A DNA stretch of 64,000 nt, taken from an uncultured Lachnospiraceae bacterium (GTDB lineage: Bacteria > Bacillota > Clostridia > Lachnospirales > Lachnospiraceae). This document shows, one piece after another, positions 1 through 64,000 of the stretch. The notes beneath the pieces are model-generated. The model saw only the letters and a list, made by a program, of their open reading frames with translations, was not told the DNA's origin and did no database searches. The stretch is taken from NCBI GenBank assembly GCA_947382625.1, contig CANDAG010000014.1, positions 22,233 to 86,232 on the forward strand. The letters are read 5' to 3'. How positions within the stretch are numbered: the stretch's first letter is position 1; every line of letters starts with the position of its first letter. A program made the translations under genes and the position numbers.

Positions 1-264
1 AGCACTCTCTGGTTTTTATTTATTACCAGAGTAGTAGGCTCTTTTCAGGTGTTTGACCTGATATATACGATCACAAACGGAGGACCAAATCATTCCACGG
101 AGACAGTGGTAAGCTATATTTACAGTGTGGCCTTTAATACAGATAACAGGCTCGGATATGCAACAGCAATGTCGCAAATCCTGTTTGTCATTATTCTGGC
201 AGTATCCATCATTATGTATGCAAAAATGATCAGTCAGGAGAAGGAAGGAGGAAATGGAAAATGA
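1..264 (+). CDS. Sugar ABC transporter permease (MalF type), 3' end only
   Basis: The frame is open from the first base of the window, so this is the C-terminal 87 residues of a longer gene whose start lies outside. It carries the conserved end of MalF/UgpA-type permeases: a run like VVGSFQVFDLIYTITNGGP followed by a last membrane helix and a charged tail. It would form one half of the membrane channel of a carbohydrate importer. It overlaps the next permease gene by four bases (ATGA at 261-264), typical of translationally coupled subunits. The ATPase is not in the window; such transporters often share an MsmK-type ATPase encoded elsewhere. Confidence 0.9.
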   Translation, partial: STLWFLFITRVVGSFQVFDLIYTITNGGPNHSTETVVSYIYSVAFNTDNRLGYATAMSQILFVIILAVSIIMYAKMISQEKEGGNGK

Positions 265-1121
265 AAAAAAGGAAGAAGAGGATTTCTCCTGTAGCGCAGG
301 CTTTATCGGTATCCTGCAGAGCCTTTACTATATTGTTTTTGATCTTGCTTGTCCTTCTGATCCTGGCACCGGTGGTCTGGATGTTTTTTTCGGCTTTTCG
401 GCCGCCGGATCAGATTGTAGAGTATCCGCCGCGTTTTTTTCCGAAGAATTATGTCATTCAGAATTTTAGAGATGTATATAAAATGATTCCGGTCAACAAA
501 TACATCCTGAATTCATTTATTTTTTCGGGATCGGTAACGTTGGGCTCCACTTTACTTAATTCAATGGCGGGATATGCCTTTGCAAGAATGGAGTTTAAGG
601 GGAAAAATGTATTATTCATGATGTTCATGGCATCCATGATGATACCTTTTCAGGTGATTATGATACCTCTGTTTATGATAGTGTTTTACATGGGAATGCT
701 GGATACTTACAGGGGACTGATCATTCCCCAGCTTGCCGGAGTGGGCGGGATTTTCTTTCTTCGTTCTTTCTTTATCACTCTTCCCGCACAGCTTGAAGAA
801 GCCGGACGTTTGGATGGATTGACAGAATTCGGGATATTTTTCCGAATCATGCTTCCTTTGTGTAAGACTGCATTGATGACGCAGGCCGTATTATCATTTT
901 CGGGATGTTGGAATAACCTTCTCTGGCCGCTTCTTATTACGAGCAGTAATGATAAGAGGATGCTGGCGAATGGAATTATGTATTTTGTAGGACAGAATAC
1001 GGTAAATTATGGTCCTGCCTTTGCTGCAGGCGTGATATCAGTCCTGCCTTTGCTTATACTATTTGTATTTGGTCAGAAATATTTTGTAAATAGTATCGTT
1101 TCATCGGGTATTAAAGGATAG
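261..1121 (+). CDS. Sugar ABC transporter permease (MalG/UgpE type)
   Basis: A 286-residue inner-membrane subunit of a CUT1-type carbohydrate importer. It has an N-terminal cytoplasmic lysine/arginine stretch, about six hydrophobic segments, and the EAA loop near residue 179 (EEAGRLDG, then an I-x-LP motif), which docks on the ATPase. The start at 261 sits in the ATGA overlap with the upstream permease and has an AAGGAGG ribosome binding site. Followed at 12 bases by an esterase and then the binding protein, so permease-permease-esterase-binding protein appears to be one operon. The substrate cannot be read from the sequence; the neighbouring esterases suggest an acylated oligosaccharide. Confidence 0.93.
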   Translation: MKKRKKRISPVAQALSVSCRAFTILFLILLVLLILAPVVWMFFSAFRPPDQIVEYPPRFFPKNYVIQNFRDVYKMIPVNKYILNSFIFSGSVTLGSTLLNSMAGYAFARMEFKGKNVLFMMFMASMMIPFQVIMIPLFMIVFYMGMLDTYRGLIIPQLAGVGGIFFLRSFFITLPAQLEEAGRLDGLTEFGIFFRIMLPLCKTALMTQAVLSFSGCWNNLLWPLLITSSNDKRMLANGIMYFVGQNTVNYGPAFAAGVISVLPLLILFVFGQKYFVNSIVSSGIKG

Positions 1122-1133
1122 AGAGGAAATAAC

Positions 1134-2315
1134 ATGAAAAATACACAGAAAAATAATAAAAATCAGGCCTATGCTTCACATATGCTCTATTTTGATCCGT
1201 TTTACTGGAAAAAAACAGAAAAAGGGCTGTCGGGAGAGCTGAGAAATTATCCGGGTATCATGGTGAAGGAGGATGGCTCTGTACATGTAATGTTTTATGC
1301 ACCGAATGCAGAGAAGGTTGAGATCACGGGGATCGGCGGACATATGCAGGGAAAGCTGAAAGGAACGTTTCCTTTGGTCAGATGTGTTGAAAAAGAAAAG
1401 GAAGGATATTGGGAAACGATACTATCGGGAATAAAACCTGGATTCCATTATCACAGATATCTGGTAGATGGGCAGGAAATGTTGAATACTATCGCCCCTG
1501 TTGGATTTGGCTGTGGCGAGGCTATTAATTTTTTTGAAGTTCCTGATCCGGATTTTGACGACTATCTTCTGACGGATGTCCCCCATGGAACTGTGCGCAT
1601 GGAATTGTTTTCGTCATCTGTTACGGGAAAGGTTCGTTGCTGCTGGGTATATACACCTCCGGGTTATGATGAGGAAAAGAAGGAATATCCGCTATTGTTT
1701 CTGCAGCATGGAGGAGGAGAAAATGAATGTGGATGGATCTGGCAGGGCAAGATAAACTATATTATGGATAATCTGTTGGCAGCTGGGGCGTGCCGGAAAA
1801 TGATCGTGGTAATGAATTGCGGAGATTATTTTACGGAGCAGGAGGATGGGACTTATACAGCTGTTGATATGGATGAAATTGTGATTCGGGATTGCCTGCC
1901 ATTTATTGAAAGGCGATACAGAACACTAAAATGCCGGTTGGCAAGAGCCTGTGCAGGGCTTTCTCTGGGAGGGACTTATGCCCGCCGGGTGGTGTTCCGT
2001 CATCCGGAAACATTCTGCTCGTTAGGGATGTTCAGTTCAGGGGCAGGATTTCAGGTAAAGGGAACCGAGCTTGATATGCCTTATGATTATACAAGCTTAT
2101 TTGAGGATCTTGAAAAATATAATCAGGATATGAAGCTTACCTTTATAAGCTGCGGGGAACAGGATTTCAGGATAGAATATACGGGTCCTCAGGTAAAAGA
2201 GCTTACAGATAAGGGATTTCGCATAGAGCTTCATACGTATCCCGGTTATCATGAATGGGATGTTTGGAGAAAATCGGCAGCGGATATGATCCGCAGGCTG
2301 TTCACCTGGTTATAA
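1134..2315 (+). CDS. CE1-like esterase with N-terminal CBM48/E-set-like domain
   Basis: A 393-residue alpha/beta hydrolase of the enterochelin-esterase/feruloyl-esterase (CE1-like) group. Residues about 40-130 resemble the immunoglobulin-like CBM48/E-set domain found before such esterases (motif VMFYAPNAEKVEI). The hydrolase domain follows: oxyanion-hole stretch LFLQHGGGENE, nucleophile Ser277 in GLSLGG, probable acid Asp344 (GEQDF) and His373 (PGYHEWDVW). No signal peptide is visible, so it should act in the cytoplasm on imported material, for example removing acetyl or feruloyl groups. It lies between permease and binding-protein genes of one operon. RBS GAGAGGAAATAAC precedes the ATG. Family assignment is firm; the substrate is inferred. 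Confidence 0.85.
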   Translation: MKNTQKNNKNQAYASHMLYFDPFYWKKTEKGLSGELRNYPGIMVKEDGSVHVMFYAPNAEKVEITGIGGHMQGKLKGTFPLVRCVEKEKEGYWETILSGIKPGFHYHRYLVDGQEMLNTIAPVGFGCGEAINFFEVPDPDFDDYLLTDVPHGTVRMELFSSSVTGKVRCCWVYTPPGYDEEKKEYPLLFLQHGGGENECGWIWQGKINYIMDNLLAAGACRKMIVVMNCGDYFTEQEDGTYTAVDMDEIVIRDCLPFIERRYRTLKCRLARACAGLSLGGTYARRVVFRHPETFCSLGMFSSGAGFQVKGTELDMPYDYTSLFEDLEKYNQDMKLTFISCGEQDFRIEYTGPQVKELTDKGFRIELHTYPGYHEWDVWRKSAADMIRRLFTWL

Positions 2316-2364
2316 ACTATAAGACAAATTATATAAAAGCAGAAAACACGGAGGAAAGCAGGAT

Positions 2365-3687
2365 ATGAAAAAGGGATGGATTTTATTTCTGATCATAATG
2401 ATTCTGGTTGGGACAGCTGCGTGCGGGGAACAGAAAGAAAAAAATGATGAAGCTCTTGGAAAGAGTAACATGGATGTAGCAAAGGAACCAGTTACAATTC
2501 GTTTCTGGAATGGGTGGACAGGAAAAGATGGAGAGCTTCTGAAAGAGATGGTAGCTCTCTATAACGAAAAAAATGAAGATAATGTGACTGTTGAAATGGA
2601 TATCATGGAATTTTCGATATTGGAGGAAAAAATGAACATGGCAATAGCCAGTAGTACAAATCCTGAAATGCATATTGGGTCTGCTGTTGGTGATTATGCA
2701 AAAGACGGGGTCTATATCCCCATAGATAGCATATGGGATGCAACTGATCTGGAAAAAGAGGATTTTGATGAAGAAATCCTTAAAAACAATTACTATCAGG
2801 GAAAGCTTTATGGGATGCCGTTTCAAATTTCTCCTACTTATTTGTTCTGGAATAAGGATGTTTTCAGGAAGGCTGGACTTGACCCGGAAAAACCGCCTGA
2901 AACATGGGAGGAGCTGGTAGAGTTCTCTGATAAGATTGAAGATCCGGCTCAAAATATTGTAGGAGGAGGGTTTTATTACGGAAATCATAATACAATTGGA
3001 AGCATGATGGTCAGTATGGGAGGCGGTGTGATTTCTTCTGATAATAAAAATTTGTTGACGGATCCGGAATGTATAGAAGGAAATTTAAAAGCGCTGGAAT
3101 TGTATAAAAAGTATGTGGATGGTGGTGAAACAAGAAGGTATTCTGATGCGGATTATCAAAATATGTTTTTGGCAAATACCTGTGGGATGCTGACGTCAGG
3201 ATCCTGGTTTGCGTCCAGCTGTGAGGAAAATGGAGTAGATTATGGGTTAAGCCTACTTCCGGCCGGAGATAAGGGAATATCCATGTGCGGGTGGCCTCTT
3301 TCAATTTGTATCATGAAAAATACGGAAGGACGCAAATTGGAAGCCTGCTATTCCTTTCTTGAGTTTTGGAATGATAATTTGCATAATAAGATTATGGGTG
3401 ACGGAATGTCTCCGGCTTATAAATGGACAGAGCTGGGGTATCAGCCATATCTGAAATCCGTAGCCAGAGATGAAAAATTAAATGAAAATCCAATGTTTTC
3501 GATTACCAGCAGTTATACAGAGTATTATGATCCCTATTATCCGGGAACATTTTTGGAATCTACTGCACTATGCTATGATGCCCTTTTGCCAATGTTCGAG
3601 AATATCACTTTTGATGAGATGAGTGTAGAAGAAGCTTTAAGAGAATGCTCTGATCATATGGACAAGGTTTTGGAAAATATGAAATAA
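2365..3687 (+). CDS. Extracellular solute-binding lipoprotein (family 1, sugar ABC)
   Basis: A 440-residue lipoprotein. The N-terminus has a lysine start, a hydrophobic core and a lipobox-like TAAC at about residues 17-20, so it should be lipid-anchored outside the membrane. The mature part begins with VTIRFWNGWTG and contains family features such as ALELYKKYVDGG and an aromatic-rich binding region. It delivers substrate to the permeases encoded upstream; gene order permease-permease-esterase-binding protein is unusual because the binding protein normally comes first. RBS ACGGAGGAAAGC is eight bases before the start. The gap to the LacI gene downstream holds its own promoter. Confidence 0.92.
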   Translation: MKKGWILFLIIMILVGTAACGEQKEKNDEALGKSNMDVAKEPVTIRFWNGWTGKDGELLKEMVALYNEKNEDNVTVEMDIMEFSILEEKMNMAIASSTNPEMHIGSAVGDYAKDGVYIPIDSIWDATDLEKEDFDEEILKNNYYQGKLYGMPFQISPTYLFWNKDVFRKAGLDPEKPPETWEELVEFSDKIEDPAQNIVGGGFYYGNHNTIGSMMVSMGGGVISSDNKNLLTDPECIEGNLKALELYKKYVDGGETRRYSDADYQNMFLANTCGMLTSGSWFASSCEENGVDYGLSLLPAGDKGISMCGWPLSICIMKNTEGRKLEACYSFLEFWNDNLHNKIMGDGMSPAYKWTELGYQPYLKSVARDEKLNENPMFSITSSYTEYYDPYYPGTFLESTALCYDALLPMFENITFDEMSVEEALRECSDHMDKVLENMK

Positions 3688-3723
3688 TTTCAGTAACAGA
3701 TTCATTGCAAAAGGACTTTAGAG

Positions 3724-3752
3724 TTGAGATTTCTGACAGTACCCTGTATAAT
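3724..3752 (+). promoter_or_regulatory. Sigma-A-type promoter of the LacI gene
   Basis: TTGAGA at 3724-3729 and a perfect TATAAT at 3747-3752, separated by 17 bases, 36 bases upstream of the regulator start. No clear palindromic operator was recognised next to it. Confidence 0.65.
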
Positions 3753-3787
3753 AAAAAAGGTATTTTATGGAATAAAGGGTGAACTGA

Positions 3788-4843
3788 GTGAAAAGAGGAA
3801 GAAAAAGTACCGGAGTCAAAGAAATAGCAGAAAGACTGAATATATCACCTTCTACAGTATCTATTGTTTTAAATGGACAGGGAAGAGAACTTCGGATATC
3901 CAAAGATACACAGAATAAAGTCTGGAGTGTGGCTGAAGAGTACGGATTTTGTAAACGGGAAGGATTATTGTCAGAAAAATCAGGCCAGGCTCGTATGCCA
4001 AGAGTGGTGGTGACGGTATTCATGCCTTTTATGACAGATATCAAAGTAGTCAGCCGTATTCTGTATGGTTTTCAGAAGGCAATCGTAGAGGGCGGATTGG
4101 AAGTCAAAATAGTTATGCAGACCTTCCTGGTCGGGGAGTTATATAAGTATGCGGATGAAATAAGCGGACGTGTATGTGACGGAGCGATTATTCTGGGTAT
4201 GGAAGAAGGGGATGTCTCCTTTTTGCGGGAGAATAATTTTGATGTTCCGGTTCTTCTGTTTAACAGGGTGACAGAGAAGTATAGCACGGTATATGTGGAT
4301 GATTATGAAGTAGGCAATAAGGTTGCCCGCCTTTTTAAAGCCAGAGGGCACAAAAACGTAGGATTGGTGTTGCCCGCACAGAGAGGAAAGGCTGGCAATA
4401 TGAGAAAACTGGGGTTTCTGGATGGATGCCAGGAGTGTGGTCTGGATATCAATCCTCTTTATATCTGTGAGGATATTCTGCATGTAAACGGCGGTAAGAA
4501 TGCAGTGGATGAATTGATCGCACGATGCGAAAAGGCAGGTGTGGTTCTTCCAACGGCAATGTTCGTATTCATAACTGAAATGACAGTAGGGGTAATGCAT
4601 GAACTGGCGCTAAATGGAATCAGGGTTCCGGAGAATATGGAAATTGTGTCATATGGCGATAATTTTATGGAAGAGCAGATGTTCCCGTCTGTCACAGCAG
4701 TAAAAATGGAAGTAGAGGAAATGGGGAAAAGGTGTTTGGAAATTATTGTGCAGTTGATTCGACTTGGCACAAAGGAGCCTTCTGTCAGCCTGTTTCCTAC
4801 ACCACTTGTTGTGCGTATGAGTTGTGGAGGGTTTCCGGAATAA
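3788..4843 (+). CDS. LacI-family transcriptional regulator
   Basis: A 351-residue repressor. Residues about 7-30 form the LacI helix-turn-helix (VKEIAERLNISPSTVSIVLN), followed by a periplasmic-binding-like sensor domain (FNRVTEKYSTVYVDDYEVG near 160-180; late motif EIVSYGDNFMEEQMFPSVTAV). The start is GTG with an AAAGGGTGA ribosome binding site. It lies directly after the ABC transporter and most likely controls that operon and perhaps the divergent esterase promoter at 6.5 kb. The hinge reads GQGRELRISKDTQNKV, slightly longer than the classical one. Ends before a strong bidirectional terminator. Confidence 0.92.
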   Translation: MKRGRKSTGVKEIAERLNISPSTVSIVLNGQGRELRISKDTQNKVWSVAEEYGFCKREGLLSEKSGQARMPRVVVTVFMPFMTDIKVVSRILYGFQKAIVEGGLEVKIVMQTFLVGELYKYADEISGRVCDGAIILGMEEGDVSFLRENNFDVPVLLFNRVTEKYSTVYVDDYEVGNKVARLFKARGHKNVGLVLPAQRGKAGNMRKLGFLDGCQECGLDINPLYICEDILHVNGGKNAVDELIARCEKAGVVLPTAMFVFITEMTVGVMHELALNGIRVPENMEIVSYGDNFMEEQMFPSVTAVKMEVEEMGKRCLEIIVQLIRLGTKEPSVSLFPTPLVVRMSCGGFPE

Positions 4844-4867
4844 AGGGGTGAAGCAGGAGTCTTCGTT

Positions 4868-4904
4868 AAAAAAGCAGCAGGTAATTTTACCTGCTGCCTT
4901 TTTT
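4868..4904. terminator. Bidirectional rho-independent terminator
   Basis: Perfect 11-bp stem GCAGCAGGTAA (4874-4884) with TTACCTGCTGC (4887-4897), 2-base gap, A6 on the left and T6 on the right. It ends both the LacI gene (+) and the carboxylesterase (-). The stop codon and the last residues of the esterase are encoded inside this hairpin. Confidence 0.9.
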
Positions 4905-6428
4905 AATGAGGGCGTTTTTGGCTTCTGCTACTTGCTGTCGGATCATAAATTTCATAAATGGGGATTGCCCTGTGTCCTCCATTTGCGGTACATCTCCGAA
5001 GTGCATACAATTTTCGGAATCTGCAGTATAAGGTTTCCACAGGGGAAGAGGATCTTTATTATTGTCCTCGCCGTTGGGATTTCCTGTCTTTGCAAAATTA
5101 GTCCAATAATTGCACATCTGTCGTGCCAGATCGTAATGTTTTCCCTGAAAAGGTCTCCAGCATTTAGCAAGTGTCTCGAAAATAAACCATAACTCTGATG
5201 AATGGAATGCTCCGGCGTTATCCCCGGGAAGATCGGCGTCAAAGCGATAAATGTAGAGAGGATGATTTTGCTCCGCTGCAAGTGTTGCCCAGGTCTTGGC
5301 ACCAAGTTCGCTTAGATTGTAGGAGAAATGGAAGCCTTTTTCTCCTTGGCTCATCCTGGATTTCGCCAGGGAAAGGAAGGTATCGGCATTTTCTCCGAAG
5401 GATTCTTTTGCGTAAGCGTCAAGTTCGGTGCGGGAGTTGAAGTGGAGAAATCGGTTCATCTCTGCAGTAGTGCTTCCTGTCATGCACTGAAACGTGTTCA
5501 GACGGCCTGCGGCAATGGATAAAATGGGATCCTCCTTAAGATACCATCCGTCAATGACAGGACCCCAGCGGACATCGTGGAGAATAAATTCCATAGATTT
5601 ATCCCGAAGGGTGCAGGCGTCAATCTGACGTGCCTGCGCTATACTGTCAACCTTAAGAAAAGAAAGAAAACGTTTCCCGGTCTCCTCGGCTTCTCTGAGA
5701 GAAGGATACAAGGGACGGCAGCACAGACCGGCACCTCCTGCGCTTTGTGATATCGCACGGACAAAGGTATCCTTTGCAAGAGGAGAGGAGAGATGACACA
5801 AAACGCTGCGTCCTCCTGCGGATTGTCCGAAGACAGTCATATTTTTCGGGTCACCGCCAAATGCGGAGATATTTTCTTTGACCCATTTGATTGCGGCAAG
5901 TTGATCGAGAAAGCCATAATTTCCACTGGAATGGAATTCACTCTCCTGTGTAAGCTCCGGATGGGCAAGGAAACCAAATCCATTGACTCTGTAATTGACA
6001 CTTACAAGTATTACTCCTCTTCTTGCAATACGCTCTCCGTCGAATTCCATCTCGGAAGGATAACCGCAACACATACCGCCTCCAAAGATCCAAATCATTA
6101 CCGGAAGCTTTTCGGAAGTGTTCCTGGCCGGACTCCAGATGTTTAAATACAGGCAATCCTCGCTCATGGGAATATCGGGATCCACGTGCCATTCTTTCGT
6201 GTAAATATCATCCGGTGCATTTAGTCCGGGAATTTCCTGCATGGAAATGGGGGCAAACATCTCTGCTTCCAAAACACCTTTCCAGGGGGCGAGGGGCTGT
6301 GGGGCTCTCCAGCGGAGCGCGCCTACAGGCGGTGCAGCAAAGGGAATACCTTTAAAAGCAGTGATCCTGGGATCGGCGGCTGGAATTCCCCGGATGACTC
6401 CATAGTGTGTAGTGACCTGTCTTAGCAA
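4887..6428 (-). CDS. Type B carboxylesterase (para-nitrobenzyl esterase family)
   Basis: A 513-residue alpha/beta hydrolase. The family signature is complete: nucleophile Ser203 in FGQSAGG, Glu323 in the TTAEMNRF segment, His409 in GAFHSSELWFIF, and the N-terminal EDCLYLNIW motif. It hydrolyses carboxylic esters of small substrates; no signal peptide is seen, so it is cytoplasmic. The start is TTG at 6428 with AGGAG eight bases before it. It is transcribed divergently from the second esterase at 6624, and both promoters carry the same 12-bp repeat, so the pair is probably co-regulated. Its last codons run into the terminator stem at 4874-4897. Confidence 0.9.
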   Translation of the reverse strand: MLRQVTTHYGVIRGIPAADPRITAFKGIPFAAPPVGALRWRAPQPLAPWKGVLEAEMFAPISMQEIPGLNAPDDIYTKEWHVDPDIPMSEDCLYLNIWSPARNTSEKLPVMIWIFGGGMCCGYPSEMEFDGERIARRGVILVSVNYRVNGFGFLAHPELTQESEFHSSGNYGFLDQLAAIKWVKENISAFGGDPKNMTVFGQSAGGRSVLCHLSSPLAKDTFVRAISQSAGGAGLCCRPLYPSLREAEETGKRFLSFLKVDSIAQARQIDACTLRDKSMEFILHDVRWGPVIDGWYLKEDPILSIAAGRLNTFQCMTGSTTAEMNRFLHFNSRTELDAYAKESFGENADTFLSLAKSRMSQGEKGFHFSYNLSELGAKTWATLAAEQNHPLYIYRFDADLPGDNAGAFHSSELWFIFETLAKCWRPFQGKHYDLARQMCNYWTNFAKTGNPNGEDNNKDPLPLWKPYTADSENCMHFGDVPQMEDTGQSPFMKFMIRQQVAEAKNALIKKGSR

Positions 6429-6481
6429 ATGAATCTCTCCTTTCTACAATTAATTTAGCAAATAAATACTACCATGGTTTA

Positions 6482-6510
6482 ATTATACACTAAAATATTG
6501 TGAAAGTAAA
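6482..6510 (-). promoter_or_regulatory. Promoter of the type B carboxylesterase
   Basis: Read on the minus strand: TTTACT (6505-6510) and TATAAT (6482-6487) with a 17-base spacer. The spacer contains one copy of CTAAAATATTGT (6490-6501 on the plus strand), also present in the divergent promoter. Confidence 0.65.
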
Positions 6511-6552
6511 CAAATATTAAAGTTAATGTTGACTGTATAACTAAAATATTGT
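6490..6552. repeat. Two 12-bp direct repeats, one inside each divergent promoter
   Basis: CTAAAATATTGT occurs at 6490-6501 and 6541-6552, 51 bases apart (about five helical turns). Each copy lies in the -35/-10 spacer of one of the two divergent promoters, which fits a shared operator for one repressor. Confidence 0.6.
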
Positions 6553-6557
6553 ATAAA
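6529..6557 (+). promoter_or_regulatory. Promoter of the PHB-depolymerase-like esterase operon
   Basis: TTGACT (6529-6534) and TATAAA (6552-6557) with a 17-base spacer that contains the second CTAAAATATTGT repeat. Confidence 0.65.
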
Positions 6558-6574
6558 TAAAGAGAGAAACATTA

Positions 6575-6588
6575 GCTAAATAATTAGC
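6575..6588. promoter_or_regulatory. Small palindrome downstream of the promoter (possible operator)
   Basis: GCTAA-ATAA-TTAGC lies just after the expected transcription start of the 6624 gene. TTAGCAAA also occurs at 6422-6429 and 6455-6462 in the other leader. An operator role is inference. Confidence 0.35.
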
Positions 6589-6623
6589 AAAAACATCAGG
6601 GGTATATAGAAAGGAGAAGGAAG

Positions 6624-8021
6624 ATGAATACGGAAAGTCAGTTTACAGAAGTGTATCCGATTATGTATCGGGATTTTGAACAATTTAACAGACTGCCAAA
6701 ATGTGGTTGTGTTAAGGAACAAAGGGAAGAAATTGTACAAGGTTATCAGAATATCTGGTATGAATATATTCCCTCCAATTATTCAGAAGAAAAGAAATAT
6801 CCATTGATCGTCCAGCTGCACGGGGGAGGTAATGATGGAAGGAGATGGGTGGATTTTACAATCTGGAATCAGATTGCAGAAAAAAACGGATGTATTGTGA
6901 TATATCCAAATTCAATCAGTTTTGAAAGATGGGGATGTACGGATGAGGAAATACAGTATCTGTATGATCTGATTATGCTGATGCAGAAAAGATATGCGAT
7001 TGACAGTACAAGGATTTATATGCAGGGAATGTCGAATGGTGAAGTGATGACTCTTGCGTTTACAATGAAACATTCCGATCTGCTGGCAGCGGCAGGTAAT
7101 ATTACAGGTCCTTCCCCGGCGGAGATGATAGAAGAGGACGATATTGCGCCGGCGCCATTACCGGTTTTACAGATGCGGGGGGAGAAAGATGTATTTTACT
7201 GGCTTCCGGATCCTCTTCCAAAGGATATTTCTGATATACGCTATGCTATGAATGATATAAACCGTGAGATTTGGGAGCGTGTGAACGGCAAGGATAATAC
7301 GCCATGGCTCATGATACGGGGAAAAGATAATTTCATGCAGTTTAATGGTACCAATGCACCTATTATTCATTGGGAGATTAAAGATATGGGACACAGGGAG
7401 CCTCCGGAAGGAGCCCAGGTGCTCTGGGACATGCTCTACTCCGGGTGCAGAAGAGTGGATGGAAAATCTCTCTGGGAAAACCCCATAACCGCGATTAAGC
7501 CGGATAAGGATTTGTTTGTAATGGCTCTTGGAAGTAATAAAGTATATGTTGGGGGAGAGATTAAAAAAATAGGATCTTCGGATTCACATCAGGTCAGACT
7601 TATCCGTACCCTGGCACAGCTGGATTCTTTTCATTCCGTGCATATAGGAGAAATGTTTGATACGGATAGCCTTTATGCGCCCATTGAATTTCTTGAAAGT
7701 GTCATGGGGGCAAAAGTAGATTATATAAATCCGGGGGATGAAATTGACATTACTATGAAGGATGGGCAAAAAATTCATATGTGGGCATCTTCTCTTCTGG
7801 TGGAGACAGCCGGGCAATATAAGGGATTGAAAAAACCCTGTATTTTGATCTGTGGACAGTTTTTTGTCCCATTGGTGTCTTTCTGTGAAGATGTTCTGAA
7901 TCTCCATGTTTCTGAAAATGCAAATGTGGTGGCTGTGGCAAGACATTCCATACAGTTGGGCGCTTATACAGCCCGTATTATGAGGACATTGCTGGATGGA
8001 TATAAATATGACGGAGATTAA
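6624..8021 (+). CDS. PHB-depolymerase-like esterase with C-terminal copper-amine-oxidase-N-like repeats
   Basis: A 465-residue protein. Residues about 30-275 are an alpha/beta hydrolase of the LpqC/poly(3-hydroxybutyrate) depolymerase-like group: QLHGGGNDGRRW near 65-75, nucleophile Ser137 in GMSNG, probable Asp189 and His257. Residues about 297-460 look different: two segments with the pattern of the stress-protein domain often called copper amine oxidase N-terminal (YAPIEFLESVMGAKVDY at 351-367 and FFVPLVSFCEDVLNLHV at 413-429). That domain is usually extracellular, yet no signal peptide is visible here. RBS AGAAAGGAGAAGGAAG is good. It is followed by a beta-lactamase-like hydrolase in the same direction. 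Confidence 0.78.
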   Translation: MNTESQFTEVYPIMYRDFEQFNRLPKCGCVKEQREEIVQGYQNIWYEYIPSNYSEEKKYPLIVQLHGGGNDGRRWVDFTIWNQIAEKNGCIVIYPNSISFERWGCTDEEIQYLYDLIMLMQKRYAIDSTRIYMQGMSNGEVMTLAFTMKHSDLLAAAGNITGPSPAEMIEEDDIAPAPLPVLQMRGEKDVFYWLPDPLPKDISDIRYAMNDINREIWERVNGKDNTPWLMIRGKDNFMQFNGTNAPIIHWEIKDMGHREPPEGAQVLWDMLYSGCRRVDGKSLWENPITAIKPDKDLFVMALGSNKVYVGGEIKKIGSSDSHQVRLIRTLAQLDSFHSVHIGEMFDTDSLYAPIEFLESVMGAKVDYINPGDEIDITMKDGQKIHMWASSLLVETAGQYKGLKKPCILICGQFFVPLVSFCEDVLNLHVSENANVVAVARHSIQLGAYTARIMRTLLDGYKYDGD

Positions 8022-8059
8022 TATCTGTAATTGTACAATAGAAAAAGGAGTGATATGGC

Positions 8060-9235
8060 ATGGAAGATTTTACTAAACTGGACAGGCTTCTTGAAAGATT
8101 CGCACAAGAGACAGTTCCCTGCTGTGGTTGCGCAATTATGCGTGGAAATGAGATCCTTTATGAAGGGTATAAGGGATATGCAAACTTAGAACAAAAAATA
8201 CCATTAAATAAAAATCATATGTTTAGGCAGGCATCTACGACTAAGCTTTTTACCTATACAATTATGGGAATGCTGTTTGAAGAGGGAAAATTACTGTTTT
8301 CAGATCCTATCGGGGAATATCTTCCGGAATGGAAAAATACGATGAAATATGTACGCAAAGCAAATGGAGATTTTGAAGTTGTTCCTGCGAAGAATCCGAT
8401 TACAATCAAAGATGCAGCTTCAATGTCCTGTGGTCTGCCTTACTGTATGTTTCCGGATGAGAACGCAAAAATTCCGACTTTGGCAGACATGAGCAGGAGA
8501 ATCAAAAAGCTTTTAGAGGAAAAGGGAACCCCTGCGCTTCGCGATGAAGTGAGGGTGATGGCAGATGTGCCTGTTATGTTTGAGCCGGGTACACATTGGC
8601 TGTATGGTTTCGGAAGTGAGATAATCGGAGCGTTGGTAGAAGTGATTGAAGGTAAACCTCTGCGCAGGGTATTCGAGGATAGGTTGATAGTCCCATTGGG
8701 ACTGAAAAATACGGCTACCTATTGTACAGATGAAAATCGGGACAGGGTTTTGGGAAATTACCAAAAGCTGCCAGATGGTACGTTGCGTCCTTTTCCGGCA
8801 GGGAATAACAGTGATGTGAATCCGGAGATCAGTCCGGAGGGGGCAAGACCCAATCTGTTGAGTTCTCCTGCGGACTTTGCCGTTTTTATGCAAATGTTGG
8901 CAAATGGCGGAACCTGGAAAGGAGAGAGATTTTTGGGGAAAGGGACAGTGGAGATGATGACAGCAAACTGTCTGAATGTGGAACAACTCAGGGATTTTTC
9001 AGATACGTATTTAAATGGTTATGGCTATGGATTGGGTTTTCGTACATTGATCGATAAGGCAAAAGGCAGCCATAATGGAAATCTGGGAGCCTTTGGATGG
9101 ACGGGAGGAGGAGGAACATGGGCTGAAGCCGATCCGATAAGAAAAGTTTCTCTTGTATATATGCATAATATGTTTCCGAATGAAGAGCTTTATCATCACC
9201 ATAGATTCAGGAATGTGGCATACGGATGCTTATAA
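8060..9235 (+). CDS. Beta-lactamase-fold serine hydrolase/esterase (class C type)
   Basis: A 391-residue protein of the beta-lactamase-related family, which holds esterases (EstB type), D-aminopeptidases and transesterases more often than true beta-lactamases. The catalytic S-x-x-K is Ser59-Thr-Thr-Lys62 (RQASTTKLF); the tyrosine motif is probably HWLYGFGSE near 182. The late glycine-rich stretch GAFGWTGGGGTWAEADP corresponds to the third active-site element. No signal peptide is present, which argues against peptidoglycan or antibiotic substrates. It is 38 bases behind the PHB-depolymerase-like esterase and probably in its operon; a role in removing ester groups from imported compounds fits the context but is inference. 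Confidence 0.82.
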   Translation: MEDFTKLDRLLERFAQETVPCCGCAIMRGNEILYEGYKGYANLEQKIPLNKNHMFRQASTTKLFTYTIMGMLFEEGKLLFSDPIGEYLPEWKNTMKYVRKANGDFEVVPAKNPITIKDAASMSCGLPYCMFPDENAKIPTLADMSRRIKKLLEEKGTPALRDEVRVMADVPVMFEPGTHWLYGFGSEIIGALVEVIEGKPLRRVFEDRLIVPLGLKNTATYCTDENRDRVLGNYQKLPDGTLRPFPAGNNSDVNPEISPEGARPNLLSSPADFAVFMQMLANGGTWKGERFLGKGTVEMMTANCLNVEQLRDFSDTYLNGYGYGLGFRTLIDKAKGSHNGNLGAFGWTGGGGTWAEADPIRKVSLVYMHNMFPNEELYHHHRFRNVAYGCL

Positions 9236-9249
9236 AAATTTCATAATAG

Positions 9250-9279
9250 TTGTCAGCCAATAGAAATCCGTGATAAAAT
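9250..9279 (+). promoter_or_regulatory. Putative promoter of the GRAM-domain gene
   Basis: TTGTCA (9250-9255) and TAAAAT (9274-9279) with an 18-base spacer, 48 bases before the gene start. Confidence 0.4.
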
Positions 9280-9327
9280 AATATGGCTTCATAAGTTATT
9301 TGATCAAAAAATGTGGAGGAAATATTC

Positions 9328-9669
9328 ATGGCAAAGCAAGTATTTGAGGCACGTGCAAATGAGACTGTGTTTGCGGAAAAGGTATCGGCAGATACATGGA
9401 AGTGGCCAGGGCAGACAATAAGTAGTCAGATATCCGGTAAAATATACTTTACGGATCAAAGAATCGTATTTCTGGCCTCCGGACTGATCGGAACGGCAAG
9501 TGCGAGCTGGGAAATTGAGATGAAGGATATTCAATCGGTTAAGAGCTGCCTGACGCCCCCTTTCTTTCCTTTTGGTATCTTTATTACGATGAAAGATGGA
9601 GGTAAGTACAAAATTGCAATGATAAAGCGCGGCAAATATCTTGATTGGATTTCGCAGCATATTTCCTGA
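9328..9669 (+). CDS. GRAM/PH-like domain protein
   Basis: A 113-residue single-domain protein. The pattern KIYFTDQRIVFLASG followed by ASWEIEMKDIQSV and ITMKDGGKYKIAM is that of bacterial GRAM/PH-like domains (beta strands ending in a C-terminal helix). The ATG at 9328 was chosen because GGAGGA sits seven bases before it; the in-frame GTG at 9313 overlaps that site. Such proteins are thought to bind lipids or stress signals; no function is known for this one. The following dehydrogenase gene begins 77 bases after its stop. Confidence 0.7.
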   Translation: MAKQVFEARANETVFAEKVSADTWKWPGQTISSQISGKIYFTDQRIVFLASGLIGTASASWEIEMKDIQSVKSCLTPPFFPFGIFITMKDGGKYKIAMIKRGKYLDWISQHIS

Positions 9670-9746
9670 AATCATGGAACCATAAATCATACATTTTGGC
9701 TGACAAAACAATGGTGGCAAAAAAGAAAGAAATTGAGGAAATCCTT

Positions 9747-11117
9747 ATGCAAAGCCGATCGATCGATCCCTATTTAAACAGCAGCTTTGAATGCAGCTGC
9801 GGGCGGACACATAAATCCCTGTTCGCACATTATATTTTTGAACCGGAGGCTATCAGGAAGCTGCCGGATCTTCTGAAAAGGTTAGGGTATACAAGACCCT
9901 ATCTGATCTCGGACACCCATACTCATGAGATTGCAGGAATCAAAGCGGAGGAGGTACTGCAAAGGGCAGAGATCCGCTTCACCTCCCATGTGCTGCAAAG
10001 TCCGGAAAACGGAGATATAGCGGCAGATGAGTACGCACTTGGCAGCATTGCCATGGCAAATGATAAAGAAGCGGATATTATCATCTCTATAGGTACCGGT
10101 ACGATCAATGACCTTGGCCGTTATTTCAGTTATATTACAGGCAGGCCTTTTTTGCTGATCGCCACGGCGCCTTCTATGGACGGGCTTGTAAGCGGCGTAG
10201 CGCCGCTGATCTTTCATAATATGAAGATCACCTTCCCTGCACAGGAGCCTTTGGCTCTTATCTGTGATCCGGAGATCATGGCGGCGGCTCCTCTTAAAAT
10301 GCTGGCGGCAGGGGCAGCGGATATCCTTGGAAAATATAACTGCCTTCTTGACTGGAAGCTTTCCCATATCGTGAACAACGAGTACTACTGTGATACCATT
10401 GCCGGTATTATGCGCAGGGCGGTAGACCAGACAATGGAAAGTACAAAGGGACTTGCATCCCATGACAAAGAAGCTGTTTCCGTGCTTACGGAGGCGCTGG
10501 TGCTTTCCGGTATTGCCATGGATTTTTCCGAAAATTCACGTCCGGCCTCCGGAGCGGAGCACCATCAGTCCCATTACTGGGAAATGCAGTTTCTATTTGA
10601 CGGTATCCCGGCGGTACTCCACGGGACTAAGGTTGGTATCGGCACAGTGCTGATGTTAGAACTCTATAACGCATTAGCAGAGATGGAAAAGCCGGACTTT
10701 GACAGGATACGCGGGGAAATTTCGTGTCGTCCTTCTTTGGAAGAATGGGAAAAAGAAATGCGCCGTTGTTATCGGGATGGCGCGGAAGGGATTATTGAGC
10801 TGGAGAAAAAATCCGGAAAGAATGAACCGGAGGGGCTGTTAAAACGGCTCTCTGTCATCGAAGAAAAGTGGGATGAAATTCGTTCTCTGGCCCAAACGGC
10901 TCCGAAAGCGTCCGAAATTTATCAAGTACTGGAGAAAATGGGCGCGGCAAAAATTCCTGCAGATGTCGGCATTCCGAGACAATATGTTTATGACAGTATC
11001 CGTTACGGAAAAGAGCTACGCGACCGCTATACCATTCTGCAGCTTATGTGGGATATCGGAGAACTGGACAAAGCCGCAGAAAAGCTTGTAGAAAAGTATT
11101 GTGATGAAAATGAATGA
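9747..11117 (+). CDS. araM: sn-Glycerol-1-phosphate dehydrogenase (AraM/EgsA family)
   Basis: A metal-dependent NAD(P)H dehydrogenase of the iron-alcohol-dehydrogenase/3-dehydroquinate-synthase fold that reduces dihydroxyacetone phosphate to sn-glycerol-1-phosphate in Bacillus. Evidence: IISIGTGTINDLGRY (nucleotide site), TAPSMDGLVSGVAPLI, metal ligands in ADILGKYNCLLDW and GAEHHQSHYWEM plus a later HGTKVGIGT. The frame is open back to an ATG at 9645, but the ATG at 9747 has a GAGGAAA ribosome binding site and gives a 456-residue protein starting just before the CSCGRTH motif. It overlaps the ribulokinase gene, as in arabinose operons where araM was named; why arabinose loci carry it is unclear. 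Confidence 0.88.
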   Translation: MQSRSIDPYLNSSFECSCGRTHKSLFAHYIFEPEAIRKLPDLLKRLGYTRPYLISDTHTHEIAGIKAEEVLQRAEIRFTSHVLQSPENGDIAADEYALGSIAMANDKEADIIISIGTGTINDLGRYFSYITGRPFLLIATAPSMDGLVSGVAPLIFHNMKITFPAQEPLALICDPEIMAAAPLKMLAAGAADILGKYNCLLDWKLSHIVNNEYYCDTIAGIMRRAVDQTMESTKGLASHDKEAVSVLTEALVLSGIAMDFSENSRPASGAEHHQSHYWEMQFLFDGIPAVLHGTKVGIGTVLMLELYNALAEMEKPDFDRIRGEISCRPSLEEWEKEMRRCYRDGAEGIIELEKKSGKNEPEGLLKRLSVIEEKWDEIRSLAQTAPKASEIYQVLEKMGAAKIPADVGIPRQYVYDSIRYGKELRDRYTILQLMWDIGELDKAAEKLVEKYCDENE

Positions 11118-12759
11118 TAAATATGTAATCGGGCTGGATTACGGCACTCTCTCGGCAAGAGCGGTTTTGGTTTCTGTATGCGGCGAAGTGATTGCGGAAA
11201 GTGTCTATCCATATCCTCATGAAATACGCAGAGTGATGCCGGGGACAGAAAAGAAGCTCCCTACAGATTTTGCACTTCAGGAAATAGATGATTATGTGGA
11301 GGCGATGTTTTTTACGATCCGTGAAGCGGTAGAAAGATCCGGGTGCCGGGCGGAGGATATCATTGGCATCGGGATCGACGCCACATCCTCCACCTTTTTG
11401 CCCCTTTTGGATCAGGGCAGGCCGCTTTGCAAGACAGAGCAGTTCCAGGCAGAGCCCCATGCACAGCTAAAGCTCTGGAAGCATCATGGCGCCCAGGAGG
11501 AGGCAGACTGTATCACAGAGCTTGCCGCCATGCGGAACGAAAAATTTCTTACGCGCTGCGGCGGAAGGGTAAATGCAGAGTGGATGCTGCCGAAGCTTTT
11601 GGAGATCATCCGAAAAGCGCCGGATGTATATGAAGCAACAGACAATTTCATGGAGGTAAGCGATTATCTGGTCTATCTGCTGACAGGAGAGACCACGCGT
11701 TGTATGTGTCACGCAGGCTACAAGCTTCTGTGGAATGAGGAGGATGGTTATCCTTCAGAGGAGTTCTTAAAGGAGCTTCATCCCGGTCTTTCTTCCCTGA
11801 AAACGAAGCTGAAGGGAAGAGAAGTACAGGTTGGGGAATGCGCCGGAGGACTGACGGAGGATGCGGCTGCAAGATTGGGGCTGAAAGCGGGAACAGCAGT
11901 GGCGGCGTCCATGATCGACGCCCATGTGGCGGTGCCCTCGGCAGGGATCGACGGCCCAGACAAAGCGTTGATGATCCTCGGAACCTCCTGCTGCATGCTG
12001 CTCTGCTCTGAAAAGCTTTCCTATATAAAAGGGATTTCCGGCTGCGTCAAAAATGCGGTGCTTCCGGGGCTCTATGCCTATGAGGCAGGACAAAGCGCTG
12101 TGGGCGATATGTTTGACTGGTTTGTAAAAAATTGTGTGCCGGGCAGCTATGAAAGAGAGGCTTCAGAAAAGGGCATCTCAGTCCATACTCTGCTCAGTGA
12201 AAAGGCGGCAGAGCTCGCTCCCGGAGAGAGCGGTCTGATCGCGCTGGACTGGTGGAATGGTAACCGTTCCTGCCTTGCAGACGCCAATCTTTCGGGAATG
12301 ATATTGGGACTGTCGCTTCGGACGAAACCGGAGGAAATTTACCGGACGCTTCTGGAGGCAGCAGCCTTTGGGATGCGTGCCATTTTTGAGGAATTTGAAA
12401 AGGGTGGTATCACAGCAAAGGAGCTGTATGCCTGCGGAGGCATTGTGTCTAAGAATCCATTTATGATGCAGATTTATGCGGATGTGCTGGGAAAGACAAT
12501 TTACACCTCTTCCACGCAGCAGGGCTCGGCGTTTGGCGCTTCTGTCTATGCAGCGGTGGCAGCAGGTACGGCCGCAGGCGGATATGGGTCTGTAAACGAG
12601 GCGGCAAGAGCAATGGGAAAGGTGGGAGATCAGAGATATGAGCCGATTTCCCGGAATGTGGAAGCTTACCGTAGGCTTTATGGGGAATATAAAAGGCTTC
12701 ATGACTATTTCGGTGCGGGAGGTAATGAAGTGATGCATCGGATGAAAGAAAAATGCTGA
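11104..12759 (+). CDS. araB: Ribulokinase (FGGY kinase)
   Basis: A 551-residue FGGY-family carbohydrate kinase. The N-terminus YVIGLDYGTLSARAVLV carries the ATPase-fold signature, followed by GIGIDATSSTFLPL and the long insertion typical of ribulokinases; the second domain has IALDWWNGNRS and ELYACGGIVSKNPFMMQIYADVLG. It phosphorylates L-ribulose in L-arabinose use. GTG 11101, ATG 11104 and ATG 11110 are all possible starts; 11104 is used here. It overlaps araM by 14 bases, so the two are coupled. No L-arabinose isomerase or ribulose-phosphate epimerase is in the window, so they must be elsewhere or another pathway is served. Confidence 0.88.
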   Translation: MKMNDKYVIGLDYGTLSARAVLVSVCGEVIAESVYPYPHEIRRVMPGTEKKLPTDFALQEIDDYVEAMFFTIREAVERSGCRAEDIIGIGIDATSSTFLPLLDQGRPLCKTEQFQAEPHAQLKLWKHHGAQEEADCITELAAMRNEKFLTRCGGRVNAEWMLPKLLEIIRKAPDVYEATDNFMEVSDYLVYLLTGETTRCMCHAGYKLLWNEEDGYPSEEFLKELHPGLSSLKTKLKGREVQVGECAGGLTEDAAARLGLKAGTAVAASMIDAHVAVPSAGIDGPDKALMILGTSCCMLLCSEKLSYIKGISGCVKNAVLPGLYAYEAGQSAVGDMFDWFVKNCVPGSYEREASEKGISVHTLLSEKAAELAPGESGLIALDWWNGNRSCLADANLSGMILGLSLRTKPEEIYRTLLEAAAFGMRAIFEEFEKGGITAKELYACGGIVSKNPFMMQIYADVLGKTIYTSSTQQGSAFGASVYAAVAAGTAAGGYGSVNEAARAMGKVGDQRYEPISRNVEAYRRLYGEYKRLHDYFGAGGNEVMHRMKEKC

Positions 12760-12764
12760 TTTCC

Positions 12765-13164
12765 TTAATAACAGAATAAAGTAAATGTGAAAGACAGATA
12801 CAAGTTTGATAACAGCGGTTTTGAGGTAATGATCAAAGCCGCTGTTATCAAACAGTTCCTGTCAGGCAAATTTTTTAGTCTGTATTCTGGCTTTCTGCCA
12901 TAGACAGATATCCAGACGGTTTTATTCTCATTGGTGCGTTCTTCTTTCGCCTCGTACCATATAGGGTGAAATGTTTTTATAATGTAATCAGATAAGATAT
13001 ATAATTTGTCCAATGACATTTTATCGTTCTCAACATTAATATCAAGATCGTTCCACGCCATCATATCCATGCGATAACTTCCGATGATGTGTGGACGGCC
13101 GTATTCCTTCAGTTTTTCCAATAAGCCACATTGATGCAAAGTCAGCCTGCTCTTTTCGCGTCAT
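12765..13164 (-). pseudogene. Broken nucleotidyltransferase-fold gene (frameshift and lost C-terminus)
   Basis: Two pieces in different frames on the minus strand. The first starts at ATG 13164, after a GGAGGAGT ribosome binding site, and reads MTRKEQADFAS before leaving frame; the second, open from about 13139 to 12765, reads HQCGLLEKLKEYGRPHIIGS and then RMDMMAWNDLDINVEN, the GS-x9-D-x-D signature of nucleotidyltransferases. The junction looks like loss of one copy of a short GCATCAAT repeat. After about residue 75 the reading no longer looks like a family sequence and includes an inverted repeat (12804-12853). A conserved DNA-encoded fold gene that has decayed is the best reading; a short functional protein is unlikely. 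Confidence 0.6.
12804..12853. repeat. 50-nt hairpin: 15-bp perfect inverted repeat with nested extension
   Basis: GTTTGATAACAGCGG (12804-12818) pairs perfectly with 12839-12853; one G-T pair and five more base pairs (12820-12824 with 12833-12837) extend the stem around an 8-nt loop. There is no T-run after it on either strand, so it is not a standard terminator. It lies in the decayed 3' part of the nucleotidyltransferase remnant. Confidence 0.75.
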
Positions 13165-13287
13165 ACCATTACTCCTCCACAAAATTTCAATTTGTTAGTA
13201 CAATTATAACCTGTCTTTCACGAACACACAATTTCGAAAAGGAAGAAAAACTATTATTAAGATGGATAGAATCCCATGAGAAGTTAC

Positions 13288-13316
13288 TTGACTTATAATA
13301 CTACAAATGTAATAAT
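13288..13316 (+). promoter_or_regulatory. Promoter of the duplicated-domain lipoprotein
   Basis: TTGACT (13288-13293) and AATAAT (13311-13316) with a 17-base spacer. It overlaps the first of two BlaI/CopY-like operators. Confidence 0.55.
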
Positions 13317-13345
13317 ATTTGATATTACACTTGTAGTATTATAAG
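13292..13345. promoter_or_regulatory. Paired BlaI/MecI/CopY-like operators in a 54-bp palindrome
   Basis: Two perfect TACA-NN-TGTA boxes, TACAAATGTA at 13302-13311 and TACACTTGTA at 13326-13335, centred 24 bases apart, each in the AT-rich extended context (ATACTACA.., ..TGTAGTAT) of BlaI/MecI operators. Together they form an interrupted palindrome: 15 bp CTTATAATACTACAA with its complement, a mismatch, then 7 more pairs. They cover the promoter of the following lipoprotein gene. Confidence 0.65.
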
Positions 13346-13384
13346 CCAAATATTTTACGATTTAAAATATTATCTGGAGGGATT

Positions 13385-15667
13385 ATGAAAAATAAAGCAA
13401 AAAAATATCTGTTAATGATGATAAGCATTCTGATTTTCACATCGACAGGATGCAATAATGAGTCTCAGAAAACACCGGATTTACCAAAAACAGAAAATAC
13501 CATAGAACAATACCCTGAATACCCTGGAGATGAGGGCGTGTTTTCCGAAGCAGACCACATAGCGGCTCTTTATCAGGACATTCTTGATCAGGCAGCAGAG
13601 GCAGGTGCAATGGGCAATTTGGAAACAATGCATAGGATCATTAAAAGGCTTGGAGAAAACGGATACATTGCAGTGGATGAGAAAAACCAGGTCAATATGG
13701 AGGGATTAGAGCAGGTGATGCAGTTTTGCAGATCAGTAGAAGAAAAAGAGCAGGCGGAGCTGACGGTCATAGCTGTTGCCTGGTCAGGTGGATTTACAAA
13801 ATACGACTTGAAAACCACAGACGGAAGGGTAGATGTTATCAGAGGATATTATCAGAATATAAATGGAGAACTGAAAAATATGAGTACGGTCAGTTACCCT
13901 GCGGAAGAATGGCAATATACAAAGGAGGGCTATCTGTTGTTTGAGGGCAGCTACTATTCCGAAAGCTATTATACCCTTTCTCTAAGCGACATGACAGAGC
14001 ATGTTGCTCTGAGAGTGGAGCCATTAGACGAAAAATGCAGGGAATTGAACCGGCAATATATAATGCCCATTGGTTACAGCAACAATAATATGTTCCTTAC
14101 AAAATGGAGTGAGGAGGAATTTGGAGAGCTGGATTTTTATGATCTGTTTGACAAATTTTATCCGATTGTATACGAAGAGGCGATTCCTTATACAGCGGCT
14201 GAAAATGCAGGGATTGGGACAATTTATCGGGTGCCTGCCGATATATTTGAGGGCGCTGTCAGGGAGTTTATAGCAATAGACGCTCAGAAATTGCAGCAAA
14301 GGACAGTCTATTATCCGGAGGATCTATCCTATGAGTATAAGCCCAGAGGATTTTATGAGAATGGATATTCAGATACTCCTTATCCGGAGGTGACAGACTA
14401 TACAGAGAATGGTGACGGAACATTGACACTTACTGTGAATGCCGTATTTCCGGAAGAAAACACATCCAGGGCATTTACACATGAAGTGGTGGTTCGTCCT
14501 CTCTATAACGGGCGTTTTCAGTATGTATCGAATCAGCCGGTTTTATTGGAGGATGTGGGGGAGTATGATGCATGGTGGTATTCGGAAAGACTGACGCAGG
14601 AGCAATGGAAAGAGATATATGGAGGACAGGAAAAGGGATTGTCCCTGTATTTTTCTCAGGAGGCAGAAAGCCTGATCAGTGAAAATGAGAAAGCAGAGCT
14701 TAAAAATATGGCATTAAAGGCGGCGGAAGAAGTAAAAGAAGTATATAAGGACGCAGAGACGTCAGAAGGACCTGATGCCGGTAAGGTCAGGGATTTTTCG
14801 AGAGAGCAGCAGATGAAAGCAGTCGCATTGCTGGGTGAAGCCGGATATACAAGCGTTGCTGATCATATCAATATGGAAAACTATGATGCGGTAGAGGAGT
14901 TCTATTCCGCTTATCTGGAAGAGAGAAATGCTATGGTCACCATATTTCATATCACTTCAGATGGACTTATAAGAGTATATACCTTTATATACAGAGAAGA
15001 CAGACTACAGGCCTATTATGTTGAGGTCGGATGGAGGGAAGGAGGAACACCGGAGATTACGTCTACTCTGGTCAGCGACATTGCGGAAATAAAGCTGACG
15101 GAAAAAGGATATTTTATTTACGCTTACAAAGCATTAGTCCATCACTCAAGCCTGCGTCAATATTGGAGGATAAAGCCGCTTTCGGAGGAATGCAGGAAAT
15201 TGACCAGGAAATATATTTCCGGTCTGAGTTACATGAACTACAATATGCTTGTGACTAACTGGAGCAGCGGCAATGCAGAAGATATTTTGATGCCGTGTAT
15301 GTTTGAGGATATTTACCGTATTGATACGGGAGAAGGCTTACATGTGGAAAATGATGAGATACCTGCTGAAGTTTATGAGAGGATAATGACCACATATTTC
15401 CCGGTGACGAGAGAGCAGGTAAGAGCAAAGTGCGGATATGATGCAGAGAAAGACAGCTACCCCTACGAAATGATTGTTTCCAGTCCCTGTCCGCCTTTTG
15501 GGGAAGTGGTCGATTATACGGAGAATCCGGACGGCACTCTGACGCTCTTTGTAGATGGGGTATGGCCGGATTATAATACTGACTGTGCGTTTAAAAATGA
15601 GATTGTTGTGGAATGCTTTGAGGATGGAAGCTTTCGGTATCTGGCTAATTTCATACACGCCATATAA
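13385..15667 (+). CDS. Lipoprotein with two tandem copies of an uncharacterised domain
   Basis: A 760-residue secreted lipoprotein: Lys-rich start, hydrophobic core and lipobox TSTGC near residue 23. The mature protein is a duplication. Unit 1 (about 55-395) ends VTDYTENGDGTLTLTVNAVF..FTHEVVVRPLYNGRFQYVSN; unit 2 (about 435-760) ends VVDYTENPDGTLTLFVDGVW..FKNEIVVECFEDGSFRYLAN. Matching blocks also occur earlier (CRELNRQYIMPIGYSNNNM and CRKLTRKYISGLSYMNYNM; YYTLSLSD-like segments). I do not recognise a biochemical function; similar cell-surface lipoproteins of Lachnospiraceae carry an uncharacterised DUF. RBS CTGGAGGGATT. Probably controlled by the BlaI/CopY-like operators upstream. The frame reopens after the stop for 45 codons (see next entry). 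Confidence 0.8.
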   Translation: MKNKAKKYLLMMISILIFTSTGCNNESQKTPDLPKTENTIEQYPEYPGDEGVFSEADHIAALYQDILDQAAEAGAMGNLETMHRIIKRLGENGYIAVDEKNQVNMEGLEQVMQFCRSVEEKEQAELTVIAVAWSGGFTKYDLKTTDGRVDVIRGYYQNINGELKNMSTVSYPAEEWQYTKEGYLLFEGSYYSESYYTLSLSDMTEHVALRVEPLDEKCRELNRQYIMPIGYSNNNMFLTKWSEEEFGELDFYDLFDKFYPIVYEEAIPYTAAENAGIGTIYRVPADIFEGAVREFIAIDAQKLQQRTVYYPEDLSYEYKPRGFYENGYSDTPYPEVTDYTENGDGTLTLTVNAVFPEENTSRAFTHEVVVRPLYNGRFQYVSNQPVLLEDVGEYDAWWYSERLTQEQWKEIYGGQEKGLSLYFSQEAESLISENEKAELKNMALKAAEEVKEVYKDAETSEGPDAGKVRDFSREQQMKAVALLGEAGYTSVADHINMENYDAVEEFYSAYLEERNAMVTIFHITSDGLIRVYTFIYREDRLQAYYVEVGWREGGTPEITSTLVSDIAEIKLTEKGYFIYAYKALVHHSSLRQYWRIKPLSEECRKLTRKYISGLSYMNYNMLVTNWSSGNAEDILMPCMFEDIYRIDTGEGLHVENDEIPAEVYERIMTTYFPVTREQVRAKCGYDAEKDSYPYEMIVSSPCPPFGEVVDYTENPDGTLTLFVDGVWPDYNTDCAFKNEIVVECFEDGSFRYLANFIHAI

Positions 15668-15805
15668 AAAGGCATTGATCCCAGGCTGTATGTGAATTTG
15701 AAATATACGATTGTTAAATATTCAAAAATACAGAATTCCACCATCAAGGAATCAGATGCTGGAGTTTATGATTGGGAAAGCAATCCGTGGGTATGGGTGA
15801 TATAG
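15668..15805 (+). other. Open frame after the stop, possible gene fragment
   Basis: Directly after the lipoprotein stop codon the same frame stays open for 45 codons (start GIDPRLYVNLKYTIV, end DWESNPWVWVI) without an ATG or ribosome binding site. It may be the 3' end of a deleted or fused gene. Nothing further is seen from 15806 to 15940 apart from A+T-rich DNA. Confidence 0.3.
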
Positions 15806-15951
15806 ATAGGGATAAGAAAGAAATTGGTGAATATTTGAACATATACAGAATATGCATTAATATATTCTGTAATATGCAATATAATAAAGACAATTAAGGG
15901 AGATACATAAAACCCATAACAAATAACTGGGCGGCAGGGAAAGGAGAAAGT

Positions 15952-16092
15952 ATGGACGAGGAAATGAATGTAGGCGAGCTGCTTAAAGAGACAGCTGAAG
16001 AAAACCAGACAAGGAAAATACTCGAAATACTCAATGAGTGTAAAGATCTTGAAGAGGCTAAAGAAAAAGTAAGAGCCTTACTTAAAAAGTAA
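15952..16092 (+). CDS. Small acidic helical protein of unknown function (46 aa)
   Basis: An ATG at 15952 follows an excellent AAAGGAGAAAG site and encodes 46 residues, MDEEMNVGELLKETAEENQ then about 25 residues ending VRALLKK. It is predicted to be all-helical and highly charged. No function is recognised. A GC-rich hairpin (16109-16134) and a truncated ribbon-helix-helix frame follow. Coding is supported by the ribosome binding site only. Confidence 0.5.
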   Translation: MDEEMNVGELLKETAEENQTRKILEILNECKDLEEAKEKVRALLKK

Positions 16093-16108
16093 AGCGGAGA
16101 GATAGAAA

Positions 16109-16134
16109 GGGCGGTGGACTTGCCAAAGCCGCCC
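16109..16134 (+). other. GC-rich hairpin between small reading frames
   Basis: GGGCGG (16109-16114) pairs with CCGCCC (16129-16134), with GG/CC pairing inside. No U-tract follows, so an attenuator or relic is as likely as a terminator. Confidence 0.4.
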
Positions 16135-16186
16135 CAACTATTTAAAAGAATTATATATCATAAGGTAAGAGAAAGAAAGAGGCAAA

Positions 16187-16285
16187 ATGCAGAAAGAAGT
16201 TGTCAAGCAAAGGGCAAAGGCAGCAGGACAGAGTATAAGCGAGTATATTAATTCTGCGATTACAGAGAAGATGCCCAGAGAATAA
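16187..16285 (+). pseudogene. Truncated ribbon-helix-helix (Arc/MetJ-type) protein remnant
   Basis: A 32-codon frame whose product (KQRAKAAGQSISEYINSAI in its middle) matches the two-helix part of small ribbon-helix-helix DNA-binding proteins, as in antitoxins and plasmid regulators. The N-terminal beta strand that should contact DNA is missing, and a stop codon lies 21 bases upstream in frame. Most likely the 3' end of a deleted gene. Confidence 0.45.
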
Positions 16286-16369
16286 GACATCAGATTGTTT
16301 CATATCCTGAGGCTTTCTGATCACTCATTACCTGCTTCTGCCTGATTTGCAACAAGCATTTCACGGTTT

Positions 16370-16620
16370 CTTCCTGTTCAATTCCAGTTCTTCCTTATCA
16401 ATCCTCATAAGCGGATTAGGCACAATAAGCTTCATGGGTCTGTCTTCATAATATAAATCATTCAAATATCCTTCTTCCCTTCACTATAGTTGCCTCCATA
16501 TCATTCATAAAATAATCCTGCATCACTACATTTTTTCAAAAAGTCCACGGCCAGCTCATTTTTCTTGTATAGCCTCCCTTTATACTAATATCGTGTACTT
16601 ACAAGCTGGATTTGGCAAGA
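16370..16620 (-). pseudogene. Decayed gene remnant of unknown family
   Basis: On the minus strand, fragments in different frames and interrupted by stops read NELAVDFLKKCSDAGLFYE, then YGGNYSEGKKDI, then YLNDLYYEDRPMKLIVPNPL and MRIDKEELELNRKKP. The last piece has the look of conserved protein sequence, but I do not recognise the family. Together with the neighbouring fragments it marks 15.7-16.6 kb as a scar of a former insertion. Confidence 0.35.
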
Positions 16621-16660
16621 AACTGTTTATAAGTTCAATTTAAATTTTTATGAATATATA

Positions 16661-16688
16661 TTGCATAAAAAATAAAATATAATATAGT
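16661..16688 (+). promoter_or_regulatory. Weak putative promoter of the PHP-UvrD gene
   Basis: TTGCAT (16661-16666) and TATAGT (16683-16688) with a 16-base spacer in very A+T-rich DNA; other alignments are possible. Confidence 0.3.
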
Positions 16689-16753
16689 AAAGAGAAAAGG
16701 AATGTACGGATATTGGAAGACTAACAGATAATTAAAGAAAGAGGTAAGGAAAA

Positions 16754-19700
16754 ATGTACATAGGAGATCTTCATATCCATTCCAGATATTCCCGGGCAAC
16801 CAGCAGGGACTGCACGCCGGAATATCTGGATCTGTGGGCAAGAAAAAAGGGAATCGATATTGTAGGGACAGGAGATTTCACCCACCCGGCATGGCGAAGT
16901 GAGCTGATGGAAAAGCTAGAGCCGGCAGAGGATGGCCTGTATGTCCTGAAAAAGGAATATCGGCTGGAGAAGGAGGGAGTGCCGGATACCCATCCCCGCT
17001 TTGTGGTGACCGGAGAGATCAGCTCCATCTACAAAAAAGGGGAGCGGGTGAGAAAGGTACACAGCCTTCTGATCCTGCCGGGGCTGGAAGAGGCAGACGC
17101 ATTGGCAAGGCGGCTGGAGCTGATCGGCAACATTCACTCTGACGGACGCCCTATTTTGGGCCTGCCATGCAGGGATCTGCTGGAGATCATGCTGGAGACA
17201 AGCCAGAAGGGGATTTATGTACCTGCCCATATATGGACGCCTCATTTTTCCCTGTTCGGCGCCTTTTCAGGGTTTGATACAATGGAAGACTGCTTCGAGG
17301 ATTTAACGCCCCACATTCATGCACTGGAAACAGGGCTCTCTTCTGATCCGCCCATGAACTGGCGGGTCAGCGCACTGGATCGTTTCAATCTGATCTCCAA
17401 TTCAGATGCCCATTCACCGGCAAAGCTGGGAAGGGAGGCAAATCTGTTTGACATAGAGCTTTCTTATGAAGGACTTGCCAGAGCAATTCAGGAGGGAGAA
17501 GGCCTGGCAGGAACCATAGAATTTTTTCCGGAGGAGGGAAAATATCATTTTGACGGACATCGGAAATGCGGATTATGTATCAGTCCGTCGGAAACAGCAG
17601 AGTATGGTAATAAATGTCCCGTATGCGGAAAGAAGATAACAATAGGAGTGCTTAACCGGGTGGAACAGCTTGCAGACCGGGAGGAAGGATATGTTCTGAA
17701 GGAAGGGCGTCCTTTTGAAAGCCTTGTGCCGCTTCTGGAGGTGATCGGTGCTTCCATGGGAATTTCTCCGGCAGGAAAAAAGGCCGGGGAGCAGTATGAA
17801 TCTATGACAGGAGTTCTCGGCTCAGAATTTTCCATTCTGCGGAAAATTCCAATTGAGGATATCAGAAAGGCAGCAGGCCCCCTCATCGCAGAGGGAATCA
17901 GCAGGCTCCGCAAAGGAGAGGTAGAACGAACGCCGGGATTTGACGGGGAATATGGAAAGATTGGCCTGCTGACACCGGAGGATATCAGTAACCTGGAAGG
18001 GCAGATGTCATTTTTTTCAGCAGATGAGCTTCGTGAGATGGAAAAGAGCCAGAAAACGGAAGTGCAGAAAGAGGAAACAGATAAGCCGGTGGATGGCTCT
18101 AATGCTTCAGATGGGGAGACAAAGAACCGGCAGGCAGAAAAATCCCCTTCATTTCCCGAAGGTTTAAATATTCGCCAACGGGAAGCTGTTGAAAAAACCG
18201 GCCGCGGAATTGCTGTGATCGCAGGGCCTGGTTCAGGAAAAACCAGAACACTGATCGCCAGGCTGCGTTATCTTATAGAGGAGAGAAAGATTTCTCCCGG
18301 GGAAATTACGGCAGTCACCTTTACCAATAAAGCTGCCGAGGAAATGCGTACCCGAATGATGGAAGAAAATGCGGAAAAGAGAGGAACGAAGAAAACAGAT
18401 CTCTGGATAGGAACCTTTCATGCGATCTGCAGCCGTTTTCTGCAGGAAGCGGGCCGCAGCTTTATTGTGGCGGATGAGGGGCTTCAGGTTGAACTGGCAG
18501 AAAAAGCACTTCATGAGTTTGAGAAGAAAGGTTCCTCTGCTCAGCTGGTGAAGAAATACTCTCAGGTGAAGAATGGACTTGCAGAAGCGGACGAAAAGGA
18601 CAGGCGTGTATATGCTTATTATCAAAAGCTGTTGCAGGAGGCAGGAGCCCTGGACTACGATGACCTTCTTATAGAAACATTGAAAGTATTGGAGAATATG
18701 CCGGAGGATGCGCCGGAGCGGAAGCGCTTTTCCTATCTTCTCATTGATGAGTTTCAGGATATCAATCCTCTTCAGTATCGTCTGGTGAGAGAATGGGGGC
18801 GTGGCAGCAGGGAGCTGTTTGTGATAGGAGATCCGGATCAGTCGATCTATGGGTTTCGGGGATGTGATCCCGAAATATTTTCCCGTTTGGCGGAGGAATA
18901 TCCGGAGCTTGTCACTGTCCGCCTGGAAGAAAACTACCGTTCCTCGCAGAATATCCTTCAGGCTTCCCTTGGCCTGATCTCCCATAATAAAGGGGAGGAG
19001 CGCAGGATGGAAGCCAGGCAAAAGGATGGAATACCAATCCGGATCATATCTACAGAGGATGAGAGAAGGGAAGCCATCTTTGTAGCAAAGGAGATTAACC
19101 GTCAGATCGGTGGGATTGATATGCTGGATACAGATGAAAATGGATCAGGTGATGGGCATATAATACGGGGATTTTCTGATATTGCAGTGCTTTACCGGAC
19201 TCACAGACAGGCGGCATTATTGGAAAAGTGTCTTCGGCAGGAGGGAATTCCTTATCTGGTAGCGGGTCGGGAAGACTTTTTGGCAGAGCGGGAAGTGAGG
19301 GCAACCCTGTATTTCTTCCAGCATATTTTATATGCCAGTGAGGAAGCGGCAGGAGTACTGTGCCAGAAGCTTTTATCTCCCTGGCTGGGTGAAGCGAAGG
19401 AAGAAAAGCTTTCTTATCTGACCCAAAAGTATTGCAAGAAAAGTAAGAAAACCCGTCCGGTGAAGCTTTTGGAGGAATGGTGCAGGGAGATTTCCTTCGA
19501 TAATGAGGATGCCATGAAGAAGCTGGCAGATATGTCAGTGCTTTACCCCACCATGGAGGCCTTTCTTCATACCCTTTCCTTTGGAGAGGAGGGGGATGTG
19601 AGAAGAAACGGGAGCAGGAAGTTTTCAGCGGATGCAGTAACTCTGATGACTCTTCATGGATCCAAGGGACTGGAGTTCCCTCTGGTATTTCTTTATGGAA

Positions 19701-19957
19701 TGGATAAGGGGAGTATTCCTCTGGAATTTGGCAGCAGGGAACAATCTGCTGTTAAGACAGATATGGAAGAGGAGCGCCGCCTGTGCTATGTGGGCATGAC
19801 CAGGGCAAAGGAAGAGTTGATCTTAGTCTGCGGCCAGCAACCATCCCGGTTTCTGGATGAAATCCCGGAGGAAAACTATAAATGGGAGCAGGCAGAAAGG
19901 ATAAAGGAAACAGAAGGAGAACAGGCAGTCCAATTGAGTATGTTTGACTTTATGTGA
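16754..19957 (+). CDS. Endonuclease-Q-like PHP domain fused to UvrD/PcrA-type helicase
   Basis: A 1067-residue fusion. Residues 1-about 400 match the PHP-type nuclease family that includes endonuclease Q: metal-ligand motifs GDLHIHSRYS and GTGDFTHP, VPAHIWTPHF, SNSDAHSPAKLG, and a Cys4 zinc finger (Cys272/275, Cys288/291). Residues about 470-1060 are a superfamily 1A helicase: Walker A GPGSGKTRT near 492, VTFTNKAAEEM, DEFQDINPLQ near 666, GDPDQSIYGFRG, TLHGSKGLEFPLVF, EEERRLCYVGMTRA. Endonuclease Q cuts 5' of deaminated bases and abasic sites; the helicase would unwind 3'-5' from such nicks. The linker (about 420-465) is charged and Pro/Ser rich. RBS AAAGAGGTAAGG. Family calls are firm; the joint repair role is inference. 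Confidence 0.88.
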   Translation: MYIGDLHIHSRYSRATSRDCTPEYLDLWARKKGIDIVGTGDFTHPAWRSELMEKLEPAEDGLYVLKKEYRLEKEGVPDTHPRFVVTGEISSIYKKGERVRKVHSLLILPGLEEADALARRLELIGNIHSDGRPILGLPCRDLLEIMLETSQKGIYVPAHIWTPHFSLFGAFSGFDTMEDCFEDLTPHIHALETGLSSDPPMNWRVSALDRFNLISNSDAHSPAKLGREANLFDIELSYEGLARAIQEGEGLAGTIEFFPEEGKYHFDGHRKCGLCISPSETAEYGNKCPVCGKKITIGVLNRVEQLADREEGYVLKEGRPFESLVPLLEVIGASMGISPAGKKAGEQYESMTGVLGSEFSILRKIPIEDIRKAAGPLIAEGISRLRKGEVERTPGFDGEYGKIGLLTPEDISNLEGQMSFFSADELREMEKSQKTEVQKEETDKPVDGSNASDGETKNRQAEKSPSFPEGLNIRQREAVEKTGRGIAVIAGPGSGKTRTLIARLRYLIEERKISPGEITAVTFTNKAAEEMRTRMMEENAEKRGTKKTDLWIGTFHAICSRFLQEAGRSFIVADEGLQVELAEKALHEFEKKGSSAQLVKKYSQVKNGLAEADEKDRRVYAYYQKLLQEAGALDYDDLLIETLKVLENMPEDAPERKRFSYLLIDEFQDINPLQYRLVREWGRGSRELFVIGDPDQSIYGFRGCDPEIFSRLAEEYPELVTVRLEENYRSSQNILQASLGLISHNKGEERRMEARQKDGIPIRIISTEDERREAIFVAKEINRQIGGIDMLDTDENGSGDGHIIRGFSDIAVLYRTHRQAALLEKCLRQEGIPYLVAGREDFLAEREVRATLYFFQHILYASEEAAGVLCQKLLSPWLGEAKEEKLSYLTQKYCKKSKKTRPVKLLEEWCREISFDNEDAMKKLADMSVLYPTMEAFLHTLSFGEEGDVRRNGSRKFSADAVTLMTLHGSKGLEFPLVFLYGMDKGSIPLEFGSREQSAVKTDMEEERRLCYVGMTRAKEELILVCGQQPSRFLDEIPEENYKWEQAERIKETEGEQAVQLSMFDFM

Positions 19958-19965
19958 GGTGCAGA

Positions 19966-20859
19966 ATGATAACCAAAGATATGAACAGTATACTGAAAAC
20001 AATTCGTTTGGAAAGCCAGAAGAAAAATAACAAAGGTAAACCCAAATTGATATCAAAGGATGTACTGGAAACAGAAGATTTTAATTTTTCCCCGATTAAT
20101 CCATTGAACCGTATAGGAGACAGTGGAGAACTTCTGCTTGCGTCATCCAGAAAAGATGATACAGAAAAGTATTTGATCAAGCATGAATATTGTGACTGTG
20201 CCGCCAATGAGTTTGTATACTCGAAGCTGGCTCGGGCAATGGGGTTGCATATTCCTGAATCCCGCTTATTCAAGATTTCAGAAAATGAGAGCAGGGATTG
20301 CTTTAAAAGCGGTTATACGATAGGTGCGGTTTATCTTGATGTTAAGGATCCGGATCCGTCTTATGAAAAGATTCGGAATTGTTCGTCAAATTGGGAAGAG
20401 TACTATTCTTTTATGGCTCTTTATTATTTCTTTTTGGAGTCTGACAGCTTTGAAATCCTGTTGACAGATGAAGATTTGATTTACCGTGTTGACACTGCAG
20501 ATGCATTTTTATTGAGCGAGTTTTTCTTGAGTCAGGCAGGTCTGGATGTAGATACCCCAAGTGGCAATTTGCAGGAAATCATGAAAAAGACATTAATGGA
20601 AAATCACCAGAAGGAAGATTTCTGGCAATATGTGGATTTTTACAAAAAGATGGAAGAAAATATAGAAAAATATGGAAAAGAGAGTAGAAAAGGGTTTCTT
20701 TGTCCTTTTTATGAGATTCAGGGAATCAGTCAGATATATATTGATGATTTTTTGAATACGCTTTGTTATTTTTATCCGGATTTCATTGGGGACTGCTATA
20801 AACTGTTTATCGGTGCCGCTCAAAAGAAAGCCAAAAGTTTTCTGGATTCACTGGTATGA
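19966..20859 (+). CDS. HipA-like (kinase-related) protein lacking the catalytic C-lobe motifs
   Basis: A 297-residue protein beginning at ATG 19966 (GAGGTG six bases before it; a GTG at 19954 is also in frame). The segment KYLIKHEYCDCAANEFVYSK followed by LARAMGLHIPESRLF matches the N-lobe region of HipA/CtkA-type kinases: a lysine in a beta strand, then the helix with the conserved Asn-Glu. A DEDLIYRVDTADAF stretch may correspond to the metal-binding region, but the catalytic HxDxxxxN loop is not found. It may be a pseudokinase or a divergent HipA relative. Starts nine bases after the helicase stop and is probably co-transcribed. No HipB-like partner is nearby. Confidence 0.6.
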   Translation: MITKDMNSILKTIRLESQKKNNKGKPKLISKDVLETEDFNFSPINPLNRIGDSGELLLASSRKDDTEKYLIKHEYCDCAANEFVYSKLARAMGLHIPESRLFKISENESRDCFKSGYTIGAVYLDVKDPDPSYEKIRNCSSNWEEYYSFMALYYFFLESDSFEILLTDEDLIYRVDTADAFLLSEFFLSQAGLDVDTPSGNLQEIMKKTLMENHQKEDFWQYVDFYKKMEENIEKYGKESRKGFLCPFYEIQGISQIYIDDFLNTLCYFYPDFIGDCYKLFIGAAQKKAKSFLDSLV

Positions 20860-21195
20860 TACTTCTGTGGGAAGAGGAAGAAATATTTTTTCTTTCAAAG
20901 AATAAAAGTATCGGGAAGTTAAAGTAAATTGTGAGAAAAAAGGTATTTTTTGGATATGGCTGACAGTTGGCGTAAGTACTAAAAAAATATTTTCTCTTTC
21001 CATCCATCTAAGCATGGAATGAAAACCAGGGCGTTCCGGGCAGGAAATAGAATATCCGATGTCCTGGAATTGGCCTGTAATTTCGCACTGATATTTTTTG
21101 GCGCAGAAAAAAAGCTGATCAATCTGGTGTGATAAAATCTGTTCTGGAGCAGATCTGGGGGTATCAAGACGAATATAAATAGCTGCTGGAATCAT
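20848..21195 (-). CDS. Resolvase N-terminal-domain-only protein (serine recombinase-like)
   Basis: A 115-residue minus-strand frame. It matches the catalytic-domain pattern of serine recombinases in order: AAIYIRLDTPRS, then LSHQIDQLFFCAKKYQCEI, FQDIGYSISCPERPGFHSML, then ENIFLVLTPTVSHI. The nucleophile Ser of the Y-x-R-x-S motif is replaced (YIRLDT), and no DNA-binding domain follows, so recombination is unlikely. It overlaps the 3' end of the HipA-like gene by 12 bases, tail to tail. It could be a domesticated relic or a small regulatory protein. Confidence 0.55.
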   Translation of the reverse strand: MIPAAIYIRLDTPRSAPEQILSHQIDQLFFCAKKYQCEITGQFQDIGYSISCPERPGFHSMLRWMERENIFLVLTPTVSHIQKIPFFSQFTLTSRYFYSLKEKIFLPLPTEVSYQ

Positions 21196-21312
21196 ACGGT
21201 GGCGTTCCTTAAAAAATGCGGAATAATTTATTTTTAATATATTCAGTTAAAAGGAAAAAAGAACAGGAAACTGAGTCGGGATTTTTCCATGCTCCGGTGC
21301 ATGGCTGAACTG

Positions 21313-22104
21313 TTATATTTTACCGGATTTCCGCAATAAGGAACAAATAATGATGCTCACTGCCGCCAGAACGATCTGGGAAAGCGCCAGTTCATGTGCT
21401 GCCCGCAAATAGGAATCCGGCGTATCCATATGATACAGCCAGTCATTTGCATACGCAAGCTGACTCAGGGCAGCAATATTTAATATGGAAGCACATGCGT
21501 TTTTGTGCCTGCCGAAAGTATTCTGCATGAGTGCGATCACTACGATTAAAGCGATGATTTTGAGAATAGTACTATAAAACGGTCCTACCTGATGCAGTTC
21601 TATTCCAAGGAAAGGAAAGGGGGCTTTTAAGTTTATGAGATTCTGTGCTACATATTCGTTTATCAGCAAACAAAAAATAAATACTGCACCGGAAATGCCT
21701 GTTCCTGCTATGGTGGCTTTTCTGTTATCTGAAAACTGCCAGTTTCCCGCAAGTCCCGCAGCGCAAAGGAGCAGAATACAGAAAACCACAGAGGGAATCT
21801 GTTCATAATTGATCAGGCCGCCATATCCCACAAAAAATCCTATATATGTGATGCCCACCAGAAGTACCAGTATAAGCTTTCCAAGCCGCTCTTTGTGCAG
21901 GATCATACTGCGAACTTTTTTCAGGTAGTCAATCTGTTTATCAGCCGCCTTTCCTGTTGTGATTACTGTGTTTTTCATCTGCTCCAGCTTTTCTCTGCAT
22001 TCACTGCATTCTGCAATATGTTCATCTACCAGCTCTCGTGTATCCTCTGAGCAGATCTCGTCCGCATAGGACGGCAGAAGATCCTGTATGATATTACACT
22101 TCAT
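21313..22104 (-). CDS. Zinc-finger anti-sigma factor, membrane-bound
   Basis: A 263-residue protein. The N-terminus has the zf-HC2 anti-sigma motif: Cys in MKCNIIQDLLPSYADEICS, then ELVDEHIAECSECREKL (H-x3-C-x2-C). About six hydrophobic segments follow. It should hold the sigma factor encoded just upstream inactive at the membrane until a signal arrives. The genes overlap (sigma stop at 22094); ATG 22104 is used, while TTG 22110 has better spacing to AGGAG. The large multi-pass C-terminal region is more than the usual single helix and may be the sensor. Confidence 0.85.
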   Translation of the reverse strand: MKCNIIQDLLPSYADEICSEDTRELVDEHIAECSECREKLEQMKNTVITTGKAADKQIDYLKKVRSMILHKERLGKLILVLLVGITYIGFFVGYGGLINYEQIPSVVFCILLLCAAGLAGNWQFSDNRKATIAGTGISGAVFIFCLLINEYVAQNLINLKAPFPFLGIELHQVGPFYSTILKIIALIVVIALMQNTFGRHKNACASILNIAALSQLAYANDWLYHMDTPDSYLRAAHELALSQIVLAAVSIIICSLLRKSGKI

Positions 22105-22606
22105 TTTCAAATTTTTCTCCTCTCTTTCTTCCCTTCAGCAGGCGTTCCTTACCCCGGTAAAAGGTCACTCTTGACCAGTTTTCGCTTTTTCCCAGGATTT
22201 CTCCGATCTCCTTAAAAGAAAGCTCCGCCATAGTTCTCAAATAGATTACCTCCCGCATCTGTTCCGGAAGGCTTTGCATATCCTTCAATACATCAAGAAG
22301 GTCATAACGCCTGATCAGTTTCTCCTCAATTCCTTCTTCATGAGGACTGTTTGTGGTTATTTCATCTAAATGAATCTCCTCGGAGGGAATCTCCTTTCCA
22401 TGTTTCCTCAGATATTGCAGATAAATATGTTTGGCAATCTGACAGAGCCATACGCTGATTTTACAGCTATGATCATAACGGTTTATGGAATTCATTGCCC
22501 GCAAAAAGGTCTCCTGCGTCAATTCCTCAGCAAGCTGTGGATCATGGCAGTATTTTAAGAGAAAGCGATATACCAATTTCGCGTTTTCCTGGTATATTTC
22601 CTCCAT
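22094..22606 (-). CDS. ECF-type RNA polymerase sigma factor
   Basis: A 170-residue sigma-70-family factor of ECF size. Region 2 is at about 5-70 (LVYRFLLKYCHDPQLAEELTQ then ETFLRAM; ISVWLCQIAKHIYLQYLRK) and region 4 at about 110-160 (SLPEQMREVIYLRTMAELSF then KEIGEILGKSENWSRVTFYRG). It redirects RNA polymerase to a small regulon. Strong RBS GGAGGAGGG. The anti-sigma gene overlaps its 3' end, the standard arrangement. A motif fitting an ECF promoter lies upstream, implying autoregulation. Confidence 0.9.
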   Translation of the reverse strand: MEEIYQENAKLVYRFLLKYCHDPQLAEELTQETFLRAMNSINRYDHSCKISVWLCQIAKHIYLQYLRKHGKEIPSEEIHLDEITTNSPHEEGIEEKLIRRYDLLDVLKDMQSLPEQMREVIYLRTMAELSFKEIGEILGKSENWSRVTFYRGKERLLKGRKRGEKFENEV

Positions 22607-22629
22607 AGCCCTCCTCCTTTCTGCTTATA

Positions 22630-22656
22630 TATCCGTTTGGGAGCCCGTTCGTTACA
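22630..22656 (-). promoter_or_regulatory. Putative ECF-type promoter (autoregulation)
   Basis: On the minus strand TGTAAC (22651-22656) and CGGATA (22630-22635) are 15 bases apart, 24 bases before the sigma gene. TGTAAC/CGT-like pairs are typical of ECF promoters in Firmicutes. Confidence 0.45.
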
Positions 22657-22675
22657 CTTACATATAAAATTAATC

Positions 22676-22698
22676 GCCGTCACGCTTCGCGGGGCGGC
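22676..22698 (-). repeat. Dispersed 23-nt GC-rich imperfect palindrome, copy 1
   Basis: Read on the minus strand it contains the family core CGCGAAGCGTGAC, with 5' GCCG and 3' CGGC arms; eight of nine arm pairs form. It lies between the histidine kinase stop (22728) and the sigma promoter. See also 32209, 44763 and 61681. Confidence 0.65.
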
Positions 22699-22727
22699 TG
22701 ATTGGATTAAAATAGGATATTGTAATG

Positions 22728-24050
22728 TTATGATTTCGCGGGCAGATTAACCGTAAACAGGGCGCCCCCTTCTTCTGAATCAGCAACCGTGATGCTTCCG
22801 TGATGGGCATGAACAATTTCAAAGGCAATAGACAATCCCAGTCCGAAATGCCCTTTGGCGCTTCGGGATTTCTCTGCCCGGTAAAATCGGTCAAATATTT
22901 TTTTCTTATCATCATCGGAGATACCGATGCCGCTGTCTGAAACAGAGAAGCAGAAATTCGCTTTCCCGGAGGCTTTTCCGGTATACAAAAGAGATACATG
23001 GATTTTTCCATGCTCCGGTGTATAGCTGATGGCATTGTGCAGCAATATGGAGATCACCTGTCTGATCCGGTCGGGGTCACAGTCGCAGGAGGGCAGAGCG
23101 TCATCCGGCAGGCTCAGAGAAAGAGAAAGGGATTTCTCTTTTGCCAGGGTTTCAAATGCTTCACAGGTATTTAATAAAAGGGTATCCAACTCTACCGGTT
23201 TTTTGTGGATAGAAAAACGATGATTGTCGGATTCCGTCAGGGTGAGCATATCCTCAATCAGCCGTGACATACGCTTTCCCTCCTGGCGGATCGTCTTTAG
23301 GAAGCTTACCTGCTGGTCATGGCCTACATTGTCAAAGCATTCTGCAGAGGACAGGATAACTGCTAAAGGAGTGCGTAGCTCGTGAGAGGCGGAGGCGATG
23401 AAGCTGGTCTGCTTTTGCTGGCTTTCCTGTATGGGCTTCAAAAGAATGCCGGTAAAAATCCAGGAAAAAACAATAAATATGAAGATAGAACCCAGATCAA
23501 TGAAAAGAAAACGGATTCGTTGCTGCAGGATTTGCTTTTCCATCAGGCTTAAAGGTGAGATAACAACTATTTGTAATAAGGAAGATTTTTTTTCGATGGT
23601 GATCACCGAACCAAAATAGTACTTGCCCACAGAGGGAGACAGGAAGCGGTACTCTGTGTGATAGGATACATACGGGGAGGAAGGAAGCTCCGAACCCTCT
23701 GATATGCGAAAGCTCTGGCGGTAGAAGTCCAGACTCTCCTGCAAAACAGTATCGCTGGAAGCTTCGGAAGGCTGGGACAGGCGGTTGTACAGGAAGGGGA
23801 TATCATTATCCAGTACCAGAAAGGCATAGTTCCCCTGGGCTTCCATTTTGGAGAGCCATTCCATGGAGATCACGGATTGCTGCTCCAAATTGGTAGCAAT
23901 AGTGTTGATATCATTTTTAAAAGAATTATATTGGTTTCTGTAAAGGCTTGTCTCGGAAATATACAGATAACACAGGGACATGACGATCATGAGAGTGGCG
24001 GTGATCCCTGCACACAAAACGGTAAGCCTCAGGTGAACCTTCTTATACAT
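22728..24050 (-). CDS. Sensor histidine kinase
   Basis: A 440-residue membrane kinase. A transmembrane helix at about 10-30, an extracytoplasmic sensor of roughly 140 residues, a second helix near 175-200, then the dimerisation box FIASASHELRTPLAVIL (His near 222) and the ATPase domain: HNAISYTPEHG (N box), SDSGIGI (G1), HFGLGLSIAF (G2). It phosphorylates the response regulator encoded immediately upstream. RBS GGAGAAATACCT before ATG. The pair is divergent from the 25-31 kb operon, and the direct repeats before that operon suggest it is the target. Confidence 0.93.
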   Translation of the reverse strand: MYKKVHLRLTVLCAGITATLMIVMSLCYLYISETSLYRNQYNSFKNDINTIATNLEQQSVISMEWLSKMEAQGNYAFLVLDNDIPFLYNRLSQPSEASSDTVLQESLDFYRQSFRISEGSELPSSPYVSYHTEYRFLSPSVGKYYFGSVITIEKKSSLLQIVVISPLSLMEKQILQQRIRFLFIDLGSIFIFIVFSWIFTGILLKPIQESQQKQTSFIASASHELRTPLAVILSSAECFDNVGHDQQVSFLKTIRQEGKRMSRLIEDMLTLTESDNHRFSIHKKPVELDTLLLNTCEAFETLAKEKSLSLSLSLPDDALPSCDCDPDRIRQVISILLHNAISYTPEHGKIHVSLLYTGKASGKANFCFSVSDSGIGISDDDKKKIFDRFYRAEKSRSAKGHFGLGLSIAFEIVHAHHGSITVADSEEGGALFTVNLPAKS

Positions 24051-24078
24051 AGGTATTTCTCCGATACAACTAAATTTA

Positions 24079-24771
24079 TTACTTTTTGGAAGCCGGAGTA
24101 TCCTGCAGACGATAACCGATTCCGCGGATGGTTTTGATCTGCAGATTGCTTCCGGCGCCTTTTAAGCGTCTTCTGAGAAAATGGATATAATTATCCAGAT
24201 TACCATCCTCCACGTCGCTGTCCGGGCCCCATACCTTTAATAGAAGAAGGCTTCTGGAAAGGGTCTGGTTTTTTCTTCTCAGGAAGGTTTCCATTAAAGC
24301 CGCTTCCCGTTTGGATAAGGTACAGCTTCCCAAAGGCCCTTCCAGCCGGTCCTCGTTCATATACCAGATAATATCAGATACAGATAAAATATCGTCATCA
24401 TCTGTGAAAGCGGAAGGCCGTCTTGTGATACAGCGGATCCTGGCAAGAAGCTCTTCCGTCTCAAAAGGCTTTACCAGATAATCATCGGCGCCTGAGTCAA
24501 GTCCTGTCACCTTATCATTTAAAGTCCCCAGAGCTGTCAGAAAAATAACCGGCGTAGAGACACCTTTTTTGCGGAGTCTGGTGAGCACCTCCGTGCCGTC
24601 CAGATGAGGGAGCATTCTGTCTAACAATATAATATCGTGAATATTCTGTTCACCATAATAAAGGGCTTCCTCACCGTCAAAACAGCAGTCTACAGTAAAG
24701 CCCTCTAACTCCAGTGAAATGGCAAGTGTCTGATTGAGTTGTCTGTCGTCCTCTGCAAGTAAAATTCTCAT
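24079..24771 (-). CDS. OmpR-family response regulator
   Basis: A 230-residue regulator: receiver domain with Asp8/Asp9, phospho-acceptor Asp51 (HDIILLDRMLPHLDG) and Lys near 101 (GADDYLVKPF), then a winged-helix DNA-binding domain (LSKREAALMETFLRRKNQ; VEDGNLDNYIHFLRRRLKG; IKTIRGIGYRL). The start at 24771 (MRILLAEDD) has GAGGTG seven bases before it; a longer frame to 24819 lacks one. It probably binds the TTAGAGA direct repeats at 24926-24943, and related sequence near 24825-24846 could mean autoregulation. Confidence 0.93.
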   Translation of the reverse strand: MRILLAEDDRQLNQTLAISLELEGFTVDCCFDGEEALYYGEQNIHDIILLDRMLPHLDGTEVLTRLRKKGVSTPVIFLTALGTLNDKVTGLDSGADDYLVKPFETEELLARIRCITRRPSAFTDDDDILSVSDIIWYMNEDRLEGPLGSCTLSKREAALMETFLRRKNQTLSRSLLLLKVWGPDSDVEDGNLDNYIHFLRRRLKGAGSNLQIKTIRGIGYRLQDTPASKK

Positions 24772-24925
24772 GTCGTTCACCTCGTCAAAGTAATGTTGAT
24801 ATGGAAGGTATTCTATCATAAAAATCTTTAAAAATCCTCTAAGACAATACTACTATATTTGGTAGTGGATGTTCAAGTTAATCGAAGGGTAAAGCGACTG
24901 TTGTAAATAGTTAGTTTTAACATTT

Positions 24926-24958
24926 TTAGAGAAATCTTAGAGATTTAGTTGCTATATT
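24926..24958 (+). promoter_or_regulatory. Response-regulator-type direct repeats and -10 element
   Basis: TTAGAGA occurs at 24926-24932 and 24937-24943, exactly 11 bases apart, followed ten bases later by TATATT (24953-24958). There is no recognisable -35 box. Repeats in helical phase replacing the -35 region are typical of OmpR-type activation. Confidence 0.55.
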
Positions 24959-24989
24959 ACTTAAAACGGATTAAAAGGAGTGGACGATT

Positions 24990-25559
24990 ATGAAAAAAAG
25001 AAAAATGATTTTATGTTTATGCTTTTCGGTATTGCTTTTTGGATGCGGTGATCGTGAGGGTGAGGAGATTGCAGAACAGGAAGTGATTAATATGGAAGAG
25101 AGTGGAAACAATGAGTCTGTAGAGGATAAAGATGCAAGTGTTGTAAATGATACAGAGGTTAAGGAGGAAGGGGACACCGGAAAAGAAGACACAGACAGCA
25201 AAACAGATGAAAAATCCTTCTCAGATATGGAAGAAGCGCTGGAGGGAATGGTACAAAAGGTCGAAGAGAATTCTGTGGTGATCAGCAGGATTTTTTCAGG
25301 AGAATCAGAAGAGGATGGACTTTATTATGCCTTCAGTCCGGGAGAGGGCAGTGAAGAGGAGGAGCTGATCACAGTGTATGTCACAGATGATACCAGGTAT
25401 CAGTATCAAACCATAAAAAACGGGGGCGAGGATGTTACGGAGACAGAGGGAAGCTTTACTGATATCAAGAAGGATTTAATGGTAAAGGTAACAGGGAATA
25501 TGAATGAGACGAAGGATGAGATGCAGGCGAAGGAAATTGTAATTATAGAGGTAGTTTGA
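24990..25559 (+). CDS. Acidic lipoprotein with DUF5666-like C-terminal domain
   Basis: A 189-residue lipoprotein: signal peptide with lipobox LLFGC near residue 19, then about 60 very acidic, low-complexity residues (Glu/Asp/Lys/Thr), then a folded part from about 85 (EGMVQKVEENSVVISRIFSG ... ITVYVTDDTRYQYQTI ... DLMVKVTGNMN ... KEIVIIEV). The C-terminal pattern is that of small OB-like domains annotated DUF5666. RBS AAAGGAG. It is first in the operon after the phased direct repeats and 34 bases before the propeller/binding-protein fusion. Function unknown; a sensor or accessory of the transporter is possible. Confidence 0.72.
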   Translation: MKKRKMILCLCFSVLLFGCGDREGEEIAEQEVINMEESGNNESVEDKDASVVNDTEVKEEGDTGKEDTDSKTDEKSFSDMEEALEGMVQKVEENSVVISRIFSGESEEDGLYYAFSPGEGSEEEELITVYVTDDTRYQYQTIKNGGEDVTETEGSFTDIKKDLMVKVTGNMNETKDEMQAKEIVIIEVV

Positions 25560-25593
25560 TAAATAAAAAAGAGACAAAAAGAAAGGAGTTATT

Positions 25594-28038
25594 ATGGTAC
25601 ATAAAATGAAGAAACACAAAAAAATCTGGTCATTGCTTCTGGCGACAGCACTTAGCATTTCTATGCTTTCGGGATGCGGAGGCAGTCCGGCGGACAATGC
25701 AGGAAGCAGCAATGCAGACTCTCCGGCAGCGGAGACAGAAGATTATAATGGCGGCAGTGATCAGAGCAGTGAGACAGAAGAAAAGAAATCCCCGAATATG
25801 GAAGATACTTCCGATGATAATGGCGGTAATACAGCGATGGGACGCTATGTGGAAACCATTTCGGATTTATCTGAGTTCTGTGAAAGGGTAAGCGGAGTTA
25901 CCAGAACGCAGGATGGCTCCCTGGTAGTGACGGACTATAACGGAACCCAGATGATATCCAAAGATAACGGCGCAGAGTGGGAACCGGACAAACTAAGCTG
26001 GTTCAAGGATCTGGATATGAGCTATGTATTTAGTCTCGCCTACGGACCTGACGGTACGGCCGGTATTATCTATAAGCCGGAAAAAGAAGAAGCTGAAGGC
26101 ACAGAGGAGGATGAGAAGGGAGATTTCTGGGCGGACGCCCAATGTCTTGTCATTAAGCCGGACGGAAGCCGGATCCAGGTGGAAGCAGGCGGCGCGGAAG
26201 AAGGGTATCCTGAGAATGTCTTTGTCACAGATAGCGGGGATATTTTTGTAAGTACGATGAATGGCGTGATCCGTCAGGTAAAGGATGATGGCAGTACGGA
26301 GAAGATCCTTACCGTAAATAAAAGACCGGAACAGATATGCTTTCAGGGGAATCTGATGATCATGGATGCGGAGAGATATGACGGTTTTCTTATCTATGAT
26401 CTGGAGAAAAAGGAGTATGTAGAGGATGAGGTTTTGCACGATTTTGTGCAGGAGAATTATAAAGACAGAAGCTACAGTACTTCAGACACCTTTGAGGTAG
26501 TCTTTTTTCCGGGAGAGGATGGCGTGCTTTATATCGCAGGAGAAAAAGGCCTGCACCGTCATGTGATCGGCGGAAGCGTTATGGAACAGGTGATCGATGG
26601 GGCGCTTTCCTGTTTTGGAAACCCTTCCTACAGCCATTCCCTGATACAGATGATCGAGCTCCCGGATCATGAGTTCCTTGCGGTATTTTACGGAGGAAAG
26701 GCGGCGCACTTTGTCTATAATCCGGATGTCCCTACAGTGCCGGATGAAAGGCTTAAGGTATATAGTCTGAAGGAAAATAGTACCCTGCGTCAGGGAGTCA
26801 GCATTTATCAGACAGGTCATCCTGAGGTTTATGTGGATTATGAGGTAGGGATGGATGAGGGTGATTCTGTCACAAGAGATGATGCTCTGAAAAAATTAAA
26901 TACTCAGATCATGGCGGGAGAGGGGCCGGACGTGATCATTCTGGATAATATGCCTCTCAAATCCTATATTGAAAAAAATCTGCTTCTGGATCTGAGCGAA
27001 TGCCTTGGAAGCCTTCAGGGAGAGGACGCCCTTTTTGAGAATATAGTAGGAGCCTTCAGGACGGATGGAAAGGTGTATGCGGTGCCCTGTGAGATTCAGC
27101 TGCCTTTGATGGCAGGAAAAGAAAAGTACATTTCCATGGCAAAGGATCTTGGAGGGATCGCGGATATGATGGAAGAGCTCAGGGCGGATAATCCTGAAAA
27201 GCCCCTGCTGCGTATCTGTTCCGAAAAGGGGATCATGCGGTTTTTCGCCATGACCTCGGCTCCTGAATGGATTAATGAGTCCGGTGAGCTTGACACAGAG
27301 GCGGTAAAGGAATTTTTAAAGCAGACAAAGCGGATCTACGATGCCCAGATGGAAGGGCTTCCTGCCCAGTATGTAGAGGATTATATGACCAGCAATGTGA
27401 ATTATTCCAGCTATTTCGGCGGTTCCAGAGAGGATTCGGATTATTTCAGGACGCCCTATGAAATGGGATATCTGGCAGGAGAGGCTCAGCTGGCCATGGG
27501 AACCACTTATTATCACAGCGGGATCTGTGAGATGTTCTCCATCAAAAAGGTGGAGGGCTTTGAGGATGACATGATCCTTCCTATGAGCGGGATGAGCAGC
27601 GATGTCTTTATTCCCAAAACCCTGATCGGAATCAATGCAGGTTCATCCAATATAGATACGGCAAAGGAAATGTTAAGAACCCTTCTGGGAAATGAAAACC
27701 AGAGCAATCTGTATTCCGGCTTTGCCGTAAATAAGGGAGCATTCCCCAAAATGTATGATATTAATGAGGAATGGATCAGTGAAGAAGGCATATTCAGCTC
27801 TATAGGATCGTCGAGTCCTGATGGCAAATCTTTTCATATGAATATTTATATGCTTTCAGAGGAGCAGCGTCAGACCGTACAGAAGTGGATGGAAACAGTT
27901 TCCACTCCCTATCTTGAGGATACTGTGGTGGAAACGGCTGTGTATAATGCAGGGATTGAGTATTTTCGTGATCTTGCCAGCCTTGACGAGGCGGTAGAGG
28001 CGGTTGCCCGGGGGCTGGAAATTTATATGTCGGAGTAA
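25594..28038 (+). CDS. Lipoprotein: N-terminal beta-propeller-like part fused to family 1 solute-binding protein
   Basis: An 814-residue lipoprotein with lipobox SGC near residue 27 and a Ser/Glu-rich linker to about 85. Residues about 90-380 show repeated short strands typical of a beta propeller (TRTQDGSLVVTDYNGTQMIS, FVTDSGDIFVSTMNGVIRQV, FFPGEDGVLYIAGEKGLHRH). From about 390 the sequence is a solute-binding protein: DALKKLNTQIMAGEGPDVII, LLDLSECLG, then a late NKGAFPKMYD and QRQTVQKWMETV. Ordinary binding proteins are about 430 residues, so the propeller is an added domain. RBS AAAGGAG. Two permease genes follow immediately, so it serves that transporter; the ligand is unknown. Confidence 0.85.
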   Translation: MVHKMKKHKKIWSLLLATALSISMLSGCGGSPADNAGSSNADSPAAETEDYNGGSDQSSETEEKKSPNMEDTSDDNGGNTAMGRYVETISDLSEFCERVSGVTRTQDGSLVVTDYNGTQMISKDNGAEWEPDKLSWFKDLDMSYVFSLAYGPDGTAGIIYKPEKEEAEGTEEDEKGDFWADAQCLVIKPDGSRIQVEAGGAEEGYPENVFVTDSGDIFVSTMNGVIRQVKDDGSTEKILTVNKRPEQICFQGNLMIMDAERYDGFLIYDLEKKEYVEDEVLHDFVQENYKDRSYSTSDTFEVVFFPGEDGVLYIAGEKGLHRHVIGGSVMEQVIDGALSCFGNPSYSHSLIQMIELPDHEFLAVFYGGKAAHFVYNPDVPTVPDERLKVYSLKENSTLRQGVSIYQTGHPEVYVDYEVGMDEGDSVTRDDALKKLNTQIMAGEGPDVIILDNMPLKSYIEKNLLLDLSECLGSLQGEDALFENIVGAFRTDGKVYAVPCEIQLPLMAGKEKYISMAKDLGGIADMMEELRADNPEKPLLRICSEKGIMRFFAMTSAPEWINESGELDTEAVKEFLKQTKRIYDAQMEGLPAQYVEDYMTSNVNYSSYFGGSREDSDYFRTPYEMGYLAGEAQLAMGTTYYHSGICEMFSIKKVEGFEDDMILPMSGMSSDVFIPKTLIGINAGSSNIDTAKEMLRTLLGNENQSNLYSGFAVNKGAFPKMYDINEEWISEEGIFSSIGSSSPDGKSFHMNIYMLSEEQRQTVQKWMETVSTPYLEDTVVETAVYNAGIEYFRDLASLDEAVEAVARGLEIYMSE

Positions 28039-28042
28039 GGCA

Positions 28043-28951
28043 ATGCATAGACGAAAAAGCAGGAGATCTATCAATCATTTAAATCGAAAGAATTTAAGTC
28101 GAAAAAAACTGGGGGCCTTCTTAAGCTTTATGGCTCCCAGCCTTCTGGGAGTTACGGTTTTTGTGTTGCTCCCTTTCGGGGATGTGGTGAAAAGATCCTT
28201 CACCACGGCAGTGACGGGACAATTTACAGGCATGGCAAACTATGGGACGATCTTTCAGAATCAGGCGTTTCTGATCGCAGTCAGAAATACGCTGAAATTT
28301 ACATTGGTGTGTATCCCTCTTCTGGTGTTGATCGGGTTTTGCATTGCATGGCCGTTAAGTAAGCTAAAGGAAGCAGGGCTGATCAAATCGGTGTATCTGT
28401 TTCCTCTTGCCATGCCTACAGCAACCATTGTTATGGTATGGAAAATGGTATTTTACAAACAGGGCTTCTTAAATCTGTTTTTATCCCGGCTGGGAGAGCT
28501 GACGGGGATGTGGGGGGAGATACATACGGATTACCTGGGAACGGAGGCTGCCTTCTGGGTGCTTGTGGGCAGCTATATCTGGAAGAACACAGGCTACACA
28601 GTGGTACTGTGGCTGGCAGGTATCATAGGCATTCCCACGGGACAGCTTGAAGCGGCAAGAGTCGACGGAGCAGGAGGCTTTCAGAGACTCTGGTATATTG
28701 TCCTGCCAAATTTAAAAGGAAGTCTTTATACGATTGTGATCTTATCTTTTTTGAATTCCTTTAAGATTTACAGGGAAGCCTATCTGGTGGCGGGAGCCTA
28801 CCCCCATAAAAGCATTTACCTGCTCCAGCATCTGTTCAACAACTGGTTTGTGAATCTGGAATTTGACAAGATGGCAGCGGCGGCAGTGTGTACCGGTGGA
28901 TTTTTGCTGGTGGTGATATTATTATTACAGAGAGTTTGGGATAAGGAATGA
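28043..28951 (+). CDS. ABC transporter permease (MalF type)
   Basis: A 302-residue membrane protein with six hydrophobic segments and the EAA motif (LEAARVDGAGGFQRLWYIV then LP). It starts at ATG 28043, five bases after the binding-protein stop; the frame is open back to 28004 but no ribosome binding site supports that. The N-terminus is unusually basic (about ten Arg/Lys in 30 residues). It pairs with the next permease. No ATPase gene is present in this operon. Confidence 0.9.
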   Translation: MHRRKSRRSINHLNRKNLSRKKLGAFLSFMAPSLLGVTVFVLLPFGDVVKRSFTTAVTGQFTGMANYGTIFQNQAFLIAVRNTLKFTLVCIPLLVLIGFCIAWPLSKLKEAGLIKSVYLFPLAMPTATIVMVWKMVFYKQGFLNLFLSRLGELTGMWGEIHTDYLGTEAAFWVLVGSYIWKNTGYTVVLWLAGIIGIPTGQLEAARVDGAGGFQRLWYIVLPNLKGSLYTIVILSFLNSFKIYREAYLVAGAYPHKSIYLLQHLFNNWFVNLEFDKMAAAAVCTGGFLLVVILLLQRVWDKE

Positions 28952-29811
28952 AAGAAAAAGCTTCAGTCAGCCTTAAAAAGGCAGTTACAGTATTTTCACT
29001 GATCTTACCGGGAATATTTGTGGTACTTCCCGTGCTGCTTTTGGTCACGGGATCCGTGATGGATCATTATGAGCTGAAAGGGTATCTTACTTCCGTATTT
29101 ATGGACGGGACAGAGTTTATAGGCTGGAAGCTGATACCGGATTATCCTTCCTTTGAGAATTACGGGAAGCTGCTGTTTATGACGCCCCAGTTCTTTGTAC
29201 TATTCTGGAATTCTGTAAAAATGGTGCTTTGCATTCTGGCAGGGCAGCTCCTTGTGGGGGTGCCTGCGGCCTGGGCCTTTGCGGTGTATAAGGTGCGTGC
29301 GGGAAAATTTTTGTTTGCCTTTTATGTGGTGCTTATGCTTCTGCCGTTTCAGGTCACTATGCTTTCAAGCTATCTGGTCCTTAACAGACTTTCTCTTCTG
29401 AATACCCAAAGGGCGGTGATCCTGCCTGCAGTCTTTTCTACCTTTCCTGTTTTTCTCACCTACGGAGGCTTTCGGAGTATTCCGGAGCAGCTCTTTGAGG
29501 CGGCCAGAGTGGACGGTGCAAGAGAATGGTATATCTTTTTCAGAATGGGCCTTCCCCTTGGCAAAAGCGGGATCCTGTCGGCAGTAGTGCTGGGATTTCT
29601 GGAATACTGGAATATGATGGAGCAGCCTATGGCGTTTATTGATGATAAGGCCTTATGGCCCTTGTCCCTGTACCTGCCGGAAATCGTCTGGGGGCAGGCA
29701 GGATACGCCTTTTGCGCATCGGTGATCACGCTGATCCCAGCGGCTTTTGTGTTTGTGATGGGACAGGACTATCTGGAGCAGGGGATCGTTTATTCAGGAC
29801 TGAAGGAGTAG
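28948..29811 (+). CDS. ABC transporter permease (MalG type)
   Basis: A 287-residue partner permease with the EAA loop FEAARVDGAREWYIFFRMGL followed by P, and MALPFQ-like LLPFQVTMLSSYLV. It overlaps the upstream permease by four bases (ATGA). An HlyD-like adaptor gene follows after 48 bases. The extracytoplasmic loop after helix 1 (DHYELKGYLTSVFMDGTEF to about residue 70) is of normal length. Confidence 0.9.
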   Translation: MKEKASVSLKKAVTVFSLILPGIFVVLPVLLLVTGSVMDHYELKGYLTSVFMDGTEFIGWKLIPDYPSFENYGKLLFMTPQFFVLFWNSVKMVLCILAGQLLVGVPAAWAFAVYKVRAGKFLFAFYVVLMLLPFQVTMLSSYLVLNRLSLLNTQRAVILPAVFSTFPVFLTYGGFRSIPEQLFEAARVDGAREWYIFFRMGLPLGKSGILSAVVLGFLEYWNMMEQPMAFIDDKALWPLSLYLPEIVWGQAGYAFCASVITLIPAAFVFVMGQDYLEQGIVYSGLKE

Positions 29812-29859
29812 AGGCAGTGGGACGTCGGGTAAGGGTAAATATTTTTCAGGAGGCAGGCT

Positions 29860-31173
29860 ATGGTTAAGAAAAAAACATGGGCAGGTTTATGCTTGTTTAT
29901 GATAGGAATGTGGATCTGTACGGTGGTTTCTAAGAGTATGTATACTACCAGGCTCCCGGTGGTGAATACGGTATTTGGGGAGGAGAAGTATGTGGAGCAT
30001 GTGGTGGAGGCAGAAGGGATCGTGGTGGAGGGTGGAAAGAAGGCGGTGTCGGCCTTAAGCGGGCTTAAGGTAAAGGATATTCTGGTGCATGCGGGGGATA
30101 AGGTGGAAGTGGGAGATGTGCTTTTTACCATTGATCTGGATGATCTGAAGGCGATCATGGATGAGAAGCAGTCAGCCATTCATGAGCTGCAGCTTCAGGT
30201 AAATGCAATTGAGCAAAACAAGGCTCTTGCAGCACAGAGAAAGGAGATAGAGGAGGCCCGGGCAAGAGAGGATTATGATACCACAGCCAGACAGAAGGAT
30301 ACGGATGTAGGACGGGCCATGGACAGGTATGTCCGGGCTTTGGAGGAGCTGGAAAATGCAGAGGGGGCAGATGAGGAAGAGCAGCAGAGATTAAAGGATG
30401 AGCTTCAGAGCGCCGCCTATGAGGAGGCAGATGCCATGCGGGAAAGGGATGCCGCAGTGAAGGAGGCAGGCAGGGATGTGGAGGATATTCTTATGCCGGA
30501 GAACGCAGATGCCGCCCTTTCGGTTTATCAGGCTCAGATTGCAGACCTTAAGGAGGGGCTTTTAGTCTATCAGCAGGTTCTTGATGTCCAGGGAAATGTG
30601 GCAGCGGAAAACCAGGGAATGATCACAGATATTAATGTGGAAGAAGGGGGACGGGTACCGGATGCGGCGGCCATGATGATGACAGATGAGAGTATTCCCT
30701 GCCAGTTTAAGGTAAATCTTGATAAGGAACAGAAGAAATACGTAGGGTATGGAGATGAGGTTTCCATAAGACTAGATGGCAGCAGTGCCAGGATAACGGC
30801 AAAGATCGACTATCTTTCCGAAAGCCAGTCTGTGCCGGGCGGATATGAAATTCTTTTTGATCTGCCGGAGGATATGGGCTTTCCGGGGCTTTCTGGTACG
30901 ATGGAGCATACGGAAATGGGAGAAAAGTACAGATATTGTGTTCCTGCCAATGCTGTCTATGAGAATCAGAAAAGAAATTTTGTTTATGTGGTGAGGGAGA
31001 GGGAGGGCATCCTGGGTTCTGAATATTATGTAGAGGAAGTAACGGTGAAGGTACTGGATTACAATGAATCCTGGATGGCTCTGGATGCACCGGCTCTTGA
31101 CAGTAACAGTAAGATCGTCACTTATGCAGATAAGGAGTTTGGCAAGGGAGATGTGGTGAGATGGGTGGAATAG
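29860..31173 (+). CDS. HlyD/RND-adaptor-like membrane fusion protein
   Basis: A 437-residue protein with one N-terminal membrane anchor (about 8-25), a biotinyl-lipoyl-like half (SALSGLKVKDILVHAGDKVE then VGDVLFTID near 65-90), a long charged coiled coil (about 100-215, Glu/Ala/Arg rich), the second lipoyl half (AENQGMITDINVEEGGRVP near 250) and a beta-barrel part to the end. This is the layout of periplasmic adaptor proteins of efflux pumps. It closes the binding-protein/permease operon (RBS AGGAGGC). An adaptor together with importer-type subunits and no ATPase is an odd combination. No MacB-type exporter is adjacent. Confidence 0.82.
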   Translation: MVKKKTWAGLCLFMIGMWICTVVSKSMYTTRLPVVNTVFGEEKYVEHVVEAEGIVVEGGKKAVSALSGLKVKDILVHAGDKVEVGDVLFTIDLDDLKAIMDEKQSAIHELQLQVNAIEQNKALAAQRKEIEEARAREDYDTTARQKDTDVGRAMDRYVRALEELENAEGADEEEQQRLKDELQSAAYEEADAMRERDAAVKEAGRDVEDILMPENADAALSVYQAQIADLKEGLLVYQQVLDVQGNVAAENQGMITDINVEEGGRVPDAAAMMMTDESIPCQFKVNLDKEQKKYVGYGDEVSIRLDGSSARITAKIDYLSESQSVPGGYEILFDLPEDMGFPGLSGTMEHTEMGEKYRYCVPANAVYENQKRNFVYVVREREGILGSEYYVEEVTVKVLDYNESWMALDAPALDSNSKIVTYADKEFGKGDVVRWVE

Positions 31174-31265
31174 ATTTTTAATGATCCAAAGTAGTACAAT
31201 CCGGATAAATGTGGTATGATGCATATAGTTACGGGAAAAATGTTTATTGACAGGAAATTTAGTAT

Positions 31266-32243
31266 ATGGATTATATCGTATTGGATTTGGAATGGAATCA
31301 GAGCAATACAGGAAGAGAGCCTGAGGTTAAGGAAATCCCTTTTGAGATCATTGATATAGGCGCAGTGAAGCTGGACGGGGACAGAAAAGAGATCGGAAGA
31401 TATGACCAGCTGGTGAAACCGGCAGTATATAAGCAGATGCACAAGGTGACTGGAAATCTGATCCACCTTCAGATGAAGGATCTGCAGGCGGGAAAGCCCT
31501 TTACAGAGATGATCCCGGAGTTTCTTTCATGGTGCGGGGAGGATTATATTTTCTGTACATGGGGACCTCTTGACCTGTTAGAGCTTCAGAGAAATATGCA
31601 TTTTTATCATATGAAGCCTTTAAGTGAGAGCTCTGTCAGGTTTCTGGATGTGCAGAAGCTTTTCAGCATCGCCTTTTTCCCCGGGCAAAGCGCGGGTCAA
31701 AGGCACAATCTGGAATATGCCATAGATTTTTTTGGAATAGAGAAGGATGTTCCGTTTCACAGGGCTTACAGTGATGCCCATTATACGGCGCGGATATTGG
31801 AGCTGCTTCCCCGGGAGGTTTTGCTCAACTATTCCATTGATACCTATGTACTCCCCAAAACCAGGCAGGAAGAGATCCATGTGATATTTCATGATTATAT
31901 GAAATATATTTCCAGAGAGTTTGAGGATAAACAGACAGCACTGGCGGATTGGGAGGTTATCAGTACAAAGTGTTATTTATGCCACAGGAATCTGCGCAAA
32001 AAAATCCGTTGGTTTTCGCCCAACGGAAAGCATTATTACAGCGTTGCCCTTTGCCCTGTCCATGGATATATGAAGTCCAAGATCAGGATACGCAAGTCAG
32101 AAAGCGGCAAGGTCTATGTGGTCAAAACCTCCAAGTTTATCAAGGAGGAGGACTTCCAGAAGCTGCTCCAGAAAAAGGAACAGGCAAAGGAGCTGCATAA
32201 GATCAAACGCTGTCCCGCCTCGCGGGCCGGCTTATTGAATTAA
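31266..32243 (+). CDS. DEDDh 3'-5' exonuclease (DnaQ-like) with C-terminal Cys motif
   Basis: A 325-residue nuclease. Exo I is IVLDLEWNQ (Asp6/Glu8 region), Exo II lies in FCTWGPLDLLEL, and Exo III is FHRAYSDAHYTARIL with the His and Asp of the DEDDh type, as in KapD/ERI-1-like proteins. After about 225 a Cys-rich stretch (CYLCHRNLRKKIRWF ... VALCPVHGY) may bind metal or RNA. The last dozen residues (CPASRAG) are encoded by a copy of the dispersed 23-nt palindrome. It converges on the carboxypeptidase gene with a four-base overlap. Confidence 0.82.
   Translation: MDYIVLDLEWNQSNTGREPEVKEIPFEIIDIGAVKLDGDRKEIGRYDQLVKPAVYKQMHKVTGNLIHLQMKDLQAGKPFTEMIPEFLSWCGEDYIFCTWGPLDLLELQRNMHFYHMKPLSESSVRFLDVQKLFSIAFFPGQSAGQRHNLEYAIDFFGIEKDVPFHRAYSDAHYTARILELLPREVLLNYSIDTYVLPKTRQEEIHVIFHDYMKYISREFEDKQTALADWEVISTKCYLCHRNLRKKIRWFSPNGKHYYSVALCPVHGYMKSKIRIRKSESGKVYVVKTSKFIKEEDFQKLLQKKEQAKELHKIKRCPASRAGLLN
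32209..32231 (-). repeat. Dispersed 23-nt GC-rich imperfect palindrome, copy 2
   Basis: Minus strand reads GCCGGC-CCGCGAGGCGGGAC-AGC; nine of ten arm pairs form (including a G-T) around a 3-nt loop. It overlaps the last codons of the exonuclease gene and lies just beyond the end of the carboxypeptidase gene. Confidence 0.6.
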
Positions 32244-33757
32244 AAGAAACGGTTAGACCGGGAGGATGAGAAATCAGGACCATCCTTCCGGTTTCGTTTA
32301 CGCAGCCATCTGCGGCGTTTTTTAAAGGACAGACCGGTTACTGAGGCATGACGGCGTCTTACGGTTTCAGTGCGGCTGCTGCGGAAGCTGTAGCTGCCTG
32401 CAAGGGAGCGTATCGTAAATATAGCGATGAGAGCTGCCGCAACGGCGAGAATGATCATAAGCACCAGCTTGATATTGACGATGATCACATGAGAGTCTGC
32501 CTCCTCTTCTATTTCCGGAGATTTTTCTGTAAATTCATAGCCGGCAGCTTCCCGGGGCACAAGATCCACAGTGGCAGTCCCCACATAAGCGTCATGGTAG
32601 CTGTAATTGATAACGGCAACCTCATCCTCCCGGGCAGTATCATAGGAAATCCGGGAATCCAGTTCATCGAAGGCGGCTGTCTTGGGCATGATCAGATAGC
32701 TGTCCCCATTCAGTGCAAGGATAGGATTGGAGTTCCCGAAAATATCGTTGGAGGTATTAAAAAATCCGGAGCGCTGAATGGAATATTTGGTTTCGTTTTC
32801 TACCACATTCACCACAGAAAAGTTGGTAAATCCATAATCAAAAAGCTTCACGGTATCATTAAACTGTTCCGGAGATTCCTCTTTCATGACGACACAGATC
32901 AGCTTCATACCATTCTGCTCTGCACATGTGACAAGAGTCTGCCGGGCCTGACTGGTAAATCCGGTTTTTCCCCCTTTGATCCCCTTGTAGGCAATGTCTC
33001 CGGTGATCAGCTGATGCTTGTTTCTCTTGATAAAGTCATCAGGCTGGGTTTCGGTAGCCTCGAAATGGTGGGAGGCCGTATTTCCCATCTTGGAGAGAAA
33101 CTCATTCTGAAAAAAAGCTCTGGCGATCAGGGCCAGATCATAGGCAGAGGTATAATGGTTCTCATCATGAAGCCCATGGGCGTTAACAAAATGAGTATTT
33201 TTACAGCCAAGCTCCTTTGCCCTTTCATTCATCATATCGGCGAACCCGTCAAGGCTTCCGGCAATGTGCTCGGCCACAGCATTGGCAACCTCGTTGGCAG
33301 AAGCCGTGAGGATACCGTAGAGGCACTCTTCCATGGGCATGGACTGTCCCGCATCGATCCCGATATGAGAGCTTCCGGGTTCGATGCTGAAAACAGCATT
33401 GCTTGAAAAGGTGATCATCTCATCGATTTTCAGATTTTCTGCGGCAAGCAGGCTTGTCATAAGCTTGGTGGTACTGGCAGGGTATAGTCTTTCATCGATA
33501 TTTTTGGCATAGAGGATAACGCCGGTGTTGGCCTCCAGCAAAATGGCGCCCTCAGCTCCGATGGCCGGACCGGCAGGCCAGTTTTCAATCTGGTTGGTCT
33601 GGATGGGGAGAGATTTGCGTTCTTCTGCCTCTGCCTGAAAGTCTTCAAGGGTAACAGGCTCCGCTAAGGCATCGATCCCGGAAAAAAACAGGGTGTTAAA
33701 CACTATTAATATAGAAAAAAAGGCAGATAAGCTCCGCCGGATTTTGTTGGCAGACAT
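32240..33757 (-). CDS. D-alanyl-D-alanine carboxypeptidase (PBP5/DacF family)
   Basis: A 505-residue penicillin-binding protein of the S11 peptidase family that trims the terminal D-Ala of peptidoglycan stems. Signal peptide at about 10-32; active-site motifs are S-x-x-K in YPASTTKLMTS, S-x-N in LTASANEVANAV and K-T-G in KGGKTGFTSQARQ. A C-terminal domain and a membrane helix (LVLMIILAVAAALIAIFTI) followed by an Arg/Ser-rich tail of about 55 residues anchor it; the tail is longer than usual. RBS AAGGAG. A hairpin lies in its last codons (32257-32294). Confidence 0.92.
   Translation of the reverse strand: MSANKIRRSLSAFFSILIVFNTLFFSGIDALAEPVTLEDFQAEAEERKSLPIQTNQIENWPAGPAIGAEGAILLEANTGVILYAKNIDERLYPASTTKLMTSLLAAENLKIDEMITFSSNAVFSIEPGSSHIGIDAGQSMPMEECLYGILTASANEVANAVAEHIAGSLDGFADMMNERAKELGCKNTHFVNAHGLHDENHYTSAYDLALIARAFFQNEFLSKMGNTASHHFEATETQPDDFIKRNKHQLITGDIAYKGIKGGKTGFTSQARQTLVTCAEQNGMKLICVVMKEESPEQFNDTVKLFDYGFTNFSVVNVVENETKYSIQRSGFFNTSNDIFGNSNPILALNGDSYLIMPKTAAFDELDSRISYDTAREDEVAVINYSYHDAYVGTATVDLVPREAAGYEFTEKSPEIEEEADSHVIIVNIKLVLMIILAVAAALIAIFTIRSLAGSYSFRSSRTETVRRRHASVTGLSFKKRRRWLRKRNRKDGPDFSSSRSNRFF
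32257..32294 (-). terminator. Possible terminator hairpin in the 3' end of the carboxypeptidase gene
   Basis: On the minus strand ACCGG-A-AGGATG pairs with CATCCT-C-CCGGT around an internal loop, followed by the T-rich CGTTTCTTTTAATT. It overlaps coding sequence, so its role is uncertain. Confidence 0.4.
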
Positions 33758-33839
33758 AAATAAGCTCCTTGTTAAATTTATGGGTTCTTACGGGCTTTGC
33801 AGCAGATGCAAGATCCTGGGATGAACTGTCATGACTATT

Positions 33840-33868
33840 AGTTTACATTTTGCCGAATCTCTTGACAA
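33840..33868 (-). promoter_or_regulatory. Putative promoter of the carboxypeptidase gene
   Basis: Minus strand TTGTCA (33863-33868) and TAAACT (33840-33845) with a 17-base spacer. Confidence 0.4.
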
Positions 33869-34000
33869 GGGTTATTTCCTTAAAGGTTCCTTAAATTTAT
33901 CCTTTCCATCTGACAAAAAATGTTGTAGAATAGGTGGTTGTAATAGGGCAGTTTGCCCGGCAGATTGCCCGGATAGAGAATAAAAATAAAGGATGAAGCA

Positions 34001-34639
34001 ATGAGGCTTAGAAATATATCGGGAGCCAGAGACGCGATAGCGGAAAGTCCGCTGGTGGTCCATGAACCGGAGAGCTTAAAGGGAAGATGGCAGGAACGCT
34101 TTGGAAATGATCATCCCATCCGGATCGAGATCGGTATGGGAAAAGGAAAGTTTATTCACGAGCTGGCCGGGAGAAATCCCCGGATCAATTATATCGGGAT
34201 CGAAAAGTATTCAAGCGTTCTTCTTCGCGGATTGCAGAAGATGGAGGCAGAGCCCTGCTCTAATCTGCTGTTTATCAGAATGGATGCGGAGGAGATCGGC
34301 GAGATTTTTGCGCCGGAGGAGGTAGACAGGATCTACCTTAATTTTTCCGACCCATGGCCCAAGGATCGACACGCCAAAAGAAGGCTTCCCTCCAGAGAGT
34401 TTCTGGAAAGATATGACAAAATCCTGAAAAAAGACGGCGTTCTGGAATTTAAGACGGATAACAGGGCTTTGTTTGATTTTGCGCTTGAGGAATTACCGGC
34501 AGCAGGATGGGAGGCTCTGAAGGTTACCTTTGATCTGCACCATGAAGAGGAGATGATGAGGGATAATGTGATGACAGAATACGAAGAAAAGTTCTCATCA
34601 CAGGGAAATCCCATTTATAAATATATCATTAAGAGGTAA
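34001..34639 (+). CDS. trmB: tRNA (guanine(46)-N7)-methyltransferase
   Basis: A 212-residue SAM-dependent enzyme that makes 7-methylguanosine at position 46 of tRNAs. Family motifs are complete: IRIEIGMGKGKFIHELA (SAM site), NYIGIEKYSSVLLRGLQK, YLNFSDPWPKDRHAKRRL (catalytic Asp and substrate loop) and LEFKTDNRALFDFAL; the end has MTEYEEKFSSQGNPIYK. The length is normal. The N-terminal 25 residues (MRLRNISGARD..) fit the clostridial form. No strong SD is seen directly before the ATG (AAAGGATGAAGCA is the likely site). Confidence 0.95.
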   Translation: MRLRNISGARDAIAESPLVVHEPESLKGRWQERFGNDHPIRIEIGMGKGKFIHELAGRNPRINYIGIEKYSSVLLRGLQKMEAEPCSNLLFIRMDAEEIGEIFAPEEVDRIYLNFSDPWPKDRHAKRRLPSREFLERYDKILKKDGVLEFKTDNRALFDFALEELPAAGWEALKVTFDLHHEEEMMRDNVMTEYEEKFSSQGNPIYKYIIKR

Positions 34640-34723
34640 CAATAATAGAGAAATCCGGAATTCGTTAAGAAAATGATAAATTATAAAAAGCATATTGCAT
34701 ATAGCTTAAGAAAGGAGTATTAT

Positions 34724-35044
34724 ATGGAACTGAAAATTACAGACAGCAATTTTGAGGCAGAGGTAAAGGGAAGCGATGTGCCGGTTTTGGTGGACTTTTA
34801 TGCCGACTGGTGCGGTCCCTGCAAGATGATGAGTCCATTGGTGGCAGACCTGGCAAAGAGCTACGAAGGAAAATGCCGGATAGGAAAGTGCAACACGGAT
34901 GAGAATCCAAAGCTGGTAAATGAGTTTAAGATCATGTCGATCCCTACTTTTATCTTCTTTAAGGAGGGAAAGGCAGTAGAGACTGCAATTGGCGCCATAT
35001 CTAAAAATGAATTAGAAGAAAAAATTAAACAGGTGTTGGCGTAA
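34724..35044 (+). CDS. trxA: Thioredoxin
   Basis: A 106-residue disulfide reductase with the active site WCGPCK and the cis-Pro segment MSIPTFIFFKEGK. The ATG at 34724 follows AAAGGAG; an in-frame ATG at 34673 would add an unlikely lysine-rich extension. Ends in a terminator hairpin that includes its stop codon. Confidence 0.95.
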   Translation: MELKITDSNFEAEVKGSDVPVLVDFYADWCGPCKMMSPLVADLAKSYEGKCRIGKCNTDENPKLVNEFKIMSIPTFIFFKEGKAVETAIGAISKNELEEKIKQVLA

Positions 35045-35057
35045 GCCCACCTGTTTT
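35028..35057 (+). terminator. Terminator of trxA
   Basis: AACAGGTG (35028-35035) pairs with CACCTGTT (35048-35055), with an inner GGC/GCC pair around GTAA, followed by TT. The thioredoxin stop codon lies in the loop. Confidence 0.6.
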
Positions 35058-35125
35058 CCATTGCGGAATTTCAGGCAATAGAAGTTCCTGCAATAGAAGA
35101 TCAAAAAGAAAGGACATGATAGAAA

Positions 35126-35590
35126 ATGTTTTTGCTGTTTTTTTTAGTCTGGATCATATTTAACGGACAGCTGACATGGGAGATCGCCGCATTCGGAGTG
35201 GTGATATCCGCTTTGATCTACTGGTTCACCTGCCGGTTTCTGGGATATGACCCAAGAACGGATAAGCTGTTTTTTAAAAAGATGTTTCAGGTCCTGCAAT
35301 ATGCTTTTATTCTGGTCAAGGAGATCATCAAGGCGAATTTTGAGGTGATCCGTATGATCACCTCCTCCAGATATGAGATCGAGCCTGCCGTAGTTCGGTT
35401 CAAGACAGATCTTAAGACCACGCCGGCCAGGATATTGCTTGCAAATTCTATCACATTGACACCGGGCACCATCACCGTATTATTGGAAGAGGATGAATAT
35501 GTGGTGCATTGTCTGGACAAAAGCCTGGCCGAGGGCATAGACAGCTCGGTTTTTGTCTCAATGCTGAGAAAGCTGGAAAGGATGGAATAA
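35126..35590 (+). CDS. mrpE: Mrp/Mbh antiporter subunit E (MrpE/MbhA)
   Basis: A 154-residue membrane protein, first gene of the antiporter cluster. Two or three N-terminal helices and the family's conserved C-terminal part: RFKTDLKTTPARILLANSIT followed by LTPGTITVLLEEDEYVVHCLD. This signature defines MrpE. It is needed for assembly of the multi-subunit cation/proton antiporter. RBS AAAGGAC is rather weak. A repeat GCAATAGAAG occurs twice in the short leader. Confidence 0.9.
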   Translation: MFLLFFLVWIIFNGQLTWEIAAFGVVISALIYWFTCRFLGYDPRTDKLFFKKMFQVLQYAFILVKEIIKANFEVIRMITSSRYEIEPAVVRFKTDLKTTPARILLANSITLTPGTITVLLEEDEYVVHCLDKSLAEGIDSSVFVSMLRKLERME

Positions 35591-35591
35591 C

Positions 35592-35945
35592 ATGGCGACT
35601 CTGGAAATGATTTATGAGAAGATGTACATAGCGGTTCTTGTGATCCTTGCGGTCATGCTGTTTGTCTGTCTGATCCGGGCAGTGAGGGGACCGCGGGTGG
35701 CAGACCGGATCGTGGCGGTCAACATGATGGGAACTATGGTCATAGTTATGATCGCTGTTTTGTCCCTTCTGCTGGAGGAAGGGTTTCTGGTGGATATCTG
35801 TCTGATTTATGCCATGGTGAGCTTCCTGGCGGTAGTGGTGATCTCTAAGGTTTATATGGGAGTTTATGCAGAGAGGTATCAGCGATATCACAGAAATGAG
35901 AACAAAGAAAACGGGGAGGGGGTTCATGAACATGGAAATCCTTGA
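35592..35945 (+). CDS. mrpF: Mrp/Mbh antiporter subunit F (MrpF/MbhB)
   Basis: A 117-residue protein with three hydrophobic helices and the MrpF pattern VRGPRVADRIVAVNMMGTM followed by ICLIYAMVSFLAVVVISKVY. It begins one base after the mrpE stop and overlaps mrpG by 20 bases. The tail is charged (KENGEGVHEHG). Confidence 0.9.
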   Translation: MATLEMIYEKMYIAVLVILAVMLFVCLIRAVRGPRVADRIVAVNMMGTMVIVMIAVLSLLLEEGFLVDICLIYAMVSFLAVVVISKVYMGVYAERYQRYHRNENKENGEGVHEHGNP

Positions 35946-36327
35946 ATGGATCCGACTGCTTGCAGGAGGCGCGCTGCTTTTGAGCGGTCTTATTATTTTT
36001 CTGATAGAGCTTTATGGAGTGTTCCACATGAAATATGTGCTTAACCGGATGCATGCGGCGGCTATGGGCGATACTCTGGGCATCAGCTTTTCTCTGGTAG
36101 GGCTTATGATTTTGTCGGGGATTAATTTTACCACCCTGAAAATGATGTTGATCGTTATATTCTTGTGGTTTGCGTCCCCGGTTTCATCCCACCTGCTTGC
36201 AAGGCTGGAAGTGATGACCAATGAAAATCTGGAAAATCACTGCAGGAATTACAGTGATCTTGCGGTTCTTGAAAAGGAACTGAAGGAAGAAAAAGAAGAA
36301 GAGAAGACGGGAGGGGAAGAGGTATGA
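35926..36327 (+). CDS. mrpG: Mrp/Mbh antiporter subunit G (MrpG/MbhC)
   Basis: A 133-residue membrane protein with the MrpG signature NRMHAAAMGDTLGISFSLVG and three helices. The ATG at 35926 is preceded by GGGGAGGGGG; the frame is open further upstream but lies inside mrpF. The C-terminal 30 residues are a Lys/Glu-rich tail. It overlaps the next gene by four bases. Confidence 0.9.
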   Translation: MNMEILEWIRLLAGGALLLSGLIIFLIELYGVFHMKYVLNRMHAAAMGDTLGISFSLVGLMILSGINFTTLKMMLIVIFLWFASPVSSHLLARLEVMTNENLENHCRNYSDLAVLEKELKEEKEEEKTGGEEV

Positions 36328-36686
36328 CATTGTTTCAATGCATCTTGATGGGATTTTTGATCGTGTGTGCCATATCCGTGAGCTTTTCCAAAAATCTGCT
36401 CAATTCCATATTGATCTATATGTCCTACAGTCTGGTCATGTCCGTCATCTGGGTGTGTCTGCAGTCTCCGGATCTGGCCATTACAGAGGCGGCGGTAGGA
36501 GCAGGGGTGACAAGTATTCTGTTTTTTGCCACATTGAAAAAGATACATGCCATTCAAATAGAAAAGGATAAGGATAAAGAAGAAAATACCGGTACGATTT
36601 CTTTGGAAGAGAGTGTGGAGATCCCCGGTGACGAGAAGAGGGAGGCGGAATATCATGAGCAGGCTCAAACCTCAAAAGGAATATGA
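36324..36686 (+). CDS. MbhD-like subunit (DUF4040; part of MrpA C-terminus)
   Basis: A 120-residue protein with three helices that matches the DUF4040/MbhD segment which in Bacillus is the C-terminal extension of MrpA: LNSILIYMSYSLVMSVIWVC and SPDLAITEAAVGAGVTSILF. Here it is a stand-alone gene, as in Mbh/Mbx complexes. It ends in an acidic tail and overlaps the next gene by 32 bases. Confidence 0.85.
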   Translation: MTLFQCILMGFLIVCAISVSFSKNLLNSILIYMSYSLVMSVIWVCLQSPDLAITEAAVGAGVTSILFFATLKKIHAIQIEKDKDKEENTGTISLEESVEIPGDEKREAEYHEQAQTSKGI

Positions 36687-37620
36687 AAAGACAGGGGCGT
36701 TTCATTTTTTCAGATGGCTTTCCGGAAGTAAGGATCCTTACATAGGGGAAGTGGAGATGAAGCCCCAGAAGCAGATAGAGACATCTGTTGACACTATTCT
36801 GGACCGGATGGATGAGAGGCAGATGATCCGGGAAAAGGTTTACGAGGATTCACACAAGGGAAAGCTTGCGGTTTTCCACAGGATTTATGTGGTGTCGGCG
36901 ATTCTGTTTTGTATTGCACTGGTGGGGATCCTGCTGTATACGGTCTCTTACCTTCCAAGGACGGGAAATCCTTCCAATCCGGATAATAATGTGGTTTCTC
37001 AGCGGTATATCGAGCAGGGGCTCCAGGAAACCGGCGCTGTCAATATTGTTTCCGGTATGATCCTTACCTACAGGGCCTTTGATACCTTTGGGGAGACTAA
37101 TGTGCTTTTTATAGCTACCTGCTGCGTCATGATCCTTTTGATGCTGGACGAGGCGATCCTGAAGAAGCTGGAGGTCAATCACGGTGACAGGAGTTTTGAA
37201 CCCAAAAATGATGCGATCCTGCAGGGCAGCGCATTTATCCTTTGCCCGATCATCTTTATTTTCGGGATCTACATTATTTTAAACGGACACCTCTCCCCGG
37301 GGGGCGGATTTTCCGGAGGAGCCATCTTAGGAGCGGGTTTGATCCTGTATACCAGCGCTTTTGGCTTCCGCAAAACCCAGAAGTTTTTTGACGAGCATGT
37401 CTATAAGATCGCCAAGATCACAGCGCTTTGCATGTACGGGATCATAGGCTCTTACTTTTATATCACAGGCGCCAACGGCATAGAAAATCATATTCCCTTA
37501 GGCCAGCCGGGACATATCCTGAGCGGCGGTATTATCCTGCCTATTGATATCTGCGTGGGCCTGGAGGTGGCCTGTACCATGTATGCGTTTTATGCTCTGT
37601 TTCGGAGAGGAGGGCTTTAA
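36655..37620 (+). CDS. mrpB: MbhE-MrpB fusion subunit
   Basis: A 321-residue protein. Residues about 65-150 match MbhE (one helix, then QETGAVNIVSGMILTYRAFD followed by TFGETNV), and about 170-315 match MrpB/MbhF (LQGSAFILCPIIFIFGIYII then NGHLSPGGGFSGGAI; GIENHIPLGQPGHILSGGII). The start at 36655 has GGGAGGCGG before it. In many bacteria MbhE belongs to MrpA, so its fusion to MrpB shows a modular rearrangement. The first 60 residues are hydrophilic and not typical of either family. Confidence 0.85.
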   Translation: MSRLKPQKEYEKTGAFHFFRWLSGSKDPYIGEVEMKPQKQIETSVDTILDRMDERQMIREKVYEDSHKGKLAVFHRIYVVSAILFCIALVGILLYTVSYLPRTGNPSNPDNNVVSQRYIEQGLQETGAVNIVSGMILTYRAFDTFGETNVLFIATCCVMILLMLDEAILKKLEVNHGDRSFEPKNDAILQGSAFILCPIIFIFGIYIILNGHLSPGGGFSGGAILGAGLILYTSAFGFRKTQKFFDEHVYKIAKITALCMYGIIGSYFYITGANGIENHIPLGQPGHILSGGIILPIDICVGLEVACTMYAFYALFRRGGL

Positions 37621-37621
37621 A

Positions 37622-37996
37622 ATGGGTGCAAACCTTTTTAATAATTACGGGGAGGCAGTGGCCATGATCCTGTTCGGCATAGGATTCGGAAACCTGCTGC
37701 TTCAGAGCAATCTGATCAAAAAGATCATCGGTTTGAATATCATGGATACGGCGATCTATCTGTTCCTGGCGGAAAAAGGCTATATTGCAGGCAGGGTGGC
37801 GCCTATCGTGACAGACGGAGTGCAGGATATGGAGGCCTATATCAACCCTATTCCAAGCGGCCTGGTACTCACAGGTATTGTGGTGTCGGTATCAGTCAGC
37901 GCCCTGATGCTGTCAATTACCATTCGTTTGTATCAGCGCTATCAGACACTGGATCTGGATGAGATTTCCTTCCGGTTAAAAAAGGAGGGATTGTAA
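37622..37996 (+). CDS. mrpC: Mrp/Mbh antiporter subunit C (MrpC/MbhG, NuoK-like)
   Basis: A 124-residue NuoK-like membrane protein with three helices: LFGIGFGNLLLQSNLIKKII, NIMDTAIYLFLAEKGY and the family end DPLPQ-like INPIPSGLVLTGIVVSVSVS. The ATG at 37622 has GGAGGG before it and begins one base after the mrpB stop. Confidence 0.9.
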   Translation: MGANLFNNYGEAVAMILFGIGFGNLLLQSNLIKKIIGLNIMDTAIYLFLAEKGYIAGRVAPIVTDGVQDMEAYINPIPSGLVLTGIVVSVSVSALMLSITIRLYQRYQTLDLDEISFRLKKEGL

Positions 37997-39490
37997 ATGG
38001 ATTTCGTACAGAATTTTCCTGCGGTCTCTATTCTGCTGTGTCTTTTTGCAGGGATCATAAGCTCCGGTCTTAAGAAAAACGCGGCAAGATTTCTGAACCG
38101 GATATTGCTGCTTACAGAATTGTTTTTGAATGGGTGTACTCTCGGATATGTGCTGCGGACAGGGGAATCCTATGTCTATGTAATGGGGAAGTTCCCGGCC
38201 CCATGGGGAAATGAGATCCGGGCAGGGGTGCTGGAAGCGTTTATAGCACTGTTCTTCTGCATCATTATGCTTTTGTCCCTGGAAGGGGGCGTAAAGAAGC
38301 TGGCAGATGAGGTAGAGAAAGAAAAGACCTTTCTCTATTATGTACTGTGTGATCTGCTTCTGGCCTCTCTGCTGGCCCTTGTTTATACCAACGATCTGTT
38401 TACGGCCTATGTTTTTGTGGAGATCAATACCATTGCTGCCTGCGGGCTTATTATGATCAGGCAGAACGGAAGGACCATAGAGGCGGCGGCCCGTTATATG
38501 ATCATGAGCCTTTTGGGCTCCGGCCTTCTGCTTATGGGACTTTGTATGCTCTATGATCTGACAGGGCACCTCCTTATGAGCAACATCAAGGAGCAGATCG
38601 CGGTGATTTCCGAAATGGGAGAATACAGGATTCCGCTTCTGGTGGCGATCGCCCTGATGTCGGTGGGACTTTCCATCAAAAGCGCGCTGTTTCCTTTCCA
38701 TGCGTGGCTGCCGGATGCCTATGGATACTCGACGGTATCCTCTGCCGCCATTTTATCCAGTCTGGTATCAAAGGGCTACATATTTTTGTTGCTCAAGATC
38801 ATTTACAGGGTGATCGGATTCGAGCTTTTCTGCTCCAGCCGTATTACGGATATCCTGTTTCTCTTTGGCCTGATGGGAATGATCTTTGGTTCCTTAAGCG
38901 CTATCAGGGAAAACGATGTGAGACGGATGATCGCTTTTTCCTCTGTGGCGCAGATCGGGTATATTTATATGGGTATTGGAATGGGAACCCAGGCGGGAAT
39001 GACTGCCGCCGTTTTCCACATTCTTTCCCATGCGGCAACCAAGTCTTTGTTGTTTATCGCGGCCATCGGTCTTACGGATGTGTCTGATGGCAGCCGGCAG
39101 TTCATAAAGCTTACCGGAGCCGCCTATCGGAATAAATGGGCAGGGGTGGCATTTACCATAGGCTCTCTTTCCATGGTAGGTGTGCCGCTGTTTTCGGGAT
39201 TTATCAGTAAGCTTATGTTTGCCCAGGCGGCAGTGCAGAATCAGATGAAAATGCTTCCGGCCCTGATCGTGTTGGGGATCAGTACCATCCTAAATGCCAT
39301 CTATTTTATGAAGACTGTGATCCGTATCTATACGCCGGTGGAGGAGCTTAAATACGAAGGGATCACCTTTAAAAATATGAAGATTTACGCGGCTGCACTG
39401 GTCTGCTTTATGGTCTTGAATGTGTTTTTGGGTGTAAGCTCTCAGCCCATTGTGGATCTGATCGAGCAGGGCCTTGCCATGTTCTCTTAA
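37997..39490 (+). CDS. mrpD: Antiporter-like subunit 1 (MrpD/NuoN-M-like)
   Basis: A 497-residue proton-conducting membrane subunit of the complex I antiporter family with about 14 helices. Key charges: Glu in TAYVFVEINTIAACG (helix 5) and Lys in LSIKSALFPFHAWLPDAYG (helix 7), plus VSKGYIFLLLK and the broken-helix His segment FHILSHAATKSLLFI. It starts one base after mrpC (RBS AAGGAGGG). It is the first of four related subunits encoded in tandem. Confidence 0.9.
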   Translation: MDFVQNFPAVSILLCLFAGIISSGLKKNAARFLNRILLLTELFLNGCTLGYVLRTGESYVYVMGKFPAPWGNEIRAGVLEAFIALFFCIIMLLSLEGGVKKLADEVEKEKTFLYYVLCDLLLASLLALVYTNDLFTAYVFVEINTIAACGLIMIRQNGRTIEAAARYMIMSLLGSGLLLMGLCMLYDLTGHLLMSNIKEQIAVISEMGEYRIPLLVAIALMSVGLSIKSALFPFHAWLPDAYGYSTVSSAAILSSLVSKGYIFLLLKIIYRVIGFELFCSSRITDILFLFGLMGMIFGSLSAIRENDVRRMIAFSSVAQIGYIYMGIGMGTQAGMTAAVFHILSHAATKSLLFIAAIGLTDVSDGSRQFIKLTGAAYRNKWAGVAFTIGSLSMVGVPLFSGFISKLMFAQAAVQNQMKMLPALIVLGISTILNAIYFMKTVIRIYTPVEELKYEGITFKNMKIYAAALVCFMVLNVFLGVSSQPIVDLIEQGLAMFS

Positions 39491-39504
39491 GGAGGTGTGC
39501 TGTT

Positions 39505-40977
39505 ATGTATTACATCATATTAGCTGTCTTTTTCCCCATATTGGCAGGGACTTATCTGCTGATACGAAGGGAAATGAAAACCCGAAAAAGCCTGCTTATA
39601 ACAGCAGGAGTCAGTCTGGCCGCCACGGCAGTGTTTGCAGTACTTGCTCTCTGTATGACCGGAGATGAGATACTGACCCTGTTTAATATGACAGACCGGC
39701 TTCCGATCTTATTTAAGGTGGATACTGTCAGTGCTGTTTTTTCTGTTATGACTGTGATCATATTTGTGGGGGCAGGATTCTTCTCCTTTGAATATATGAA
39801 GCATGAGCAGAAGGAAAAAAGATATTACGGCTTTTATCTGATCGTGTTTGGCGTACTTTTAGCCCTTTGCTTTGCAGGAAATCTGATCACCTTTTATCTG
39901 TTTTTTGAGCTGCTGACCTTATCCTCCATGCCGCTGGTGCTCCATAACGGGAGTAAGGAGGCCATTATGGCCGGGCTTAAGTATCTGTTTTATTCCCTGT
40001 GCGGAGCTTATATGTCTTTGTTCGGGCTGTATTTTATCGAGAGCTATGGAAATACTCTTACCTTCAGTCCCGGAGGAGTGCTCAGCGCCGGAGCGGTGAC
40101 AGAACACGGAGGCATTTTGCTGGTGACGGCAATGCTGATGCTGATCGGATTCGGGGTAAAGGCGGGAATGTTTCCCATGCATGCCTGGCTGCCCACCGCT
40201 CATCCGGTGGCTCCCGCACCTGCCTCTGCGGTTCTTTCCGCAGTGATCGTAAAAGCCGGTGTGCTTGGAATTGTAAGAGTGGTCTACTATATTTTCGGGG
40301 TGTCCTTCCTGAGAGGAAGCTGGGTACAGACCCTCTGGATGGTTCTTACGCTTCTTACGGTCTTTATGGGGTCTATGCTTGCCTACAGGGAGCCGGTACT
40401 GAAAAAGCGGCTGGCCTATTCCACGGTGAGCCAGTTATCTTATATTTTGTTCGGACTTTCCGTGATGGACACAGGGGCGCTGACCGGCGGGCTTCTTCAT
40501 GTGCTGTGTCATGGCTTTATCAAGGCCGCTCTTTTCCTCTGTGCAGGAGCCATCATTTTTAAGACCGGAAAAACCAGAGTGGAAGAGCTTCGGGGGATCG
40601 GTAAGGAAATGCCCCTTTTGATGTGGTGTTACACGATCGCGTCCCTGGGGCTGATCGGAATCCCTCCCACGGGAGGCTTTGTCAGCAAGTGGTATCTGGC
40701 AGAGGGAGCCCTTTCTTCGGGAATTCCTGTTTTTTCCTGGCTGGGGCCGGTCATTTTGCTGATCAGCGCGCTTTTAACTGCCGGGTATCTGCTTCCCCTT
40801 TCCATCAGAGGATTTTTTCCGGGAACGGATTTCGATTATGGGACGCTTGAGAAAAAGGAGCCCTCGCTTCTTATGACAATACCGGTGTTGATACTTACTC
40901 TGTTGTCTGTGTTGATCGGTCTGCTTCCGGGGGGACTGCTGGAGCTTCTGCAGCAGATAGCCGGAAAGGTTTTGTAG
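39505..40977 (+). CDS. Antiporter-like subunit 2 (MrpD/MbhH-like)
   Basis: A 490-residue member of the same family with Glu in TFYLFFELLTLSSMPLVLHN, Lys in GVKAGMFPMHAWLPTAHPVA and AVIVKAGVLGIVRV, and LHVLCHGFIKAALFLCAGAI. Strong RBS AAGGAGGTG. It is about as far from subunit 1 as from subunit 3, so the tandem set looks like an old duplication rather than a recent one. Confidence 0.88.
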   Translation: MYYIILAVFFPILAGTYLLIRREMKTRKSLLITAGVSLAATAVFAVLALCMTGDEILTLFNMTDRLPILFKVDTVSAVFSVMTVIIFVGAGFFSFEYMKHEQKEKRYYGFYLIVFGVLLALCFAGNLITFYLFFELLTLSSMPLVLHNGSKEAIMAGLKYLFYSLCGAYMSLFGLYFIESYGNTLTFSPGGVLSAGAVTEHGGILLVTAMLMLIGFGVKAGMFPMHAWLPTAHPVAPAPASAVLSAVIVKAGVLGIVRVVYYIFGVSFLRGSWVQTLWMVLTLLTVFMGSMLAYREPVLKKRLAYSTVSQLSYILFGLSVMDTGALTGGLLHVLCHGFIKAALFLCAGAIIFKTGKTRVEELRGIGKEMPLLMWCYTIASLGLIGIPPTGGFVSKWYLAEGALSSGIPVFSWLGPVILLISALLTAGYLLPLSIRGFFPGTDFDYGTLEKKEPSLLMTIPVLILTLLSVLIGLLPGGLLELLQQIAGKVL

Positions 40978-40993
40978 GAAAGGAGAGACTGAT

Positions 40994-42457
40994 ATGATTT
41001 TATTAGTGATTTTGATCCCGGTCATAGCGGGTGCCCTGGCATTTCTCATTCCTTTCAAAAAACGGAGTCATATGGAAATTTTTCTGGAGGGTATGGTGAT
41101 ACTGAACAGCATTCTGGTCTGGTATCTTCTGCTTCACCGGCCCCAGAGTATTTTTACGCTGGCAAACTTTACGGGAAATCTTTCGATCAGCTTTGCGGTG
41201 GACGGAATGAGCATGGTTTTCGGCGGCCTGGTCTCTGCGCTGTGGCCCTTTGCAACCCTGTACGCCTTTGAGTATATGACAAAGGAAGAGCATGAAAAGG
41301 TTTTCTTTCTCTTTTATACCATTACCTACGGCGTGACGCTGGGGATTTCCTTTGCGGCGAATTTGCTTACCATGTATTTTTTCTACGAGCTTTTGACTCT
41401 GGTTACGGTTCCTCTGGTCATGCACACGCTGAAAAGGGAGGCGATCCTTGCCAGCCGTAAGTATCTGTATTACTCCCTGGGAGGGGCGGCTTTTGCTTTC
41501 ATTGGTCTGATCTTTGTGATCATTTACGGCAGTACTACGGATTTTATTTTGGGCGGAGTACTGGATCCGGGCAGGATCGGTGACAGAACGAACGTATTGC
41601 TGCTGGTCTATGTGATCGCCTTTATGGGGTTTGGTGTAAAGGCAGCTGTTTGCCCGTTTAATTCCTGGCTGCCGGATGCAGGTGTGGCGCCTACGCCGGT
41701 GACTGCCCTTCTTCATGCAGTGGCCGTGGTAAAATCCGGGGCGTTTGCTATCATCCGCCTGACCTATTACAGCTTCGGGACGGATTTTCTTAAGGGAACC
41801 TGGGCACAAAATGTGGTGATGGTCATTGTAATGTTTACCATTGTGTATGGCTGTAGCCGGGCGGTGAAGGAAACCCATTTAAAGAGAAGGCTGGCATACT
41901 CTACTATCAGCAATCTATCCTATATTTTGTTCGGAGTGACGATCATGACGCCTCTTGGTATGGCGGCGGCCCTTTCCCATCTGATCTTTCACGCGATCAT
42001 GAAGATCAGCTCTTTTTTCTGTGCCGGAGCCATCATGCACCAGACCAAGCGGCAGTACGTACATGAGGTTGACGGGCTTGGGTATCAGATGCCCTGTGTG
42101 TTCGGTGTGTTTACCGTATCTGCCCTTGCGCTCATGGGCGTGCCGGGAATGGCAGGATTTGTCAGCAAATGGAATCTGGCATCGGCGGCTGTGGAGAGCG
42201 GAAACGGGCTTGCCTATGGCGGGATTGCCTGTCTTTTGATCTCGGCGCTGCTAACGGCGATCTATATGCTGACTATTGTAATAAGGGCATTTTTTCCGGG
42301 TAAGGATTTTGACCGGGAAACCGTAAAGGGGATCACGGACCCCAACTGGAAAATGCTGGTACCTTTATTTATCTTTACGGTGTTTGTTTTTGTGTTTGGT
42401 CTTCGCTCTGCCATTTTTGTGAGATTTTTTAATGACGTGGCAGCAGGGGCGTATTAA
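40994..42457 (+). CDS. Antiporter-like subunit 3 (MrpD/MbhH-like)
   Basis: A 487-residue member with Glu in MYFFYELLTLVTVPLVMHT, Lys in GVKAAVCPFNSWLPDAGVAP and HAVAVVKSGAFAIIRLTYY, and LIFHAIMKISSFFCAGAIM. Note that the usual FPxHxWLPxAH is CPFNSWLPDAG here, so the conserved histidine is replaced. RBS AAAGGAGAG, 16 bases after subunit 2. Confidence 0.88.
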   Translation: MILLVILIPVIAGALAFLIPFKKRSHMEIFLEGMVILNSILVWYLLLHRPQSIFTLANFTGNLSISFAVDGMSMVFGGLVSALWPFATLYAFEYMTKEEHEKVFFLFYTITYGVTLGISFAANLLTMYFFYELLTLVTVPLVMHTLKREAILASRKYLYYSLGGAAFAFIGLIFVIIYGSTTDFILGGVLDPGRIGDRTNVLLLVYVIAFMGFGVKAAVCPFNSWLPDAGVAPTPVTALLHAVAVVKSGAFAIIRLTYYSFGTDFLKGTWAQNVVMVIVMFTIVYGCSRAVKETHLKRRLAYSTISNLSYILFGVTIMTPLGMAAALSHLIFHAIMKISSFFCAGAIMHQTKRQYVHEVDGLGYQMPCVFGVFTVSALALMGVPGMAGFVSKWNLASAAVESGNGLAYGGIACLLISALLTAIYMLTIVIRAFFPGKDFDRETVKGITDPNWKMLVPLFIFTVFVFVFGLRSAIFVRFFNDVAAGAY

Positions 42458-42468
42458 GGAGGGAAAAG

Positions 42469-44574
42469 ATGGAACTGATGCTTACAACCGCAGTCTTTCT
42501 GCCGATGGTATCCGCGGTGGTCAGTTATCTCATTGGCCGTAAAAATAAAGAGCTCCGCAGCCGCTTTGCAGATGCGGTGACAGGATGTGAATTTGGGATC
42601 TTTTTGTATTTTCTTGTGAATACCCTTATCAATGGGAGCAGCGGGATGAGAGTATATCTGCCGGGAGTCTGCGGTATGGGACTTAGCTTTACTATGGATG
42701 GATTCCGGGCTCTTTATGGAACCATTGCCGCATTTATGTGGTTTATGAGTACCCTGTTTTCCAAAGAATATTTTGCCCATTACCGGAACAGGAACCGGTA
42801 TTATCTGTTTCTGCTCCTGACTCTGGGAGCTACGGAGGGAGTATTTTTATCAGCAGATTTTTATACCACATTTTTGTTTTTTGAGGTGATGTCGTTTACC
42901 TCCTATGTGTGGGTGGCCCATGACGAAAGAGAAGAATCTCTGCGGGCAGCAGGCACCTATCTGGCGGTGGCCGTGATCGGCGGGCTGGTGATGCTGATGG
43001 GGATTTTCCTGTTATATAGTATCACAGGGACTCTCCGGTTTGATGAGCTGATCGGACTAAAGAGCAAGGTACAGGGAGAGGATCAGACAAAGCTTTGGGC
43101 GGCAGGGCTTTGCATGCTGTTCGGGTTTGGAGCAAAGGCCGGGGCATTTCCCCTGCATATCTGGCTTCCCAAGGCCCATCCGGTGGCACCGGCTCCTGCA
43201 TCGGCGCTTTTGTCCGGAATCCTTACCAAGGCAGGGATGTTCGGGATCCTGATCCTTACAAGCTATCTCTTTTTGTGGGATAGCGCCTGGGGAAGCATGA
43301 TCCTGGGGATCGGGGTCTGCACTATGGTGATCGGAGCGGTGCTTGCTTTGTTTTCCGTGGATCTGAAGCGTACTCTGGCCTGCTCCTCTGTGTCCCAGAT
43401 CGGATTTATCCTGGTGGGAGTGGGAATGTCCGGACTTTTGGGGGAGGAAAACGCCCTTGCGGTGCGGGGAAGCATTCTTCATATGGTAAATCATTCCCTG
43501 ATCAAGCTGGCGCTTTTTATGGCGGCAGGAGTGGTGTTTATGAATGTGCATAAGCTGGACTTAAATGAGATCCGGGGCTTTGGAAGAAAGAAACCGCTGC
43601 TGAACTATATTTTCCTGATGGGAGCTCTGGGGATTGGCGGTATCCCTTTCTGGAACGGTTATGTGAGCAAAACGCTGATCCACGAAAGTATTGTAGAATA
43701 TCTGGAATTGGTGGAGGCAGGAGCCGTAGGGAGTATCTTCAGTGCAGGGACCATGAAAGGGATCGAGTGGGCGTTTCTGATCAGCGGTGGCCTGACGGTG
43801 GCCTATATGACCAAGCTTTATGTGGCATTGTTCATAGAAAAGAACAGTGATGCCGCCATTCAGGAGAAATTCGATTCCTTAAAGGGAAAGTATATGAATA
43901 AAGTAAGCGCGGCAGCTTTGGCTGTCAGTGCCACATTGCTTCCTTTGATGGGATTTTTCCCGGATCAGATCATGAATCCGGCAGCAGATCTGGGCTACGG
44001 GTTTATGCAGGGGACTGCCAATGCATATGGGATGGCGTCCTGGTTTTCCTGGGTTAACCTGAAAGGAGCCTTCACTTCAATTCTGATAGGAGTGATCATC
44101 TATCTTGTGGTCGTAAGACTGTGGCTTATAAAAAAAGAAGAGGGAAAAAGGGTCTATGTGAACAGATGGTACAAGTATTTTGACCTGGAGGATTATTTCT
44201 ACCGGCCCATCCTTTTAGGAGCCCTTCCCTTTGTATTTGGGGTACTGTGCAGGATACCGGATTCTCTGGTGGATTCCATTGTAGTATTCTTACGTAAAAC
44301 CATTTATAAAGACAGTAAGCTGCCCTGCGAGCTGGAGGAGGGAAACAATATCACCCATGCGCTGGGAGTCTTTGTGAATGGGCTGGAGCGAGCGGCCAAT
44401 GCCCTTATCTTCCGAAAGCATCCTAAGAAGACAGATTATGAGCATAAATATGCTATGATCTATGAGGAGCTCTCCGAGGTGGGAACGATCATCGGCAGAA
44501 GCATGTCCTTCGGACTGCTGCTGTTCTGCATTGGTCTGATCATTACAGTGGTTTATTTGTTTTTGAGGAATTAA
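42469..44574 (+). CDS. Antiporter-like subunit 4, NuoL/MrpA-N-like with C-terminal extension
   Basis: A 701-residue subunit, the largest of the cluster. Glu in TFLFFEVMSFTSYVWVAHDE, Lys in GAKAGAFPLHIWLPKAHPVA, and LTKAGMFGILIL support the channel core. After about residue 450 it has extra helices and an amphipathic region ending in a last helix (SFGLLLFCIGLIITVVYLFL), as in NuoL/MrpA. It lacks the DUF4040 domain, which is the separate gene at 36324. RBS AAGGAGGG. The tRNA-Pro promoter begins five bases after its stop. Confidence 0.88.
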   Translation: MELMLTTAVFLPMVSAVVSYLIGRKNKELRSRFADAVTGCEFGIFLYFLVNTLINGSSGMRVYLPGVCGMGLSFTMDGFRALYGTIAAFMWFMSTLFSKEYFAHYRNRNRYYLFLLLTLGATEGVFLSADFYTTFLFFEVMSFTSYVWVAHDEREESLRAAGTYLAVAVIGGLVMLMGIFLLYSITGTLRFDELIGLKSKVQGEDQTKLWAAGLCMLFGFGAKAGAFPLHIWLPKAHPVAPAPASALLSGILTKAGMFGILILTSYLFLWDSAWGSMILGIGVCTMVIGAVLALFSVDLKRTLACSSVSQIGFILVGVGMSGLLGEENALAVRGSILHMVNHSLIKLALFMAAGVVFMNVHKLDLNEIRGFGRKKPLLNYIFLMGALGIGGIPFWNGYVSKTLIHESIVEYLELVEAGAVGSIFSAGTMKGIEWAFLISGGLTVAYMTKLYVALFIEKNSDAAIQEKFDSLKGKYMNKVSAAALAVSATLLPLMGFFPDQIMNPAADLGYGFMQGTANAYGMASWFSWVNLKGAFTSILIGVIIYLVVVRLWLIKKEEGKRVYVNRWYKYFDLEDYFYRPILLGALPFVFGVLCRIPDSLVDSIVVFLRKTIYKDSKLPCELEEGNNITHALGVFVNGLERAANALIFRKHPKKTDYEHKYAMIYEELSEVGTIIGRSMSFGLLLFCIGLIITVVYLFLRN

Positions 44575-44578
44575 AAAC

Positions 44579-44607
44579 TTGACAATCCGCCATAAAAATT
44601 GTATGAT
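44579..44607 (+). promoter_or_regulatory. Promoter of the tRNA-Pro gene
   Basis: Perfect TTGACA (44579-44584), a 17-base spacer and TATGAT (44602-44607), 20 bases before the tRNA. Confidence 0.8.
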
Positions 44608-44626
44608 GTTCAATGTCATCAGGCTG

Positions 44627-44700
<74 letters not shown>

Positions 44701-44726
44701 TGATATTGATACTGATTAAAGACATA

Positions 44727-44754
44727 AGAGCGCCTATGGCGCTCTTTGTTTTTT
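44727..44754 (+). terminator. Rho-independent terminator after tRNA-Pro
   Basis: AGAGCGCC (44727-44734), loop TAT, GGCGCTCT (44738-44745), then TTGTTTTTT. Confidence 0.88.
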
Positions 44755-44762
44755 AACATAAG

Positions 44763-44785
44763 GATGTCTCGCGGGGCGTGACATC
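44763..44785 (+). repeat. Dispersed 23-nt GC-rich imperfect palindrome, copy 3
   Basis: GATGTC-TCGCGGGGCGTGAC-ATC: nine of ten arm pairs around a GGG loop, with a single T-T mismatch at the seventh pair. It follows the tRNA terminator and precedes the HtrA-like gene. Confidence 0.65.
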
Positions 44786-44842
44786 CGTTGTTTGCGCAGA
44801 CCCATGCACATAACAAAGCACACAGAGTGAAAGGAGCGGCAG

Positions 44843-46159
44843 ATGGAGGAGCATAAAAATCAGAACCAGACTGATTTTATGAAGGAGACGATCAAGCAAA
44901 GGCCTCTGAACCGGAGGAAGCTGGTCAGACGAACGCTGCTTACGGCATCCATGGCGGTGATCTTCGGTATGGTTGCCTGCTTTACGTTTCTTCTGTTAGA
45001 GCCTGTGATCAGCAATAAGCTTTACCCTGAGGAGGAGCCTGAGATGGTGGAGTTTATAGAGGAAGCCGAGGAGGATGAGATCCTTCCGGAGGATATGATC
45101 GCAGACGATTCCCAGATGCAGCCGGAGCCTACGGATCCGCCTGCTTTAGAGGATGAACAGATCGCCCAGGTGCTTTCGGAGATGCAGCTTGGGGTAGAGG
45201 ACTACCTTTCCCAGTTTGCCGGGATCAGAGAGGTTGCCCAGGAGGCCAGAAGGTCTGTAGTCACAGTAGTGGGAGTAACCTCCGATGTGGGGTGGCTGGA
45301 CAATGAATATGAAAATGAAGGAGCCGTATCCGGCGTGGTGGTGGCTGATAATGGAATAGAGCTGCTGATCCTGGCTAATGTGAACAGCATTAAGGATGCG
45401 GACTCTCTGGAAGTGGTTTTTCATGATGGGGAGGTTTATCAGGCATCTATCATGAAAAAGGATAATAATACAGGATTGGCCGTCATATCCATAGCTAAGA
45501 CAGCAATGAAAGGCAGTACTCTTGAGATGGCTGCCGCCGCCAGCCTGGGAACGTCAAGTACCTCCCTGGTGGGGGTTCCTGTGATCGCACTGGGACGTCC
45601 TGTGGGAACAGAAGGCTCCCTGTGCTATGGAAATATCACTTCTGCAGGAAATACCATCAGGCTTCCGGATTCCAATTATCGGTTTATGACCACAGACATC
45701 TATGGAAGCAGTAACGCCAGCGGTATCCTGATCAACCTGCGGGGACAGGTGGTTGGATTCATTGATATGTCTTATAATTCCTCAGACCTGAAAAATCTCA
45801 TCAGCGCAATCGGGATCTCTGATATCAAGAGAGTGGTCCAGAGTCTTTCTAATGATAAGGATATTGCGTATTTTGGGGTTTATGGCGTGGATGTGACAGA
45901 GGCGGCCAACCGGGAGCTGAAGGTACCATTCGGCGCCTATATTACAGAAATTGACATGGACTCTCCGGCGATGAATGCGGGGATCCAGAGCGGTGATGTG
46001 ATCGTGAAATGGAATGATACGGAAATCCACAGCTATCAGGATCTGGTAAATGCCCTCCTTCAGGAGGAGCCTGAAAAAACGGCGTCCGTCACCCTCATGC
46101 GGCAGGGCCCTGAAGGGTATACAGAGATGGACACAGTGGCAGTACTTGGATTGAAATAG
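44843..46159 (+). CDS. HtrA-like membrane protein with substituted catalytic triad, PDZ domain
   Basis: A 438-residue protein with a cytoplasmic N-terminus of about 30 residues, one membrane helix (about 33-53), a very acidic linker (about 60-110), a trypsin-like domain (about 130-330) and a C-terminal PDZ domain (about 345-435; FGAYITEIDMDSPAMNAGIQ then SGDVIVKWND). The layout is that of HtrA/DegP, but the catalytic positions differ: the His motif TNNHV is ILANVNSI, the Asp motif TDLAV is NTGLAV, and the Ser motif GNSGGP is SSNASG. It is therefore probably not a protease but a binding or regulatory relative. RBS AAAGGAGCGG. No sensor gene is adjacent. Confidence 0.82.
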   Translation: MEEHKNQNQTDFMKETIKQRPLNRRKLVRRTLLTASMAVIFGMVACFTFLLLEPVISNKLYPEEEPEMVEFIEEAEEDEILPEDMIADDSQMQPEPTDPPALEDEQIAQVLSEMQLGVEDYLSQFAGIREVAQEARRSVVTVVGVTSDVGWLDNEYENEGAVSGVVVADNGIELLILANVNSIKDADSLEVVFHDGEVYQASIMKKDNNTGLAVISIAKTAMKGSTLEMAAAASLGTSSTSLVGVPVIALGRPVGTEGSLCYGNITSAGNTIRLPDSNYRFMTTDIYGSSNASGILINLRGQVVGFIDMSYNSSDLKNLISAIGISDIKRVVQSLSNDKDIAYFGVYGVDVTEAANRELKVPFGAYITEIDMDSPAMNAGIQSGDVIVKWNDTEIHSYQDLVNALLQEEPEKTASVTLMRQGPEGYTEMDTVAVLGLK

Positions 46160-46191
46160 AGAATAAGAAAGAAAAGGAGCATGGACATAAA

Positions 46192-47136
46192 ATGAAGTTT
46201 CTTAAGGATTACAGAGAAGGCGATAAAATATTTGATATTTATCTTTGTAAGCATAAACAGTCGGCTGTTACCAAAAACGGAAAGCCCTACGATAATCTGA
46301 TCCTGCAGGATAAGACCGGAACCATCGACGCCAAGGTGTGGGATCCTAATAATGCCGGGATCGCAGAGTTCGACGCCCTTGACTATATCGAAGTACACGG
46401 GGATATCACCAGCTTCCAGGGAGCTCTGCAGGCCAATATCAAAAGAATCCGGAAATGCCGGGAGGGAGAATATGACCCGGCAAATTACCTGCCGGTGAGC
46501 AGATTCCCCATTGAGGATATGTATGAAGAGCTTCTGATCTACATAGAGGAGCTTGAGAATCCTTATCTGAAGCAGCTTCTTAAGTCCTTCTTTGTGGAGG
46601 ATCAGGAGTTTATCAGCCGGTTTAAGAAATCCTCTGCCGCCAAAACCGTACATCATGGATTTGTGGGAGGACTTTTACAGCACACCTTAAGTGTGACCAG
46701 GCTGTGTGATTACTACTGTAAATCCTATCCGCTGCTGAAAAAGGATCTGCTGATCAGTGCGGCTATCTGCCACGACATCGGAAAGGTAAGGGAGATTTCC
46801 CTGTTCCCACAGAACGACTATACCGAGGAAGGCCAGTTCTTAGGACACATTGTGATCGGCACGGAGATGATCGCCGAGAAAATAAATAAGATTGAAGGGT
46901 TTCCGGTACTTCTCGCCAGAGAATTGAAGCACTGCATTCTGGCACACCACGGAGAGTATGAGTTTGGTTCCCCCAAAAAACCGGCTATTATGGAGGCTGT
47001 TGCGCTTTCCTATGCAGATAATACAGATGCCAAGCTGGAGACCTTTACCGAAATTCTCGAAAATACCACGGATACAGGATGGCTTGGCTTTAACCGGTTG
47101 TTCGATTCTAATCTGCGGGAGACGGGGCTGGAGTGA
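46192..47136 (+). CDS. 3'-5' exoribonuclease YhaM-like (OB fold plus HD domain)
   Basis: A 314-residue nuclease. An N-terminal OB fold (about 15-90; LQDKTGTIDAKVWDPNNAGI) is followed by an HD metal-dependent domain: HHGFVGGLLQHTLSVTRL, ISAAICHDIGKVREI, then a late CILAHHGEYEFGSPKKP and ALSYADNTDAKLE. This matches YhaM, which shortens RNA and single-stranded DNA from the 3' end. RBS AAAGGAGC is some way back, so an ATG at 46182 in another frame was excluded. Confidence 0.9.
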   Translation: MKFLKDYREGDKIFDIYLCKHKQSAVTKNGKPYDNLILQDKTGTIDAKVWDPNNAGIAEFDALDYIEVHGDITSFQGALQANIKRIRKCREGEYDPANYLPVSRFPIEDMYEELLIYIEELENPYLKQLLKSFFVEDQEFISRFKKSSAAKTVHHGFVGGLLQHTLSVTRLCDYYCKSYPLLKKDLLISAAICHDIGKVREISLFPQNDYTEEGQFLGHIVIGTEMIAEKINKIEGFPVLLARELKHCILAHHGEYEFGSPKKPAIMEAVALSYADNTDAKLETFTEILENTTDTGWLGFNRLFDSNLRETGLE

Positions 47137-47220
47137 GTAACTGTTCAGCCTTTGGCTTCATAGTTAGTGGAGTGATCCTCTGAATAGACAGAAGCGTTTA
47201 CAAACAGGAGTAAAGGTCAG

Positions 47221-48675
47221 ATGAATTTTCAAAAAAATCAGATGTTGACAGTGGAAATCGTGGATATGACCTCCGAGGGCGAAGGAATCGGAAAGGTAGA
47301 TGGATTTCCTTTCTTTGTAAAGGACGCCATCATCGGAGAGAGGGCTCAGATCCGTGTTACCCGGGTAAAGAAGAACTATGCTTATGGAAGGCTAGAGAAG
47401 GTGCTCACACCTTCTCCTTTTCGTGTAGAGCCGAAATGCGCCTTTCACAGGCAGTGTGGCGGCTGTCAGATCCAGGCCATGAGCTATGAGCGGCAGCTTC
47501 AGTTCAAGGAATCGAAGATCAGGAATAATCTGATCCGGATCGGAGGCTTTGATCCGGAGCTGATCGATCAGATCATGGAGCCTGTTGTGGGAATGGAGGA
47601 GCCCTTCCATTACAGAAATAAGGCCCAATATCCGATCGGGGAGGATAAAGAGGGAAATCCCGTGGCCGGTTTCTATGCGGGACGGACCCATACCATTATT
47701 GCGAATACAGAGTGCAGTCTGGGCGTCCGGGAGAACCAAAGGATTCTGGAGATCATACTTACCTATATGCGGAATAACCATGTACCTGCTTATCAGGAAA
47801 CCACCGGGAAGGGATTGATCCGCCATGTACTGATCCGAAAGGGCTTTCGAAGCGGGGAGCTTATGGTGTGTATTGTGATCAACTGCAAGGGGGATCCCAA
47901 AAAGGAGTACCTGCCTGCCCAGTCTGAATTGATCGAAGCCCTGGCGGGGGTTCCTCACATGACCAGTATTTCCCTGAGCTTTAACCCTGAGAGGACAAAC
48001 GTTATTATGGGGAAAAGGAGCCTGACTCTCTGGGGAAGGGATACCATAGAGGATACCATTCAGATCCGTAATGTAGAAAAGGATTTTGAGGCATCCGGGG
48101 AGGAGATCAGCTTCGATATTTCACCCTTATCCTTTTTTCAGGTCAATCCGGTGCAGATGGAGAAGCTCTACAGCATCGCACTTTCTTACGCGGGATTAAC
48201 CGGAAAGGAGACGGTGTGGGACTTATATTGCGGGATCGGTACAATCTCTCTCTTTCTGGCAGGAAAGGCAGGCCGGGTTTACGGCGTAGAGGTGGTTCCC
48301 CAGGCAGTCAGGGACGCAGAGAGAAACTGCAATAAAAATGGCATTAGTAATGCCCTGTTTTTTGAGGGAAAGGCAGAGGAGGTCCTTCCGGAAAAGTATG
48401 ACCGGGAGGGAATATCGGCGGATGTGATGGTGGTGGATCCTCCCCGGAAGGGATGCGACCTGCCCTGCCTTAATACGATGCTGAAGATGGCACCGGAGAG
48501 GATCGTGTATGTGAGCTGTGACAGCGCGACCCTGGCAAGAGATTTAAAGATACTTTGCGAAGGCGGATATGAGCTGAAAAGGGTAAGAGGAGCGGATCTT
48601 TTTCCCATGACGGTGCATGTGGAGTGCGTGGTGTTATTGCAGAAGTCCGCCCGTTGGCAACTCCCTCTTGATTAA
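47221..48675 (+). CDS. rlmD: 23S rRNA (uracil-C5)-methyltransferase (RlmD/RumA-type)
   Basis: A 484-residue SAM-dependent methyltransferase: TRAM domain at about 5-60 (VEIVDMTSEGEGIGKVDGFP), a 4Fe-4S cluster motif CAFHRQCGGCQIQ near 78-90, SAM site VWDLYCGIGTISLFL, DPPRKGCDLPCL with the nucleophilic Cys near 400, and YVSCDSATLARDL near the end. In Clostridia two or three such paralogs exist, modifying U747 or U1939, and the sequence alone does not decide between them. The promoter of the following regulator overlaps its stop. Confidence 0.88.
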   Translation: MNFQKNQMLTVEIVDMTSEGEGIGKVDGFPFFVKDAIIGERAQIRVTRVKKNYAYGRLEKVLTPSPFRVEPKCAFHRQCGGCQIQAMSYERQLQFKESKIRNNLIRIGGFDPELIDQIMEPVVGMEEPFHYRNKAQYPIGEDKEGNPVAGFYAGRTHTIIANTECSLGVRENQRILEIILTYMRNNHVPAYQETTGKGLIRHVLIRKGFRSGELMVCIVINCKGDPKKEYLPAQSELIEALAGVPHMTSISLSFNPERTNVIMGKRSLTLWGRDTIEDTIQIRNVEKDFEASGEEISFDISPLSFFQVNPVQMEKLYSIALSYAGLTGKETVWDLYCGIGTISLFLAGKAGRVYGVEVVPQAVRDAERNCNKNGISNALFFEGKAEEVLPEKYDREGISADVMVVDPPRKGCDLPCLNTMLKMAPERIVYVSCDSATLARDLKILCEGGYELKRVRGADLFPMTVHVECVVLLQKSARWQLPLD

Positions 48676-48696
48676 CCCTGTCCAAAACCGTATAAT
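48668..48696 (+). promoter_or_regulatory. Promoter of the FadR-type regulator
   Basis: TTGATT (48668-48673), 17-base spacer, perfect TATAAT (48691-48696). The -35 box overlaps the stop of the methyltransferase gene. Confidence 0.65.
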
Positions 48697-48732
48697 AATA
48701 TTCAGTTACCAGAGGAATGCGGGGAACGGAAT

Positions 48733-49449
48733 ATGTACAAAATAGAAAAGATGAACAAAAAGCTGCTGGCATCACAGGTGGAGGAGGAGCTGCTGAATTA
48801 CATTCTCCATGAACCCATAGAGATCGGAGAAAAGATCCCCAACGAATTTGAACTGGCAGAACGCTTCGGAGTGGGCAGGAGCACCATCCGTGAGACGGTC
48901 AGGAGTCTGGCAACAAAAGGGATCCTGGAGGTGCGCAGAGGTTCCGGCACTTATGTGATCAGCAAAAATACCATAGAGGAAGACCCCCTGGGGCTTGCAA
49001 AATTCAAGGATAAATATAAACTGGCGCTGGAATTGTTTGAGGTACGGCTGATGCTGGAACCGGAGATTGCTGCACTGGCCAGCGACTATGCTACTAAGGA
49101 GGAGAAGGAGGAGCTGAGGCAGCTCTGCGATGAGACGGAGCAGATTTACAGATCCGGCAAAAATCACACCCAGAAGGATATCGAGTTTCATACCTGTATC
49201 GCCAGGTGCAGCAGGAACAGAGTGGTGGAGCTTTTGCAGCCCATCATTCAGACGGCGGTGGTTACCTTTGTGAATCTGACCCATCGGAGGCTGATGGATG
49301 AGACCATAGAAACCCACCGGGCGATCACAAATGCAATCCTGGCCGGGGATTCCGTAGGAGCCAGATGTGCCATGGTCATGCACCTGACCTATAATCGTCA
49401 GATGCTTATGAAGATTATGTCGGAAAGAGAAGAACAAGAAGAGGAATAA
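48733..49449 (+). CDS. FadR-subfamily GntR transcriptional regulator
   Basis: A 238-residue regulator with a winged-helix DNA-binding domain (about 10-75; GEKIPNEFELAERFGVGRST then IRETVRSLATKGILEVRRGS) and an all-helical FCD effector domain (about 90-235), with metal-binding His/Asp pattern (EFHTCIARCSRNRVVELL; ETHRAITNAILAGD). Such proteins sense sugar acids or carboxylates. It precedes the gluconate-type permease and dehydratase genes, and two copies of a 15-bp palindrome flank their promoter, which should be its operators. Confidence 0.9.
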   Translation: MYKIEKMNKKLLASQVEEELLNYILHEPIEIGEKIPNEFELAERFGVGRSTIRETVRSLATKGILEVRRGSGTYVISKNTIEEDPLGLAKFKDKYKLALELFEVRLMLEPEIAALASDYATKEEKEELRQLCDETEQIYRSGKNHTQKDIEFHTCIARCSRNRVVELLQPIIQTAVVTFVNLTHRRLMDETIETHRAITNAILAGDSVGARCAMVMHLTYNRQMLMKIMSEREEQEEE

Positions 49450-49500
49450 GCGGTTTAAAAACTGAATGATAAAGGGTAATTTACTGCATATGGTAATTAT

Positions 49501-49548
49501 CAACAAAAAACAGGTGGATTTTGTAGGAAATCGCGCCTTTTTTTGTTG
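49501..49548 (+). terminator. Possible terminator after the FadR-type gene
   Basis: CAACAAAAAA plus GG pairs with CC-TTTTTT-GTTG around a 21-nt loop, ending in a T-run. The stem is mostly A-T, so strength is doubtful. Confidence 0.4.
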
Positions 49549-49569
49549 AAAAAAGAGAAAACGAATAAG

Positions 49570-49644
49570 ATACATCAGATGTATTGACACGAAATATACT
49601 GAAAAATATAATAAAAACAAGTAGACATAAGACGTCTGATGTAT
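49570..49644 (+). promoter_or_regulatory. Promoter of gntP-ilvD flanked by two FadR-type operators
   Basis: Operator 1 is a perfect 15-bp palindrome ATACATC-A-GATGTAT (49570-49584). It touches the -35 box of a consensus promoter, TTGACA (49584-49589), 17 bases, TATAAT (49607-49612). Operator 2 (49630-49644) matches 12 of 15 bases and lies after the expected start point. This is a typical double-operator repression layout. Confidence 0.75.
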
Positions 49645-49675
49645 AAAAGAAATCGTAATGAGGAGGAAGACAAAA

Positions 49676-51031
49676 ATGGAAGGTGCAGCAAGCCTTGACA
49701 CAACCAGACTGATCCTGGCAGCGGTCATTGGTCTGGCAATTTTACTGGTACTGATCATCAAGTTCAAGATTCACGCAATGTTATCGATCCTGATCGGAGC
49801 GGTGGCCATCGGGCTCATTGCAGGAATGCCCTTTGCGGATATCGTGACGGCGGTGGATGACGGTATCGGCAACACATTGAAGGGAATCGCGTTGTTGGTT
49901 GGACTGGGATCCATGTTTGGTGCTATTTTGGAGGCATCAGGAGGTGCCCAGACGCTGGCGGTCACCATGGTAAACAAATTTGGCGATCAGAAAGCGGCGT
50001 GGGCGCTGGGCATTACCGGCCTGGTGATCGCGATGCCCGTATTTTTTGATGCAGGACTGATCATTCTCATCCCTCTTGCATTCTCTCTTGCAAAAAGGAC
50101 GAAAAGATCCTCGCTGTTTTATGTGGTTCCGTTGCTGGCAGGTCTTGCGGTAGGGCATGCGTTTATTCCGCCCACACCAGGACCGGTACTGGTGGCAACC
50201 ATGCTGGGGGTTGACCTTGGCTGGGTTATCCTGGTAGGGGTACTGTGCGGTATTTTTGCAATGATCGTGGCAGGTCCGGTCTGGGGAGCCTTCTGCGGAA
50301 AGAGATACAATGTGCCGGTTCCGGAGCATGTGGCAAATCAGGAGGATTTCGATGAATCGAAGCTCCCTGGCTTTGGTACGGTGGTAGGTATCATTTTGAT
50401 CCCTCTGGTACTGATCGTGTTCAAATCCCTGGCAAGCGTGATCCCGGCCCTGGCAGGTGTGGAGCCGGTTCTGACATTCCTTGGTCAGCCTTTTGTGGCA
50501 CTTTTGATCGCAACCCTGGTGGCAATGTTCCTTTTGGGAACAAAGCATGGCTACAGCCTGCCGGAGCTTGAGAAGATCATGACCAAATCTCTGGAGCCTA
50601 CAGGCCTGATCCTGCTGGTAACTGCCTGCGGCGGCGTGCTCCGTTATGTGCTTCAGTACTCCGGTCTCGGTGATGTGATCGGAAAGGCAGTGGCGTCTGC
50701 GAACCTGCCTCTGGTGCTTGTGGCGTTTCTGGTGGCTGCGCTGGTCAGGATCTGTGTGGGTTCTGCTACGGTAGCCATGACAATGGCAGCAGGGATCATT
50801 GCCGCAATGCCCGGTATTTCAGAGCTGTCACCTATGTACCTTGCCTGTGTGACGGCAGCGGTGGCCGGTGGCGCAACGGTATGCTCCCACTTCAATGATT
50901 CAGGGTTCTGGCTGGTAAAGTCTCTGGTAGGACTTGATGAAAAGACCACCTTAAAGACCTGGACGATCATGGAGACATTGGTAGGCGGAACCGGATTTGT
51001 AGTTGCATTGATCATTTCGTTCTTTGTATAA
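49676..51031 (+). CDS. gntP: GntP-family gluconate/sugar-acid:H+ symporter
   Basis: A 451-residue membrane protein with about 12-14 helices. Family motifs include PVFFDAGLIILIPLAFSLAK, HAFIPPTPGPVLVATMLGVD and a late VGSATVAMTMAAGIIAAMP and CSHFNDSGFWLVKSLVGL. It imports gluconate, ketogluconate or similar hexonic acids with protons. The ATG at 49676 has GAGGAGG before it. It is followed after 34 bases by a dehydratase of sugar acids. Confidence 0.93.
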   Translation: MEGAASLDTTRLILAAVIGLAILLVLIIKFKIHAMLSILIGAVAIGLIAGMPFADIVTAVDDGIGNTLKGIALLVGLGSMFGAILEASGGAQTLAVTMVNKFGDQKAAWALGITGLVIAMPVFFDAGLIILIPLAFSLAKRTKRSSLFYVVPLLAGLAVGHAFIPPTPGPVLVATMLGVDLGWVILVGVLCGIFAMIVAGPVWGAFCGKRYNVPVPEHVANQEDFDESKLPGFGTVVGIILIPLVLIVFKSLASVIPALAGVEPVLTFLGQPFVALLIATLVAMFLLGTKHGYSLPELEKIMTKSLEPTGLILLVTACGGVLRYVLQYSGLGDVIGKAVASANLPLVLVAFLVAALVRICVGSATVAMTMAAGIIAAMPGISELSPMYLACVTAAVAGGATVCSHFNDSGFWLVKSLVGLDEKTTLKTWTIMETLVGGTGFVVALIISFFV

Positions 51032-51065
51032 TGTGATTAATAAATAAACAAAAAGGAGTAAGATA

Positions 51066-52817
51066 ATGGCACTGATAAGTCAGGAAATGAGAAAATTAGC
51101 GCCTGAGCTGGATCCTCTCCGTATCGGAACAGGCTGGAAGCCCGAGGATCTGGAAAAGGTTCAGGTTTTGATCGAGAGCACCTTCGGAGACAGCCATCCG
51201 GGAAGCGGACATCTGGACGTGCTGGTGGAGGAAGTAAGGAAGGGCGTGGCGGCGGCAGGCGGCCATGGCGCAAGATATTATGCAACAGACATCTGTGACG
51301 GGGAAAGCCAGGGAACGGACGGGATCAATTACAGCCTGGCAAGCCGTGAGATGATCGCCAACATGATCGAGATCCATGCAAACGCGACTCCTTTTGATGC
51401 AGGAGTCTATCTGGCAAGCTGTGATAAAGGAATGCCGGCCAACCTGATGGGTCTTGCAAGAGTCAATATTCCCTCTGTGGTAGTGCCCGGGGGAACCATG
51501 AACGCCGGGCCGGAAATGCTGACCTTAGAGCAGCTTGGAAAATATAGCGCCCAGTATGAACGGGGAGAAATTGATAAGGAAAAACTGGATTGGGCCAAAT
51601 GTAACGCCTGCCCCAGCTGCGGAGCCTGCTCCTTTATCGGAACCGCATCAACCATGCAGATCATGGCGGAAGCCCTTGGTCTGGCTCTTCCGGGAAGCGC
51701 TTTGATGCCTGCCACCAGCCCGGATCTGCTTGCCTTTGCATATCAGGCAGGAGAACAGGCGGTGCGCCTTGCCACCATACCCAATATGCGTCCCTGTGAT
51801 ATCGTGACGGAAAAGAGCTTTGAAAATGCGATCCTGGTGCATGCCGCGATTTCCGGAAGCACCAACTGTCTGCTCCATATTCCGGCTATTGCCCATGAGT
51901 TTGGGATTGAGATCACCGGCGACACCTTTGACAGACTGCACAGAGGCGCGCGCTATCTTCTGGATGTGCGTCCGGCTGGACGTTGGCCGGCAGAGGTCTT
52001 CTACTATGCAGGAGGCGTTCCGGCGATCATGGAGGAGATCAGGGATCATCTCCATCTTGATGTGATGACCGTAACAGGAAAAACCCTTGGTGAGAATCTG
52101 AAAGAGCTGAAAGAAAACGGATTCTATGACCGCTGCCAGAAGTGGCTTCAGGATTTTAACAGCCGTTATCATGTAAATGTGACAAAAGAGGATATTATCC
52201 GTCCCTATGATAAAGCCATCGGAGTGGATGGAAGTATTGCGATCCTCAAGGGTAACCTGGCTCCTGAAGGGGCAGTGATCAAGCATACTGCATGTCCGAA
52301 GGAAATGTTCAAAGCAGTGCTCCGGGCAAGACCCTTTGACAGTGAAGAGGAATGCCTGGAGGCAGTTTTAAAGCACCAGGTGCAGAAAGGGGATGCTGTC
52401 TTTATCCGCTATGAAGGACCGAAGGCAACAGGTATGCCGGAAATGTTTTATACTTCCGAGGCGATCAGCAGTGACAAGGAGCTTGGACGGAGTATCGCAC
52501 TGATCACTGATGGCCGTTTTTCGGGTGCTTCCACAGGCCCTGTGATCGGGCACTGCAGTCCGGAAGCGGTAGATGGAGGCCCTATCGCATTGGTAGAAGA
52601 AGGGGATCTGATCGAGATCGATGTGATAGAGAGGAAGCTTAATATCGTGGGTATTGCCGGGGTAGAGAAGACGCCGGAGGAGGTTGCGGAAGTTCTGGAG
52701 GAAAGAAGAAAGAACTGGCAGCCCCGTCCTTTGAAATACAAAAAGGGTGTGCTCCGACTTTTCAGTGAACTGGCAGCCAGTCCCATGAAGGGCGCCTATC
52801 TGGACTATGATAAATAA
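51066..52817 (+). CDS. IlvD/Edd-family dehydratase (probably sugar-acid dehydratase)
   Basis: A 583-residue iron-sulfur dehydratase. Cluster ligands are in SCDKGMPANLMGLAR and NACPSCGACSFIGTASTMQ; the C-terminal swivel domain has the signature LITDGRFSGASTGPVIGHCS followed by PEA. It removes water from a 2,3-dihydroxy acid to give a 2-keto-3-deoxy product. Position directly behind gntP and under the FadR-type operators points to a hexonate or pentonate substrate rather than branched-chain amino acid synthesis. No KDG kinase or aldolase is in the window. RBS AAAAGGAG. Confidence 0.85.
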   Translation: MALISQEMRKLAPELDPLRIGTGWKPEDLEKVQVLIESTFGDSHPGSGHLDVLVEEVRKGVAAAGGHGARYYATDICDGESQGTDGINYSLASREMIANMIEIHANATPFDAGVYLASCDKGMPANLMGLARVNIPSVVVPGGTMNAGPEMLTLEQLGKYSAQYERGEIDKEKLDWAKCNACPSCGACSFIGTASTMQIMAEALGLALPGSALMPATSPDLLAFAYQAGEQAVRLATIPNMRPCDIVTEKSFENAILVHAAISGSTNCLLHIPAIAHEFGIEITGDTFDRLHRGARYLLDVRPAGRWPAEVFYYAGGVPAIMEEIRDHLHLDVMTVTGKTLGENLKELKENGFYDRCQKWLQDFNSRYHVNVTKEDIIRPYDKAIGVDGSIAILKGNLAPEGAVIKHTACPKEMFKAVLRARPFDSEEECLEAVLKHQVQKGDAVFIRYEGPKATGMPEMFYTSEAISSDKELGRSIALITDGRFSGASTGPVIGHCSPEAVDGGPIALVEEGDLIEIDVIERKLNIVGIAGVEKTPEEVAEVLEERRKNWQPRPLKYKKGVLRLFSELAASPMKGAYLDYDK

Positions 52818-52926
52818 GGAAATAACAATAAAAATCCTTTTGTTTTCCCCGTAGCTATACTATAATAAGAAAGGATAGGGCCAGACTTTTGGGGTATATC
52901 CGAATACGACCAAGGGAGAAGATGGA

Positions 52927-54117
52927 ATGGAAAGAAAAGTTGGAACAATATCAAGAGGGATTCGTTGTCCGATCATAAGAGAGGGCGATGATTTAGTGAA
53001 AATTGTTACAGACAGTGTGCTGGAGGCTGCCGAGTCGGAAGGCTTTGCGATCCGTGACAGAGATGTGATCGCAGTAACAGAGTCGGTGGTGGCAAGAGCC
53101 CAGGGCAATTATGCATCTGTGGAAGCGATCGCAGAGGATGTGCGGACAAAGCTGGGAGGAGAAACCATTGGCGTTATTTTCCCCATTTTGTCCAGAAACC
53201 GCTTCGCGATCTGCCTGAGGGGAATTGCAAAGGGTGCGAAGAAGGTAGTACTGATGCTCAGCTATCCCAGTGATGAGGTGGGAAATGAGCTTGTATCCTT
53301 AGACCAGTTAGACGAGGCAGGGGTCAATCCCTACAGCGATGTACTGACACTGGAAAGATACCGGGAGCTTTTTGGAGAAAACAAACATCCTTTTACAGGT
53401 GTTGACTATGTGGCTTACTATGGAGAGCTGATCCGGGAAGCAGGAGCAGAGGTGGAGATCATCTTTGCAAACGATTGCCGCAGTATCCTTCCTTATGCAA
53501 AAAAGGTACTCAATTGTGATATCCATACAAGGGCACGTACCAAGAGACTGCTGAAGGCGGCAGGGGCAGAGGTGGTTATGGGAATGGACGATATTCTCAC
53601 CAGCCCTGTAAACGGAAGCGGATGCAACGAAAAGTACGGCCTGCTTGGCTCCAACAAATCAACGGAGGATACCATTAAGCTCTTCCCGAGAGAGTGTACC
53701 GGCCTGGTAACAGACATTCAGAAGGAAATTCTGGACAGAACCGGAAAGCACGTGGAGGTAATGGTTTACGGTGACGGCGCCTTCAAGGATCCTGCAGGAA
53801 AAATCTGGGAGCTGGCAGATCCTTGTGTATCTCCGGCCAGCACGCCCGGCCTGGAGGGAACTCCCAATGAAGTGAAGCTGAAGTATCTGGCAGATAACGA
53901 CTTTAAAGATCTCTCCGGTGAAGCGTTAAAGGAGGCAATCTCTAACCGCATCCGTGAAAAGAAGGATAATCTGGTAGGCGATATGGCATCTCAGGGAACT
54001 ACCCCCAGAAGACTTACCGACCTGATCGGTTCGCTCTGTGACTTAACCAGCGGTTCCGGTGACAAGGGAACCCCTGTGATCCTGATCCAGGGTTACTTTG
54101 ATAACTATGTAAGCTAA
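52927..54117 (+). CDS. CofE-like coenzyme F420-0:L-glutamate ligase family protein
   Basis: A 396-residue protein of the CofE family: RCPIIREGDDLVKIVTDSVL, RDRDVIAVTESVVARAQGNY, the later metal-binding PSDEVGNE and the C-terminal VYGDGAFKDPAGKIWELADP. In F420-producing organisms CofE adds glutamate to F420-0, but no other F420 gene is near and Lachnospiraceae are not known for F420. Members without F420 have unknown substrates, probably some acid joined to an amino acid. Length exceeds CofE (about 250) by some 140 residues. It lies 109 bases after the dehydratase with its own TATAAT-like element near 52859. Confidence 0.78.
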   Translation: MERKVGTISRGIRCPIIREGDDLVKIVTDSVLEAAESEGFAIRDRDVIAVTESVVARAQGNYASVEAIAEDVRTKLGGETIGVIFPILSRNRFAICLRGIAKGAKKVVLMLSYPSDEVGNELVSLDQLDEAGVNPYSDVLTLERYRELFGENKHPFTGVDYVAYYGELIREAGAEVEIIFANDCRSILPYAKKVLNCDIHTRARTKRLLKAAGAEVVMGMDDILTSPVNGSGCNEKYGLLGSNKSTEDTIKLFPRECTGLVTDIQKEILDRTGKHVEVMVYGDGAFKDPAGKIWELADPCVSPASTPGLEGTPNEVKLKYLADNDFKDLSGEALKEAISNRIREKKDNLVGDMASQGTTPRRLTDLIGSLCDLTSGSGDKGTPVILIQGYFDNYVS

Positions 54118-54162
54118 GGCGTTGCCCAAAAGAACCAAACAGAAGTAGGCACGACTTATTGC

Positions 54163-54212
54163 AAAAAAAGCCCGAAGGAAGAAATCATGATATGATCGAT
54201 CTCCCTTCGGGC
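54163..54212 (-). terminator. Terminator of the GH4 gene
   Basis: GCCCGAAGG (54170-54178) pairs with CCTTCGGGC (54204-54212); an inner ATCAT/ATGAT stem fills part of the loop. On the minus strand it ends in T7 (54163-54169). Confidence 0.75.
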
Positions 54213-54218
54213 ATCACT

Positions 54219-55700
54219 TTATTTCACATTTTCTTTTGCTGCCGCCGAAGCCAGCGCACGGTACTTCCCTTTTTCCTCCGCCATCTCTTCAACGGTTTTG
54301 GTTTTCAGGCAAAATCCCTTTACAGGACGATAAGGAAGCAGATCTCCTTTCATTCGCTCCCTGGCACGCGTGATTTCCTCTGCATACTGAGGCAGCCACT
54401 CTTCCCCTGCGATCAGCATTTCATCCACCATCTGACGGATCTCATCAGGGGTACAGATGGCACCGGTAAGAGGATCCATCATACCTGCCTGGTAGAGAAG
54501 GTTAATGTCCGCATGTACGGCGGCTTCCACAGCCAGCTTCTGCACCCATACAGACTGAGAACAGATGGCAGCGCAGCCCATAGGAAGATCTCCCACCTTA
54601 GGGATGCTGACGCCGTTTCCGTCTACATAACAGGGAACCTCTACCACACACTCATCCGGAAGGTTTGTAATAGTGCCTTCGTTCATTACATTGAAATGTC
54701 CCCGATAGCATCTTCCGGTTTCCAGTGATTCTATAATGTAAGAGCCATGCTCCTCCGAACGCTTTTCGGGGGTGTAGGACTGGGGCTCTTCTTTCATCCA
54801 GTTGGGAAAATCGGTCTCAAACCAGTTTCTGGATTCCTTGCAGACACGCAGATAGCCTGCCGTTTCTCCCTGGATCCAGCTGGAATAGTTGATCCATTTT
54901 TCCATATCCTCGGGACGCTTCCGGTACCACATCAGGTACTCAGACAAATGTCCGTTAGACTCTGTGGAATAGTATCCGAAGTTCTTCATTACATCCAGAC
55001 GGATATTTTCGTCCTTTGCAAATTCTGCCTGACACATCAGGGGATAAAGCTGATCCTTCATTTCCTTTCCATCCACCTTTACACTGATATACCAGGTCTG
55101 GTGGTTGAGTCCTGCGCAAATGATATCCACATCCTTCTTATCCCTGCCGAGAGCCTGTGCGATCTGGCTGTGTCCGTGCTGTACGCCGTGGCAGAGTCCG
55201 TAGGTGGTCACCTTTCCGTACTTATTTGCCGCCCAGGTCATCATGGCATTGGGATTGGAGTAGTTGAGCATGATGCAGTCCTTCTCTGCAACCTCCCGGA
55301 TATCCTTGCAGAATTCCAGGATCGCATGGATCCCTCTTTGCCCATACATGATACCGCCGATGCAGAGAGTATCCCCTACACATTGATCCACGCCGTATTT
55401 CAAAGGGATTTCCACATCCGATGCAAACCCCTCAAGCATACCGATCCGTACACAGTTGATCACATACTTGGCACCCCGAAAGGCCTCCCGCCGGTCCAGA
55501 GTGGACTGGATCTTGATGGAAAGACCATTGGCGTCAATATCCCTCTGGCAGAGCTGTGTAACCATCTGCAGATTCTCCTCATTAATGTCCGTAAACGCCA
55601 CCTCGATGTCCTGAAATTCCGGAACAGTCAGAATGTCCGAAAGCAGCCGCCTTGTAAATCCGATGCTCCCGGCACCGATAAATGCTACTTTAAAGCTCAT
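54219..55700 (-). CDS. melA: GH4 alpha-galactosidase/alpha-glucosidase
   Basis: A 493-residue NAD-dependent glycosidase of family GH4. The nucleotide-binding fold is MSFKVAFIGAGSIGFTRRLL; metal and catalytic residues are in GGIMYGQRG, YSNPNAMMTWA, GLCHGVQHG (Cys-His) and GLNHQTWYISV. GH4 enzymes use an NAD-dependent redox elimination mechanism with a divalent metal. The best guess for the substrate is alpha-galactosides such as melibiose or raffinose, but GH4 specificity is hard to call. RBS AAAGGAG. It is divergent from an AraC-type regulator, as in melibiose loci. Confidence 0.88.
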   Translation of the reverse strand: MSFKVAFIGAGSIGFTRRLLSDILTVPEFQDIEVAFTDINEENLQMVTQLCQRDIDANGLSIKIQSTLDRREAFRGAKYVINCVRIGMLEGFASDVEIPLKYGVDQCVGDTLCIGGIMYGQRGIHAILEFCKDIREVAEKDCIMLNYSNPNAMMTWAANKYGKVTTYGLCHGVQHGHSQIAQALGRDKKDVDIICAGLNHQTWYISVKVDGKEMKDQLYPLMCQAEFAKDENIRLDVMKNFGYYSTESNGHLSEYLMWYRKRPEDMEKWINYSSWIQGETAGYLRVCKESRNWFETDFPNWMKEEPQSYTPEKRSEEHGSYIIESLETGRCYRGHFNVMNEGTITNLPDECVVEVPCYVDGNGVSIPKVGDLPMGCAAICSQSVWVQKLAVEAAVHADINLLYQAGMMDPLTGAICTPDEIRQMVDEMLIAGEEWLPQYAEEITRARERMKGDLLPYRPVKGFCLKTKTVEEMAEEKGKYRALASAAAKENVK

Positions 55701-55865
55701 AGTCCTTCTCCTTTAAAAAATTCATATTTTTCTGCACCATATTCCTGAAAAACTGCAAAAATTTTCAATTGCATTTCTGCAGATCCGGTGCTACCATGCC
55801 TTTATAGTAACAGGTTTTGAGGCTATATAATAGAAGATGATTTTTGCAAAAGAGGTAAATTTCTG

Positions 55866-56723
55866 ATGTTTGATTCCTGCGGCGGTTACGCCTTTCAGTT
55901 TTTAGATGATATTGATGATCCACCGATCCAGCTCCGCAGTATCGGCGTGGAGCTGCGCGATTCCGTTTCCTACAGCTGGCACAATGAAAAGCGGGAGCCT
56001 TCCTACTTATTCCAATATACCCTTTCCGGGTGCGGATTTTATTTTGACGGTCAAAAGGAGCACAGGCTTCCGGAATCTACGGCCATGTTCCTGGAGCTGC
56101 CGGGAAATACTTCCTATTATTATAAGGAAGGAACTGCTCCCTGGGGCTTTGCATACGTGATGCTCAAGGGTGCTGGTATTTCCGGGTATTATCATTTGAT
56201 CCGTTCCCGGCATACGGAGGTTCTTTCATTGCCGGAGAGCAGTATGCCTGTCAGAAAGCTGGAAAATATCTATCGAATGTCTCTGGCAGGAAAGATAACC
56301 AACCCGTTTTTGGCGTCCTCCCTTGCCATGGATTTTTTGACCTCTCTGGCATCGGAGGCAAATATGCCCTCTGCGGCCCGTCCTTTCCTGGTGACCCAGG
56401 CTGTCCGGATCATAGAAAAGGATTTTGCGGACTTAAGCGGCGTGGAGGAGGTGGCCGGACGTCTGCAGGTCTCCGCCAGCCATCTGTGCCGGGAATTCAT
56501 GCGTTGCCTGCACATAAGCCCGCTGGATTATCTTACCAGAGTAAGACTTCAGTATGCCGCCAATCTTTTGACCAAAACCAATCGCCGGATTGAAGACATT
56601 GCCGTTTCCAGCGGCTTTTCGAACGGGAACTATTTCGCGAAGGTTTTTAAGAAATCCTTAGGTTGCAGCCCCAGAGATTTTCGAAATAACAGTGAAACAG
56701 GTGATCACTATATTACGCTGTAA
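55866..56723 (+). CDS. AraC-family transcriptional regulator
   Basis: A 285-residue regulator: a cupin-like effector domain (about 25-125; FQYTLSGCGFYFDGQKEHRL) and a C-terminal pair of helix-turn-helices (about 180-280; GVEEVAGRLQVSASHLCREF and RIEDIAVSSGFSNGNYFAKV followed by FKKSLGCSPRDFR). The 165-base gap to the GH4 gene should hold both promoters; a TATATAAT element lies at 55833-55840 before this gene, with no clear partner. Confidence 0.9.
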   Translation: MFDSCGGYAFQFLDDIDDPPIQLRSIGVELRDSVSYSWHNEKREPSYLFQYTLSGCGFYFDGQKEHRLPESTAMFLELPGNTSYYYKEGTAPWGFAYVMLKGAGISGYYHLIRSRHTEVLSLPESSMPVRKLENIYRMSLAGKITNPFLASSLAMDFLTSLASEANMPSAARPFLVTQAVRIIEKDFADLSGVEEVAGRLQVSASHLCREFMRCLHISPLDYLTRVRLQYAANLLTKTNRRIEDIAVSSGFSNGNYFAKVFKKSLGCSPRDFRNNSETGDHYITL

Positions 56724-56736
56724 AGCCTAAAGGATA

Positions 56737-56766
56737 TTGATATTGGGTAATTTTCTATGCTATAAT
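56737..56766 (+). promoter_or_regulatory. Promoter of the transglutaminase-pilus gene cluster
   Basis: TTGATA (56737-56742), 18-base spacer, TATAAT (56761-56766), 48 bases before the transglutaminase gene. Confidence 0.6.
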
Positions 56767-56813
56767 AAACTCCAAGTATTCATCAGATAATTTGACAAAG
56801 AGGTGTATGGATC

Positions 56814-57686
56814 ATGATAAAAAGGAAATGGATGATAGTTTCTTTTTTGCTTATTTTTTATATCTTTTGGGCAAATCCTGTCGATGTATCCGCAGGCCAG
56901 AAGGAGGCAGGCGGGCAGGTGACACAGAATGAAAGAGTGTCGATCGATTATTCCGATTCTGCAAACGGAAATGTGGTGGTGAATTTTACAGGGGCGGCAA
57001 GCGGGCGTCTTAAGGTACAGGTGGCAGCTCCGTCGATCACCTACACCTACGATCTGAATCAGGGAGCTTCCACAACATTCCCGTTATCAGAGGGAAACGG
57101 AAGCTATAAGGTGACAGTATACGAAAATGTGTCGGGCAGTAAATATGCCACGGTGCTTTCCGCTTCTTTTCAGGTGAAATTAAACAGCGAGCTTGCTCCG
57201 TTTCTCGGATCCAACCAGTACGTGGATTACAGCGGTGCGGCATCCACGCTTTCCAAGGCGGCAGAGCTGGTAAAGGGAACGGACGATGCCCTCGGAAAGG
57301 TGGAAAAGGTATATGATTTCGTGGTGGGAAATCTGACCTATGACACCAAAAAGGCAGCTACGGTCAAAAGCGGTTATCTGCCGGTGCTTGACAGCGTTCT
57401 TTCCGCAAAGAAGGGGATATGCTTTGATTATGCGGCTCTTATGGCGGGAATGCTGCGCAGCCAGGGAGTGCCCTGCAAGCTTGTGGTAGGTTATGCAGGC
57501 ACAGCCTACCATGCATGGATCAGCGTATGGACAGAGGAGGAAGGCTGGATAGACGGCGTGATCTACTTTGACGGCAAGCAATGGCATCGCATGGATCCCA
57601 CTTTTGCTTCTGCAAGCGGGAGCAGCAATGAGATTATGGAATATATCGGTGACGGGAGCAACTATTCCAAAAAATACCAATATTAA
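56814..57686 (+). CDS. Secreted transglutaminase-like protein
   Basis: A 290-residue protein with a signal peptide (about 1-27, ending near DVSAGQ). Residues about 40-125 look like a beta-sandwich, then a transglutaminase-fold domain: GICFDYAALMAGMLRSQGVP (Cys near 204), AGTAYHAWISVWTEEEGW (His near 227), and KQWHRMDPTFAS (Asp). The Cys-His-Asp triad is present, so a cysteine-protease- or transglutaminase-type activity on cell-wall or surface proteins is possible. It is first in a row with the pilus-like genes (26-base gap); whether it processes the pilus is unknown. Confidence 0.82.
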   Translation: MIKRKWMIVSFLLIFYIFWANPVDVSAGQKEAGGQVTQNERVSIDYSDSANGNVVVNFTGAASGRLKVQVAAPSITYTYDLNQGASTTFPLSEGNGSYKVTVYENVSGSKYATVLSASFQVKLNSELAPFLGSNQYVDYSGAASTLSKAAELVKGTDDALGKVEKVYDFVVGNLTYDTKKAATVKSGYLPVLDSVLSAKKGICFDYAALMAGMLRSQGVPCKLVVGYAGTAYHAWISVWTEEEGWIDGVIYFDGKQWHRMDPTFASASGSSNEIMEYIGDGSNYSKKYQY

Positions 57687-57712
57687 GCAGATTTGAAACA
57701 GGAGATTTTAGA

Positions 57713-58753
57713 ATGAAAAAAATGATTTCGCACGAGGAGATATCATCTCTGTGTATGGAGCTGTCCCTTTTGCTCCACGCGGGGGTAGGCATAGGGGATG
57801 GACTTACTCTTTTGCTGGAGGACAGTGATGCGGTATATAAAGACCTTCTTACCGGAATGGCAGATCAGGTGGATGAGGGAGTTCCTCTATCTGTAGCAAT
57901 GAAAGAGAGCGGCTGCTTTCCGGTCTATGTTTCAGGGCTGGCAGAGGTGGGAGAAAAGTCCGGACGGCTGGAAGAAGCCCTCCTGGCTCTCTCAAAATAT
58001 TATGAATATCGTACCCGCCTGGACAGGCGGATCCGCAGCGCGCTTTTATATCCGGCAGTAATGCTTTTGCTGATGCTGCTGGTGATCGCGGTGCTTTTGG
58101 TTAAGGTTCTGCCTATATTTGATGATGTGTACAAATCTCTGGGAGGACAGCTTACCGGGGTGGCGGGCGGTCTGCTTACTCTGGGGCGTCTGCTGGATAA
58201 GGCGATGCCGGTATTGTGGCTGCTGCTTGCAGCTCTGGTAATTTTTCTCGGGCTTTTTGCAGGAGTTTCCGGTTTCAGAACCAGGATATTAGGATGGTGG
58301 CGTGGAATATGGGGAGATAAGGGAATCTCCCGTCAAATGAATACAGCGCGGCTGGCACAGGCTCTTTCCATGGGAATGGCAAGCGGCCTGTCGTTAGAGG
58401 AATCAGTAAGCCTGGCTGCCGGTCTGGTGGAGGACGTGGCAGGCGCCAGGGAACGCTGCAGTGACTGCAGCAGGCGGCTGGAGCAGGGAGAGACCCAGGG
58501 AAACGCCCTGAAAAACAGCGGTCTTTTGCCGGCCTCTTCCTGCCATTTGCTGGAGCTTGGATTAAAGAGCGGAGCGGGAGAACGTTCCATGGAAAAGATT
58601 GCGGGAGATATGGCAGAAAACAGCGAGGCGGCCCTTGAGGAGGCTGTAAGCCGGGTGGAGCCGGCGCTGGTATTGGTATGCTCTGCGCTTGTGGGATTGA
58701 TACTTTTGTCTGTGATGCTGCCCCTGATGCACATCATATCGGCGATCGGGTGA
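57713..58753 (+). CDS. pilC: Type IV pilus/type II secretion inner-membrane platform (PilC/GspF)
   Basis: A 346-residue platform protein with two GspF domains. Motifs: LCMELSLLLHAGVGIGDGL, PLSVAMKESGCFPVYVSGLA then EVGEKSGRLEEAL, LLYPAVMLLLMLLVIAVLLV, and the second copy MASGLSLEESVSLAAG ... ELGLKSGAGERSMEKIAGDM. Three membrane helices. It supports pilus growth together with an ATPase. RBS CAGGAG. Followed after four bases by small pilin-like genes. Confidence 0.9.
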   Translation: MKKMISHEEISSLCMELSLLLHAGVGIGDGLTLLLEDSDAVYKDLLTGMADQVDEGVPLSVAMKESGCFPVYVSGLAEVGEKSGRLEEALLALSKYYEYRTRLDRRIRSALLYPAVMLLLMLLVIAVLLVKVLPIFDDVYKSLGGQLTGVAGGLLTLGRLLDKAMPVLWLLLAALVIFLGLFAGVSGFRTRILGWWRGIWGDKGISRQMNTARLAQALSMGMASGLSLEESVSLAAGLVEDVAGARERCSDCSRRLEQGETQGNALKNSGLLPASSCHLLELGLKSGAGERSMEKIAGDMAENSEAALEEAVSRVEPALVLVCSALVGLILLSVMLPLMHIISAIG

Positions 58754-58757
58754 TAAC

Positions 58758-59078
58758 ATGAAAAGAAAAAAAACAATATTCGGTATGCTGCGGGGACTTT
58801 TGATTCCCTGCGCAGTGGCAGCAGTGCTTTTGTATTTTACCTCGGCTCTGGGCAATCTGGAGAGCGGGCGGGAGGGAGAAGATATCCGCCAGCTTCAGGA
58901 GGCTCTGCACAGGGGATGTGTAGCCTGCTATGCCGCGGAAGGGGTATATCCCCCGGATCTGGAATATCTGAAAAATCATTATGGCATACAGGTGGATGAA
59001 AATCGTTATACGGTTTATTACAGCCGATTTGCCCAGAACCTGATGCCGGATGTGACAGTGCTGGAGAATGAGCCATGA
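58758..59078 (+). CDS. Small pilus-operon membrane protein (pseudopilin-like)
   Basis: A 106-residue protein with one N-terminal helix (about 13-30) and a hydrophilic C-terminal domain containing CVACYAAEGVYPPDLEYLKN and YTVYYSRFAQNLMPDVTVL. The second part resembles the globular end of type II pseudopilins (YP-x-LEYL), but the leader has no G-x4-E peptidase site. No named family is recognised. It overlaps the next gene by four bases. Confidence 0.65.
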   Translation: MKRKKTIFGMLRGLLIPCAVAAVLLYFTSALGNLESGREGEDIRQLQEALHRGCVACYAAEGVYPPDLEYLKNHYGIQVDENRYTVYYSRFAQNLMPDVTVLENEP

Positions 59079-59569
59079 GAAAAAAAACCACAGGATTTCA
59101 TATGGACGGGCTGATAGCCCTGTTACTTTTTGGCGTGTTTGCGGTGTGTCTGCTGGCGGTGCTTTTAACCGGAGCGGGAGCATATAAAAGGCTGAATATC
59201 CGAAACGAGGAAGAATATGCCCGCCGTACCTGTATGCAATATGTGGCGAACAGAGTGCATCAGGCGCCAAGGCCGGCAGATGTAAGGATAGAACCCTTTG
59301 GCCAGGGCAATGGGCTCTCAATCCCTGACAGGGACGGATTTGTCACACGTGTTTACTATTATGACGGTTATTTGATGGAATTATATAACAGCGCCGATTC
59401 CGTATTGAATCCCCAGGACGGAGAAAGAGTCATGGAAATCGGCGGACTTGATCTGTCCCTGGAAAACGGAATGCTGAGAGTAACGGTAACTGACCGTCAG
59501 GGAGAGGACCGGGAGATGGTTCTGGTCCTTGGGAACAGGGGAGAGGATGAGAAGGGGGATGCAGAATGA
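59075..59569 (+). CDS. Pseudopilin-like protein (DUF4860-like)
   Basis: A 164-residue protein: short basic start, then GFHMDGLIALLLFGVFAVCL, which resembles a prepilin leader (GF-x-x-x-E) with Asp at +4 in place of Glu at +5, then a beta-rich domain (GLSIPDRDGFVTRVYYYDGY then LMELYNSAD). It is coupled to its neighbours by four-base overlaps at both ends. A minor pilin role is inferred from position and topology. Confidence 0.65.
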   Translation: MRKKTTGFHMDGLIALLLFGVFAVCLLAVLLTGAGAYKRLNIRNEEEYARRTCMQYVANRVHQAPRPADVRIEPFGQGNGLSIPDRDGFVTRVYYYDGYLMELYNSADSVLNPQDGERVMEIGGLDLSLENGMLRVTVTDRQGEDREMVLVLGNRGEDEKGDAE

Positions 59570-60072
59570 GAAGTAAGGCGCCACTTACGTTGATGGAACA
59601 GATGGTCATGCTGCTTGTTTTTGCGCTGGCGGCTGCTTTATGTCTGCAGGCCTTTGTGAAGTCGGACCAGATCTCCTTAAAGAGCCAGGCCAAAGGCAAC
59701 GCAGCCCTGGCCGCCCAAAATACAGCGGAATATATCCGCAGCAGCGGTGGGGACTTAGAGCATGCCCTGGGGGAAACTGCGGACAGACAAGGCGGGAAAT
59801 ATCTGGAGAACGGGGATAAAGCAGGCGGTAGTCTGATAATTTCCTATAACGAGGATTGGAAGCCGGTTTTGGAAGGAGGTTCCTATCTTCTGAGGGTCAA
59901 CGAGATCCCGGCGGAGGAAAAAGGGCTTAAAAGGGTTTTGATCCAGGTGGCTGATATTGCGGCATTGGATACCACAGAACAGGGCGCTTTGGAGAATATG
60001 GCAGAGATGTCAGGGCTGGAGATCCTGTTCGAGCTGGAAACAGCGTGGCTGGAGGTAGAAGGGCATGAATAG
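59566..60072 (+). CDS. Pseudopilin-like protein with prepilin-type leader
   Basis: A 168-residue protein. The leader KAPLTLMEQMVMLLVFALAA matches prepilin motifs with Pro in the place of the -1 Gly and Glu at +5. After the helix the domain includes AALAAQNTAEYIRSSGGDLE and a C-terminal beta part. Of the four small genes this one has the best claim to be a processed pilin. It overlaps the next gene by eight bases. Confidence 0.68.
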   Translation: MRSKAPLTLMEQMVMLLVFALAAALCLQAFVKSDQISLKSQAKGNAALAAQNTAEYIRSSGGDLEHALGETADRQGGKYLENGDKAGGSLIISYNEDWKPVLEGGSYLLRVNEIPAEEKGLKRVLIQVADIAALDTTEQGALENMAEMSGLEILFELETAWLEVEGHE

Positions 60073-60535
60073 AGAATATAAAGCATTCTCAGAATACAAA
60101 GCATTCTCAGAATACAGAGAATTCCCGGAAGACAGATTTTCGCCGCCGGCAACCGGAGGCATTTCCCTGTTGGTAGCATTTGCGGTTTTGTGCCTGACAG
60201 TATTTGCTTTGCTGAGCCTTGGCACGGTGCAGGCACAGAGCAGGCTGGCAGATGCGTCCTTAGAGGCGGTGGAGGAATACTATAAAGCAGACAGTGAAGC
60301 TCTCAGGATCCTTGCACTTTTGTGCGAAGGAGAATTCCCGGAGGGAGTGATATATAAAGAAGGAACTTATTCTTATACCTGCCCGATCTCGGAGACACAG
60401 GCGTTAGAGGTGGAGGTCCGGATTCTGGAGGGGGATTATGAGATTCTGCGATGGCAGGCAGTTCCGGAAGGACAGGATGGCGAGGAGAGCGGCTTCGATC
60501 TGTGGGATGGAGAAGAAAGCATAAAGAGGGAGTAA
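60065..60535 (+). CDS. Pilus-operon membrane protein with N-terminal hexapeptide repeat
   Basis: A 156-residue protein. Residues about 5-20 are a repeat YKAFSE-YKAFSE-YREFPE encoded by an 18-bp tandem repeat. Then a membrane helix (GGISLLVAFAVLCLTVFALL) and a helical-beta domain (DASLEAVEEYYKADSEALRI). It has no classical leader peptide; the topology is that of PilX/PilW-like minor subunits. Unknown family. Confidence 0.6.
   Translation: MNREYKAFSEYKAFSEYREFPEDRFSPPATGGISLLVAFAVLCLTVFALLSLGTVQAQSRLADASLEAVEEYYKADSEALRILALLCEGEFPEGVIYKEGTYSYTCPISETQALEVEVRILEGDYEILRWQAVPEGQDGEESGFDLWDGEESIKRE
60080..60115 (+). repeat. 18-bp in-frame tandem repeat (two perfect copies, a third degenerate)
   Basis: AAAGCATTCTCAGAATAC at 60080-60097 and again at 60098-60115, with a diverged third unit to about 60133. 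Each unit encodes six residues, so copy-number change would keep the frame. Confidence 0.85.
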
Positions 60536-60536
60536 G

Positions 60537-61598
60537 ATGGCTGAATTAGTAGAATATTTGAAGCGTGCAGTGAGGGATGGGGCATCAGATCTTTTTATTG
60601 TAGCCGGGGGGAAGGTTTCAGAGAAGGTGGAAAAGACCCTGTATCCGATCAGTGAGGAGACTATGACGCCCCAGGAGTCGGAGCGGCTGATCACAGAGCT
60701 TTATGTCAGGGCAAACAGGCCCATAGAAGGATATCTGCGGACCGGGGATGATGATTTCTCATTTTCTCTTCCGGGGATCGCCCGTTTCCGTGTGAATACC
60801 TATCATCAGCGTGGATCCATGGCTGCAGTGGTGAGAGTGGTAGTGTTTGAGATCCCGGACTGGAGAGAGTTGCAGATTCCGGAGCAGATCATGAATCTTG
60901 CGGACGTAACTCATGGCATGGTTCTGGTAACCGGGACGGCAGGAAGCGGAAAATCTACGACGCAGGCATGTATCATAAACCGGATCAATCAGACCAGAGG
61001 GTGTCATATTATTACGCTGGAGGATCCCATAGAATTTTTACACCGGAATCAAAAAAGCATTGTGAGCCAGCGGGAGATTGCCATTGATTCAGAGAATTAT
61101 CTGACAGCGTTGCGGGCCTGCTTAAGACAGGCGCCGGATGTGATCCTGCTGGGAGAAATGCGGGATCATGAGACGATCCGTACAGCAATGACGGCGGCTG
61201 AGACAGGGCATCTTCTGATCGCAACACTGCATACCAAAGGAGCAGTGAATACCATAGACAGAATCGTGGACAGCTTCCCGGGAGAACAGCAGCTGCAGAT
61301 ACGGGTGCAGCTCAGTATGGTATTGGAGACAGTGATCTCCCAGCAGCTTTTGCCCGGAGTGAACGGAGAGCTGATTCCGGCTTATGAGATCATGCATATG
61401 AACAATGCGATCCGCAGCCTGATCAGAGAGAGCAAGAGCCATCAGATCGATAATGCTATTACCGCCGGAGGCGGAGAAGGCATGATCTCTATGGATCAGT
61501 CTATCCTGAGGCTGTATAAGGCCGGAAAGATCACCAAAGAGACTGCATTAGACTATGCGGAGCATCCGGAACAGCTTATGCGGAGACTGGAAGGCTGA
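60537..61598 (+). CDS. pilT: PilT-type pilus retraction ATPase
   Basis: A 353-residue GspE-family ATPase of PilT size. N-terminal PAS-like domain (RDGASDLFIVAGGKVSEKVE; SFSLPGIARFRVNTYHQRGS), Walker A GTAGSGKSTT near 137, Asp box ITLEDPIEFLHRNQKSIVSQ, Walker B ALRACLRQAPDVILLGEMRD, His box ETGHLLIATLHTKGAVNTID, and the PilT-typical AIRSLIRESKSHQIDNAI. It lacks the extra N-terminal domains of PilB. In this cluster it is the only ATPase. It starts two bases after the upstream stop. Confidence 0.9.
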   Translation: MAELVEYLKRAVRDGASDLFIVAGGKVSEKVEKTLYPISEETMTPQESERLITELYVRANRPIEGYLRTGDDDFSFSLPGIARFRVNTYHQRGSMAAVVRVVVFEIPDWRELQIPEQIMNLADVTHGMVLVTGTAGSGKSTTQACIINRINQTRGCHIITLEDPIEFLHRNQKSIVSQREIAIDSENYLTALRACLRQAPDVILLGEMRDHETIRTAMTAAETGHLLIATLHTKGAVNTIDRIVDSFPGEQQLQIRVQLSMVLETVISQQLLPGVNGELIPAYEIMHMNNAIRSLIRESKSHQIDNAITAGGGEGMISMDQSILRLYKAGKITKETALDYAEHPEQLMRRLEG

Positions 61599-61643
61599 AA
61601 CAAGGATCAACAAAGCCTTACAAGAATAGAAGACAAAAAATAG

Positions 61644-61671
61644 CGGACGGCATGTGCCGTCCGTTGTTTTT
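61644..61671. terminator. Rho-independent terminator after pilT (bidirectional shape)
   Basis: CGGACGGCA (61644-61652), gap TG, TGCCGTCCG (61655-61663), then TTGTTTTTT; AAAAAATA precedes it, so it may also serve the converging amylase gene. Confidence 0.85.
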
Positions 61672-61680
61672 TGTCAATAA

Positions 61681-61703
61681 GCCGATTCGCGGAACGTGTC
61701 GGC
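61681..61703 (+). repeat. Dispersed 23-nt GC-rich imperfect palindrome, copy 4
   Basis: GCCGAT-TCGCGGAACGTG-TCGGC: eight of nine arm pairs, with a T-T mismatch at the seventh pair as in copy 3. It lies between the pilT terminator and the end of the amylase gene. Confidence 0.65.
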
Positions 61704-61714
61704 GTTTGATCAGG

Positions 61715-63796
61715 CTACCTTGTGGAGTGTGGCAGCTTCTGATATTTAAGGACAATAGCTGATGTGGGCGGAAGGGTAATGTTCAGCACACCATCTTCAA
61801 CGGTATGGTATCTTTTGGCAACAGAATAACCTTCCGAGGACGTAAGCATCAGGCGTGTCAGCTGACAATGATGAGGGATTCCAAGGGGCCAGACGGCTGT
61901 GCTTCTGGTCACCTCATGATCATTGTTGTTGACGAGTACGACAATGGCTTCCTTTTTGCGGAAACGTCCGTATCCGATCACATTGTAATCCTGATCGATA
62001 TATTTCAGAGAGCCTGTGAGAAGCGCAGGGTTTTCTTTGTGAATGCGGATCATATCCCGATGGAATTGGATCAGATTATGATCCTCGTGCCCCCAGGGGT
62101 AGGTTCTTCTGTTGTCGGGATCGGTAAAACCGCAGACGCCTGCTTCATCTCCGTAATAAAGGGTGGGTGCGCCGGGCCAGGTCATTTGAATGACTACTGC
62201 TTCGCGCAGGATGGCTTTGTTAATGCCGTCATTTGCAGCCTGAGAGCCTAAGGTGTTTGTTCTTCCCACTTTTTTGTTGGTTCTGGTAAGGAACCGGGAA
62301 TGATCGTGATTGGAGAGCTCATTCATGGAAATCTGGAGGGATGGGGTGGTAAAGCTTGCCATATGATGGCGCATAGCACCCAGAAAGCTATCCACATTGC
62401 CGTAGAGATCTCCCCGGTAATCATCGCTGTGCTTTTGCATACCGGTTAAGAACCATGTGACGGGCTCCATAAAAGCGTCATAATTCATGACAGTATCCCA
62501 TTCCTTGCCGGTTAACCATTCTCTGGAGTTTCCATAGTGCTCCGCCAGAACGATCGCATCAGGATTGGCATCTCTCACGGCCTGCCGGAAGGCCTGCCAG
62601 AAGTAATGGTTATATTCCGGGCTGTGTCCTAAGTCCGCAGCCACGTCTAAACGCCATCCATCAGCGTTATAAGGAGGAGAGACCCATTTGGCGGCAATCT
62701 TCATGATATATTGAAACAATTCCCTGGAGTTTTCATAATTCAGCTTGGGAAGAGTATCATAGCCCCACCAGCCGTCATAGCTGGGATTATAGGGCCAGGA
62801 ATTCTCGTCATAAAAATGGAAGTAATCATGGTAAGGACTTTCCCTGCAGATATGAGCGCCCTTTTCATACCCTTCTGCATTCTCGTAAATACGCTCCCGG
62901 TCCATCCACTTGTTAAAGGAACCGCAATGATTAAAAACACCGTCCAGAATAACCTTAATGCCTCTGCTGTGAGCTTCCTCCACAACCTTGATAAACAGCT
63001 CATTACTGGCATTCAGATTCAGGGGGTTGGCGATTCTGTTGATATATCTGGAAGCATATCTGTTTTCGTGCTGGTCATGGGCGAGAAGCTCTCCTTCATC
63101 GTACACGATCTTTCCGAAATGAGGGTCGATATTATCATAGTCCTGAATATCGTATTTATGATTAGAGGGGGAAACAAAAAGGGGATTAAAGTAAATAACA
63201 TCAATACCCAGCTCCTGCAGATAGTCCATTTTGTCTAATACGCCCTGCAGGTCTCCGCCATAAAACTCCCGTACCCCCATAACGGCCGGAGTTTTGTTCC
63301 AGTCATCCACACGAATGGTTTTATCTCCCACATATTCATATTCGGAGGTGAGGACGTCGTTTGAGGGATCGCCGTTGCAAAAACGGTCTACATAAATCTG
63401 ATACATGACAGCCCCCTTGGCCCACTTAGGCGTTTTGAATCCGGGGATCACGCGAAAGGCGTACTCGGGCTGAGTGGAGTCAACAGCGCCTCTGGTATCA
63501 TAAAAGCAACAGGAGTCACCCTTATGGATCTCAAAGTAATAAGAAAATTCTTTGTCCTCCACCTCTGCCGTACAGTAATAAAAGTCAAAGACATCGTCTG
63601 TATGCTCCGGCAGCATGTGATAACGGACTCCGCAGTTTACCATATAAATTTTGTCAATGTTTTGGCGAGCGGTACGGAAACGGATGATGACCGGTGAGTA
63701 AGGATTGGGTTCTGACGGAGATAGGTAATCCTCTGTTGTATCACAAAATAGCGCAATTTTATCAATAAAAGCCTGCATGTTCTCTATAGCCTCCAT
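61715..63796 (-). CDS. GH13 alpha-amylase/neopullulanase-type glycosidase
   Basis: A 693-residue enzyme. An N-terminal domain of about 125 residues (RFRTARQNIDKIYMVNCGVR; YYFEIHKGDSCCFYDTRG) has the sandwich pattern of neopullulanase/CBM34-type starts, then a GH13 barrel: MYQIYVDRFCNGDPSNDV, GGDLQGVLDKMDYLQELGID, ILDGVFNHCG, DGWRLDVAADLG (nucleophile Asp), IVLAEHYGNSREWL (acid Glu) and NELSNHDHSRFLTR (third Asp). A C-terminal beta domain follows. No signal peptide is visible, so it degrades imported maltodextrins or cyclodextrins in the cytoplasm. Start ATG 63796. Confidence 0.9.
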   Translation of the reverse strand: MEAIENMQAFIDKIALFCDTTEDYLSPSEPNPYSPVIIRFRTARQNIDKIYMVNCGVRYHMLPEHTDDVFDFYYCTAEVEDKEFSYYFEIHKGDSCCFYDTRGAVDSTQPEYAFRVIPGFKTPKWAKGAVMYQIYVDRFCNGDPSNDVLTSEYEYVGDKTIRVDDWNKTPAVMGVREFYGGDLQGVLDKMDYLQELGIDVIYFNPLFVSPSNHKYDIQDYDNIDPHFGKIVYDEGELLAHDQHENRYASRYINRIANPLNLNASNELFIKVVEEAHSRGIKVILDGVFNHCGSFNKWMDRERIYENAEGYEKGAHICRESPYHDYFHFYDENSWPYNPSYDGWWGYDTLPKLNYENSRELFQYIMKIAAKWVSPPYNADGWRLDVAADLGHSPEYNHYFWQAFRQAVRDANPDAIVLAEHYGNSREWLTGKEWDTVMNYDAFMEPVTWFLTGMQKHSDDYRGDLYGNVDSFLGAMRHHMASFTTPSLQISMNELSNHDHSRFLTRTNKKVGRTNTLGSQAANDGINKAILREAVVIQMTWPGAPTLYYGDEAGVCGFTDPDNRRTYPWGHEDHNLIQFHRDMIRIHKENPALLTGSLKYIDQDYNVIGYGRFRKKEAIVVLVNNNDHEVTRSTAVWPLGIPHHCQLTRLMLTSSEGYSVAKRYHTVEDGVLNITLPPTSAIVLKYQKLPHSTR

Positions 63797-63829
63797 GAAA
63801 TAATCTAGTATTTATAGAACATTACAAGT

Positions 63830-63846
63830 TTCGCTAAAAAAGCGAA
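63830..63846. promoter_or_regulatory. Palindrome in the amylase leader (possible operator)
   Basis: TTCGCT-AAAAA-AGCGAA lies between the -10 box and the start codon of the amylase gene; LacI-type operators have this size, but the sequence is not a standard one. Confidence 0.35.
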
Positions 63847-63853
63847 CACTCTA

Positions 63854-63882
63854 ATTTTAAACCATAGAAAAATGTTAATCAA
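63854..63882 (-). promoter_or_regulatory. Promoter of the amylase gene
   Basis: On the minus strand TTGATT (63877-63882), 17-base spacer, TAAAAT (63854-63859). Confidence 0.55.
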
Positions 63883-63927
63883 TATGAAATATGCATAATA
63901 ATGCAGGGCATTCTTGCATCACCAAAG

Positions 63928-63960
63928 TAAAAAGAACAGTAGCACGTACTGTTCTTTTTA
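63928..63960. terminator. Bidirectional terminator-like hairpin
   Basis: TAAAAAGAACAGTA (63928-63941), loop GCACG, perfect complement at 63947-63960 with a T5 run inside it. It probably ends a gene beyond the window edge. The rest of 63961-64000 shows nothing. Confidence 0.7.
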
Positions 63961-64000
63961 GAGAAGGTATTTCTTTCTTATGGGGTATAGCAAAAAACTA

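Follow-up and report, generated by a model that had tools for sequence, protein, structure and literature searches.

The locus described here lies in a 64,000-nucleotide stretch of DNA from an uncultured Lachnospiraceae bacterium (the window), and its gene make-up, co-conservation, coupling loops and operator identify it as one copy of a conserved clostridial system. We interpret this system as an energised wall-zone type I (CUT1-like) ABC importer built together with a MacA-type tube, a reading to which we give a probability of about 0.55; we infer the assembly, the tube, the import direction, the ligand and the docking. The features of the locus are collected in the table.

Table. Features of the two-component system and the divergent transporter operon in the window
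Feature	Position	Strand	Basis or remark
Sensor histidine kinase, HisKA + HATPase_c	22728..24050	-	Second gene of the two-component operon; Pfam domains
OmpR/PhoB-family response regulator	24079..24819	-	Response_reg + Trans_reg_C
Tandem box TTAGAGGATTTTTAAAGATTT, 5′ of the regulator gene	24822..24842	-	12/14 consensus letters
Tandem box TTAGAGAAATCTTAGAGATTT, 5′ of the transporter operon	24926..24946	+	14/14 consensus letters
Extended -10 TGCTATATT	24950..24958	+	Spacing as conserved in relatives
Small lipoprotein LIPO, DUF5666-related	24990..25559	+	Reading frame; domain matches of homologues
Lipoprotein with all-beta (propeller-like) region, ~82-391, and CUT1-type solute-binding domain, ~383-814	25594..28038	+	
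Permease 1, UgpA/GlcT-like, EAA loop kept	28043..28951	+	BPD_transp_1
Permease 2, UgpE/MalG-like, EAA loop kept	28948..29811	+	BPD_transp_1
Membrane-fusion adaptor, probably MacA/AcrA-type	29860..31173	+	HlyD_3 above cut-off; structure

Reading frames and Pfam domains showed an OmpR-type regulator on the minus strand, divergent from a tightly spaced operon of lipoprotein, binding protein, two permeases and adaptor, as the initial annotation had described. The minus-strand kinase that it reported also exists, but its gene falls outside the interval 24079-31173 in which it had been placed. The best start of permease 1 was ATG 28043, with GGAG ahead of it, and the adaptor gene is followed 3′ by an exonuclease-like gene (RNase_T) and a gene on the opposite strand. 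The five operon proteins reached the cut-off of none of their listed NCBIfam models. Anti-phage defence was considered and rejected, PADLOC giving just a weak match of the regulator to SduA (E 1.8e-4).

Structurally, the adaptor appears to be of the MacA/AcrA kind, with an N-terminal transmembrane helix, lipoyl and barrel domains, a hairpin (first helix 74 residues) and a membrane-proximal domain; together with an HlyD_3 match above cut-off, this bears out its earlier description as HlyD-like. By sequence it stayed below the NCBIfam cut-offs, with 54 bits for the best model, RND_mfp (cut-off 94.9), and 17.7 for the MacA model (cut-off 342), and this counts against our best explanation. When the adaptor was used as a query, matches at E 1e-15 or better were obtained in 13 of 150 family genomes (its own included) at 17 distinct loci, all of which adjoined a permease-2 match, one of them at a contig end. 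The adaptor is thus not normally the neighbour of a separate ABC exporter, a possibility that had been raised with the initial annotation. Permease 2 matched 39 of the 150 family genomes at 1e-40, and a permease profile matched 44 of 391 class genomes at 1e-75 and 9 of 398 phylum genomes at 1e-60.

From the family, class and phylum samples and the best 80 of 588 confirmed stretches of a named collection, among which best 80 the nearest named relatives were Lachnospiraceae, we read 170 different module loci. Five duplicates, L085 and L222 (permease-2 score <240), and L038, L084, L130, L156 and L206 (no permease 2 from ORF picking) were dropped before counting. ORFs at related loci were called mechanically, and many loci come from metagenome bins whose taxonomic assignment may be mistaken (L094, for example, carries the label Muribaculaceae). 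The results revealed an adaptor at 161 of the 170 loci, a MacB domain at 107, and a kinase and regulator of the window's family at 61; at the 130 loci with at least 4 kb of flank on both sides, the counts were 127, 88 and 53, respectively. At the three of these 130 loci without an adaptor ORF, a six-frame search found an adaptor (432, 399 and 35 bits, the last weak). Our controls, 20 importer permease pairs from elsewhere in the window's genome, were the best-scoring of 47 other permease matches and not a random draw; no adaptor, MacB domain or OmpR-type system lay near any of them. With 161 of 170 related loci against 0 of 20 control pairs, the adaptor stands beside the permeases more often than by chance; a chance neighbourhood is ruled out, and the adaptor belongs to the permease operon and is co-conserved with it in related loci. 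In the proposed check on co-conservation of adaptor and fusion protein, the adaptor followed the permeases (127/130) more than the fusion protein (106/130).

Both permeases carry BPD_transp_1, in agreement with their earlier assignment to the importer type, and permease 2 is closest in the PDB to AlgM2, SugB and MalG. A strict-pattern test of the EAA loop, passed by 77/129 and 81/130 module permeases and by 12/20 and 7/20 controls, was replaced by column counts covering the module permeases only. The E-A-A-D-G-A columns of permease 2 were conserved at 91, 88, 95, 97, 100 and 100% (45 sequences), and those of permease 1 at 95, 72, 100, 69, 74 and 95% (43 sequences).

Pfam detected no ABC ATPase among the nine proteins of 21313-31173. 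The window's genome (88% complete) contains two OB_MalK ATPase genes, one above and one below the cut-off, both on contig C37 ('MsmX' for the ATPase gene on this contig is our own label); ATPases without an OB_MalK domain escape such a search. Of the 38 other family genomes with a permease-2 match, 36 module-bearing ones were searched for MalK-type ATPases, and 34 encoded at least one; the two genomes in which none was found (one 74% complete, one 93%) count against our best explanation. An MsmX-like ATPase gene lay within seven genes on the same strand at 15 of the 170 module loci, and at 13 of the 130 with at least 4 kb flanks. Outside the family, an ATPase gene lies in the operon at all six loci of the phylum sample (L199, L201-L205), the order in L202-L205 being P1-P2-adaptor-MacB domain-ATPase-binding protein, but at just 4 of 34 loci of the class sample. 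'Multitask' ATPases common to several importers are known in Bacillus and Streptococcus (PMC7658222). Because shared ATPases are known and 34/36 genomes contain an ATPase gene, the operon is ordinary in being without one, and we infer both its use of a shared MalK/MsmX-type ATPase and which ATPase is used. The label 'ATPase-less' therefore suits the operon proteins but not the genomes, the window's included, and a deletion confined to this strain is ruled out by the same counts, an operon without an ATPase gene being the rule across the family. Nor is the missing gene a sign of lost transport, as the suggestion of a sensing complex that no longer transports had implied, since the EAA loops are kept and MalK-type ATPase genes are present, at times adjoining the module.

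A permease 2 search of the window's genome gave 50 matches, of which three were of the module kind: the window copy, C13 (75% identity in permease 2) and C50 (41%). Each encodes a binding protein, two permeases and an adaptor in that order, and no ATPase gene was seen in the three operons. The C50 copy has in addition a second binding protein and a 364-residue protein matching MacB_PCD, which is the only short module-type MacB domain in this genome; a fifth binding protein of the module kind lies on the 7 kb contig C89 without permeases.

Proteins encoded after the adaptor matched Pfam MacB_PCD in 31 of 40 relatives, and a profile of these proteins found the MacB and YknZ structures. The permease 2 sequences fell into two halves on a FastTree tree (52/171 inner branches open; long branches present): type I, 61 rows with support 81, and type II, 109 rows with support 99. 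The MacB domain was present at 45/46 type I loci and at 42/43 type II loci outside the window's clade, whereas within that clade (52 rows) it was present at 1/41 loci, compared to 87/89 outside. On this tree four presence/absence changes of the domain are needed in all; the main one would be a loss in the window's clade, with L116 inside it as an exception, and the stand-alone MacB periplasmic core domain would be the ancestral fifth partner of the module. The window operon itself has no such domain although its adaptor keeps the membrane-proximal part, which also counts against our best explanation. That this usual fifth partner is missing at the window could not be seen in the initial annotation.

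The 170-base spacer between the regulator and lipoprotein genes contains the two 21-base elements of the table, which face outward, each consisting of a heptamer tandem (step, 11 bases), with an extended -10 after it. Sites were scored by the letters of TTAGAGA-N4-TTAGAGA matched (14 at most) in 50 divergent regulator/operon spacers shorter than 500 bases; the window is among these but is not an independent case, since the consensus letters were taken from it. The box scored at least 12 in 45/50 spacers and at least 13 in 32/50, compared to 1.06% and 0.08% of Markov sequences, respectively. Sites of at least 11 faced the operon in 39/50 spacers and the regulator in 37/50, and the operon-facing sites gave the consensus TTAGAGA...tTTAGAGAtt..t.TG.TAt..T. 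(dots, other positions). Of 700 other gaps, 35 scored at least 13; 40 of the 700 belonged to the 20 control loci, where none reached 12. The two-component system is thus tied to the operon by a tandem box and extended -10 in both divergent promoters, so that it is probably autoregulated, and its regulator would be the protein that binds the TTAGAGA box. With one mismatch allowed, the window's genome held three matches, the two at the window and one on contig C5, and a reversed-pattern control gave one. The C5 box lies 5′ of a gene for a protein that matches the family of the operon's lipoprotein (E 1e-42), an independent link that makes a box-controlled regulon in this genome likely. The C13 and C50 copies have no box (best 9 of 14), and a sigma-70 scan found 12 sites against 12.4 expected. 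A motif search of an open-access library yielded one paper, on ToxR, which was judged unrelated from the opening of its abstract. Overall, the conserved operator lends good support to the earlier proposal of a signal-responsive envelope system.

The first gene of the operon encodes a lipoprotein that alone had no Pfam match at 0.01; as 5 of 17 aligned homologues matched DUF5666, calling it 'DUF5666-like' was fair. Homologues scoring at least 120 bits occur in the window's clade, at times paired, and also in the relatives L053, L054 and L151; profile matches below ~120 bits were left unused because they resembled common signal peptides and acidic linkers. The binding protein has a C-terminal SBP_bac_8 domain above the cut-off, so that the operon contains the extracytoplasmic solute-binding protein of the CUT1 kind that marks type I importers. 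The solute-binding half of the fusion described earlier therefore stands. The N-terminal half (residues 82-391) is predicted to be all-beta, with pLDDT mostly ~90 or more, and is likely to form a beta-propeller; the matches listed in a fold search for this region were all solute-binding proteins. Linker length in the binding protein did not correlate with adaptor length (rho -0.08, p 0.64, n=34 loci), a further point against our best explanation.

In the flank survey, 119 of 132 ORFs, drawn from 486, were used; the 13 others, which included module or LIPO proteins, were taken out manually. No catabolic partner stood out in these 119 module-flanking ORFs among 25 of 157 families (2 Cellulase, 1 GH31), unlike in the flanks of the control importers (60 of 70 ORFs), which included LacI, AraC and glycosidase genes; this weakens a nutrient role. 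BlaI/BlaR1-like pairs adjoin two module loci, the C13 copy and L057, and together with the autoregulated OmpR systems they look more like envelope stress than feeding. The lack of a catabolic theme, these pairs and the operator before the regulator's own gene point away from a dietary sugar and towards a ligand related to the wall or envelope.

In our preferred reading, the lipid-anchored binding protein would capture its ligand in the wall zone, the adaptor would oligomerise into a tube standing on the membrane, and the permease pair, driven by the cell's shared MsmX/MalK-type ATPase, would move the ligand inward. The MacB domain would dock the tube onto the permease in relatives; in the window's clade, where this domain is gone, docking of the adaptor would have to be direct or go through a partner whose gene lies elsewhere. 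The operon would be switched on through the TTAGAGA tandem box by its own autoregulated OmpR-family two-component system. More tentatively, the module may form a separate ABC class that combines a MalFG-type importer, a multitask ATPase, a permanent MacA-type tube and a stand-alone MacB domain as docking ring.

BceAB-type transporters report to their kinases, and the permeases, binding protein and adaptor could similarly form a sensing complex that reports ligand binding or flux to the facing kinase, with net transport minor. The two-component system near 53/130 loci, the box conserved in the spacers, the box of at least 13 of 14 found upstream at 22/109 module loci without a neighbouring system, and flanking families among which no catabolic neighbour stands out are all consistent with this. 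However, a two-component system of the window's family was found at 0/46 type I loci at the thresholds used (more distant kinase and regulator genes lie near some of them), yet these loci keep permeases, adaptor and MacB domain, so signalling via this kinase is not the original role. As EAA loops and ATPase genes are also kept, we regard such a complex as unlikely. A detoxifying pump that would include the binding protein and adaptor and would export or remove a compound acting on the wall or membrane, with the permeases working outward or as extractors, appears more improbable. MacA-like adaptors and MacB domains appear as efflux parts in PMC5768738 and PMC5985334, and BlaI/BlaR1-like genes at two loci would suit such a role, but the permeases score nearest to Ugp/Mal/Glc importers (below those models' cut-offs), permease 2 has importer components as its closest structures, the solute-binding protein is a mark of import, and the operon encodes neither the transmembrane nor the ATPase part of a MacB-type protein. 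An ordinary sugar importer with a hitchhiker adaptor gene from an efflux operon, of which the shared ATPase and CUT1 parts would be ordinary features, is close to refuted by the adaptor counts at related and control loci and by the 17 family loci, all at the module.

Compared with known systems, the importer with a tube that we favour resembles CUT1 importers with a shared ATPase (MsmX/MsmK, MalEFGK2, UgpABCE, SugABC; PMC7658222) in its binding protein, two EAA-loop permeases and ATPase gene elsewhere. It differs from them by adding an adaptor, probably of the MacA/AcrA type, along with a MacB periplasmic domain in most cases, and by the extra all-beta domain of its binding protein; the window copy is under OmpR-type two-component control, in contrast to the LacI and AraC types in the flanks of the genome's control importers. 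With the Gram-positive MacAB-like pumps Spr0693-0694-0695 of Streptococcus pneumoniae and YknWXYZ of Bacillus (PMC5768738, PMC5985334, PMC4887032), it appears to share the adaptor fold with a membrane-proximal domain and shares, in most relatives, a MacB/YknZ-type extracellular domain. Unlike these pumps, it has no permease of the MacB type with an ATPase of its own, whether fused or as a partner; a MalFG-type pair, accompanied by a binding protein, forms the membrane part. In systems of the BceRS-BceAB kind, a two-component system controls a facing ABC transporter. The divergent OmpR-type system is alike, here with boxes in both promoters, but the module's transporter is binding-protein dependent, whereas BceAB is of the FtsX/MacB type.

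MacA/HlyD-kind adaptors are treated as exporter parts, and Lachnospiraceae are not known to have an outer membrane. In titles and abstract openings retrieved from an open-access library, no importer system was described with an adaptor, a MacB domain or a propeller fusion, and the importer-adaptor combination found in many gut Clostridia may be an unrecognised kind of envelope transporter. A widespread pairing of such adaptors with the permeases and binding protein of an importer would alter how these genes are annotated and would give a concrete, testable answer to the question of adaptor function in bacteria that have no outer membrane. Since the operator is tight, a simple reporter can be used to look for the inducing signal, and hence for the class of ligand. 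The three copies in this genome are wired differently, and the clade without the MacB domain offers a natural experiment on the role of that domain. If the module is indeed a separate class, MacA-family tubes would serve uptake as well as export, and the MacB periplasmic domain could work without MacB's own membrane and ATPase parts.

The binding protein of the module, an operon that also encodes two MalFG-type permeases and a MacA/AcrA-type adaptor, occurs in a shorter form. At loci L202-L205, L208, L213, L214 and L218, it spans about 440-500 residues and apparently lacks the predicted all-beta domain, so the fusion of this domain to the binding protein looks like a later addition. The adaptor was found at all of these loci except L214, where the sequence stops at the permeases.

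Features beside the window operon, and related features elsewhere in its genome and in relatives
Feature	Location	Strand	Remarks
Gene pair: ECF sigma factor with zf-HC2 anti-sigma factor	window 21313-22606	-	immediately past kinase gene
Exonuclease-like gene	window 31266-32243		downstream of operon
BlaI (Penicillinase_R) and BlaR1 (Peptidase_M56) pair	L009 14257-16389		directly adjoins C13 module copy
BlaI (Penicillinase_R) and BlaR1 (Peptidase_M56) pair	L057 10809-12322		directly adjoins module copy
C50 module copy	L010 6265-16247		encodes a MacB domain; has two binding proteins of the propeller type
Third TTAGAGA box of genome	L247 7681-8418 (C5)		precedes lone paralogue of window operon's lipoprotein
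Propeller-type binding protein without permeases	L248 3469-5649 (C89)		7 kb contig, transposase-like frame nearby

At the thresholds used, none of the 46 type I loci (C50-like copies) carried a two-component system of the family found in the window, and more distant kinase and regulator genes were located near some of them. The BlaI/BlaR1 pairs are perhaps an alternative switch for the module, and the two copies that they adjoin belong to separate branches. The exonuclease-like gene is also retained in the near relatives L086 and L087, which probably reflects synteny only.

Across the whole genome containing the window (G000), 50 importer permease matches were recorded versus one strong and one weak match to a MalK-type ATPase. 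Given this imbalance, one ATPase is probably shared heavily among the importers of this bacterium.
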